Source of the DNA: an uncultured Oscillospiraceae bacterium
Lineage (GTDB): Bacteria; Bacillota; Clostridia; Oscillospirales; Oscillospiraceae
Length of the DNA stretch: 40,038 nt
NCBI GenBank assembly: GCA_944385665.1
Contig: CALWYB010000021.1
Span: 1-40,038, forward strand
Reading direction: 5' to 3'
Part shown: piece by piece, positions 1 through 40,038 of the stretch
Position numbering within the stretch: position 1 is the stretch's first letter
Layout: each line of letters opens with the position of its first letter
Position numbers and translations under genes: made by a program
Notes under the pieces: generated by a model
What the model saw: only the letters and a program-made list of their open reading frames with translations
Told to the model about the DNA's origin: nothing
The model's database searches: none

Positions 1-1184
1 TTGTCCTCCACCAGCTTCAGCTCAGCCTCGGTGTCGGTGGGGAAGCGGTTGATGGCCACCACGCAGGGCAGGCCGTAGACCTTGGTGATGTTCTCCACAT
101 GGCGCAGCAGATTGGGCAGGCCCTTCTCCAGAGCCTCCAGATTTTCGGTGTTCAGGTCGGCCTTGGCCACGCCGCCGTGGTGCTTCAGGGCGCGGACGGT
201 GGCCACCATCACTACCGCATCGGGGGTGAGGCCGGCCATGCGGCACTTGATGTCCAGGAACTTCTCCGCGCCCAGGTCGGCGCCGAAGCCGGCCTCGGTG
301 ACGGCGTAGTCGCCCAGCTTCAACGCCATGCGGGTGGCCATGATGGAGTTGCAGCCGTGGGCGATGTTGGCGAAAGGACCGCCGTGGATGAAGGCGGGGG
401 TGCCCTCCAGGGTCTGGACCAGGTTGGGCTTGAGGGCGTCCTTCAGCAGGGCGGCCATAGCGCCGGCGGCCTTCAGATCTCCGGCAGTGACGGGCTTCTC
501 ATCGTAGGTGTAGCCCACGATGATGCGGCTCAAGCGCTCCTTCAGGTCGGTGATGGAGGTAGCCAGGCAGAGGACCGCCATCACCTCGCTGGCCACGGTG
601 ATGTCAAAGCCGTCCTCCCGGGGTACGCCCTGCATCCGGCCGCCCAGACCGTCCACAATGTTGCGCAGCTGGCGGTCGTTCATGTCCACGCACCGCTTCC
701 AGGTGATGCGCTTGACGTCAAGCCCCAGTGTGTTGCCCTGCTGGATGTGGTTGTCCAGCATAGCGGCCAGCAGGTTGTTGGCCGCGCCGATGGCGTGGAA
801 GTCACCGGTGAAGTGGAGGTTGATGTCCTCCATGGGCACCACCTGGGCGTAGCCGCCGCCGGCGGCGCCGCCCTTGATGCCGAATACGGGACCCAGAGAG
901 GGCTCCCGCAGAGCCACCAGGGCGTTTTTGCCCATACGGCGCAGGGCGTCGGCCAGACCCACGGTGGTGGTGGTCTTGCCCTCGCCGGCGGGAGTGGGGT
1001 TGATGGCGGTGACCAGGATCAGCTTGCCGTCGGGAGCTTTGGTCTCATTGAGCAGGCGGTAGTCGATCTTGGCCTTGTAGCGGCCATAGTACTCCAGGTA
1101 CTCCTCCGCCACGCCGGCGGTTTTGGCGATCTCGCCAATGGGCTTCATGGGGGTGCTCTGCGCGATTTCGATGTCGGTCATCAT
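1..1184 (-). CDS. fhs: Formate-tetrahydrofolate ligase, 5' part (cut by window edge)
   Basis: The enzyme joins formate to tetrahydrofolate at the cost of ATP, giving 10-formyl-THF for purines and one-carbon metabolism in the cytoplasm. About 394 codons are present, and the C-terminal part lies beyond the left edge. The protein begins [16 protein letters not shown] and carries the family P-loop [12 protein letters not shown], followed by [20 protein letters not shown] and later [16 protein letters not shown], all typical of FTHFS. The start is the first of two adjacent ATG codons, 10 nt after AAGGAG at 1195-1200. A ZTP riboswitch and terminator lie directly upstream, which fits a gene controlled by the folate/purine alarmone ZTP. 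Identification is secure. Confidence 0.96.
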
Positions 1185-1217
1185 AACACAATTTCTCCTT
1201 TGTCCGCGCCCTTTTAC

Positions 1218-1254
1218 AAAAAAAGGGCGCACCGGTTTTTGAATCCGTGCGCCC
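1218..1254 (-). terminator. Riboswitch-controlled intrinsic terminator upstream of fhs
   Basis: On the minus strand GGGCGCAC and GTGCGCCC form a strong stem, followed by seven T. The 5' arm of the stem (GGGC at 1251-1254) is also the 3' end of the aptamer's last helix. Aptamer folding and terminator formation are therefore mutually exclusive, as expected for a ligand-on switch. Confidence 0.88.
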
Positions 1255-1329
1255 AGACGGTCGGCATTGAGACGCTGAACGCGTCCGCTATACTTCATGT
1301 GGTACTCCACTTCCGTCAGTTGTATAGCT
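1250..1329 (-). promoter_or_regulatory. ZTP (pfl) riboswitch aptamer
   Basis: Read on the minus strand, helix P1 pairs GCTATAC (1322-1328) with GTATAGC (1287-1293). It encloses the conserved AACTGACGGAAGTGG core and the ACCACATGAAGT segment. A linker hairpin GACGC/GCGTC follows, then the conserved 3' element GCCGACCGTCTGGGC, which closes the pseudoknot domain. These blocks match my memory of the pfl/ZTP consensus almost exactly, and fhs is one of its standard target genes. Binding of ZTP (the folate-stress alarmone derived from AICAR) should prevent the overlapping terminator and switch fhs on. No covariance search was run. Confidence 0.92.
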
Positions 1330-1338
1330 TATATCATG

Positions 1339-1367
1339 AGTGTATCACACCTGCTCTGACCCGTCAA
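1339..1367 (-). promoter_or_regulatory. Sigma-A-type promoter of fhs
   Basis: The -35 TTGACG (1362-1367) and -10 TACACT (1339-1344) are separated by exactly 17 bp. The -35 box overlaps the stop codon of the upstream lysR gene. Transcription would start just before helix P1 of the riboswitch. Confidence 0.7.
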
Positions 1368-2308
1368 GGGTCGGACAGGGCAGAGCCCCGGTCAAACTGG
1401 CGGTAAAAGTCCTTGATGAGGGCGATAAAGGCCCGGGTGGCGGGGGAGAGGAAGCTGTTTTTCTTATAAACCACCGCCATGGGGCAGGTGAGGGGGGGAT
1501 CGCCCACCGTAAAGAAGGACAGGCGGTCCATGTAGGGGGTGCGGTGGAGACCGCTCTCCGGCAGGAAGGTAAAGCCCATGTTTTCCGCCACCAGGTTGAT
1601 GGCGGTGGTGTTGTTGGTGGTGGTGAGGATGTTCACCGGCTCCACGTTCTGCACATTAAAGGTGTTGTAGAGCAGGCGGGAGAGACGCCAGTCCTCCGGC
1701 AGCATCATCAGCCGCTCGTGCTCCAGCTGCCGCAGATCTCCGAAGGGGAGGGGGTCGGAGCAGGGACTGTCCAATCCCTGGACCAGAGGGTGGTCCTTGT
1801 GGGAGATGAGGAGGATGCGCTCGTGCATCACCAGCTCGTAGCTCAGGTCGGTGAGGTCGGTGGGGGTGTGCATCAGGCAGAAGTCGGTGACGCTGCTGGA
1901 GGCCAGGTTGCCCAGCTGAGGCACCGGAGCCTCGTGGAGGACCACCTGCACGTCGGGATATTTGGCGGCAAAGCGGGGGAGAATGTCGGGCAGCAGGGTG
2001 GAGCCCCGCCAGGTGGACACGCCGATGTGGAGCTGCTGGTGCTTCTGCTCCTGAAGCTGCTGCAGGTCGCTCTCCAGCTGGCGGTCCAGGTAGCTCTGCC
2101 GCTCCAGATAGGCGTGGAACAGCTCGCCCGCGGCGGTCAGGCGCAGCGGAGTGTGGGAGCGGTCCAGCAGGGTGACGCCCAGGTTGGCCTCCAGCTTGGC
2201 CAGATACTGGCTGAGATAGGGCTGGGAGAGATAGAGACGGTCCGCCGCTTTGGAGATGCTGTGCTCCTTGACGATGGTCAGGAAGTATTCTGGATTTTTG
2301 ACAAACAT
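1364..2308 (-). CDS. LysR-family transcriptional regulator
   Basis: This is a DNA-binding regulator of 314 residues, the normal LysR length. The N-terminal winged helix-turn-helix spans roughly residues 5-60 (ISKAADRLYLSQPYLSQYLA, then LEANLGVTLLDR). The rest is the substrate-binding co-inducer domain. The ATG start has AGGAGG six bases upstream. The gene lies between rpmB and fhs on the same strand, but fhs has its own promoter and riboswitch, so a shared role is not implied. The inducer and target genes cannot be told from the sequence. LysR proteins often act on a divergent neighbour, and none is present here. Confidence 0.93.
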   Translation of the reverse strand: MFVKNPEYFLTIVKEHSISKAADRLYLSQPYLSQYLAKLEANLGVTLLDRSHTPLRLTAAGELFHAYLERQSYLDRQLESDLQQLQEQKHQQLHIGVSTWRGSTLLPDILPRFAAKYPDVQVVLHEAPVPQLGNLASSSVTDFCLMHTPTDLTDLSYELVMHERILLISHKDHPLVQGLDSPCSDPLPFGDLRQLEHERLMMLPEDWRLSRLLYNTFNVQNVEPVNILTTTNNTTAINLVAENMGFTFLPESGLHRTPYMDRLSFFTVGDPPLTCPMAVVYKKNSFLSPATRAFIALIKDFYRQFDRGSALSDP

Positions 2309-2395
2309 AATGGGCCTCCTGTCGGGCTGCGAAAGGGAAACGGGCCGCTTAGCGCCGCCTTTTTAAAAATATCATATCATAAATCGACAAAAAAG

Positions 2396-2429
2396 AAAAT
2401 GTCCTGCGCCAACTGACGCAGGACATTTT
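2396..2429 (-). terminator. Terminator downstream of rpmB
   Basis: A perfect hairpin (AAAATGTCCTGCG / CGCAGGACATTTT, 8-nt loop) ends in a T-rich run on the minus strand. It lies between rpmB and the lysR start, so lysR needs its own promoter or readthrough. Confidence 0.85.
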
Positions 2430-2446
2430 ATCTTGCCATATACCAA

Positions 2447-2635
2447 TTACACAGCGCGGGTCACTTTACCGGAACGGAGGCATCTGGTGCAGACGTACAC
2501 GTGAGTGGGAGTCCCATTCACAATCGCCTTCACGCGCTTCACGTTGGGCTTCCAGGTGCGGTTGGAGCGGCGGTGGGAGTGGGAAACCTTGATACCGAAG
2601 GTGACGCCCTTGTCGCAGAATTCACATTTGGCCAT
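2447..2635 (-). CDS. rpmB: 50S ribosomal protein L28
   Basis: A large-subunit ribosomal protein of 62 residues starting MAKCEFCDKGVTFG. It has the family pattern SHSHRRSNRTWKPN and a C-terminal VCTRCLRSGKV. Two CxxC pairs (CEFC and CTRC) make this the zinc-binding C+ form of L28. The start was chosen at the ATG preceded by GAGGAGG about nine bases upstream. A longer in-frame extension of 12 codons lacks family resemblance. It is transcribed alone, between its own promoter (2688-2716) and a terminator (2396-2429). Confidence 0.97.
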   Translation of the reverse strand: MAKCEFCDKGVTFGIKVSHSHRRSNRTWKPNVKRVKAIVNGTPTHVYVCTRCLRSGKVTRAV

Positions 2636-2687
2636 GTTGCTTACCTCCTCGCTATGAGAGTACGCTTTCATAGAAGCATCGAATGGT

Positions 2688-2716
2688 ATTTTACCAGATT
2701 ATTTTGGAGAATGCAA
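2688..2716 (-). promoter_or_regulatory. Promoter of rpmB
   Basis: On the minus strand TTGCAT (2711-2716) and TAAAAT (2688-2693) are separated by 17 bp. They lie about 50 bp upstream of the L28 start codon. Confidence 0.75.
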
Positions 2717-2802
2717 GAGCTTTTTAAAAAAACTTGATTTTTTTCTGGATGGGCGGAAGGGGGAAAAAGTGCGGCCCGGGAGGGAGAAATTTTTCCCTGT
2801 GC

Positions 2803-2831
2803 TTGCGCGGGCAGGACAAATCAGGTATACT
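2803..2831 (+). promoter_or_regulatory. Promoter of hprK-glk
   Basis: TTGCGC (2803-2808) and TATACT (2826-2831) are separated by 17 bp. They lie 38 bp upstream of the hprK start codon. Confidence 0.75.
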
Positions 2832-2868
2832 AAAACCACTGTAATATGAAGCGCAAGGAGGAGACGAT

Positions 2869-3822
2869 ATGGCAGAGCATGGAAAAAATGTGAAGCTGGG
2901 TGAAATCATCCAGGAGTTCCAATTAGAGATCCTGAATCAAGGCCCCAACTATGAAAATGTCCCCCTGACCACGCTGGACGTGAACCGGCCCGGCCTGCCC
3001 CTGAGCGGTTTTTTTGAACACTTTGATGCCCGCCGCCTGCTGGTGATCGGCCTGACGGAGCATACCTACCTGTCCGGCATGGAGCCCCAGGCCCGGCTGG
3101 AGAGTTTTGACCGGCTGCTGGACTACCCGGTCCCCGGCCTGATCATCACCCGGGAGCTGGAGCCCTTCCCGGAGTGCATGGAGATGGCCGTCAAGCACGA
3201 GCGCACCGTGCTGCGCACCAAGGAGCACACCTCCGCCTTTATGAGCCGCCTCATCGGCAGCCTCTTTAACCACCTGGCGCCCCAGATCACTCGCTCCGGC
3301 GTGATGATGGAGATCTACGGTGAGGGCGTGCTCATCCAGGGCGAGTCGGGCGTGGGCAAGAGCGAGGTGGCCATTGAGCTCATTCAGCGGGGCCATCGGA
3401 TCATCGCCGACGACGCGGTGGAGATCAAGGCTACCAACCACGGGACCCTTCTGGCCACCGCCCCGGAGCTTATCCGCCACTATATGGAGCTTCGCGGCAT
3501 CGGTGTGGTGGATGTGCGCCGCCTGTTTGGTATGAGCGCCATCAAGACTGAGCAGGAGATCGACATGGTCATCAAGCTGGAGCCCTGGGATGACAATGCG
3601 GTCTATGACCGCTTGGGCCTGGAGGGGGCGGTGACCGAAATTCTGGGCGTGTCGGTGCCCTGTCTCACCATTCCGGTGAAGCCCGGGCGAAATCTGGCCA
3701 GCATCGTAGAGGTAGCGGCCATCAATAACCGGAACCGGAAGATGGGCCACAACGCGGCTCTGGAGCTGACCCAGAAGATGGACGCTCACTTTAAAAAACT
3801 CATGGAAGAGGGAGAACACTAA
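2869..3822 (+). CDS. hprK: HPr kinase/phosphorylase
   Basis: This bifunctional enzyme phosphorylates and dephosphorylates HPr at a regulatory serine, linking glycolytic flux to carbon catabolite repression. It has 317 residues, the usual length. The Walker A motif GESGVGKS is at residues 158-165, followed by the family signature RGIGVVDVRRLFG. The N-terminal domain (about 1-130) is the HprK_N fold. The ATG start has AAGGAGG upstream. Its stop codon is directly followed by the glucokinase start, so the two genes are co-transcribed. The HPr gene in this window (32844-33104) lacks serine at the aligned target site, so its real partner may be elsewhere. Confidence 0.97.
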   Translation: MAEHGKNVKLGEIIQEFQLEILNQGPNYENVPLTTLDVNRPGLPLSGFFEHFDARRLLVIGLTEHTYLSGMEPQARLESFDRLLDYPVPGLIITRELEPFPECMEMAVKHERTVLRTKEHTSAFMSRLIGSLFNHLAPQITRSGVMMEIYGEGVLIQGESGVGKSEVAIELIQRGHRIIADDAVEIKATNHGTLLATAPELIRHYMELRGIGVVDVRRLFGMSAIKTEQEIDMVIKLEPWDDNAVYDRLGLEGAVTEILGVSVPCLTIPVKPGRNLASIVEVAAINNRNRKMGHNAALELTQKMDAHFKKLMEEGEH

Positions 3823-4770
3823 ATGTATATCGGTATTGACGTAGGCGGCACCAACCTGGTAGCCGGTTTGGTGGATGAGAACGGCAAGATCCTGCACAAG
3901 GCCTCCTGCCCGGTGGATAAGAGCATGTCGGCGGAGGAGCTGACCCGGCAGCTGGCCAAGCTGTCCCTGCAGGCGGCCAAGGAGGCGGACTGCCCCCTCT
4001 CAGAGCTGAAGGCGGCGGGAGTGGGACTGCCCGGACTGGTGAACAACAAGACCGGCATGGTCATCAAGACCACCAATATGCCCTTCTACAACACCCCCTT
4101 CCGGGAGATTTTCCAGGAAGATTTGAAGATCCCCGTCTATCTGGGCAACGACGCCGACTGTGCCGCCGTGGGCGAGTACTGGGCGGGCTCTGCCAAGGGC
4201 TTTGATCCCGCCCTGGTCATCACTCTGGGCACCGGAATTGGCAGCGGCATGGTCCGGGGTGGTAAGCTGTATATCGGCCACGGCGGCGCCGGGATGGAGG
4301 CGGGCCACATGATCATCCACCCCAACGGGGTGCGCTGCGGCTGCGGCAACCTGGGCTGCTGGGAGCAGTACGGCTCCGCTACCGCCCTGATCCGGATGAC
4401 CCGGGAGGAGATGGAGTACAACCGGGACAGCCTGCTGTGGAAGCTGTGCGGCGGAGATGCCGGCAAGGTGGAGGGACGCACCACCTTCCAGGCGGTGCGT
4501 CAGGGAGATGTCGCGGCCCGGAAGGCGCTGGACCGGTATCTGGAGGAGCTGTCCATGGGCCTGATCAACCTGGTGAACGTGCTCTTCCCCGAGATCGTCT
4601 GCCTGGGCGGCGGCATCAGCAACGCCGATGACGACCTGCTCCTCAACCCCCTGCGGGAGATGGTGCACCGGTGCAGCTTCGACAAGAACCACCTGCCCCG
4701 CATCGAGCGGGCCAGCCTGGGCAACGACGCCGGTGTAGTGGGCGCCGCCATGCTGTGCAACATGTTCTGA
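3823..4770 (+). CDS. glkA: ROK-family glucokinase
   Basis: It phosphorylates glucose (or a related hexose) with ATP in the cytoplasm, feeding glycolysis. The protein has 315 residues. It starts MYIGIDVGGTNLVAGLVDE, the phosphate-binding DxGGT motif. It has the ROK signature near residues 130-190, ending in the zinc-binding CGCGNLGCWEQYGS. ITLGTGIGSG is the second phosphate-binding loop. The start codon abuts the hprK stop, and the end of hprK supplies GGAG. ROK proteins also include N-acetylmannosamine and allose kinases. The absence of an HTH domain and the general sequence favour glucokinase. Confidence 0.93.
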   Translation: MYIGIDVGGTNLVAGLVDENGKILHKASCPVDKSMSAEELTRQLAKLSLQAAKEADCPLSELKAAGVGLPGLVNNKTGMVIKTTNMPFYNTPFREIFQEDLKIPVYLGNDADCAAVGEYWAGSAKGFDPALVITLGTGIGSGMVRGGKLYIGHGGAGMEAGHMIIHPNGVRCGCGNLGCWEQYGSATALIRMTREEMEYNRDSLLWKLCGGDAGKVEGRTTFQAVRQGDVAARKALDRYLEELSMGLINLVNVLFPEIVCLGGGISNADDDLLLNPLREMVHRCSFDKNHLPRIERASLGNDAGVVGAAMLCNMF

Positions 4771-4798
4771 GATTCCCGTGCGGACCTGCGAGGTCTCC

Positions 4799-4840
4799 AC
4801 GCCCCGGCCGGAGCGAACCCTCCGGCCGGGGCGTATTTTG
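4799..4840 (+). terminator. Terminator after glkA
   Basis: A 15-bp perfect GC-rich stem (ACGCCCCGGCCGGAG with its complement, 6-nt loop) is followed by TATTTTG. It separates the hprK-glk unit from murB. Confidence 0.85.
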
Positions 4841-4883
4841 CCTCATAAAGTTTTTTGGCGCTATTCTATTTCAAAGGATAATT

Positions 4884-4892
4884 TGCTATAAT
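4884..4892 (+). promoter_or_regulatory. Extended -10 promoter of murB-rapZ-yvcK-whiA
   Basis: TGCTATAAT is a perfect -10 box (4887-4892) with the TGn extension. No good -35 box lies 17 bp upstream, which is typical of extended -10 promoters. It lies about 50 bp before the murB start. Confidence 0.7.
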
Positions 4893-4940
4893 ACATCTAT
4901 TAGGCATTCCGGAAAGACGTGGGATGTTTTGGAGGTCAAA

Positions 4941-5852
4941 ATGGATCGATTGGATCAGTTATATACCGATTTGACAAAGGGCTGCCCCGACCTGGAGCTG
5001 CTGAAAAACGAGCCCATGGCCCGGCACACCACCTTCCGCATCGGGGGCCCAGTGCCCCTCATGGCCCGGCCTGCCGCCGAAGAGCAGGTGGTTGCCTGTG
5101 TCAAGCTGGCCCGGGAGCGGGACGTGCCCCTGGTGGTGCTGGGCAACGGCTCCAATCTGCTGGTGGCCGATGAGGGCGTACAGGCTTTTGTGGTGGACAT
5201 GACGGGACTCAGCCGTGTGGAGCGCACCGGGGAGCGGGAAATTACCGCGGGAGCCGGGGTGACTCTGGCCCGGCTGGCCGCCTTTGCCGCGGGAGAGGGC
5301 CTTACCGGCCTGGAGTTTGCCAGCGGCATCCCCGGCACCCTGGGGGGCGGCGTTCTGATGAACGCCGGCGCCTACGGGGGGGAGATGGTGCAGGTGGTGC
5401 GCCGCACCCGGTACCTGACCCCGGAGGGGGCGGTAAAGGAGGCCGTGGGGGAGGAGCATGACTTCTCCTACCGCCACAGTGCCTTTTCCGGGGGAGAGTA
5501 TGTGATCCTCTCCTCGGTGCTGGAGCTGGAGCCGGACAACCCGGAGGACATCCGGGCGCGGATGGCCGAGCTGGCCCAGAAGCGGAAAACCAAGCAGCCC
5601 CTGGAGTACCCCAGCGCCGGGTCCATGTTCAAGCGGCCCAAAGGGTACTTTGCCGCCGCCCTCATTGAGCAGTGCGGCCTGAAGGGCTTTGCCGTAGGGG
5701 GAGCCCAGGTGTCGGAGAAGCACGCGGGCTTTGTGATCAACCGGGGCAATGCCACCTGTGGGGATGTGTTGTCCCTGGTAAAAGAGGTACAGCGCCGGGT
5801 GAAGGAGCAGACCGGTGTGGAATTGGAGATGGAGGTGCGCCGCCTGGGGTGA
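4941..5852 (+). CDS. murB: UDP-N-acetylenolpyruvoylglucosamine reductase
   Basis: This FAD enzyme reduces UDP-GlcNAc-enolpyruvate to UDP-MurNAc with NADPH, the second committed step of peptidoglycan synthesis. It has 303 residues, the short type II MurB of Firmicutes. Visible motifs are the FAD-binding VVLGNGSNLLV, then GIPGTLGGGVLMNAGAYGGE and the catalytic-serine segment PSAGSMFKRP. The ATG start follows GGAGG by five bases. It heads a cluster with rapZ, yvcK and whiA, the same association found in many Firmicutes, where YvcK and RapZ connect cell-wall precursor supply with central metabolism. Confidence 0.97.
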   Translation: MDRLDQLYTDLTKGCPDLELLKNEPMARHTTFRIGGPVPLMARPAAEEQVVACVKLARERDVPLVVLGNGSNLLVADEGVQAFVVDMTGLSRVERTGEREITAGAGVTLARLAAFAAGEGLTGLEFASGIPGTLGGGVLMNAGAYGGEMVQVVRRTRYLTPEGAVKEAVGEEHDFSYRHSAFSGGEYVILSSVLELEPDNPEDIRARMAELAQKRKTKQPLEYPSAGSMFKRPKGYFAAALIEQCGLKGFAVGGAQVSEKHAGFVINRGNATCGDVLSLVKEVQRRVKEQTGVELEMEVRRLG

Positions 5853-5909
5853 GAGCCGGGCAGCGCGGGGAGCCAGGCTCCCAGAGAGAGAAACCTGAGG
5901 TGTGTGTTT

Positions 5910-6770
5910 GTGGAATTTTTGATTATTTCCGGGCTGTCCGGGGCGGGAAAGAGCCGGGCGGCCTCGGTGATGGAGGATCTGGGCTATTTCTGCGTGGATA
6001 ACCTGCCCGTCCCCCTGATCCCTAAATTTGCCGAGCTGGGCATGGGGGGAAATGGAGAGTATGACCGGGTGGTACTGGTGACCGACATCCGGGGCGGCAC
6101 CAACTTTGAAGGGTTGTTTCAGGCGCTGGACCGGCTGAAGGATATGAAGTGCGGCTACCGCATTTTGTTTATGGACGCCTCGGACGCCACCATCATCAAG
6201 CGGTACAAGGAGACCCGGCGGGTCCACCCCCTGGGGGACGAGTGCGCATCCCTGGAGCAGGCCATCGAGCTGGAGCGGAAGGTCCTGGCCCCCGTGCGGG
6301 AGCGGGCGGACTGGGTGGTGGACACCACCGGCCTGACCCTGGGCCAGCTGCGCAGCAAGCTGCTGTCCCTGTTTTCCAAGGGAAAAGAGGAGGGGAAGAT
6401 GGAGGTGCACGTCATGTCCTTCGGCTTCAAGCATGGGGTGCCCATGGAGGCCGACCTGGTTTTTGACGTTCGCTTTCTTCCCAACCCCTACTACGTGCAG
6501 GAGCTGCGCAGTCTCACCGGCCTGGATGAGGGAGTGCGCAATTACGTGTTTTCCTCGCCCCAGAGCCACAAATTTTTAAAAAAACTCATTGATTTTGTTA
6601 CCTATCTGCTGCCCCGCTACGCCGAGGAGGGAAAGACCTCCCTGGTCATCGCCGTTGGCTGCACCGGAGGGCACCACCGCTCGGTGGCCATTGCCCACGC
6701 CCTGGCCCAGGCCATCGCCGGCCAGGGATTCCCGGTGAACGAGAGCCACCGGGACATGGGGCGCAACTGA
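5910..6770 (+). CDS. rapZ: RapZ/YvcJ nucleotide-binding protein
   Basis: This P-loop ATP/GTP-binding protein of the RapZ (YvcJ) family has about 286 residues. In E. coli it is an RNA-binding adaptor controlling GlmS, and in Bacillus YvcJ is linked to competence. The Walker A motif GLSGAGKS is at the N terminus. The conserved C-terminal domain carries SFGFKHGVP, DVRFLPNPYY and the CTGGHHRSV motif. The start is a GTG. I chose 5910, nine bases after TGAGG, over an in-frame GTG at 5904, which leaves only three bases. It sits 57 bp after murB and 23 bp before yvcK. Confidence 0.94.
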   Translation: MEFLIISGLSGAGKSRAASVMEDLGYFCVDNLPVPLIPKFAELGMGGNGEYDRVVLVTDIRGGTNFEGLFQALDRLKDMKCGYRILFMDASDATIIKRYKETRRVHPLGDECASLEQAIELERKVLAPVRERADWVVDTTGLTLGQLRSKLLSLFSKGKEEGKMEVHVMSFGFKHGVPMEADLVFDVRFLPNPYYVQELRSLTGLDEGVRNYVFSSPQSHKFLKKLIDFVTYLLPRYAEEGKTSLVIAVGCTGGHHRSVAIAHALAQAIAGQGFPVNESHRDMGRN

Positions 6771-6793
6771 CTTTGCCAAAGGAGGCACTTGTG

Positions 6794-7834
6794 ATGCTGG
6801 AAGCCATCCCCAACACCCAGCTGTGGGAGCGGGGGCCCAAGATCGTCGCCATCGGCGGCGGCACCGGCCTTTCCACCATGCTGCGGGGTTTGAAAAAGTA
6901 CACCAAAAATCTCACCGCCGTGGTTACGGTGGCCGATGACGGGGGCGGCTCCGGCATGCTCCGGCGGGACATCGGTATGCCTCCCCCCGGAGATATCCGC
7001 CACTGTATGGAGTCTCTGGCCAATACGGAACCTATCATGCAGCGCCTGCTCACCTACCGTTTTTCCGACGGCGTGCTGGCAGGCCAGTCCTTCGGAAACC
7101 TGATCCTGGCCGCCCTCAACGGGGTGACCGGCTCCTTTGAGGAGGCAGTGCGCCAGATGAGCCAGGTTCTGGCCATCACCGGCCAGGTCATCCCGGTCAC
7201 CAGCGCCGACGTGCAGCTGGAGGCGGTGTTTGAAAACGGAACCCGGGTGGTGGGGGAGTCCAAGATCTGCGACTTCAAAAAGCAGCAGGACTGCCGGATT
7301 CACCACGTGAACCTGATCCCGGAAAAACCACAGCCTCTGCCCTCCGCTCTGGAGGCCATCCGGGAGGCCGACCTGATTCTGCTGGGACCGGGGAGCCTCT
7401 ACACCAGCGTGATCCCCAACCTGCTGGTGGAAGGCGTGCCCCAGGCCATCGCCCAGTCGGACGCGCTGAAAATTTACATCTGCAACATTATGACCCAGGA
7501 CGGCGAGACCGAAGGGTACACCGCCGCCGACCATGTCCAGGCCCTGATGCACCACGGCGCGCCGGGCATGGTGGATCTGTGTCTGGCCAACTGTGCCCCC
7601 GTGCCGGAAAACCTGCTGGGCCGGTATGAGGAGGAGGGGGCCGTGCCCCTGGTGGTGGACAAGGAGCGCATTGCCGCCATGGGCCTGGAACTGGTGGAGC
7701 GGGCGGTGGCCCGGGATGAGGGGGACTTTGCCCGCCACGACCCGGATAAGCTGGCCGAGGCGGTGCTGGACATTTACCGCCAGCGTGCCATGCGCATCTT
7801 CCGGGGCAAGAACCGCTATATCATCGAGGAGTGA
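6794..7834 (+). CDS. yvcK: YvcK/CofD-like gluconeogenesis factor
   Basis: This is a UDP-sugar-binding protein of the YvcK family (346 residues). In Bacillus it is needed for growth on gluconeogenic carbon and for correct PBP1 localisation. It has the family N-terminal VAIGGGTGLSTMLRGLK, then TVADDGGGSGMLRRD and PPGDIRHC, and later LGPGSLYTSVIPNLLV. The ATG is eight bases after AAAGGAGG. A GTG three bases earlier is also possible. The stop codon overlaps the potential GTG of whiA (GTGA), indicating tight coupling in the operon. Confidence 0.95.
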   Translation: MLEAIPNTQLWERGPKIVAIGGGTGLSTMLRGLKKYTKNLTAVVTVADDGGGSGMLRRDIGMPPPGDIRHCMESLANTEPIMQRLLTYRFSDGVLAGQSFGNLILAALNGVTGSFEEAVRQMSQVLAITGQVIPVTSADVQLEAVFENGTRVVGESKICDFKKQQDCRIHHVNLIPEKPQPLPSALEAIREADLILLGPGSLYTSVIPNLLVEGVPQAIAQSDALKIYICNIMTQDGETEGYTAADHVQALMHHGAPGMVDLCLANCAPVPENLLGRYEEEGAVPLVVDKERIAAMGLELVERAVARDEGDFARHDPDKLAEAVLDIYRQRAMRIFRGKNRYIIEE

Positions 7835-7839
7835 ATACC

Positions 7840-8736
7840 ATGACCTTTGGAGGCGAGGTAAAAAACGAGCTGTGCCGGGGGGAGCTGCACCGCAAGTGCT
7901 GCGCCCAGGCGGAGGCCTACGGGGTGCTGCTCTACTGCAATACCTTCACCGGCGGGGAGGTGCGCATCGTCACCGAGCACGACGCCTTTGCCCAGCGGCT
8001 GCCCCTGCTGTTCAAAAAGGCCTTTAAACTCACCTTTGACCGCCTTCCCCAGGGGGAGGGAAAACATATTTTTTCCATTCAGGACCCCCAAAAATTACAG
8101 ACCATCCGCCAGACCTACGGGGCGGAGGGGGAGAGCGTGGCCCTGCACATCAACTTTGCCGTCCTGGAGGAGCCCTGCTGCCGCATGTCCTTCTTCCGGG
8201 GGGCGTTTTTGGCGGGGGGATCGGTGACCGACCCCAAGAAGGGTTACCACCTGGAGCTGACCACCTCCCACCAGAATGTGAGCCGGGAGATGCTGGCCCT
8301 GATGCGGGAGTGCGATTTCAACCCTAAGGCCGCCGCCCGGAAGGGGAACAGCGTCATCTACTTTAAACAGAGCGAGTACATCGAGGACTTCCTCACCGCC
8401 ATCGGCGCGCCGGTGTCCGCCATGGAGGTAATGAACGCCAAGCTGGAGAAAAACCTGCGGGGGAGCGTGAACCGCCGGGTCAACTGCGACGCGGCCAACC
8501 TGGACAAGGCGGTGGAGGCCGCCCAGAGCCAGCTGGAGGCCATCCGCAGTCTGGAGCGGCAGGGGCTGCTGGACAAGCTGCCCGACAAGCTCCAGGAGAC
8601 CGCCCGCCTGCGTATGACCTACCCGGAGGACACCCTCTCCCAGCTGGCCCAGCTGTGCGACCCGCCCATCACCAAGTCCGCCCTGAACCACCGCCTGCGC
8701 AAGCTGGTGGAGCTGGCCGGGAAAGAGAAATCCTGA
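7840..8736 (+). CDS. whiA: DNA-binding protein WhiA
   Basis: WhiA is a conserved Gram-positive regulator involved in sporulation septation in Streptomyces and in chromosome segregation and cell division in Bacillus. The 298-residue protein begins MTFGGEVKNELCR, as in the family. It has a degenerate LAGLIDADG homing-endonuclease-like domain (residues about 90-190, including FFRGAFLAGGSV) and a C-terminal helix-turn-helix with the signature LAQLCDPPITKSALNHRLRK. The ATG at 7840 is preferred. An in-frame GTG at 7831 overlaps the yvcK stop and would add three residues. Confidence 0.96.
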   Translation: MTFGGEVKNELCRGELHRKCCAQAEAYGVLLYCNTFTGGEVRIVTEHDAFAQRLPLLFKKAFKLTFDRLPQGEGKHIFSIQDPQKLQTIRQTYGAEGESVALHINFAVLEEPCCRMSFFRGAFLAGGSVTDPKKGYHLELTTSHQNVSREMLALMRECDFNPKAAARKGNSVIYFKQSEYIEDFLTAIGAPVSAMEVMNAKLEKNLRGSVNRRVNCDAANLDKAVEAAQSQLEAIRSLERQGLLDKLPDKLQETARLRMTYPEDTLSQLAQLCDPPITKSALNHRLRKLVELAGKEKS

Positions 8737-8737
8737 G

Positions 8738-9364
8738 ATGGTCCACCTCATCTGTTACGGCGCGGCCTTGGCGCTGAATCTGGGGTGGCTGCTGCTGGGG
8801 GACCACCTGAGCCTGTGGACCCAGGTGTCGGTGCCGGTTTTTACGGTGCTGATCGCGGGAATTGGGGTTGCGCTGCGCCTGTGGGAGCTGCCCCGGGGTG
8901 AGGCCCGGCGGCGCTACCTGCGGGGGGCCATGTGGGTGTTTCTCGTCTACTACCTGGCTATTTTGTCGGTGCTGCTGTTTTTCGGCGGGCTGTTCCACAT
9001 GGACCGGGGCTGGGGAGGCAACATCAACCTGGAGCCCTTCCACACCATCCGCAACTATATCCGCTACTACCGCAACACCGGCAGCCACGTGAGCATTTTC
9101 AACCTCTTGGGCAATGTGGTCATCATGGTGCCCATGGGGGTGCTGCTGCCCGGCCTGTTCCGGCCTCTGCGCCGGTTCTGGCTGACCATCCCTCTGCTGG
9201 CCGCCATCCCCATGGCGGTGGAGTACCTCCAGTGGCGCACCGCCACCGGAGCTGCCGATGTGGATGACGCGATTTTGAATTTTATCGGCGGGGTGCTGGG
9301 CTACATCTTTGTCCGCACCTGCCAGATGCTCCATGCCCATTGGGAGAAAAAGCGCGCGCAATAG
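8738..9364 (+). CDS. VanZ-family membrane protein
   Basis: This is an integral membrane protein of 208 residues with about five hydrophobic segments. It carries the VanZ-like core, NLEPFHTIRNYIRYY followed by IFNLLGNVVIMVPMGVLLPGLF and an EYLQW stretch before the last helix. VanZ proteins are linked to low-level teicoplanin resistance in enterococci, but most chromosomal homologues have no known function. The ATG begins one base after the whiA stop, so it is probably translated by coupling and co-transcribed with whiA and dnaE. There is no nearby glycopeptide-resistance cluster, so no resistance role is claimed. Confidence 0.85.
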   Translation: MVHLICYGAALALNLGWLLLGDHLSLWTQVSVPVFTVLIAGIGVALRLWELPRGEARRRYLRGAMWVFLVYYLAILSVLLFFGGLFHMDRGWGGNINLEPFHTIRNYIRYYRNTGSHVSIFNLLGNVVIMVPMGVLLPGLFRPLRRFWLTIPLLAAIPMAVEYLQWRTATGAADVDDAILNFIGGVLGYIFVRTCQMLHAHWEKKRAQ

Positions 9365-9380
9365 AGAAAAGGAGAAGTTT

Positions 9381-12300
9381 ATGTCCTTTGTCCACCTGCA
9401 TCTTCATACGGAATTTTCCCTGCTGGACGGGGCCTGCCGCATCCAAAAGCTGGTGCAGCGGGTGAAAGACCTGGGCCAGGAGGCGGTGGCCATCACCGAC
9501 CACGGGGTCATGTACGGCGTTATCGACTTCTATCGGGCCTGTAAGGGGGCGGGCATCAAGCCCATCATCGGCTGTGAGGTCTATGTGGCCCCCCGGGGCC
9601 GCACCCGGTTCCAGAAGGTCCACGAGTACGACGCCGCCTTTTCCCACCTGGTGCTGCTGTGCCGCAACGAGGAGGGCTACCGGAACCTGTCTTACCTGGT
9701 GTCCCAGGGGTTTTTGGAGGGCTTTTACATCAAGCCCCGCATCGACCTGGACCTGCTGCGGGAGCACTGCGGCGGACTCATCGCCCTGTCCGCCTGTCTG
9801 GGGGGCGAGATTCCCAAGCTGCTGATGGCCGGGGACTATGACAAGGCCAAGGAAGTGGCCCTGGAGATGCGCTCCCTCTTCGGGGAGGACGGCTACTACC
9901 TGGAGCTCCAGGACCACAACATCCCCGCCCAGAAGAAGGTGAACGAGGGGATTTTGCGCCTCCACGAGGAGACCGGCATCCCCCTGGTGTGTACCAACGA
10001 CGCCCACTACCTGCGCCGGGAGGACGCGGAGACCCAGGACATCCTCATGTGCATCCAGATGGGCAAGACGGTGGACGACCCCGGGCGGATGAAGTTTGAG
10101 ACCCAGGAGTTTTACGTGAAGAGCGAGGAGGAGATGGCCGCCCTCTTCCCCCGGGAGGCTCTGGACAACACGGCGAAAATTGCGGAGCTTTGCAACGTGG
10201 AGTTCACCTTCGGCAAATACCACCTGCCCCACTTCCAGCTGCCGGAGGGGTGGACCGACGGCTACGCCTATTTTGAGAAGCTGTGCCTGGACGGATTTGC
10301 CCGGCGCTACCCTGACCAACCCCCGGAGTACCGCAAGCAGTTAGACTATGAGATGGCCATGATCCGGAAGATGGGCTTTGTGGACTACTTCCTCATCGTC
10401 TCCGACTTTATCGCCTACGCCAAGGGCAACGGCATCCCGGTGGGACCGGGGCGCGGCTCGGCGGCGGGCTCCATGGTGTCCTACTGTCTGAACATCACCG
10501 ACTTAGACCCCATGAAGTACAACCTGTACTTCGAGCGCTTCCTGAACCCTGAGCGGGTCACCATGCCTGATATCGACATCGACTTCTGCATCCGCCGCCG
10601 CCAGGAGGTCATCGACTACGTGGCCCGGAAGTACGGCGCTGACCACGTGGCTCAGATCGTCACCTTCGGTACCATGGCCGCCCGGGCGGCGGTGCGGGAC
10701 GTGGGCCGGGTGCTGAATATGCCCTACGCCGACGTGGACGTCATCGCCAAACAGATTCCCAGCGGCCCGGGAGCCCTGCATATTACCCTGGAGGAGGCTC
10801 TGAAGATTTCCAAGCCCCTGAAGGAGTCCTATGACGGCAGTCCCCAGGTGAAAAAGCTCATCGACACCGCCATGGCCATCGAGGGTATGCCCCGGAACAC
10901 CTCCACCCACGCCGCCGGCGTGGTCATCACCAGCCGGCCGGTGAGCGACTATGTGCCGCTGGCTAAAAACGATGATTTGGTGGTCACCCAGTACATCATG
11001 ACCACCCTGGAGGAGCTGGGCCTGCTGAAGATGGACTTCTTGGGCCTGCGGAACCTCACCGTGCTGGACGACGCGGTGAAGCTGGTGCGGCGGAAGGAGC
11101 CCGATTTTGACATCCACAAGATCCCGGAGGACGACGCGGCCACCTTCCGCATGATCTCCGAGGGGCGCACCTCGGGCGTGTTCCAGATGGAGTCCTCCGG
11201 TATGACCGGTGTGTGCGTGGGCCTCAAGCCCCGGAGCATTGAGGACATCACCGCCATCATCGCCCTCTACCGCCCCGGCCCCATGGAGTCCATCCCCCGG
11301 TTTATTGCCTGCTCCCAGGACCCCAAGAAGATCGTCTACAAGCACCCCTCCCTGGTGCCCATCCTGTCCAACACCTACGGGTGCATCGTCTACCAGGAGC
11401 AGGTCATCCAGATCTTCCAGCAGCTGGGCGGCTACTCCCTGGGCCAGGCCGATATGGTGCGCCGGGCCATGTCCAAGAAGAAGGTCAAGGACATCGAGAA
11501 GGAGCGGGAGACCTTTCTCCACGGCGACCCATCCCGGAACATTGCCGGCTGTGCCGCCAACGGCATCCCGGAAAACGTGGCCCAGAGCATCTACGACGAG
11601 ATCTACGACTTCGCCAACTACGCCTTCAACAAGGCCCATGCGGTGTGCTACGCGGTGGTGGCCTACCAGACGGCCTGGTTCAAGTGCCACCACCCCAAGG
11701 AGTATATGGCGGCCCTGCTCACCTCGGTGCTGGACTCCAGCGAGAAGGTGGCCGAGTACATCGCCGAGTGCAAGGAGTGGGACATCCAGCTGCTGCCCCC
11801 CGACGTGAATGAGTCGGAGACCAACTTTACCGTCTCCCCCCAGGGCATCCGCTTCGGTCTGGCCGCCCTGAAAGGGGTGGGCCGGAATGTGATGAACGCC
11901 ATGCTGGAGGAGCGGACCAAAAACGGCCCCTTCACCGACTTTATGGACTTCTGCGACCGGATGTTTGACCACGACCTGAACCGGCGGGTGCTGGAGAGCC
12001 TCATCAAGGCGGGGGCCTTTGACCGCATGGGCTGCCGCCGCTCCCAGCTGATGCAGGTGTTCGGCCAGGTGCTGGACGGCATTGCCGCCAGCCGCAAGCG
12101 GAACGTGGAGGGTCAGATGGACCTGTTTGGCTTTGGCGGGGGAGAGGGGGAGAGCGCCCCCCTGCCCGCCCTCCATCTTCCCGACATCCCGGAGTACAGC
12201 CCTCAGGAGCTGATGACCATGGAGAAGGAGGTCACCGGCCTCTACCTCACCGGCCACCCCATGGACGCTTACCGGGAGATGGCCCGGAAGCGGGGGGCGG

Positions 12301-12845
12301 TGACCATCGGCTCCATCCTCAACGACTTTGACGGGGAGGAGGGACCCACCCGGTTCCGGGATGGGGAGCGGGTGACGGTGGCGGGCGTCATCTCCACCTA
12401 CCGGACCCGTACCACCCGAAACAACACTCTGATGGCCTATGTGAACCTGGAGGACGACACCGCCACCATGGAGCTTTTGTGCTTTGCCCGGGTGCTGGGG
12501 GAGAGCGGCGGCTACATCCGGGAGAACAACGCGGTGCTGGTCACCGGGCGGATCTCGGTGCGGGATGAGAAGGAGCCCCAGATCATGGTGGACTCCATCG
12601 TTCCTCTGGGCCAGGAACCCCAGCCCCAGGAGAAGCCGCAGCGGCTCTACATCCGCATGTCCAGCCGGGAGGACCCCAGACTGCGGAAGGTGGAGCTGGT
12701 GCTGTCCTTCTTCCCGGGGGAGAGCCAGGCGGTGCTGTACTTTGCGGATACCAAGAAGCGCTACGGCACCCGGTGCCTGCTGCACCCCGCTCTCATTCAG
12801 GATCTGAAGGAGCGGCTGGGGGAGGAGAACGTGGTGGTGAAATAG
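9381..12845 (+). CDS. dnaE: DNA polymerase III subunit alpha (DnaE)
   Basis: A replicative-type C-family DNA polymerase of 1154 residues. The N-terminal PHP domain starts FVHLHLHTEFSLLDG and ITDHGVMYG. The palm has the catalytic aspartates in PDIDIDFC (D397, D399), and KMDFLGLRNLTVLD supplies the third region. GPGRGSAAGS is the conserved nucleotide-binding loop. Helix-hairpin-helix and OB-fold domains follow (GVISTYRTRTTRNN near residue 1010). The ATG follows AAAAGGAGA. In Firmicutes DnaE usually works beside PolC, and polC is not in this window. It lies 16 bp after the VanZ-like gene. Confidence 0.97.
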   Translation: MSFVHLHLHTEFSLLDGACRIQKLVQRVKDLGQEAVAITDHGVMYGVIDFYRACKGAGIKPIIGCEVYVAPRGRTRFQKVHEYDAAFSHLVLLCRNEEGYRNLSYLVSQGFLEGFYIKPRIDLDLLREHCGGLIALSACLGGEIPKLLMAGDYDKAKEVALEMRSLFGEDGYYLELQDHNIPAQKKVNEGILRLHEETGIPLVCTNDAHYLRREDAETQDILMCIQMGKTVDDPGRMKFETQEFYVKSEEEMAALFPREALDNTAKIAELCNVEFTFGKYHLPHFQLPEGWTDGYAYFEKLCLDGFARRYPDQPPEYRKQLDYEMAMIRKMGFVDYFLIVSDFIAYAKGNGIPVGPGRGSAAGSMVSYCLNITDLDPMKYNLYFERFLNPERVTMPDIDIDFCIRRRQEVIDYVARKYGADHVAQIVTFGTMAARAAVRDVGRVLNMPYADVDVIAKQIPSGPGALHITLEEALKISKPLKESYDGSPQVKKLIDTAMAIEGMPRNTSTHAAGVVITSRPVSDYVPLAKNDDLVVTQYIMTTLEELGLLKMDFLGLRNLTVLDDAVKLVRRKEPDFDIHKIPEDDAATFRMISEGRTSGVFQMESSGMTGVCVGLKPRSIEDITAIIALYRPGPMESIPRFIACSQDPKKIVYKHPSLVPILSNTYGCIVYQEQVIQIFQQLGGYSLGQADMVRRAMSKKKVKDIEKERETFLHGDPSRNIAGCAANGIPENVAQSIYDEIYDFANYAFNKAHAVCYAVVAYQTAWFKCHHPKEYMAALLTSVLDSSEKVAEYIAECKEWDIQLLPPDVNESETNFTVSPQGIRFGLAALKGVGRNVMNAMLEERTKNGPFTDFMDFCDRMFDHDLNRRVLESLIKAGAFDRMGCRRSQLMQVFGQVLDGIAASRKRNVEGQMDLFGFGGGEGESAPLPALHLPDIPEYSPQELMTMEKEVTGLYLTGHPMDAYREMARKRGAVTIGSILNDFDGEEGPTRFRDGERVTVAGVISTYRTRTTRNNTLMAYVNLEDDTATMELLCFARVLGESGGYIRENNAVLVTGRISVRDEKEPQIMVDSIVPLGQEPQPQEKPQRLYIRMSSREDPRLRKVELVLSFFPGESQAVLYFADTKKRYGTRCLLHPALIQDLKERLGEENVVVK

Positions 12846-12899
12846 GGCCCCTACCTTATATATAGAATCTTTGAATTGGAATCAGAGAGAATACGAATA

Positions 12900-12936
12900 A
12901 AAGGGCTCCTCCGGCGAAAAGCCGGAGGAGCCCTTT
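12900..12936. terminator. Bidirectional terminator between dnaE and azlD
   Basis: A 16-bp perfect stem (AAAGGGCTCCTCCGGC with its complement) has a GAAAA loop. Its T-rich flank is better on the minus strand (TTTTATT), so it most clearly ends the convergent azlCD transcript. It can also stop dnaE. Confidence 0.82.
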
Positions 12937-12950
12937 GCGTAAACATTTAC

Positions 12951-13319
12951 TTAGATAAATACGGCCTGCACCAGGACCATATAGAGGATAGTGCCGCCGA
13001 AGATGGACAGCAGGTTGTTGTGCTTCCACACGTGGAGAATTACCACCACGGCCACGGACAAGAGGGCTGGCAGCCACTGATTGAGGACCGCCGGGTCCAG
13101 CAGGGCGGTGAGGTTGGCCTCCACCGCTAAGATATTGCTCTTGAGACAGTAGATGATAAGCATGGCGATGACGGCGGGGGGGAGTACCCGGCCTAAGTAC
13201 AGCACCAGCTTGGGGGGATGGTCTCCCCGGTCAAAGAGCAGGAAGGGGAGGGCGCGAGTCAGAAAGGTGACGATGGCCATGACTGCGATGGCGGCGATGG
13301 CCTGGGCGGTGGTCAGCAT
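12951..13319 (-). CDS. azlD: AzlD-family branched-chain amino acid export subunit
   Basis: A small membrane protein of 122 residues with about four hydrophobic helices. It begins MLTTAQAIAAIAVMAIVTF and contains TRALPFLLF and LPPAVIAMLIIYCLK, as in the AzlD family. It works with AzlC as a branched-chain amino acid exporter in the cell membrane. The start lies behind AAAGGAGG and overlaps the end of azlC by seven bases, so the two are translationally coupled. An apparent N-terminal extension of 63 codons is the azlC frame's shadow and was rejected. Confidence 0.92.
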   Translation of the reverse strand: MLTTAQAIAAIAVMAIVTFLTRALPFLLFDRGDHPPKLVLYLGRVLPPAVIAMLIIYCLKSNILAVEANLTALLDPAVLNQWLPALLSVAVVVILHVWKHNNLLSIFGGTILYMVLVQAVFI

Positions 13320-14035
13320 ACCGGGTTCTCCTCCTTTCCCTTCGAATGTTCCTCTGCCTCGTCCAGACGGCCCCGCAGCAGAAGCAGGGCGGCCACGATG
13401 ACAGCCAGGGCAGGCAGCAGCATGTTGTCCGCTCCCACCAGGGTGAGGCTCACTAGGGTGACAACGGCCCCCAGCAGAGCGGGCAGGTGTTTTTTGTAGG
13501 CTTTCCACTGGTCTACGGCGATAACCACAAACAGGGCAGTCATGGCAAAGTCGATGCCGGTGGTGTCAATGGGGAGCAGAGCCCCCGCCACCGCTCCGAT
13601 TACCGAGCCGATGATCCAGTAGGAGTGGTCCAGCAGGGCGATGGTGAAGTAGAAGCTGTGTGGTTCCACCCCGGCAGGCACCCGGACCGAGCTGAGCAGG
13701 GCGTAGGTCTCGTCGGTGAGGGAGAAAATCATGTAGAATTTCCGCAGTCCCATGCCCCGGAATTTCTCCAGCATAGACAAGCCATATACCAAGTGGCGGA
13801 AATTGATGAGCAGAGTCATCAGGGCCACCGTGCCCAGGGCGGCGTGGGTGTTGAGCAGCTGCACGCCCAGGTACTGGCCCGACCCGGCATAGATGGTCAG
13901 ACTCATGAAAAAGGCCCAGATATAGTTGTAGCCGATGGCCTGGAGCATAAAGCCAAAGGCCATACCAATGGCCAGGTATCCCATGAGCACGGGAACGGTC
14001 ACCGGAAAGGCAGCGGACAAGGTCTTTCGGTTCAC
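13313..14035 (-). CDS. azlC: AzlC-family branched-chain amino acid permease
   Basis: The large subunit of the AzlCD exporter has 240 residues with about seven to eight hydrophobic segments. Family features are FPVTVPVLMGYLAIGMAFG at the N terminus, IYAGSGQYLGVQLL, INFRHLVYGLS and SLTDETYALL. The start is a GTG preceded by GGAAG nine bases upstream. The gene is transcribed as azlC-azlD toward the shared terminator at 12900-12936. In Bacillus AzlCD confers azaleucine resistance by export. No adjacent AzlB/Lrp-type regulator is visible here. Confidence 0.93.
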   Translation of the reverse strand: MNRKTLSAAFPVTVPVLMGYLAIGMAFGFMLQAIGYNYIWAFFMSLTIYAGSGQYLGVQLLNTHAALGTVALMTLLINFRHLVYGLSMLEKFRGMGLRKFYMIFSLTDETYALLSSVRVPAGVEPHSFYFTIALLDHSYWIIGSVIGAVAGALLPIDTTGIDFAMTALFVVIAVDQWKAYKKHLPALLGAVVTLVSLTLVGADNMLLPALAVIVAALLLLRGRLDEAEEHSKGKEENPVC

Positions 14036-14143
14036 AAAATGTCACTTCCAACTCCTCAGATTTCAATGACACATTTTACTAAAGGTTGCGGAAAAAAGCA
14101 AGGGCAGGAGTGGGAAGCCGAATGCAGCAAAGGAAAAGAATTG

Positions 14144-14172
14144 TTGCATTTCTGTGGGAAAGGGTGTATGAT
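14144..14172 (+). promoter_or_regulatory. Candidate promoter of the rnf operon
   Basis: TTGCAT (14144-14149) and TATGAT (14167-14172) are separated by 17 bp. The predicted start near 14180 falls exactly at the base of a strong dyad (14183-14235) and about 470 nt before rnfC. No better promoter was seen closer to rnfC. Confidence 0.55.
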
Positions 14173-14182
14173 ATGGTCTGTA

Positions 14183-14235
14183 AAATAAGCCGGGCGGGTG
14201 TAAATCCTGTTTTTTACCAAGAGCGCGGCTTATTT
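14183..14235 (+). promoter_or_regulatory. Structured 5' end of the rnf leader
   Basis: AAATAAGCCG (14183-14192) pairs perfectly with CGGCTTATTT (14226-14235). It encloses a second hairpin, GGTGTAAA with TTTTACC. No T run follows on the plus strand, so it is not a plus-strand terminator. It could cap the rnf transcript, be an uncharacterised regulatory RNA, or terminate minus-strand transcription. It matches no riboswitch consensus that I can recall. Confidence 0.45.
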
Positions 14236-14550
14236 GCGGCGGTTGCCGGTTCCCTGTGCCAGTGCCGTATGATTGGGCGGTTGGCATGAATTTGGAGGCG
14301 GCACACGCCTTCCGTATGGCAATTTGCCACTCAGAGGGCGAAGCGCAGCAAGTTTTTTCTGGCGGAGAGGTCTGTCTCAAGCAAAAGAAGACGTTGCAGG
14401 CCGGAGGGGGCATTGGATGCGTTTGCATGGGACCCAGGGATGTGAACCGGCGGTTTCTTTTTGAAACAGGAAAGAGACCGGCGGATTTTGTCATGCCGGA
14501 GCACCTGCATGAGCCGCATAAAATTTCAAGAGGACTTTAGGGAGGGCTGC
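14236..14550. other. Unassigned part of the azlC-rnfC intergenic region
   Basis: About 315 bp without a recognisable gene. Open frames on both strands (for example 14286-14540 on plus, rich in Cys and His) have no Shine-Dalgarno site and no family resemblance. Base composition is less GC3-biased than the flanking genes. Short repeats such as GGCGG and CCGGCGG are scattered through it. It may be the body of a long rnf leader RNA or the remnant of an interspersed element. I cannot assign a function. Confidence 0.4.
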
Positions 14551-14607
14551 ATGAACGCCGGTGTACTCCGTGGGAAGATCGGGCCCCGGCAGAAAGAGAT
14601 ACGTTGA
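14551..14607 (+). CDS. Possible 18-codon leader ORF upstream of rnfC
   Basis: ATG at 14551 follows AGGGAGGG with a short spacer and opens an 18-residue frame, MNAGVLRGKIGPRQKEIR, which ends 41 bp before rnfC. The frame is not hydrophobic and has no run of one amino acid, so it is not a classical attenuator peptide. The Shine-Dalgarno site is the main evidence. It may also be a chance occurrence. Confidence 0.25.
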   Translation: MNAGVLRGKIGPRQKEIR

Positions 14608-14648
14608 TTGTTCCCCAGCGATTGCAGTATAGGGAGGTTGAAATCCGA

Positions 14649-15959
14649 ATGAGTAAATTTCTCAAACGCTCTGCGCAAGGTGCGGGAGTTCCCCACGACA
14701 AGAGGACTTCCAACCTTGAGACGGTAGCGATGCCGCTTCCGTCAAAGATCGTCCTGTCCATGAACCAGCACATCGGCGCCCCCGCGGCGCCTGCTGTGGC
14801 CAAGGGCGATCAGGTGTACGTAGGCACCATCGTGGGCAAGGCCGGCGGCTTCGTCTCCGCCGACATCCACTCCGGTGTGTCCGGTACGGTCTCTGAGATC
14901 ACCACCATCACCGGCTCCAACGGTTCCATCCAGACCGCCGTGGTCATCGTGCCCGACGGCGAGCAGAAGGTGGACCCCTCCATCGCGCCCCCTCAGGTCA
15001 CCGACCTGAAGTCCTTCCAGGATGCCGTGCGTGCCAGCGGCCTGGTGGGTCTGGGCGGCGCCGGCTTCCCCACCGCGGTGAAGCTTGCCCCCAAGAATCT
15101 GGACGAGATCGATACCTTGATTATCAACGGCGCCGAGTGTGAGCCCTATATTACCTCGGATAACCGTTGTTTCATCGAGGACACTCACTTCATCCTCAGC
15201 GGCATCAAGGCTGTCATGAAGTATCTGAACATTCCCAAGTGCATCATCGGCATCGAGGGCAACAAGCCTGAGGCCATTGCCAAGATGAAGGCCGCCATCG
15301 ACGTGCCCGGCGTAGAGGTCAAGGAGCTGCCCTGCCGCTACCCCCAGGGCGCTGAGAAAGTGCTCATCGAGAACTGCACCGGCCGGGAAGTTCCCTTCCC
15401 CGGCCTGCCCGCCGATGTGGGCGTGATCGTGATGAACGTCACCTCCACCGCCTTTGTGGGCAAGTACTTAGAGACCGGCATGCCTCTGACCACCAAGCGC
15501 CTCACCGTAGACGGCGACATCGTCAAGGAGCCCAAGAATGTGGAAGTCATCATCGGCACCCCCATTGAGGAGCTGCTGAACTTCTGCGGCGGCCTCACCG
15601 AGGAGCCCGGCAAGGTGCTCTACGGCGGCCCCATGATGGGTACCTGCGTGGCCAGCCTGGACCAGCCCATTCTGAAGAACAACAACGCCGTTCTGGCTTT
15701 CTCCAAGAAGTTTGCCCACATCCCTAAGGCCACCAACTGCATCCACTGCGGCCGGTGCGTCAACGCCTGCCCCTTGGGTCTGGCGGCCAAGGACATCGTC
15801 AAGGCCTATGAGAAGGGCGATGTGGATCTGCTCAAGGAGCTCAACGCCGACCTGTGCATGAGCTGCGGCACCTGCTCCTTCGTTTGCCCGGCCAAGCGGC
15901 CTCTGGCTCCCTCCATTGCGCTGGCGAAGATCATGATGAAGAATGGAGGTAAGAAGTGA
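14649..15959 (+). CDS. rnfC: Rnf complex subunit RnfC (NADH-binding, 4Fe-4S)
   Basis: The peripheral subunit of the ferredoxin:NAD+ oxidoreductase (Rnf), carrying the NADH site. It has 436 residues. The N-terminal barrel-like domain is followed by the NuoF-like GLGGAGFPTAVKL nucleotide/FMN loop. Two 4Fe-4S motifs follow near the C terminus, CIHCGRCVNACPLGL and CMSCGTCSFVCPAKRPL. The ATG follows GGGAGG by about ten bases. It is the first gene of rnfCDGEAB, the usual clostridial order. The stop overlaps the rnfD start (TGATG). It lacks the long C-terminal Ala-rich extension of proteobacterial RnfC. Confidence 0.97.
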   Translation: MSKFLKRSAQGAGVPHDKRTSNLETVAMPLPSKIVLSMNQHIGAPAAPAVAKGDQVYVGTIVGKAGGFVSADIHSGVSGTVSEITTITGSNGSIQTAVVIVPDGEQKVDPSIAPPQVTDLKSFQDAVRASGLVGLGGAGFPTAVKLAPKNLDEIDTLIINGAECEPYITSDNRCFIEDTHFILSGIKAVMKYLNIPKCIIGIEGNKPEAIAKMKAAIDVPGVEVKELPCRYPQGAEKVLIENCTGREVPFPGLPADVGVIVMNVTSTAFVGKYLETGMPLTTKRLTVDGDIVKEPKNVEVIIGTPIEELLNFCGGLTEEPGKVLYGGPMMGTCVASLDQPILKNNNAVLAFSKKFAHIPKATNCIHCGRCVNACPLGLAAKDIVKAYEKGDVDLLKELNADLCMSCGTCSFVCPAKRPLAPSIALAKIMMKNGGKK

Positions 15960-16900
15960 TGGGCAATAAATTGATTGTCACTGCCGCGCCCCACATTACC
16001 AGCGCGGACAGCACCCAGAAGATCATGCAGCGGGTGTGCATCGCCCTGCTGCCCACCCTGGTGGCTTCGGTCATCATTTTCGGCGTCAACGCCCTGATCC
16101 TCACGGTGATCACGGTGGCCGCCTGTGTGATTTTTGAGTACCTGTACTGCAAGCTGGTGGGCCGTGAGGTCGCCATCGGCGACTTCTCCGCCGTGGTCAC
16201 CGGCCTGCTGCTGGCCTTCAACCTGCCCTCCACGCTGCCCTGGTGGATGCCCATTGTGGGCGCCTTCATCGCCATCGTGGTGGTCAAGCAGCTCTTCGGC
16301 GGCCTGGGCTACAACTTTGCCAACCCCGCCATTGTGGGCCGTATCGCCATGGCCATGGGCTTTGCCGGCGCCATGTCCTCCTACGGCTTCCCCCAGGGCG
16401 TGGACGCCACCTCCGCCGCTACCCCGCTGTCCTCTGCCGCTCAGGGCATTGACTATGTCACCCTGCTGCTGGGCAACCACGGCGGCGTGCTGGGTGAGAC
16501 CTGCGCCATTACCCTGATCATCGGCGGCCTGTATCTGATCGCCACCAAGGTCATCAGCCCCACCATCCCCGTGACCTACCTGGCCACTGTGGCTGTGCTG
16601 AGCCTGATCGCCGGCAAGGACCCCATCTATCAGCTGCTCTCCGGCGGCCTGCTGCTGGGCGCCTTCTTCATGGCCACCGACTATGTCACCTCTCCCACCA
16701 CCACCAAGGGCAAGCTGGTCTTCGGTATTGGCCTGGGTGTTATCACCTGCGCCATCCGTTTCCTGGGCCGGATGAACGAGGGCGTGTCCTTCGCTATCCT
16801 GCTGATGAACCTGGTTGTCCCCTACATTGAGGTCCTGACCCGTCAGGATCGTCTGGGCATCGCCAAGGTGAAGAAGAGCAAGGAGGGTGCCGCAAAATGA
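15959..16900 (+). CDS. rnfD: Rnf complex subunit RnfD
   Basis: An integral membrane subunit (313 residues, about eight to ten hydrophobic segments) homologous to NqrB. It carries covalently bound FMN. The flavinylation segment TDYVTSPTTTKGK is visible near residue 240. GYNFANPAIVGRIAMAMGFAG is another family motif. The start overlaps the rnfC stop. An in-frame GTG three bases earlier is possible. The end overlaps the rnfG start (ATGA), showing tight translational coupling. Confidence 0.96.
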   Translation: MGNKLIVTAAPHITSADSTQKIMQRVCIALLPTLVASVIIFGVNALILTVITVAACVIFEYLYCKLVGREVAIGDFSAVVTGLLLAFNLPSTLPWWMPIVGAFIAIVVVKQLFGGLGYNFANPAIVGRIAMAMGFAGAMSSYGFPQGVDATSAATPLSSAAQGIDYVTLLLGNHGGVLGETCAITLIIGGLYLIATKVISPTIPVTYLATVAVLSLIAGKDPIYQLLSGGLLLGAFFMATDYVTSPTTTKGKLVFGIGLGVITCAIRFLGRMNEGVSFAILLMNLVVPYIEVLTRQDRLGIAKVKKSKEGAAK

Positions 16901-17430
16901 GTAACTGGAACAAGATTTTTAAGCCCATTGTTGTGCTGGTGGTCATCTGCATCGTAGTGACCGGCGCCCTGGCTGCCACCAACAGCAAGACCGCCCCCAT
17001 CATTGAGGCTGCTACCATCGAGGCCGAGCGGCAGGCTCGTTCCGAGCTGCTGCCCGAGGCCGAGGACTTCGAAGAGGTCACCGGCGTGGACGTGGCCAAT
17101 GTCTCCGCCATCTATAAGTCCACCAACGACGTGGGCGTGGTCATCACCAGCTCCGCCAAGGGCTACGGCGGCGACGTGGTGGTTATGACCGCCATCACCC
17201 CCGACGGCACCATCAAGCAGATCAAGGTCACCGAGCAGGCCGAGACCAAGGGCATCGGCAGCAAGGTTGTGGACACCCCCTCCTACTGGGAGAACTACCA
17301 GGGTCTGGACGCCTCTCAGCCTCTGGTCCTCAACCAGGACGTGGACGCGGTGACCTCCGCCACCATCTCCAGCACGGCTTTGATTACCGCGGTGAACTCC
17401 GCCATCGAAGCCTACAACGCGATTCCTTGA
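16897..17430 (+). CDS. rnfG: Rnf complex subunit RnfG (FMN-binding)
   Basis: A 177-residue subunit with one N-terminal transmembrane helix (residues about 8-27) and an extracytoplasmic FMN-binding domain. Covalent FMN is expected on the threonine of the C-terminal motif DAVTSATISSTALITAV. The upstream KGYGGDVVVMTAI and ETKGIGSKVVD stretches are also family features. It shares four bases with rnfD. It is somewhat short compared with proteobacterial RnfG but usual for Clostridia. Confidence 0.95.
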   Translation: MSNWNKIFKPIVVLVVICIVVTGALAATNSKTAPIIEAATIEAERQARSELLPEAEDFEEVTGVDVANVSAIYKSTNDVGVVITSSAKGYGGDVVVMTAITPDGTIKQIKVTEQAETKGIGSKVVDTPSYWENYQGLDASQPLVLNQDVDAVTSATISSTALITAVNSAIEAYNAIP

Positions 17431-17446
17431 AAGGCAGGTGTATGAG

Positions 17447-18142
17447 ATGAGTAATAAACCCAGTAAACTTAAGATACTGACCAACGGTATCTTGAACGAG
17501 AACCCGGTACTGCGGCTTGTCCTGGGCACCTGTCCCACTCTGGCCACCTCTACCATGGCCTCCAACGGCATCGGCATGGGTCTGGCGGCCACCTTCGTGC
17601 TGCTGTGCTCCAACATCGTAATTTCCGCCCTGCGGAAGGTCATCCCCGACCAGGTTCGTATCCCCTGTTACATCACCGTCATCGCCGGCTTCGTGTCGGT
17701 GGTACAGATGCTGGTCAAGGCCTTCGTGCCCGCCCTGGACTCCGCTCTGGGCGTGTACCTGCCTCTGATCGTGGTAAACTGCATCATCCTGGGCCGTGCT
17801 GAGATGTTTGCCTCTAAGAACGGCGTCTTTGATTCCGCTCTGGACGGCATCGGCATGGGCATCGGCTTTACCATCACCCTGACCCTCATGGGCACCATCC
17901 GTGAGATCCTGGGTTCCGGTACCTGGATGTCCGGCCTGGACGGCCTGTTCCCCTTCCTGCCTGACGGCTTCGCGATCCAGGTTCTGCCTGAGTCCATTGA
18001 TCCCTTCACCATCATGACCAGCGCCCCCGGCGGCTTCTTTGTCTTTGGTGTGATGATGGCCGCTGCCACCTGGCTGACCACCCGCCCCAAGAAGGAGAAG
18101 ACCTCCGCTCCTGCTGAGACTGCGGAAGGAGGGAATGCGTAA
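17447..18142 (+). CDS. rnfE: Rnf complex subunit RnfE
   Basis: A membrane subunit related to NqrD and paralogous to RnfA, with 231 residues and about six helices. Typical motifs are NPVLRLVLGTCPTLATST, the central CYITVIAGFVSVVQML and LIVVNCIILGRAEMFAS. In Rnf/Nqr complexes the RnfA/E pair holds a 2Fe-2S centre through conserved cysteines and forms part of the ion path. The ATG at 17447 follows GCAGG by eight bases. A GTG at 17438 would add three residues. A C-terminal polar tail of about 20 residues is extra. The stop and the rnfA start share one base. Confidence 0.95.
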   Translation: MSNKPSKLKILTNGILNENPVLRLVLGTCPTLATSTMASNGIGMGLAATFVLLCSNIVISALRKVIPDQVRIPCYITVIAGFVSVVQMLVKAFVPALDSALGVYLPLIVVNCIILGRAEMFASKNGVFDSALDGIGMGIGFTITLTLMGTIREILGSGTWMSGLDGLFPFLPDGFAIQVLPESIDPFTIMTSAPGGFFVFGVMMAAATWLTTRPKKEKTSAPAETAEGGNA

Positions 18143-18753
18143 TGAACGCTATGCATCTTGCAAGCATCTTCTTCACCATGATCCTGGTGGATAACTACGT
18201 TCTGGTGAAGTTCCTGGGTATCTGCCCCTTCCTGGGCGTGTCCAAGAAGCTGGACAGCGCCGTGGGCATGTCCCTGGCCGTTACCTTCGTCATGGTGCTG
18301 GCTACCGCCGCCACCTGGCCCATCCAGATGTTCCTGCTCACCCCCGCCAGCGGCGCCTGGGATCTGGGCTACCTGCAGACCATCGTCTTCATTCTGATCA
18401 TCGCCATCCTGGTACAGCTGCTGGAGAACATCCTGAAGAAGTTCATCCCCGCTCTGTATAAGGCTCTGGGCGTGTATCTGCCCCTGATCACCACCAACTG
18501 CACCATCCTGGGCGTGACCGTGCTGAACATCGACAACGGTTACAACTTCCTGGAGAGCATCGTGTGTGCCGCCGGCGCCGGCCTGGGCTTCCTGGTGGCC
18601 ATGGTCCTGTTCTCCGGCGTGCGCCGCAAGGTCGAGGAGGCTGTCACTCCCAAGTGCTTTGAGGGTCTGCCCATCACCCTGGTGGCTGCTGCGGTGACCT
18701 CCCTGTCCTTCATGGGCTTCGGCGGTATCATCGAGTCCATCTTCGGCGCTTGA
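18142..18753 (+). CDS. rnfA: Rnf complex subunit RnfA
   Basis: A six-helix membrane subunit of 203 residues, homologous to NqrE. It has the motifs NYVLVKFLGICPFLGVSKK and LPLITTNCTILGV, whose cysteines are expected to bind the membrane 2Fe-2S centre shared with RnfE. TAATG overlap couples it to rnfE, and GAAGGAGG lies just upstream. Length and motifs are normal. Confidence 0.96.
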   Translation: MNAMHLASIFFTMILVDNYVLVKFLGICPFLGVSKKLDSAVGMSLAVTFVMVLATAATWPIQMFLLTPASGAWDLGYLQTIVFILIIAILVQLLENILKKFIPALYKALGVYLPLITTNCTILGVTVLNIDNGYNFLESIVCAAGAGLGFLVAMVLFSGVRRKVEEAVTPKCFEGLPITLVAAAVTSLSFMGFGGIIESIFGA

Positions 18754-18772
18754 TTAGGAGGGAGAGTGTAAT

Positions 18773-19573
18773 ATGAGTCCGATTCTTATGGCAATCGTTC
18801 TGGTCACGGTCATTGGCCTGATCGGCGCGATTATTCTGGTGGCTGCCTCCATCTTCATGTATGTTCCCGTGGACGAGCGGGTGGAGAAGATCACCGCCGT
18901 TCTGGCCGGCGCCAACTGCGGCGCCTGCGGCTGCGCCGGCTGCGCCGACTACGCCAAGAGCATCGTAGAGGACGGCAACGCCATCAACAAGTGTACCCCC
19001 GGCGGCGCCAAGTCCATGGCTGCCATCGCGGAGATCATGGGTGTCCAGGCGGAGGCCACCGTGCCTATGAAGGCGGTTGTGGCCTGCTCCGGTACCTGCG
19101 ACAAGACCTCCAAGAAGTACGAGTTTGAGGGTATCCAGAGCTGCCAGGCCGTCAAGGGCCTGTACGGCGGCGACGGCATGTGCCAGTACGGCTGCCTGGG
19201 CTACGGCGATTGTACCCGGGCCTGCGTCTTTGACGCCATCCACATTGTGGACGGCATCGCTAAGGTGGACCGGGAAAAGTGCACCGGCTGCGGCGCCTGC
19301 GCGGCGGCCTGCCCCAACCACGTGATCAGCGTGATTCCCGAGCACAAGCGCAAGCCTGTGGTCGCCTGTCAGAACAAGGACAAGGGCGCTCAGACCCGCA
19401 AGGCCTGCACCGCCGGCTGCATCGGCTGCATGAAGTGCGCCAAGGCCTGCCCCAAGCAGGCCATCACCGTGGAGAACAACGTGGCCTACATCGACCAGTC
19501 CATCTGCGTGGGCTGCCAGCTGTGCGTCAAGGAGTGCCCCGTGGGCGTCATTCACGTGCCCGCCACCATGTGA
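18773..19573 (+). CDS. rnfB: Rnf complex subunit RnfB (ferredoxin-interacting, multi 4Fe-4S)
   Basis: The electron-entry subunit that accepts electrons from reduced ferredoxin. It has 266 residues. One N-terminal transmembrane helix is followed by the four-cysteine cluster domain GANCGACGCAGCADYA. Ferredoxin-like 4Fe-4S motifs follow: CTGCGACAAACP, CIGCMKCAKACP and CVGCQLCVKECP. The ATG follows AGGAGGGAG. It is the last gene of the operon and is followed by a strong terminator at 19602. Confidence 0.97.
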   Translation: MSPILMAIVLVTVIGLIGAIILVAASIFMYVPVDERVEKITAVLAGANCGACGCAGCADYAKSIVEDGNAINKCTPGGAKSMAAIAEIMGVQAEATVPMKAVVACSGTCDKTSKKYEFEGIQSCQAVKGLYGGDGMCQYGCLGYGDCTRACVFDAIHIVDGIAKVDREKCTGCGACAAACPNHVISVIPEHKRKPVVACQNKDKGAQTRKACTAGCIGCMKCAKACPKQAITVENNVAYIDQSICVGCQLCVKECPVGVIHVPATM

Positions 19574-19601
19574 TTGGTTTCGCGACCAGCAACAAGAATC
19601 T

Positions 19602-19639
19602 AAAAAAGAGGAGGAATCCCGGAAGGGATTCCTCCTCTT
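19602..19639 (+). terminator. Terminator of the rnf operon
   Basis: AAAAGAGGAGGAATCCC and GGGATTCCTCCTCTTTT form a perfect stem with a GGAA loop. It ends in a T-rich flank about 30 bp after rnfB. Confidence 0.9.
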
Positions 19640-19657
19640 TTCTATGTTTTCCCCCAA

Positions 19658-19696
19658 AAACCGGAGCGGTTCCGATGTACGAAACCACTCCGGTTT
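19658..19696 (-). terminator. Terminator of the two-component operon (minus strand)
   Basis: AAACCGGAGCGGTT and AACCACTCCGGTTT form a stem with one mismatch. The minus-strand 3' flank is TTTTT. It lies about 50 bp downstream of the response regulator stop. Confidence 0.75.
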
Positions 19697-19705
19697 ATCT
19701 CAGAG

Positions 19706-19757
19706 GCGAAACGAAGTTTCGCAGGAAGTTCTTTGCCAAGCTTTCTTTCAAGAAAGC
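19706..19757. repeat. Two-hairpin palindromic unit, possibly interspersed
   Basis: GCGAAAC/GTTTCGC (19706-19722) and GCTTTCT/AGAAAGC (19740-19757) form two small hairpins about 17 bp apart. The second overlaps the last codons and stop of the response regulator. The layout resembles short palindromic units found after genes in some Oscillospiraceae. No second copy occurs in this window, so repeat status is unproven. Confidence 0.3.
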
Positions 19758-20419
19758 GGGTGGTAGAGCATGCAGGGGCGGCCGCCGGTGTCGTAGTTCA
19801 TCTGGCTCACCGCCTCCCCCTCGTCCACCAGATAGGAGAGGTACCGGCGCACTGTGACCGCCGAGAAGCCGGCCCGCTCCGCAATCTCGTCGCAGGTAGC
19901 GCCGGCCTGGGGGACCTGCCTCAGACAGGCGCGGATCCGGTCCAAGGTGCGGGCCTGGAGCCCCTTGGGGATGGATGGGGATGAGGCGGCAGGAGAGGCG
20001 GGGAAGAGAGCGTCCAGCTCCTGCTGGCTGACGCTGTCGTGGGAGACAGCCTCCCGGTGCTGGCAGAAGGTGTCCAGGGCCTGCTGAAAGCGGCTGGAGG
20101 CGAAGGGTTTGACCAGGTAGTCGATGACCCCCAGCTTCAGCAGGGCATCCACCGTCTTGCTGTCGTTGGCGGCGGTGACCATGATGGCGTCAATGCCGAT
20201 GCCGGCGGAGCGCAGAGACCGCAGCAGCTCCAGGCCGGTCATCTTGGGCATATATACGTCCAAAATAATCAGATCGGCGGGGTGGTGTAGCAGCCAGGTC
20301 AGGGCGGCGTCGCCGTTGGCAAAGGCGTGGGCCAGAGAAAATCGATTGTCCCGGGCCAAAAAGGTCCGGTGGAGCATGGAGATCGTGGGATCGTCCTCCA
20401 CGATAACAGTTTGATACAT
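19748..20419 (-). CDS. CitB/DcuR-type response regulator
   Basis: A cytoplasmic DNA-binding response regulator of 223 residues. The receiver domain (1-120) has VEDDPT at the acidic pocket, the phospho-acceptor aspartate in LIILDVYMPKMTGLELL, and the lysine in YLVKPF. The C-terminal domain (about 150-223) has the helix-turn-helix CDEIAERAGFSAVTVRRYLS of the DcuR/CitB family. The start was set at the ATG with GGAGG seven bases upstream. A TTG 12 bases earlier lacks support. It lies 33 bp after the sensor kinase and would be phosphorylated by it. Its target genes are not evident. The final residues fall within a palindromic unit. Confidence 0.93.
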   Translation of the reverse strand: MYQTVIVEDDPTISMLHRTFLARDNRFSLAHAFANGDAALTWLLHHPADLIILDVYMPKMTGLELLRSLRSAGIGIDAIMVTAANDSKTVDALLKLGVIDYLVKPFASSRFQQALDTFCQHREAVSHDSVSQQELDALFPASPAASSPSIPKGLQARTLDRIRACLRQVPQAGATCDEIAERAGFSAVTVRRYLSYLVDEGEAVSQMNYDTGGRPCMLYHPLS

Positions 20420-20452
20420 AGAGACCTCCAAGGTATCAGGAAAAAACGGGGG

Positions 20453-22066
20453 TCAGTTCCGTTTTCCCTGGGCATAGAACGTAAGGAAGAAGGAGGTGCC
20501 CGACTTGGGCTCACTCTCCACCCGGATCTCGCCCTGGTACACGTTGACCAGGTCCTTGATCCGGGACAGGCCGATGCCGTGTCCCTCTCCCTTGGTAGAG
20601 ACGTTGGGCTCGAAGATGTAAGGCAGCAGTTCAGGCACGATTCCCGGGCCGGTGTCCTCTACACACAGCAGCAGCTGATCCTCCTTTTCCCGGATGCTCA
20701 CATTGATCTCTCGAAGCTTCCAGGAGGAGCGGTTGAGGACCTCGGTGGCGTTTTCGATGAGATTGCCCAGAATGGTCACCAGCACGCCGGAGGGGAGGAA
20801 GCGCTCGTCCGGGGACAGGGAGCTCTTGGGGTCCAGCTGCAAATGGATGCCCAGCTCGGTGGCCCGGCTGGTCTTGCCCACCAGCAGGGCGGCTACAGCG
20901 GTGTCCTGGATCTGGTTCATGACCCGGCTCACGGACTGGTGGTGGACCTCCGAAATGTCCAGAATGTACTGCTCCGCCTTGTCCGCCTGACCCAGCTGGA
21001 TCATGCCCAGGATGGTGTGGAGCTTATTGACAAATTCGTGGGTGTAGGCCCGCATGGCCTCCACCAAATGGCGCACGCCGGTGAGCTCCTCCGCCAGAGC
21101 GGTGGCCTCGCTGCGGTCCCGGAAAATGGCTACCGCGCCCACCACCTTGCCGTTTTCCAGAATGGGCATCCGGTCGGACAGGGCGGTGCGCAGGCCGGGG
21201 ACATGGGAGAGGTGGACATTGTACTCCGACTTGCCGGTGACCAGCAGACGGGAGAGGCGGGAGTCGGGGTAGACCTCATGGAGCTCCTTGCCCAAAACAC
21301 TGTCCAGGTCCTTGGCGTTGACCATGCGCAGGCCCGCCTGGTTCATGTAGACGATGCGGGAGTCGGTATCAATGGCCAGAATGCCCTCCTCCAAAGCGTC
21401 CAGAACGCCCTCCCGCTGGTGGAACATGCGCTGGAAGGTGTCTGGCTCGTAGCCCATGAGGGACTCTTTAATCGAAAGAGACAGGTGCCGGGACAAAACC
21501 AGACCTACGCTGGTGGCCACACAGGTGAGGATCAGAAAACAGGCCACGGTATCCAGTACGATGCGGTTGACGCTGTGCACGCCGATGCCCACGGAGACGA
21601 AACCCAGCAGAGTGCCGTCCTGGTCGTGGACGGCGGCCTGGGCCCGGTGCTCTACGCCGGAGATGCCCGCGCCGGTATCCACCTCGCTGTCCTGGCCGTG
21701 GAGGACGGACAGGGAATCCAGCTCCGGATAGGTAGAGCCCACATAGGAGGCGTCAGGGCTGTATACAATGGTACCCTGAGTGTCGGCCACTACGATGGCG
21801 TCGATATCCGTCACCCGGGAGATGGTTCCGTCCAGGTAGTCGGTGAGCACCTCCTGGTTTGAGCGCCCCGCCAGCACATCGGCCACGTCGGGGGACTGGG
21901 CCAGCACGAGAGCGGAGTTCATCAGGTTCCGGTCCAGATTGTCGTACTCCATGCGCAGGGAGAAGGCCAGGGTGGTGGTCATTCCCAGCACGGCGGTGGT
22001 CAGGATCAGGAACAGGCTCAGGGTCTGGATCTTTTGACGTAAGGTTTTAGAACTGTAAAGCTTCAC
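20453..22066 (-). CDS. CitA/DcuS-type sensor histidine kinase
   Basis: A membrane sensor of 537 residues. TM1 is near residues 15-36, followed by an extracytoplasmic PDC-like domain (about 37-165) and TM2 (about 170-192). A cytoplasmic PAS domain (about 210-310) precedes a DHp helix with the acceptor histidine in YTHEFVNKLHTI. The ATPase domain has NLIENATEVL, EDTGPGI and GHGIGLS. The family senses citrate, malate, fumarate or similar acids. The start is a GTG seven bases after GGGAGGGG. The frame stays open for 77 codons upstream, but that stretch contains the promoter, so it is not coding. No transporter gene is adjacent, so the ligand is unknown. Confidence 0.93.
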   Translation of the reverse strand: MKLYSSKTLRQKIQTLSLFLILTTAVLGMTTTLAFSLRMEYDNLDRNLMNSALVLAQSPDVADVLAGRSNQEVLTDYLDGTISRVTDIDAIVVADTQGTIVYSPDASYVGSTYPELDSLSVLHGQDSEVDTGAGISGVEHRAQAAVHDQDGTLLGFVSVGIGVHSVNRIVLDTVACFLILTCVATSVGLVLSRHLSLSIKESLMGYEPDTFQRMFHQREGVLDALEEGILAIDTDSRIVYMNQAGLRMVNAKDLDSVLGKELHEVYPDSRLSRLLVTGKSEYNVHLSHVPGLRTALSDRMPILENGKVVGAVAIFRDRSEATALAEELTGVRHLVEAMRAYTHEFVNKLHTILGMIQLGQADKAEQYILDISEVHHQSVSRVMNQIQDTAVAALLVGKTSRATELGIHLQLDPKSSLSPDERFLPSGVLVTILGNLIENATEVLNRSSWKLREINVSIREKEDQLLLCVEDTGPGIVPELLPYIFEPNVSTKGEGHGIGLSRIKDLVNVYQGEIRVESEPKSGTSFFLTFYAQGKRN

Positions 22067-22145
22067 TCCTATACCCCTCCCTAAAAATACAGCCTCTGGA
22101 CACAAAACGGGTGAGCTGGGGCTGACGGTGGACCTTGACATTTTT

Positions 22146-22174
22146 ATTATAAGGATTTTCCTTTCTACTGTCAA
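22146..22174 (-). promoter_or_regulatory. Consensus sigma-A promoter of the two-component operon
   Basis: On the minus strand TTGACA (22169-22174) and TATAAT (22146-22151) are separated by 17 bp, a perfect match in both hexamers. The predicted leader before the kinase GTG is about 70 nt. Confidence 0.9.
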
Positions 22175-22335
22175 ACACCTGGGGAAAAACAAACAAAATG
22201 AGACAAAAAAGAAAAGAAAACGCATAAAATAGCTGAGTGCCTCCGGAGACAGGAAGCGGGGGATATTTATTTTTTTTACTTTAAAAAGACTGTTCAAAGC
22301 AGGAGCACATGTTTAAGATAAGGATGGTCTTTTGT

Positions 22336-22355
22336 GGTGCGGGGGAGCCCGCACC
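22336..22355 (+). promoter_or_regulatory. Small hairpin before the atpB ribosome binding site
   Basis: GGTGCGGG and CCCGCACC form an 8-bp stem with a GGAG loop, ten bases before the GGGAGG that serves the TTG start of atpB. It has no T run. It may influence translation of atpB. The rest of 22175-22335 is AT-rich and shows no convincing plus-strand promoter, although one must drive the atp operon. Confidence 0.35.
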
Positions 22356-22377
22356 CGACTATCCGGGAGGTGGTTAT

Positions 22378-23073
22378 TTGGAACAGATCAAGGAGAAGCT
22401 GCTGGAGGAGCTGCAAACGCCCACGGCCTTTACCATTTCCATAGGAAAGGGGATCCCAATCACCGAGTCGGTGGTGGTGTCCTGGATCGTGATGGCGGTG
22501 CTCATTCTGGCGGCCCTGCTGCTCACCAGGAACCTGAAGGTGGAAAACCCAGGCAAGCTTCAGGTGGGACTGGAAGAGGCGGTGAAGTTTTTAAACAACT
22601 TTGCCAACAGCAGCATCGGAAAACACGGCGGACGGTTTGCGTCCTACCTGGGAACCATCGCGCTCTACATTCTGCTGAGCAACATCATAGGCATCTTTGG
22701 CCTGGTGCCCCCCACCAAGGACATCAACGTCACCGCGGCTCTGGCCGTGATGAGCGCGTTTTTGATCTACGGAGCCCAGTTCCGTTACCGGGGACTTCTG
22801 GGCGGACTGAAACAGTTCACTAAGCCCATGGCCCTGCTGCTGCCCATCAACCTGATGGAGATTATCATCCGGCCCCTGGCTTTGTGTATGCGTCTCTTTG
22901 GCAACATCTTAGGCGCCTTCATTATTATGGAGCTTATCAAGCTCCTGTGCCCGGCGGTGGTGCCGGTACCCTTCAGCATCTACTTTGATCTGTTTGACGG
23001 CACCATCCAGGCCATCGTATTTGTATTTTTGACCGCGCTGTTCACCGGCGAAGGAATTCAGGACGAGGAGTAA
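22378..23073 (+). CDS. atpB: ATP synthase Fo subunit a
   Basis: The stator membrane subunit forming the ion half-channels (231 residues, about six helices). The essential arginine lies in RPLALCMRLFGNILGAF. The stretch QFTKPMALLLPINLMEII and the C-terminal FVFLTALFTGE are family features. The start was set at a TTG with GGGAGG seven bases upstream. An in-frame ATG at 22309 would add 23 residues, but they do not look like the family and that ATG has only a three-base spacer after AGGAG. It is the first gene of atpBEF(HA)GDC. No atpI is present. Confidence 0.93.
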   Translation: MEQIKEKLLEELQTPTAFTISIGKGIPITESVVVSWIVMAVLILAALLLTRNLKVENPGKLQVGLEEAVKFLNNFANSSIGKHGGRFASYLGTIALYILLSNIIGIFGLVPPTKDINVTAALAVMSAFLIYGAQFRYRGLLGGLKQFTKPMALLLPINLMEIIIRPLALCMRLFGNILGAFIIMELIKLLCPAVVPVPFSIYFDLFDGTIQAIVFVFLTALFTGEGIQDEE

Positions 23074-23112
23074 GGCCAAAGCCGCTCCCCAATTTTAAGG
23101 AGGAACTTTACC

Positions 23113-23331
23113 ATGGAAATCGGAATGCTTGCGATCGGAATGTCTGTTATGACCGGCATCGGCGCCGGTATCGGAATCGGGATTGCCACCGGCAAGGCCA
23201 GCGAGGCCATTGCCCGTCAGCCCGAGGCCTCCGGTAAGATCAACAGCGCCCTGCTTCTGGGCTGCGCCCTGGCAGAAGGCACCGCCATCTTTGGCTTTAT
23301 CACTGCTCTGCTGATTTTGTTCATGGGCTGA
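23113..23331 (+). CDS. atpE: ATP synthase Fo subunit c
   Basis: The ring-forming proteolipid: 72 residues, two transmembrane helices joined by the polar loop ARQPEASGK. The ion-binding glutamate is E55 in GCALAEGTAIFGF. The residues usual in sodium-type c subunits are not there. The first-helix Gln is Ile22, the Ser after the glutamate is Gly56, and the Tyr is Phe60. This points to proton coupling (inference). The ATG follows AAGGAGGA. It sits between atpB and atpF as usual. Confidence 0.96.
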   Translation: MEIGMLAIGMSVMTGIGAGIGIGIATGKASEAIARQPEASGKINSALLLGCALAEGTAIFGFITALLILFMG

Positions 23332-23353
23332 GCCCGGAAGGAGGAACGCTGCC

Positions 23354-23842
23354 ATGTTGGAATTTCAGATTTCCACCATTGCACTCACCGTCCTCAATCT
23401 GCTGATCCTCTATGTGATCCTGAAAAAGCTGCTCTTCGGGCGGGTGAACAAGGTACTGGAAGATCGGGCGGCCCTGATCCAGCAGACGCTGGATGAGGCG
23501 CAGAGAGAAAAGCAGAAGGCCGATGAGCTGAAAAAGGAATATGAGGACCGTCTGGCCCAGGCCCGCACCGAGGCCAACGGCATCCTGTCCCAGGCCAAGA
23601 CCCGGGGCGAGAAGGAGTACCAGTCTATCCTGGCCCAGGCTCAGGAGGACGCCCAGCGCACCCGGGAGCAGTCCAAGGCCCGGGCTCAGGCGGAGCGGGA
23701 CGAGATGCTGCGCACCGCCCGGCGTGAGGTGGCCCAGCTGGCCATGGAGGCGGCCTCCAAGGTGACCCGGAAGGCCCTGGATTCCGATTCGGATCGGGCA
23801 ATTCTGGACGATTTCCTGGCGGAGGCAGGTGAAAAGAAATGA
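23354..23842 (+). CDS. atpF: ATP synthase Fo subunit b
   Basis: The peripheral stalk subunit: 162 residues with one N-terminal transmembrane helix (about 7-26) followed by a long charged helix rich in Ala, Gln, Glu and Arg. The helix dimerises as a right-handed coiled coil and holds F1 through delta. [22 protein letters not shown] is the conserved junction. AAGGAGG lies upstream of the ATG. The stop overlaps the start of the next frame (ATGA). Confidence 0.95.
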
Positions 23843-25881
23843 CAGAACTGATTCAGCGTTATGCCGCCGCCCTGTATGACTTGGCCCAGACCGATGACAT
23901 GGGACTGACCGGCGCGGCCCAGGAGCTGCTGGAGCAAAAGCAGCTGTGGAAGGCCCTTACCAGCTCTGCGGTGCAGGTGGAGGAGAAGAAGGAACTCATC
24001 CGCTCCGCCGCCCCTCTGGCCGGGATGGAGCCGCTCCAGGCGTTCCTGTGCCTGTTGGCGGAAGAGGGCCAACTGGACCTGTTCCCCGACATTCTGGAGG
24101 AGGTCCACCAGCTGGAGCTGGCGGCCGACGGCGGCGCGGTATGTGTGATGACCTGCGCCCACAAGCCCGACCAGGCGGCGTTGGCAGAGGTGCGCAAGGC
24201 GGTGTGCCGCCTGCGGAATCTGGACCGGGTGGTCCTCCAGGTGAAGATCGACCCGGAGCTGCTGGGCGGCTTTGTGCTGGAGGTCCAGGGCGTGACCTAC
24301 GACCGCAGCGTCAAGGGCCGGCTGGAGCGGCTGGCCAAGGGCCTGGAGAAGGGTGCCTCGGTGAGCGAGAGCATGGAGGAGCTTATGGGAAGCCTGCGGG
24401 AGACCGTGAAGGGCTTCCAGGTGGGCCAGGACAGCAGCGAGACCGGCCGGGTGCTGGAGATTGGCGACGGCATCGCCACCGTCCAGGGCCTGGACCGGGC
24501 GGTCTACGGCGAGCTGGTGGAGTTTGAGACCGGCGTGAAGGGCATGGTCATGGACCTGTCCCGGGAGACGGTGGGCTGCGTGCTGCTGGGCCGGGAAGAG
24601 GGCCTGGGAGAAGGCAGCCGGGTCACCCGTACCGGCCGTCCCGCCGACGTGCCGGTAGGCCGGGCTCTGCTGGGCCGGGTAGTGGACGCCATGGGCAACC
24701 CCATCGACGGTCTGGGTCCCATCCACGCCGCCGATACCCGCCCCATCGAGCGGGAGGCCAGCGGCGTCATCTCCAGAGAACCGGTCAACGTCCCCCTGCA
24801 GACCGGCATTCTGGCCATCGACTCCATGGTGCCCATTGGCCGGGGCCAGCGTGAGCTGATCATCGGCGACCGGCAGACCGGCAAGACGGCCATTGCCGTG
24901 GATACCATCCTCAACCAGAAGGACCAGGATGTGATCTGCATCTACGTGGCCATCGGCCAGAAGGCCTCCTCGGTGGCCCACGTGCGGGACACCCTGCAAA
25001 AGCACGGGGCTATGGAGTATTCCGTTATCGTCTCCGCCCCCGCCAGCGACCCCGCCCCCCTGCAGTATATCGCCCCCTATGCCGGCGCGGCCATGGGCGA
25101 GTATTTTATGGAGCAGGGACGGGACGTGCTCATCGTATACGACGATCTGAGCAAGCACGCCGTGGCCTACCGGGCCCTGTCCCTGCTGCTCAAGCGCTCC
25201 CCCGGCCGTGAGGCCTACCCCGGCGACGTGTTCTATCTCCACTCCCGTCTGCTGGAGCGGGCATGCCGCCTGACGGAGGAGTACGGCGGTGGCTCCATGA
25301 CCGCCCTGCCCATCATTGAGACTCAGGCGGGCGACGTGTCCGCCTATATCCCCACCAACGTCATCTCCATCACCGACGGCCAGATCTATCTGGAGACCGA
25401 CCTGTTCTTCTCTGGCCAGCGGCCCGCCGTCAACGTGGGCCTGTCCGTCTCCCGTGTAGGCGGCGCGGCCCAGACCCGGGCCATCAAGCGTACCGCCGGT
25501 ACCCTTCGTATCGACCTGGCCCGGTTCCGGGAGCTGGAGGTCTTTACCCAGTTCTCCTCGGATTTGGATCAGGCCACCCAGAAGACCCTGGACCACGGCA
25601 AGCGGCTGCTGGAGCTGTTAAAGCAGCCCCTGTACCAGCCTATGAAGGTAAGCCAGCAGGCCATTCTCCTTTACATTGCCACCAACGGGCTGCTGGACGA
25701 TGTACCCCTGGATCAGGTGCGGGCGTTTGCCCTGGAGTTTGCCAAGCGCATGGAACAGGAGCACTGGGAGCTCACCGCTGAGGTGCAGCGCACCGGCAAC
25801 CTGTCCGGCGTGGCGGTGGAGACCATCCGTGCCGCCCTGGCGGACTACAAGAAGGAGAAGCTGCCCCAGGCCCAGGCATAA
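23839..25881 (+). CDS. atpHA: ATP synthase F1 delta-alpha fusion protein
   Basis: One uninterrupted frame of 680 residues encodes both delta and alpha. Residues 1-172 are delta: [11 protein letters not shown] at the N terminus and [20 protein letters not shown] at the end. Residues from about 175 are a complete alpha. It has the N-terminal helix that normally binds delta, [17 protein letters not shown], then the Walker [12 protein letters not shown] and the Arg-finger region [10 protein letters not shown]. No stop or start-stop junction separates them. Normally F1 has three alphas but one delta, so a fusion raises a stoichiometry problem. An internal GTG at 24361 could yield a normal 506-residue alpha. 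It overlaps atpF by four bases. Confidence 0.93.
24344..24363 (+). promoter_or_regulatory. Candidate internal ribosome binding site and GTG start for free alpha
   Basis: Within the fused frame, GGAGAAGGG is followed by seven bases and an in-frame GTG at 24361 (codon 175). Initiation there would give an alpha of 506 residues, the standard length, with an intact N-terminal helix. Two further in-frame ATGs follow at 24373 and 24385. Confidence 0.4.
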
Positions 25882-25899
25882 AAAGGAAGGCGAGGACCG

Positions 25900-26784
25900 A
25901 TGGCTGGAATCAAAGAGATCCGCACCCGGATCAAAAGCGTGCAGCAGACCCTGAAGATCACCAACGCCATGTACCTGATCTCCTCGGCCAATCTGCGCAA
26001 AGCCAAAGGACGGCTGGACAACACCGTCCCCTATTTTAAGAAAATATTTGAAACCATCGCCCACATCCTCCACCACTCTCCGGAGCTGGAGCACAGCTTT
26101 TTCGATCAGCGGCCCAATGTGCCCCAGGACAGGCGGAAAGTGGGCTATATCGTGGTCACCGGCGACAAAGGTCTGGCCGGTGCGTACAGCCACAATGTGC
26201 TGAAGCTGGCCCAGCAGCGGGTGGAGGAGCAGAACGATCCCACCCTGTTTGTGGTGGGCATTGTGGGCCGGGTCTACTGTCAGAACCGGGACATCCCCTT
26301 TGAAGAGGACTTCAACTATGTGGCCCAGAACCCCACCATGCGCCGGGCCGGTGAGATCACCGACGAGGTGGTGGGCCGCTTCCTCAACCGGGAGTTGGAT
26401 GAGGTGTACATCATCTACACCGAGATGGTCTCCGCCCTGCGCCTGGAGGTGCGGGAGCAGAAGCTGCTGCCCCTGGTGCGGGAGGACTTTCCCTGGGACA
26501 AGGCGGGCGACCCGGAGTACCGCCAGGAGGTCCGCTATATCCCCTCGGAGGAGGCGGTGCTGGACAATATCGTGCCCAACTATGTTCAGGGTATGATCTT
26601 CGGCGCCCTGGTGGAGTCCTACTGCTCGGAGCAGAGCGCCCGGATGACCGCCATGGAGTCGGCCAGCGACAACGCCAAGGATATGCTCAAGAAGCTGTCC
26701 CTGACCTACCACCGGGCCCGTCAGGCGGCCATCACCCAGGAGATCACCGAGGTGGCCGGCGGAGCCCAGAACGCCCGCAGATGA
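25900..26784 (+). CDS. atpG: ATP synthase F1 subunit gamma
   Basis: The central rotor shaft: 294 residues, with N- and C-terminal helices forming the coiled coil inside the alpha3beta3 ring. It begins MAGIKEIRTRIKSVQQTLKI. Its C terminus ends in the conserved ARQAAITQEITEVAGGAQ. The middle Rossmann-like domain has VVTGDKGLAGAYSHNV. The N-terminal helix TNAMYLISSANLRKAK departs from the common TKAM-VAAAKLRKA pattern. GGAAGG lies upstream of the ATG. Confidence 0.94.
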   Translation: MAGIKEIRTRIKSVQQTLKITNAMYLISSANLRKAKGRLDNTVPYFKKIFETIAHILHHSPELEHSFFDQRPNVPQDRRKVGYIVVTGDKGLAGAYSHNVLKLAQQRVEEQNDPTLFVVGIVGRVYCQNRDIPFEEDFNYVAQNPTMRRAGEITDEVVGRFLNRELDEVYIIYTEMVSALRLEVREQKLLPLVREDFPWDKAGDPEYRQEVRYIPSEEAVLDNIVPNYVQGMIFGALVESYCSEQSARMTAMESASDNAKDMLKKLSLTYHRARQAAITQEITEVAGGAQNARR

Positions 26785-28221
<1,437 letters not shown>

Positions 28222-28222
28222 T

Positions 28223-28633
28223 ATGGCCGAGGAGCGGCAGTTCCACCTGGAGATCGTGACCCCTGACCGGCAGTTCTTCATCGGTGAGGCCCAGGAGCTG
28301 ACCGTGCCCGCCATCGACGGCTCTCTGGGGGTGCTGGCCGGCCACGAGCCGGCGGTGACCGCCCTGGAGCCCGGTGAGCTGCGCTACCGGGCCAACGGGG
28401 AGTGGCACGAGGCGGTGGTCAGCCAGGGCCTGGTGGAGATCATGCCCGAAAAAGTCATGGTGCTGGTGTTTTCCGCCGAGCGGCCCGAGGAGATCGACCG
28501 GGCCCGTGCCGAGGCCGCCAAGGAGCGGGCCGAGGAGCGCCTGCGTCAGAAGCTGAGCATGCGGGACTACTACAATTCCAAGGCCGCCCTGGCCCGAGCA
28601 TTGGCCCGGCTCAAAGCGTCCAAGCGGCACTAA
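28223..28633 (+). CDS. atpC: ATP synthase F1 subunit epsilon
   Basis: A rotor subunit of 136 residues. The N-terminal beta-sandwich has LEIVTPDRQFFIGEAQ and PAIDGSLGVLAGHEP. The C-terminal two-helix domain is rich in Ala, Arg and Glu and can act as an inhibitory ratchet. The ATG comes one base after the atpD stop, so translation is coupled. It is the last gene of the operon, followed by a strong terminator. Confidence 0.95.
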   Translation: MAEERQFHLEIVTPDRQFFIGEAQELTVPAIDGSLGVLAGHEPAVTALEPGELRYRANGEWHEAVVSQGLVEIMPEKVMVLVFSAERPEEIDRARAEAAKERAEERLRQKLSMRDYYNSKAALARALARLKASKRH

Positions 28634-28658
28634 ATCAATATTCCCTCTCAAACGGCAG

Positions 28659-28696
28659 AAAAAAGCCGCGGTTTCCAACGAAACCGCGGCTTTTTT
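28659..28696. terminator. Bidirectional terminator between atpC and degV
   Basis: A 16-bp perfect stem (AAAAAAGCCGCGGTTT and its complement, 6-nt loop) has T runs on both strands. It serves the converging atp and degV transcripts. Confidence 0.92.
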
Positions 28697-28706
28697 GCGT
28701 CTTTGG

Positions 28707-29570
28707 TCAGTCCACAGGCAGCTCCCGCACACAGGCCACGCCCAAAGCGCCCGGGCCGGTGTGGCAGGCGATGCTCATGGGGAGCACGGTGGAGTAGACC
28801 TGGAACTGGGGGAAGGCATTCTGGACAAACTGGTTCCACTCCGTCCCCAGCTCCGGAGCGCCAGAGTAGGCGGTCTGGACGATCAGCTTGCCCTCCCCCT
28901 CCAGACAGGGGAGCTTGGCCTCCAGCGCCCGGACCAGTTCCGTCTTGGCAGCCTTGGTGCCCCGCACCTTCTTATACGCATCCAGCTTGCCGGCCTGGAG
29001 CTGAAGGATGGGCTTCAGGTTCAGAGCGCTGCCCAGCAGGGCGGCAGTGGGGGTGATCCGGCCCCCTTTTTTCAGATAGTGGAGGGTGTCTACCATGATG
29101 TAGATCTGGGAGTGGAGGGCGGCATCCTCCAGGCGCTGCTTGATCTCCGGCGCGGATTTGCCCCGCTCCCGGAGCGCCAGCGCGTCCAGCACCGACTGGC
29201 GCTGGGGGGCGGAGATGCGCTTGTTGTCCGCCACAAAGACCCGGCCCTCGTAGGGGTCATCCTCCGCCAGAATGGCGGCGGTGGCGGCGGTGCCGCTGAG
29301 CCCGCTGGACATGGGAATATAGACCACCTGATCATACTCCTCCAGCAGCTTGTCCCACAGCTCCAACGTGTCGGCGGGGGAGGGCTGGGAGGTGGATACC
29401 TCCGCCCCCTGGGCCAGACGGGCATAGAATTCCTGGGGAAACAGATCGACTCCCTCCAGATAGAGCGTTCCGTCGATCTGGATGGGCATGGGCAGCAGAG
29501 CTACCCCCAACTGCTGAGCTTCCTGGGCGGTGATGCCGCTGTTGCTGTCCGTCATAATGGCGATCTTCAT
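28707..29570 (-). CDS. DegV-family fatty-acid-binding protein
   Basis: A DegV protein of 287 residues. The family (including FakB) binds fatty acids and can present them to the kinase FakA. It has the N-terminal motif MKIAIMTDSNSGIT, the acyl-binding SSGLSGT stretch in PMSSGLSGTAATA, and the conserved KGGRITP. The start is the ATG eight bases after GGAG. An upstream in-frame start would add 16 residues without a binding site. A signal peptide and membrane helices are absent. No fakA is adjacent, so a FakB role is only possible. Confidence 0.92.
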   Translation of the reverse strand: MKIAIMTDSNSGITAQEAQQLGVALLPMPIQIDGTLYLEGVDLFPQEFYARLAQGAEVSTSQPSPADTLELWDKLLEEYDQVVYIPMSSGLSGTAATAAILAEDDPYEGRVFVADNKRISAPQRQSVLDALALRERGKSAPEIKQRLEDAALHSQIYIMVDTLHYLKKGGRITPTAALLGSALNLKPILQLQAGKLDAYKKVRGTKAAKTELVRALEAKLPCLEGEGKLIVQTAYSGAPELGTEWNQFVQNAFPQFQVYSTVLPMSIACHTGPGALGVACVRELPVD

Positions 29571-29741
29571 TTCATGTTCTCCTACCTTACCAGAAAACTT
29601 GCCCTGTTTGCAGGACAATGGCGGAGCTTTCCTTCGTCCGCAACATGAATATATTAAAAATATTTTATGGTTCCAGAGAGAACTTGAGTAGATACAAAAT
29701 CAGACAAATGCACAAAAATAGGACACATGACAGATTTTGTA

Positions 29742-30326
29742 CTAAACGGGAGGGACAAGGTCATGCTCCGTTCGGGTGGACAGGATCTGGTGGACGGTAT
29801 CGCTGGAGAGCAGCTTTTCCAACATGTTGACGGCGGGCTCCGGGTCGGCGGTCATGCCGTTGTGCGCCCAGTCCAGCAGGATGCCGGTGATGCCGTAGGC
29901 GTAAAAGCGGGAGACCGTGCGGATCTGGGCAGGGGAGAGGGCGGGCTGGCTGTCGGCGTGAAAGAGCAGATGGGCCACCAGCCCCTGGTAGAAGTCCATG
30001 AGACACTGGGTAAAGCTGTTTTGCCCCTGAAACTGGAGGACGTTCAGGTAGAAGTCCCGGTTTTCCTGCATGTATTTGCACAGGGCCAGCAGACTCTCCC
30101 GCCAGTGGCCCAGAGAGATGTCATCCTGGAGGACCGAGGAGATCTCGGTGTGGAAGATCCAGGCGATCAGGTCATATTTGTCCTTGAAGTGATAGTAGAA
30201 GGTGTTGCGGCTGATCCTGCACTCCCGGGCGATATCCCCCACCGAGAGGTTGACAAAGGACGTGGTCTTCAGCAGACGCTTGAGTCCCTGGGCGATCATG
30301 AGTTTTGTAAAAGCAGCGTTGGACAC
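29742..30326 (-). CDS. TetR/AcrR-family transcriptional regulator
   Basis: A repressor-type regulator of 194 residues. The N-terminal helix-turn-helix (about 20-65) reads SVGDIARECRISRNTFYYHFKDKYDLI, the TetR signature. The C-terminal ligand domain resembles the DhaS-like TetR group, with FYLNVLQFQGQNSF and GITGILLDWAHNGM. The GTG start is eight bases after AAGGAGG. It is divergent from ptsG across a 329-bp gap and could regulate itself, ptsG or degV. No matching operator dyad was recognised. The 171 bp between it and degV holds no gene. Confidence 0.92.
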   Translation of the reverse strand: MSNAAFTKLMIAQGLKRLLKTTSFVNLSVGDIARECRISRNTFYYHFKDKYDLIAWIFHTEISSVLQDDISLGHWRESLLALCKYMQENRDFYLNVLQFQGQNSFTQCLMDFYQGLVAHLLFHADSQPALSPAQIRTVSRFYAYGITGILLDWAHNGMTADPEPAVNMLEKLLSSDTVHQILSTRTEHDLVPPV

Positions 30327-30482
30327 CGGCGGTACCTCCTTTTCTGCATTGGGAAGAATACTATTTTACCATCCTTCCGGGGATGAGGCAAATTTTTTGG
30401 CGGGGCTGGAGAGACAGACGGCTGGGAGCCGGAGGCAACATGTATAGAATGACGTTGTTGGTCAAAAATATGGCGTAGTGCA

Positions 30483-30511
30483 TTGACAGACAGAGGGGGG
30501 GATGCTATACT
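30483..30511 (+). promoter_or_regulatory. Promoter of ptsG
   Basis: TTGACA (30483-30488) and TATACT (30506-30511) are separated by 17 bp containing a run of seven G. The predicted leader before ptsG is about 137 nt. Confidence 0.85.
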
Positions 30512-30513
30512 CC

Positions 30514-30540
30514 CGCCAGAATCAGCCTTGATCGGCGGGG
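30514..30540 (+). promoter_or_regulatory. First hairpin of the ptsG leader
   Basis: CGCC and GGCG, extending outward to CCCGCC/GGCGGG, form a stem around an inner ATCA/TGAT pairing. It lies at the start of the ptsG transcript, just upstream of the terminator-like hairpin. Confidence 0.4.
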
Positions 30541-30554
30541 GACTGGACTGTCGG

Positions 30555-30613
30555 GCACGAACCTTGACTATTGCATAGAGAGATGCAATAGTTTTCGGTT
30601 TGTGCTTTTTGTT
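30555..30613 (+). terminator. Attenuator-like terminator in the ptsG leader
   Basis: GCACGAACC (30555-30563) pairs with GGTTTGTGC (30597-30605). Inside it, CTATTGCAT pairs with ATGCAATAG. The two stems are separated by an asymmetric internal loop (TTGA against TTTTC). TTTTTGTTT follows directly. Standing between the promoter and ptsG, it should stop transcription unless relieved. The two-stem shape recalls the RAT sites of GlcT/LicT antiterminators, but the known RAT bases are not evident and no antiterminator gene is in the window. Confidence 0.7.
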
Positions 30614-30655
30614 TCGGGTGGTTGGCGGGCAGAGTTTATGTAAGGAGGTCGCACG

Positions 30656-32773
30656 ATGCGAGAGAAGTTTTTTGGCGTACTGCAGCGGGTGGGGCGGTCA
30701 TTTATGCTCCCCATCGCCATCCTGCCGGTGGCGGGACTGCTGCTGGGCCTGGGCAGCTCGTTTACCAGCGAGACCACCCTGGCCACCTATCACCTTTTGG
30801 ACCTGATGGGGCCGGGGACGGTACCCTACTTTATTTTCTCCGTGCTCAGCAAATGCGGCGGGGTGATTTTTGACAACCTGCCCCTGATTTTCGCCATCGG
30901 GGTGGCCATCGGCATGGCCCGCCAGGAGAAAGAGGTGGCCGCCCTGGCCGCCGCCGTCTCCTTCCTGGTGATGCACGCGGGCATCTCCGCCATGATCGGC
31001 CTGACCGGCGGAGCGGACAAGCTGCTGGAGGGCTCCACCGCCATGGTGCTTGGCATTCAGTCCCTGCAAATGGGCGCCTTCGGCGGCATTATCGTGGGGT
31101 TGGGGGTGGCCGCCATCCACAACCGATTCCATCAGATCCAGCTGCCCCAGGTGCTCTCCTTCTTCGGAGGCTCCCGGTTTGTGCCTATCCTCAGCACGCT
31201 GGTCTTTGCCCTGGTAGGCATCCTCATGTTCTTTGTCTGGCAGCCCATCCAGGGGGCCATCAACGCCTTGGGTATGCTGGTTTACAGCTCGGGCTATTTC
31301 GGGACCTTCCTGTTCGGCATGATCAAGCGCCTGCTGATCCCCTTCGGCCTGCACCACGTGTTCTATCTGCCCTTCTGGCAGACCGCTCTGGGCGGCACCA
31401 TGGAGGTGGCGGGCACCATGGTGTCCGGCGCCCAGAACATCTTCTTTGCCCAGCTGGCCGACCCCACCGTCACCCACTTTTCCACGGCGGGGACCTGGTG
31501 CTTTACCGGCGAGTTTGTGCTGTATATCTTCGGGTTCCCCGGCGCGGCTCTGGCCATGTACCGCTGCGCCCGGCCGGAGCGAAAAAAGCAGGTGGGCGGT
31601 CTGCTTCTGTCCGCGGCCCTCACCTCCATTCTCACCGGCATCACCGAGCCGCTGGAGTTCTCCTTCCTGTTTGTGGCTCCGGCGCTGTTCATCATCAGCT
31701 CGGTGTTTGCGGGGCTGGCCTATATGCTCTGTCACCTGCTCAACATCACGGTGGGCCTCACCTTTTCCGGCGGGCTCATTGACCTGGCCCTGTTCGGCAT
31801 TCTTCAGGGCAACGGGAAAACCGGCTGGCTGCTGCTGATCCCCCTGGGGGCGGCCTTCTTTGCCGTCTATTACTTCACCTTCTCCTTCCTCATCCGGCGC
31901 TTCCAGTTCAAGACCCCCGGCCGGGAGGAGGGGGACCAGGAGACCAAGCTGTACACCAAGGCCGACTACCACGCCCGGAAGGAAGAGGGAGAAGGGGTGT
32001 CCGCGGCCATCGTCCGGGGACTGGGAGGGGCGGCCAACCTGGCTGATGTGGATTGCTGCGCCACCCGTCTGCGCTGCACCGTTCACGACGGGGACAAGGT
32101 GGACCAGCAGATCCTCAAATCCACCGGGGCAGCCGGGATCATTCAGAAGGGCCAGGGGGTCCAGGTGGTCTACGGCCCCCAGGTGAATCTCATCAAGGCC
32201 AATCTGGAGGCGTACCTGCGCTCCGGCGCGGCGGAAGCAGAGCAGCCTATTATCCAAGGAGAGACAGAACACCGGGAGGAGGCCGAGCCTGAACACGGAG
32301 AACTCCTGCGCACCCTGGTCATCGGCAGCCCCTTCCGGGGGGAGGCCGCCCCCATTACCGCCTGTCCCGACGAGGCCTTTGCCCAGAAGATGATGGGGGA
32401 CGGGGCTGCCGTGATTCCCTGGGAAGGGGTGGTGACCGCTCCCTGTGACGCAGCGGTCTCCATGGTCTTTGATACCCAACACGCCATCGGCCTGGAGCTG
32501 GAGGAGGGGGTGGAGCTCCTGATCCACGTGGGCATCAACACGGTGGCCCTGAAGGGCCAGGGGTTCAAAGCTCTGGTACAGGAGGGGGACCGGGTAAAGA
32601 AGGGAGACAAGCTGCTGGAGTTTGACCTGGACTATATCCGGGAACATGCCTCGTCTACCTCCTCGCCGGTGCTGTTTACGACCATGGAGGACAACCAGCG
32701 GCTGCGCCTGCTCAAGACCGGCCATGTTAAGCCCGGAGAGGATCTGCTGGCGCTGGATATCTATGGGGAGTGA
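30656..32773 (+). CDS. ptsG: PTS glucose-type transporter EIICBA
   Basis: A membrane permease that takes up and phosphorylates glucose or a related sugar. It has 705 residues in the order IIC-IIB-IIA. IIC (about 1-420, about ten helices) has GITEPLEFSFLFVAP. IIB has DVDCCATRLRCTV, with the phospho-cysteine expected at C468 (C467 replaces the usual Ala). IIA has the phospho-histidine H624 in LIHVGINTVALKGQGF and the partner H609 in TQHAIGL. The ATG follows GTAAGGAGGTC. ptsH and ptsI follow, so the whole phosphorelay is encoded together. N-acetylglucosamine-type permeases are similar, and glucose is the best guess. Confidence 0.94.
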   Translation: MREKFFGVLQRVGRSFMLPIAILPVAGLLLGLGSSFTSETTLATYHLLDLMGPGTVPYFIFSVLSKCGGVIFDNLPLIFAIGVAIGMARQEKEVAALAAAVSFLVMHAGISAMIGLTGGADKLLEGSTAMVLGIQSLQMGAFGGIIVGLGVAAIHNRFHQIQLPQVLSFFGGSRFVPILSTLVFALVGILMFFVWQPIQGAINALGMLVYSSGYFGTFLFGMIKRLLIPFGLHHVFYLPFWQTALGGTMEVAGTMVSGAQNIFFAQLADPTVTHFSTAGTWCFTGEFVLYIFGFPGAALAMYRCARPERKKQVGGLLLSAALTSILTGITEPLEFSFLFVAPALFIISSVFAGLAYMLCHLLNITVGLTFSGGLIDLALFGILQGNGKTGWLLLIPLGAAFFAVYYFTFSFLIRRFQFKTPGREEGDQETKLYTKADYHARKEEGEGVSAAIVRGLGGAANLADVDCCATRLRCTVHDGDKVDQQILKSTGAAGIIQKGQGVQVVYGPQVNLIKANLEAYLRSGAAEAEQPIIQGETEHREEAEPEHGELLRTLVIGSPFRGEAAPITACPDEAFAQKMMGDGAAVIPWEGVVTAPCDAAVSMVFDTQHAIGLELEEGVELLIHVGINTVALKGQGFKALVQEGDRVKKGDKLLEFDLDYIREHASSTSSPVLFTTMEDNQRLRLLKTGHVKPGEDLLALDIYGE

Positions 32774-32843
32774 CGTCTCTGGAAAAGGCGCGTCTTGTCT
32801 GCGGACAGGTTCGGTGGTAAAATATAAGAAAGGAATGTATGAT

Positions 32844-33104
32844 ATGAAACAGTTTTCCTATGTGATCCAGGACCCGCTGGGCATCCATGCACGCCCTGCT
32901 GGGGCTCTGGGGAAGGCGGCCAAGCCCTTTGCCGGTACCGTCATTTCGGTGGCCAAAGGGGACAAGAGCGCCAAGGTCACCCAGCTGATGAAGCTGATGG
33001 GGTTGGGGGTCAAGGCCGGAGATACGGTCACCGTCACCGCGGAGGGACCGGACGAGCAGGCCGCTGCGGCCGCCATGGAGCAGTTTTTCAAGGAAAACCT
33101 GTAA
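32844..33104 (+). CDS. ptsH: HPr-family phosphocarrier protein
   Basis: The small phosphocarrier between enzyme I and EIIA: 86 residues with the active histidine H15 in LGIHARPAG. AAGGA lies upstream of the ATG. In Bacillus HPr the regulatory Ser46 sits in KSIMGVMSLG. Here the aligned stretch is TQLMKLMGLG, with Gln at the aligned position and Thr46 next to it. So it should work in sugar transport but is a doubtful substrate for HprK. It lies 70 bp after ptsG and 77 bp before ptsI. Confidence 0.94.
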   Translation: MKQFSYVIQDPLGIHARPAGALGKAAKPFAGTVISVAKGDKSAKVTQLMKLMGLGVKAGDTVTVTAEGPDEQAAAAAMEQFFKENL

Positions 33105-33181
33105 GAGAACCAGCAAGATGACTTCCCGCTGCCGGATGGAGGCGGGGAGGAGCGGAAGAAGAAACGGAAAGGGAAGCGGAC

Positions 33182-34834
33182 ATGAAGATCATGCAGGGGC
33201 AAGGGGTCTCCAAAGGGATCGAACATGGGACGATCTACTTTTATCACCGTTGTGCCGCCAAGGTGGAAAAGCGCACCGGCGCCCACCGGCAGGAGGAAGA
33301 GGCACGGCTGGAGCGGGCCAAGGAGCGCTCTGCCCGGCAGCTGGGTGAGATGGCGGAAAAAGCCAGAGCGGAGGCCGGGGACGAGGCGGCGGTGCTCTTT
33401 GAGACCCACGCCATGTTTTTGGAGGATGAGGACTATCTGGCGGCCATGGACGAGCTGCTGGAGCAGGGATTCAATGCCGAGTACGCCGTCCAGCAGGCGG
33501 GGGAAAAGTTTGCCTCCATGCTGGCCAGTATGGAAGACTCCTATATGCAGGCCCGGGCGGCCGACGTCAGGGACGTCACCGGGCGCATTTTGAATAATCT
33601 CATGGGCGTTGTGGAGGGCGGAATCCATGCGGATGGCCCTGTGATTCTGGCGGCGGAGGATCTGGCGCCCTCGGAGACCATTCAGCTGGATAAGAGCAAG
33701 ATTTTGGCCATCGCCACCCAGAAGGGGTCCGGCAACAGCCACACCGCCATTCTGGCCCGCACCATGGGCATTCCCGCGGTCTGCGGCCTGGGGGAGGAGT
33801 TTAACGAGGACTTCCACGGCCGGCAGGCCTATATCGTGGGGGAGACCGGCCAGGTGATTTTGGAGCCCGATGGGGAGATGCTGGCCTCTCTGGAGGCCCG
33901 CCGCGCCAAGCAGGAGGAGACCCGGGAGCTGATGCGCACCATGGTGGGGCAGGAGGACGTGACCCTGGACGGCAAGCAGGTGCATGTGTACTGCAACATC
34001 GGCTCGCCGGAGGATGTGGCCTCGGTGCTGGCCAACGATGGCCAGGGCATCGGTCTGTTCCGCTCCGAGTTTCTCTATCTGGCCGCCCAGGACTACCCCA
34101 CCGAGGAGGAGCAGTTCCGGGCCTACAAAGAGGTGGCCGCCGCCATGCAGGGCAAGCGGGTCATCATCCGCACCCTGGACATCGGCGCGGACAAGCAGGT
34201 GGACTATTTTCACCTCCACAAGGAGGAGAACCCGGCTATGGGCGTGCGGGCCATCCGCATCTGCCTCAACCGGCCCCAGGTGTTCCGTACCCAGCTGCGT
34301 GCCCTCTACCGGGCCAGCGCCTACGGCAAAGTAGCCATCATGTTCCCCATGATCGCCAGCGTGTGGGAGGTGAAGGAGTGCCGCCGGGCCTGCCAGCGGG
34401 TGATGGACGAGCTCACCGCCGAGGGAATCCCCTTTAACCCGGATACCGAGCTGGGCATTATGATCGAGACCCCGGCGGCGGTGCTCATTGCCGATGAGCT
34501 GGCCCAGCTGGTGGACTTCTTCTCGGTGGGCACCAACGACCTGACCCAGTACACCCTGGCCTGCGACCGGCAGTGCAACGACCTGGGCAAGTTCTTTGAC
34601 CCGCACCACCCCGCCCTGCTCCGAGCCTTGAAAATGACCGCCGACGCCGCCCATCAGGCGGGCATTTGGGTGGGCATCTGCGGAGAACTGGCGGCGGATC
34701 TGAGCCTGCTGCCCACCTTCCTGGCCATGGGCATCGACGAGCTGAGCGTCACCCCCACAGCGGTGCTGCCCCTGCGGGCCGCCATCCGCAAGAGCATTGC
34801 CAAGACCTGTACTCTGGAGCGGCTCAACAGCTGA
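33182..34834 (+). CDS. ptsI: PTS enzyme I (PEP-protein phosphotransferase)
   Basis: The cytoplasmic enzyme that passes phosphate from PEP to HPr: 550 residues. It begins MKIMQGQGVSKGIEHG. The active histidine is H187 in GSGNSHTAILAR. The PEP-binding domain has GIGLFRSEFLYL, RTLDIGADKQ and FFSVGTNDLTQYTLA. The active-site cysteine is C500 in GICGELA. The His segment GSGNSHTA differs from the common GGRTSHSA. GGGAAG precedes the ATG. It is the last gene of the pts unit, with a terminator following. Confidence 0.96.
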   Translation: MKIMQGQGVSKGIEHGTIYFYHRCAAKVEKRTGAHRQEEEARLERAKERSARQLGEMAEKARAEAGDEAAVLFETHAMFLEDEDYLAAMDELLEQGFNAEYAVQQAGEKFASMLASMEDSYMQARAADVRDVTGRILNNLMGVVEGGIHADGPVILAAEDLAPSETIQLDKSKILAIATQKGSGNSHTAILARTMGIPAVCGLGEEFNEDFHGRQAYIVGETGQVILEPDGEMLASLEARRAKQEETRELMRTMVGQEDVTLDGKQVHVYCNIGSPEDVASVLANDGQGIGLFRSEFLYLAAQDYPTEEEQFRAYKEVAAAMQGKRVIIRTLDIGADKQVDYFHLHKEENPAMGVRAIRICLNRPQVFRTQLRALYRASAYGKVAIMFPMIASVWEVKECRRACQRVMDELTAEGIPFNPDTELGIMIETPAAVLIADELAQLVDFFSVGTNDLTQYTLACDRQCNDLGKFFDPHHPALLRALKMTADAAHQAGIWVGICGELAADLSLLPTFLAMGIDELSVTPTAVLPLRAAIRKSIAKTCTLERLNS

Positions 34835-34852
34835 ATTCAATCAAACATTCTG

Positions 34853-34882
34853 AGCCGGAGGCCCTGTGGCCTCCGGCTTTTT
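34853..34882 (+). terminator. Terminator after ptsI
   Basis: AGCCGGAGGCC and GGCCTCCGGCT form an 11-bp perfect stem with a CTGT loop, followed by TTTT. Confidence 0.9.
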
Positions 34883-34893
34883 CCATTTCGCTC

Positions 34894-34922
34894 TTGCGGG
34901 AACCGGCGGATGGGTGTAGAAT
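34894..34922 (+). promoter_or_regulatory. Promoter of the MATE gene
   Basis: TTGCGG (34894-34899) and TAGAAT (34917-34922) are separated by 17 bp. They lie about 48 bp before the start codon. Confidence 0.6.
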
Positions 34923-34969
34923 ATTAAAATCGCGTAAAAAATTGAGAGAAGAGAAGGAGGCTCCGGGGG

Positions 34970-36325
34970 ATGGTGCAGACCCACGATTTTTCCCAAGGTA
35001 AGATTTCCAAAAACATTATGTCGCTGGCGGTGCCCATGACTGCCGCCCAGCTCATCAATGTGCTGTACAGCGTGGTGGACCGGATGTATCTGGGACGGCT
35101 GCCCGGACATCTGGCTCTCACCGGCTTGGGTCTGACCATTCCTATCATCTCCATTATCATGGGCTTTGCCAATCTGTGCGGCACCGGCGGCGCGCCCCTG
35201 TGCTCCATCCACCGGGGCAGGGGAGACAATGAAGAGGCAGAGTATGTGATGGGAAATGCCTTTACCCTGCTTCTCATCTTCGGCACCGTGGTGACCGTGT
35301 TTTTCCTGGCCCTGCGCCGTCCTGTTCTCTATCTCTTCGGCGCCAGCGACGCCACCTACCCCTATGCCAGCGCCTATATGACCATCTACCTGATGGGCAC
35401 CTTGTTTGTGATGATTGGCCTGGGCATGAACCCCTTCATCAACTCCCAGGGCTTTGGCCGGGTGGGGATGATGACGGTGGGCCTGGGCGCGGTGGTGAAC
35501 ATCGTGCTGGACCCCATCTTTATCTTCCTGCTGGATATGGGAGTCAAGGGAGCTGCCTTGGCAACGGTCATCGCCCAGGGCTGCTCGGCGGTGTGGGTGC
35601 TGCGCTTTCTCACCGGACCCAAGGCCATTTTAAAGCTGCGTCTGCGGTGTATGAAGCTGCGCGCCCGGCGGGTGAAGCGGATTGTCACCCTGGGCCTGTC
35701 CGGCTTCTTTATGAACCTGACCAACAGCCTGGTGCAGGTGGTGTGCAACGCCACCCTTCAGGCCTACGGCGGCGACCTGTACGTGGGCATTATGACTATT
35801 ATCAACTCCCTGCGGGAGGTATGCACCATGCCGGTGCAGGGCCTGTCCAACGGCGCCCAGCCGGTGACCGGCTTCAACTACGGAGCCAGGCTCTACGACC
35901 GGGTGCGCCAGTCCATCCGGTTCAGCGTGACGGGCACGGTACTCTACGCCGCCGCCTTCTGGGCCATCGCCATGCTGTTCCCCGGATTCTTGATCCGGAT
36001 CTTCAGCAACGAGCCCGACGTCATTGAGCACGGCATCCCCGCCTTGCGGATCTACTTCTGCCTGTTCATTCCCATGTCCCTCCAAATGGCGGGCCAGGGC
36101 GTGTTTGTCAGCCTGGGCCGCTCCAAGCAGGCGGTGTTTTTCTCCCTGCTGCGGAAAGCCATCATCAACGCCCCTCTCACCGTCATCCTGCCCATCTGGA
36201 TGGGCACCACCGGCGTGTTCACCGCCGAGGCGGTCTCCCAGCTGGTAGGTGGTATGGCCTGCATCCTCACCATGTATGCTACCGTCTACCGGAAATTGGG
36301 CAAAGAGACCGCTCAACCCGTTTAA
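34970..36325 (+). CDS. MATE-family multidrug/organic cation efflux protein
   Basis: A 12-helix membrane transporter of 451 residues in the MATE superfamily, of the MepA-like type common in Clostridia. The two six-helix halves begin near residues 15 and 240. Family motifs are LAVPMTAAQLINVLYSVVDR, GLGMNPFINSQGFGR, and in the second half GLSNGAQPVTGFNYGAR. It would exchange sodium or protons for drugs or metabolites, but the substrate is unknown. AAGGAGG precedes the ATG. It is transcribed alone, between its own promoter and terminator, although a BlaI-type repressor operon follows. Confidence 0.93.
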   Translation: MVQTHDFSQGKISKNIMSLAVPMTAAQLINVLYSVVDRMYLGRLPGHLALTGLGLTIPIISIIMGFANLCGTGGAPLCSIHRGRGDNEEAEYVMGNAFTLLLIFGTVVTVFFLALRRPVLYLFGASDATYPYASAYMTIYLMGTLFVMIGLGMNPFINSQGFGRVGMMTVGLGAVVNIVLDPIFIFLLDMGVKGAALATVIAQGCSAVWVLRFLTGPKAILKLRLRCMKLRARRVKRIVTLGLSGFFMNLTNSLVQVVCNATLQAYGGDLYVGIMTIINSLREVCTMPVQGLSNGAQPVTGFNYGARLYDRVRQSIRFSVTGTVLYAAAFWAIAMLFPGFLIRIFSNEPDVIEHGIPALRIYFCLFIPMSLQMAGQGVFVSLGRSKQAVFFSLLRKAIINAPLTVILPIWMGTTGVFTAEAVSQLVGGMACILTMYATVYRKLGKETAQPV

Positions 36326-36339
36326 AACCCAACCACCGA

Positions 36340-36368
36340 CGCGCCGCAAAGTTTGCGGCGCGCTTTTT
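36340..36368 (+). terminator. Terminator after the MATE gene
   Basis: CGCGCCGC (36340-36347) pairs with GCGGCGCG (36355-36362), loop AAAGTTT, followed by CTTTTT. The T run ends one base before the -35 box of the next operon. Confidence 0.88.
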
Positions 36369-36369
36369 C

Positions 36370-36398
36370 TTGACTTGGTAGGTTTATTGTGATAAACT
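36370..36398 (+). promoter_or_regulatory. Promoter of the BlaI-M56-M56 operon
   Basis: TTGACT (36370-36375) and TAAACT (36393-36398) are separated by 17 bp. A repressor-type dyad covers the spacer and the -10 box. Confidence 0.75.
36381..36398 (+). promoter_or_regulatory. Operator 1 for the BlaI-like repressor
   Basis: GGTTTAT-TGTG-ATAAACT is a near-perfect inverted repeat (one mismatched end base). It overlaps the promoter spacer and -10 box, where a bound repressor would block RNA polymerase. It is almost identical to operator 2. Confidence 0.7.
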
Positions 36399-36412
36399 CC
36401 AAGTAGAGAAAG

Positions 36413-36430
36413 GGTTTATAAAGATAAACC
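36413..36430 (+). promoter_or_regulatory. Operator 2 for the BlaI-like repressor
   Basis: GGTTTAT-AAAG-ATAAACC is a perfect inverted repeat with a 4-bp centre. It lies 32 bp (about three helical turns) centre to centre from operator 1 and about 24 bp before the repressor start codon. Confidence 0.7.
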
Positions 36431-36453
36431 TTCCAAATTAAGGAGGTGACACC

Positions 36454-36807
36454 ATGGAAAAGCTGTCGGAAGGCGAATTGAAGCTGATGGAAGTGCTGTG
36501 GGACCTGGCTCCCATCAACTCCACCCAGCTGGTGGCCGCCTGCAAGCAGCGGCTGAGCTGGAGCAAGAGCACCACCTATACCGTCCTGCGCCGCCTGGTC
36601 CATAAGGGGGCGGCAGAGAACCACGAGGCCACTGTGACGCCCAAGTGCAGCCGGGAGGAGGTGCTACGGGAGCAGGGCAGCGAGCTGCTCCACCAGGCGG
36701 GGGGAATGCTCAGCCTGTTCAACGCCTTTTTCAGCGGGCGGCGGCTCACTGCCCAGGAGGCCCAGGAGCTGAAGGAGCTGATCGACCGGCATACCTGGGA
36801 GGAGTGA
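36454..36807 (+). CDS. BlaI/MecI/CopY-family repressor
   Basis: A winged-helix repressor of 117 residues. The N-terminal DNA-binding domain has LSEGELKLMEVLWDLAPINS and the recognition segment SKSTTYTVLRRLVHKG. The C-terminal dimerisation helix has the cleavage-region-like LLHQAGGMLSLFNAFFSG. In the known systems this protein is cut or inactivated when the partner BlaR1-like peptidase is activated. AAGGAGG precedes the ATG. Two matching dyads in its own promoter indicate autoregulation. Its two partner peptidases follow at once. CopY-type metal-binding cysteines are absent. Confidence 0.93.
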   Translation: MEKLSEGELKLMEVLWDLAPINSTQLVAACKQRLSWSKSTTYTVLRRLVHKGAAENHEATVTPKCSREEVLREQGSELLHQAGGMLSLFNAFFSGRRLTAQEAQELKELIDRHTWEE

Positions 36808-36811
36808 GACC

Positions 36812-38128
36812 ATGGAATGGGTGCAGCTCATTGGAAGAAATCTGATGAACATCATGTTCGGGCTGTGGAATGTGGGCGTGACAGCCGGGCTGATATTGGG
36901 CACCATGCTGGTGCTGCGGCCTCTGCTGCTGAAAATCCTCACGGCCCAACAGCGGGCGTGGCTGGGGATGCTGGGGTGGTACGGGACTGGCCTTGTATCC
37001 ATGTTCCAGCTGTTGGGGAGAGTGCATTTGCTCCCCGTCACCTTCCGGGATCTGATCACGCCGCGCACCGGCACGATCAGCTATGACATCCCGGCTTATC
37101 TGCCCGTCCGCTATCAGGGGACCGGCGAATACGCCGTGGCCCTGCCCGGGGGCAAGGCGGTGTGGGTGGAATTCAGCGACGGAGTGGTGATTGCCCTGGG
37201 CCTGCTCTGGATCGGTGTGGCATTGGCTCTGTACCTGTGGCAAAAGCGCCGCACTGACCGGCTGAAAGCCCTGGGACGGCAGGGGCAGCTGTTGGCAGAC
37301 GATGATCCCCTGCTGTTTCGCGGCCTGTCCCGTCGGCCGGACGATAAGCCGGTGGCGGTGCGGCTGTGTCGGGGCCTGCCCACCAGCTTTGTCTACCAGA
37401 ATGGAGAAAAAATTCAGGGGAAGAAGCACAATATGATCTACCTTCAGGCGGAGCTGTCCCCCCAGCGGCGGGAGCTGGTGCTGCGCCACGAGTGGAACCA
37501 CATCCGCCTGCACCACGGTTGGATGAAGTGCTGGGCCAGCGCATTGCTGGTGATGTTCTGGTGGAACCCCATCCTATGGGCGGCCTATTACTTCTTCTGT
37601 CGGGACCTGGAGATGGCCTGCGACGAAAAGACGCTGGACGACCTGCCCGGGCCGGAGGAGCGCAAGCAGTACGCCCAGACCCTGGTGGAGCTGGCGGCGG
37701 GGAAAATCCTATGGGACGTCCCCCTGGCCTTTGGGGAGTGCGACGCCATTCCCCGGGTGAAGGCGGCGGTGGCCTGGCACAAGCCTGAGAAGTGGGTCAA
37801 AAACGGCAAGTGGTGCGCCTTTGGGCTGTTGTTCCTGTTCTTTGTGGGCGGACCGAAATATATGCCCTACCTGCCCCAGGAGCTGGTTCAATACTGGCAG
37901 CAGGAGGCGGTGGACGTGGAAGTGCCCGACAGCTGGACCCCGGAGGAGCGCTGGATGAGCGCAGACCCGGAGGGCTTTGTGACCCTGCTGGCCAAGGATA
38001 CCCGGGGGATCTGGCACAAGCAGATGTATGTCTATTGGACCCGGGACCGAGGTTTTCATGGCAGCGACAGCTGGTATACTATGTCTGAGCCCCCCGACCT
38101 CACCGGGTTCCAGCAGGGGCTTTGGTAA
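36812..38128 (+). CDS. M56-family (BlaR1-like) membrane peptidase, copy 1
   Basis: A membrane metallopeptidase of 438 residues with about four helices. The zinc motif HEWNH is at residues 226-230, and a downstream ACDEKTL supplies the third ligand region. WWNPILWAAYYFFCRDLE is the family's conserved helix. In BlaR1 the C terminus is a penicillin-binding domain. Here only about 90 residues follow the last helix (WCAFGLLFLFFVGG), ending DLTGFQQGLW. A segment of about 55 residues lies between helices 2 and 3. So it probably senses something other than beta-lactams. The ATG lies four bases after the blaI-like stop. It is clearly paralogous to the next gene. Confidence 0.9.
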   Translation: MEWVQLIGRNLMNIMFGLWNVGVTAGLILGTMLVLRPLLLKILTAQQRAWLGMLGWYGTGLVSMFQLLGRVHLLPVTFRDLITPRTGTISYDIPAYLPVRYQGTGEYAVALPGGKAVWVEFSDGVVIALGLLWIGVALALYLWQKRRTDRLKALGRQGQLLADDDPLLFRGLSRRPDDKPVAVRLCRGLPTSFVYQNGEKIQGKKHNMIYLQAELSPQRRELVLRHEWNHIRLHHGWMKCWASALLVMFWWNPILWAAYYFFCRDLEMACDEKTLDDLPGPEERKQYAQTLVELAAGKILWDVPLAFGECDAIPRVKAAVAWHKPEKWVKNGKWCAFGLLFLFFVGGPKYMPYLPQELVQYWQQEAVDVEVPDSWTPEERWMSADPEGFVTLLAKDTRGIWHKQMYVYWTRDRGFHGSDSWYTMSEPPDLTGFQQGLW

Positions 38129-38164
38129 ACAAAGAAATGCGAGACGCCTGGGAGATGTGAGACC

Positions 38165-39463
38165 ATGAACATACTGGCAAGGTTCGTTTTGATGTTTGGA
38201 AACATAGGAATGGCCGCCGGACTGATGCTGGGAGGCATGCTGGTGCTGCGGCCGGTGCTGCTCCGGCTTCTGACGGCCCAGCAGCGGTCCTGGCTGTGGA
38301 CGCTGGTGTGGTATGGCACCGGAATGTTTTATGTCTTTGGTATGCTTGGGTGGTTCCATTTCCTGCCCGTCACCTTCCGGGATCTCATCACGCCCCGCAC
38401 CGACGGAGATACCTACGATTTTCCGGCTTACCTTCCGGCCCGCTACGATGGGTCGGGAGAGTACGCCGTGGCCTTGCCGGGGGGCAAGGCGGTGTGGGTC
38501 CAACTGACGGATGGAGCGATCCTGGCCCTGGCCCTGGTGTGGCTGGCGGGGATCGCTGCCCTGGCTGTCTGGATGTGGCGCAGGAGCCGGCGGCTGAAGG
38601 AGCTTGGGCGGCAGGGGGAGCTGCTGGACCCAAAGGACCCTCTGATGGACGGCATCCGGGGAGGCGGGGTGGGGGATCGCTTGGTGGCGGTACGCCTGTG
38701 CCGGGACCTGCCCACCAGCTTTGTCTATCCCAACGGGGAGAAGCTGGACAACGGCGATGTGTACGACATGGTTTACCTCCAGGCGGAGCTGTCCCCCCAG
38801 CGGCGGGCGCTGGTGCTGCGCCACGAGTGGAACCACCTGCGGCTGCGCCACGGCTGGATGAAGGGCTGGGCCAATCTGGTGCTGGTGCTGTGGTGGTGGA
38901 ACCCCATTTTGTGGGCGGCCTACTACTACTTCTGCCGGGATCTGGAGCTCTCCTGCGACGAAAAGACCCTGCGGGATCTGGAGGGGGGAGAGCAGCGAAA
39001 ACAGTACGCCCAGACCCTGGTGGAGCTGGCGGCGGGAAAGATGCTGTGGGGGGAGCCTCTGGCCTTTGGAGAGTGCGGCGCGGTGGGCCGGGTGAAGGCG
39101 GCGGTGGCCTGGCGCAGGCCACGGTGGTGGATCAAAATAGGCAAGTGGTGCGCCTTTATAGTGGTACTGCTGTTCTTTGTGGGCGGACCCCAAAACATTC
39201 CCTTCCTGCCTGTGGAGGTGGTCCAAAACTGGCAGCAGGCGGCGGTGGAGGTAGAGCTGCCCGGAGGCTGGACACCGGAGGAGCGCTGGATGAGCGTGGA
39301 GCAGGACGGCGACGTGACCTTGCTGGCCAAGGACACTCAAGGGAAATGGCACGAAATGAGCTATTGGTGCAGCTCGTGGGACGGGCGCTTTTTCCCTCTG
39401 GGCGTCTGGGAGACCCTGTCCGGCACCCCCGACCTCACCGGCTTCCAGCGGGGACTTTGGTAG
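38165..39463 (+). CDS. M56-family (BlaR1-like) membrane peptidase, copy 2
   Basis: A tandem paralogue of the previous gene with 432 residues and the same layout. It has HEWNH at 220-224, SCDEKTL, the helix WWNPILWAAYYYFCRDLE, and a C-terminal tail with WTPEERWMS, TLLAKDT and the ending DLTGFQRGLW. More than half of the residues match copy 1 by eye. The tails differ most between TLLAKDT and PDLTGF, suggesting divergent ligand recognition. It starts 36 bp after copy 1 with GGGAGATG upstream. No other target gene lies in the operon within the window. Confidence 0.9.
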   Translation: MNILARFVLMFGNIGMAAGLMLGGMLVLRPVLLRLLTAQQRSWLWTLVWYGTGMFYVFGMLGWFHFLPVTFRDLITPRTDGDTYDFPAYLPARYDGSGEYAVALPGGKAVWVQLTDGAILALALVWLAGIAALAVWMWRRSRRLKELGRQGELLDPKDPLMDGIRGGGVGDRLVAVRLCRDLPTSFVYPNGEKLDNGDVYDMVYLQAELSPQRRALVLRHEWNHLRLRHGWMKGWANLVLVLWWWNPILWAAYYYFCRDLELSCDEKTLRDLEGGEQRKQYAQTLVELAAGKMLWGEPLAFGECGAVGRVKAAVAWRRPRWWIKIGKWCAFIVVLLFFVGGPQNIPFLPVEVVQNWQQAAVEVELPGGWTPEERWMSVEQDGDVTLLAKDTQGKWHEMSYWCSSWDGRFFPLGVWETLSGTPDLTGFQRGLW

Positions 39464-39477
39464 ACCACATCATATCA

Positions 39478-39521
39478 AAAACAGGCCCGGGAAACCATGG
39501 TTTCCCGGGTCCGCTGTTTGC
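39478..39521 (+). terminator. Palindrome after the M56 genes, probable terminator
   Basis: CCCGGGAAACC and GGTTTCCCGGG (39486-39509) form a perfect 24-bp palindrome. It is flanked by AAACAG and CTGTTT, which extend the pairing. The T run after it is weak, so termination is likely but not certain. It separates the M56 genes from mutS2. Confidence 0.6.
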
Positions 39522-39595
39522 GCCCACTTGTCAAACGGCATGAAATATGAGAAAATAAGGCATCCTTGAAATGAACACTGAAACGGGAGGAAACT

Positions 39596-40038
39596 ATGAC
39601 CGACCTGTTTGAAAAATCGATGATCACACTGGAGCTGCCCCGGGTGCTGGAGCAGCTCTCTGCCTGTGCCGCCACCCAGGAGGGCAAGGAGAAGGCCCTG
39701 AAGCTGCGGCCCATGACCGACCTGGATGACGTACAGCGGGCCCAGGAGGAGACCACCGCGGCGGTGAAGCTGCTGGTGCTCCGGGGCAGCCCCGGCCTGT
39801 CCGGGGTCAAGCCGGTGGGGGCCATTCTCCACCGGGCGGACATGGGGGGCAGCCTCAACACCCGGGAGCTGCTGGAAGTGGCGGCGGTGCTCCGCTGCGC
39901 CCGTACCGCCAAGGAGTACGGGGACAGCGAGGAAAAGACACCCATCTCCCACCTCTTCCACGCCCTCACCCCCAACCGCTTTCTGGAGGACACCATCACC
40001 AACTCCATCGTGGGGGAGGACGAGCTGGCCGACTCGGC
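39596..40038 (+). CDS. mutS2: Endonuclease MutS2, 5' part (cut by window edge)
   Basis: The first 147 codons of MutS2, a MutS-like ATPase with a C-terminal Smr nuclease domain. It acts on branched DNA and, in Bacillus, on collided ribosomes. It begins MTDLFEKSMITLELPRVLEQL, typical of the family, followed by LRPMTDLDDVQRAQEETTAAVKLL and GAILHRADMGG. The ATPase and Smr domains lie beyond the right edge. GGGAGG precedes the ATG. A weak promoter-like TTGTCA lies about 65 bp upstream. It is preceded by a palindrome that separates it from the M56 genes. Confidence 0.9.
   Translation, partial: MTDLFEKSMITLELPRVLEQLSACAATQEGKEKALKLRPMTDLDDVQRAQEETTAAVKLLVLRGSPGLSGVKPVGAILHRADMGGSLNTRELLEVAAVLRCARTAKEYGDSEEKTPISHLFHALTPNRFLEDTITNSIVGEDELADS

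Follow-up and report, generated by a model that had tools for sequence, protein, structure and literature searches.

The atp operon considered here joins the delta and alpha subunits of the F1 ATP synthase in one polypeptide. It lies in the window, the whole stretch of 40,038 nucleotides from an uncultured Oscillospiraceae bacterium that was analysed. Such a fusion, present in a group of gut bacteria, should give the enzyme three deltas instead of the normal one, and this raises the question of the number of side stalks. The initial annotation of the locus reasoned that a strict fusion forces three deltas per enzyme, unless there is processing or a second start, and the dilemma was judged to be rightly posed.

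The delta-alpha reading frame and its operon

The fused gene occupies positions 23839-25881 of the forward strand, from an ATG at 23839 to a TAA ending at 25881, and encodes 680 amino acids; no internal stop was found in this frame across the 680 codons. The open reading frames, Pfam and NCBIfam bear out the view that a complete delta and a complete alpha share it. The Pfam OSCP model (PF00213) matches residues 6-168, covering positions 3-171 of the 172 in the profile, with 101.7 bits against a cut-off of 22.3, and by this profile both the N- and the C-terminal domain of delta are present. Three Pfam ATP-synt_ab models cover residues 199-669, and the NCBIfam atpA equivalog TIGR00962 matches residues 179-673 (profile 4-500 of 503; 762 bits against a cut-off of 484). 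The approximate limits are residues 1-175 for delta and 179-680 for alpha.

The delta N-terminal domain (NTD; 23839-24129, residues 1-97), with six predicted helices, was recognised by our own NTD profile (E 2.4e-20), by the OSCP profile and by AlphaFold helices within residues 3-96. It is followed by the C-terminal domain (CTD; 24130-24366, residues 98-176), found by OSCP and by our own CTD profile (E 1.2e-25), and by the alpha part (24373-25881). At the junction (24352-24429) the AlphaFold pLDDT falls below 50 at residues 172-176 and 192-197, and the N-terminal helix of alpha, residues 179-191, lies between. The whole AlphaFold2 single-chain model, built with 45 fused sequences (pLDDT 78.3, pTM 0.71), comprises the six-helix NTD, the CTD, the low-confidence linker and this alpha helix.

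Apart from the fusion the operon is ordinary, with the order a-c-b-[delta-alpha]-gamma-beta-epsilon, all on the forward strand. The gene atpB (subunit a, 254 aa, 22309-23073; Pfam ATP-synt_A, 1.7e-42) is followed by atpE (subunit c, 72 aa, 23113-23331), an open reading frame assigned by position and sequence, with a 72-aa frame in the same place in the sister genome, G012. Next comes atpF (subunit b, 162 aa, 23354-23842; Pfam ATP-synt_B, 3.7e-26), whose stop codon is overlapped by the ATG of the fused gene (ATGA). Downstream are atpG (gamma, 294 aa, 25900-26784; Pfam ATP-synt, 3.3e-94), atpD (beta, 468 aa, GTG start, 26815-28221), assigned from its frame, its position and a 27% match to the alpha query, and atpC (epsilon, 136 aa, 28223-28633). 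The last lies within a longer frame (28130-28633), and the 136-aa frame of the sister has the same initial residues.

A single OSCP match, the fused one, and a single F-type alpha match were found in the window genome; a second delta may have been missed there, since the genome is 95% complete. In G012 and G201, which both carry full fusions, no second delta was found above the cut-off, all PF00213 matches other than the fused one being below it.

The frame is under purifying selection in the NTD and also in the linker, the latter with few codons (26). Between the window and its sister, dN/dS by the NG86 method was 0.059 for the NTD, 0.097 for the CTD, 0.123 for the linker and 0.056 for alpha. 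Among eight Gemmiger-type pairs the values were 0.12-0.28 in the NTD and 0.09-0.54 in the linker. Such values should be expected of a junction translated in frame together with an NTD kept by selection.

Distribution and types of the fusion among relatives

The delta-alpha fusion in the window is real. In a genus draw of 61 genomes, 41 of them with a match, whole-length matches were obtained in G000 and in the one-contig genome G012, which has the same 680-aa frame with 96% identity; G011, on reading, has a similar open frame of 702 codons. The full fusion is also present in the complete genome CCNA10 (AP018533.1) and in the named strains Pseudoflavonifractor phocaeensis An569 and Gemmiger gallinarum DSM 109015. 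Among the 37 of 80 named loci that were examined (L158-L192, L212 and L224), full-fusion records bear the names Pseudoflavonifractor, Flavonifractor, Intestinimonas, Subdoligranulum and Gemmiger, many being metagenome assemblies. Counted by eye among the matches listed, in-frame junctions occur in at least 49 genomes, two of them partial cases (G391 and G438), of an order sample in which 145 of 295 genomes matched, and in at least 13 genomes of a phylum sample in which 327 of 398 matched. Nothing on the fusion was found in plasmid records among the matches listed (the best 5 of 89 and the best 8 of 559).

The window genome is a draft of 132 contigs, but loss of a stop through a sequencing or assembly error has a negligible probability, given the same architecture in G012, CCNA10, An569 and DSM 109015, and the artefact reading was rejected, since the fusion recurs in independent genomes, both complete ones and those of isolates. 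The same genomes speak against the missed stop or indel that the initial annotation had kept in mind. Relatives with split genes and an otherwise identical junction, its other reservation, were not found either: in the loci read, the junction of canonical relatives differs. Pseudoflavonifractor capillosus An827 and Flavonifractor An92 have adjacent delta and alpha in the same order as the window, and the alpha-gamma-beta part of the P. capillosus group is close to that of the window. Unlike in the window, however, the two genes are separate, alpha has its own start and ribosome site together with a PEEI-type N terminus, and delta is of another lineage.

The fusion is shared by relatives, with 27 distinct full delta-alpha loci (one cut at its 3' end) among the 167 distinct alpha loci typed. 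Types A, B and C were assigned with our own profiles built from canonical deltas, and type D by hand from the N-terminal extension, with a Pfam check on two of its 16 loci. There were 57 canonical loci (A), 27 full fusions (B), 3 eroded full fusions, 62 loci in which only the delta CTD is fused to alpha (C), 1 tandem, 16 of type D and 1 odd locus; these counts are not frequencies, because fused queries were used to collect the loci. Typing left out ten loci in which the P-loop regex found no match (L054, L067, L083, L096, L151, L152, L170, L178, L187 and L254); two of them, L054 and L067, show the same G102 operon, which by eye has a 675-aa fused frame. In the type C genomes G007, G021 and G595 the sole OSCP match is the CTD within the fusion; in G715 and G966 there is a canonical operon as well.

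The three eroded loci (L071-L073) have about 84 residues ahead of the CTD, which give no match to our NTD profile, though in Pfam OSCP still covers residues 26-171 of L071. Their N-domain appears to be shortened at its start, and they look like an intermediate towards the C-domain-only type. The tandem locus L092 (the same gene as L106) encodes 675 aa with two delta CTDs before alpha, seen as two OSCP stretches. Type D (L081, L082, L084-L090, L093, L212, L246-L248, L252 and L253) is a b'-deltaCTD-alpha triple fusion with frames of about 741-815 codons from stop to stop, and in the operons read a separate b-like gene lies alongside. ATP-synt_B is above the Pfam cut-off in L090 and below it in L084. 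In this type alpha would be covalently anchored to the membrane, so that a three-stalk F-type enzyme is more plausible still. The odd operon, L095, has b fused to the delta CTD plus a short alpha, and on its reverse strand a 766-aa frame holds gamma and beta together; its neighbours in the alpha tree, L224 and L256, have them separate. By eye, the N-terminal helix segment of alpha seems to be duplicated in tandem at the junction in CCNA10 (L160, 4713-6812).

The canonical N terminus of free alpha (PEEI-like; a criterion of our own, outside the NCBIfam definition) is absent from the window protein. By regex, the motif occurs in 54 of 57 canonical loci, in none of the 27 full fusions or the 3 eroded ones, in 1 of 16 type D loci and in 19 of 62 type C loci, 18 of these at a downstream place.

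Evolution of the fused operons

All trees were computed under LG+G4 without mixture, the 131-row alpha tree being a quick one. It placed the window in a clade of 29 rows (A 15, B 9, C 5) and type D in one clade, and its starred branches imply at least three changes of C and at least six of B. In the neighbouring 51-row clade, three B rows are sister to 48 others (C 42, eroded B 3, B 2, tandem 1), a pattern that loss of the N-domain after fusion would produce. Two B rows lie within C, and the direction depends on a midpoint root.

Four further trees of the window clade omit loci with short flanks (L117, L159, L182 and L185) and near copies (L164, L165, L167, L168, L172, L174, L176, L273, L275 and L276); among their 20 canonical rows, L277 and L184 represent one and the same locus. 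The topology of the delta tree differs from that of the adjacent genes. In the delta tree the 13 B rows form one clade (99/100; 98% of 200 bootstraps), but a single B clade is rejected by gamma-beta (p 3e-47), by the alpha core (p 0.001) and by a-b (p 0.0065). In the a-b tree the 13 B rows and 10 canonical rows form one clade (98/99). The gamma-beta tree unites eight rows (100/99) which delta rejects as a group (p 0.0019). In windows of 50 residues, the fused L161 and the canonical L272 share 84-96% identity in gamma, 24-59% in delta and 34-44% in b.

Since the fused deltas form one clade that the gamma-beta, alpha and a-b trees reject, recombination has probably exchanged the delta half. The conflict between the trees is probably best explained if the operon exchanged its 5' part, breaking near the delta/alpha junction; convergence of the fused deltas is the alternative. 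The gamma-beta and alpha trees reject the view that the fusion descended vertically with the F1 genes from one ancestor of the B rows in the window clade. It seems unlikely that a fused ancestor was repeatedly split again, because canonical relatives retain the PEEI-type N terminus of alpha and a different delta lineage.

Subunit stoichiometry and stalk number

A Foldseek search with the window model placed chains I, K and J of PDB entry 9jc1 first among PDB matches (571 columns, rmsd 3.5-4.0; TM-score 0.86-0.89 by target and 0.71-0.74 by query), and phmmer aligned 9jc1_I with window residues 133-656 in one stretch, junction included. This entry represents the PS3 enzyme of Ueno et al. (2025; PMC12229609), in which delta without its NTD (residues 2-104 removed) was fused to alpha. 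According to that paper, this deltaDeltaN-alpha FoF1 can carry as many as three stalks and a-subunits; SDS-PAGE gave an average of about two, and particles with three stalks were rare in cryo-EM. Its H+/ATP ratio is 5.8 versus 3.0. Its authors argue that the delta NTD, located on the symmetry axis, restricts the stalks to one, and name a natural NTD-free delta-alpha fusion, that of Acidaminococcus fermentans, along with the UniProt entries G4Q3K6 and A0A1I2C5T3.

In the engineered enzyme, as in the window, the delta CTD is joined to the N terminus of alpha, but the former is NTD-free, whereas the window protein is natural and has a conserved NTD. The A. fermentans-type fusion, as described in that paper, likewise has the delta CTD fused to alpha in the operon but lacks the NTD, as in type C. 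The initial annotation had taken the fusion to be non-standard. This does not hold for NTD-free forms, which by 2025 had been engineered, solved and noted in nature (PMC12229609), but a full-length fusion that keeps the NTD was not found described among the papers listed from one open-access library, which has few subscription papers or preprints. The delta-alpha kind of fusion is already known, and the retention of the NTD is the part not found described there. In the actinobacterial b-delta fusion (PMC5709465; PDB 7jg5 chain d), delta is also joined to another stator subunit, but the partner is b, so the three copies of alpha impose no three deltas; the window b is a separate frame to which delta is not fused.

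A real, inherited and obligate fusion with three delta-alpha chains per F1 is the reading that we favour, with some reserve. So far as the window genome shows, one delta-alpha polypeptide would be the only source of both alpha and delta, and each F1 would for that reason carry three such chains, unless alpha is also made or cut free. Each delta CTD would sit above its own alpha and, as happens in the engineered PS3 enzyme, could serve as the docking site of a b dimer. Of the three NTDs, one would occupy the dimple at the centre of the crown, and the remaining two would be displaced, because the dimple fits only one. Most likely there is one stalk by default, with extra stalks possible, and relatives that have lost the NTD would be free to bind up to three. 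Against an obligate fusion, three tethered N-domains for one central site are structurally awkward, and the related C-domain-only fusions exceed the background in strong internal-start candidates.

Tentatively, a bolder arrangement may be proposed, in which three alphas each bear a stator-docking delta, one NTD caps the crown and the other two deltas bind b and a. The stalk number would then be variable and the ion-to-ATP ratio raised, and the enzyme would be a living intermediate to the N-domain-free and b'-delta-alpha three-stalk enzymes.

Internal initiation at M183, M179 or V175, giving free alpha and an F1 of one delta-alpha and two free alphas, would solve the stoichiometry but seems unlikely. 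The best candidate in the window is the ATG of M183 (24385-24387, forward strand), preceded by GGAGGAG at 24375-24381, and its ribosome-site score of -9.3 kcal/mol makes free alpha possible in this species, since it beats most canonical alpha starts; the same ATG scores -3.4 in the sister. CCNA10 (-9.3) and L161 (-9.8) have one strong candidate each. With the window these are the only 3 of 27 full fusions, and 3 of 79 linker candidates, at -8 or better, which does not exceed the 5.1% background among 3756 in-frame start codons in alpha bodies, whereas 55% of 85 operon starts reach this level. Three full fusions (L070, L163 and L249) have no ATG, GTG or TTG in the linker. With the limit at -6, 5 of the 27 full fusions qualify, compared with 54 of the 57 canonical alpha starts (median -7.9; 14 of 57 at -8 or better), a comparison flattering to the canonical set, for which the best ATG within a 16-codon window was taken. 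A conserved internal start in the full fusions is thus not supported by the linker starts and ribosome-site scores of the 27 loci. The suggestion of a second start is weakened in this general form and retains one plausible ATG in the window, that at 24385.

In type C the case for internal initiation is better: sites of -8 or better are present in 22 of 62 loci and make up 36 of 180 candidates, four times the background (34 of 62 loci reach -6), mostly at two places within the N-terminal segment of alpha. Even there, the ATG at -15 scores from -9.8 to +0.3, with 10 of 25 at -8 or better, and is not uniformly kept; 6 of 62 loci have no start codon in the linker. None of the 16 type D loci reaches -8. 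An operon of this sort can contain an unmistakable internal site, as L095 shows: AAGGAGG stands there eight bases before an internal ATG for beta in the gamma-beta frame.

Slightly less probable still is a fused precursor that is cleaved within the linker, either once made or in the course of assembly, leaving ordinary alpha and delta, with surplus delta degraded. Cleavage is possible because the linker is predicted at low confidence by AlphaFold, varies in sequence and length between species, and has a dN/dS of up to 0.54 in one Gemmiger-type pair. However, no shared cleavage motif was seen by eye in the linkers listed, the PEEI-like motif of free alpha N termini is missing, and related loci retain a fused delta C-domain without the N-domain.

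If the obligate fusion is correct, a lineage with a complete delta on every alpha would directly test the rule of Ueno et al. that the NTD sets the stalk number to one. The relatives provide a natural gradation, from canonical genes through the full fusion, the eroded N-domain, the lone C-domain and the tandem C-domain to b'-delta-alpha. The existence of natural multi-stalk ATP synthases, and the possibility that they let fermenting gut bacteria make ATP at a low ion gradient, could be tested in cultured species. Upstream of the atp operon, at 14604-19573, lies what we take to be an Rnf-like operon, and between the two, on the minus strand (19748-22297), presumably a two-component system. An Rnf-type operon in this place would suit a fermenter that makes do with a small ion gradient, which is a suggestion only. 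Two more rotary-ATPase-like matches, of 28-30% identity, lie on contig C87 of G000 (24218-26472) and perhaps belong to a V/A-type ATPase of the same genome.
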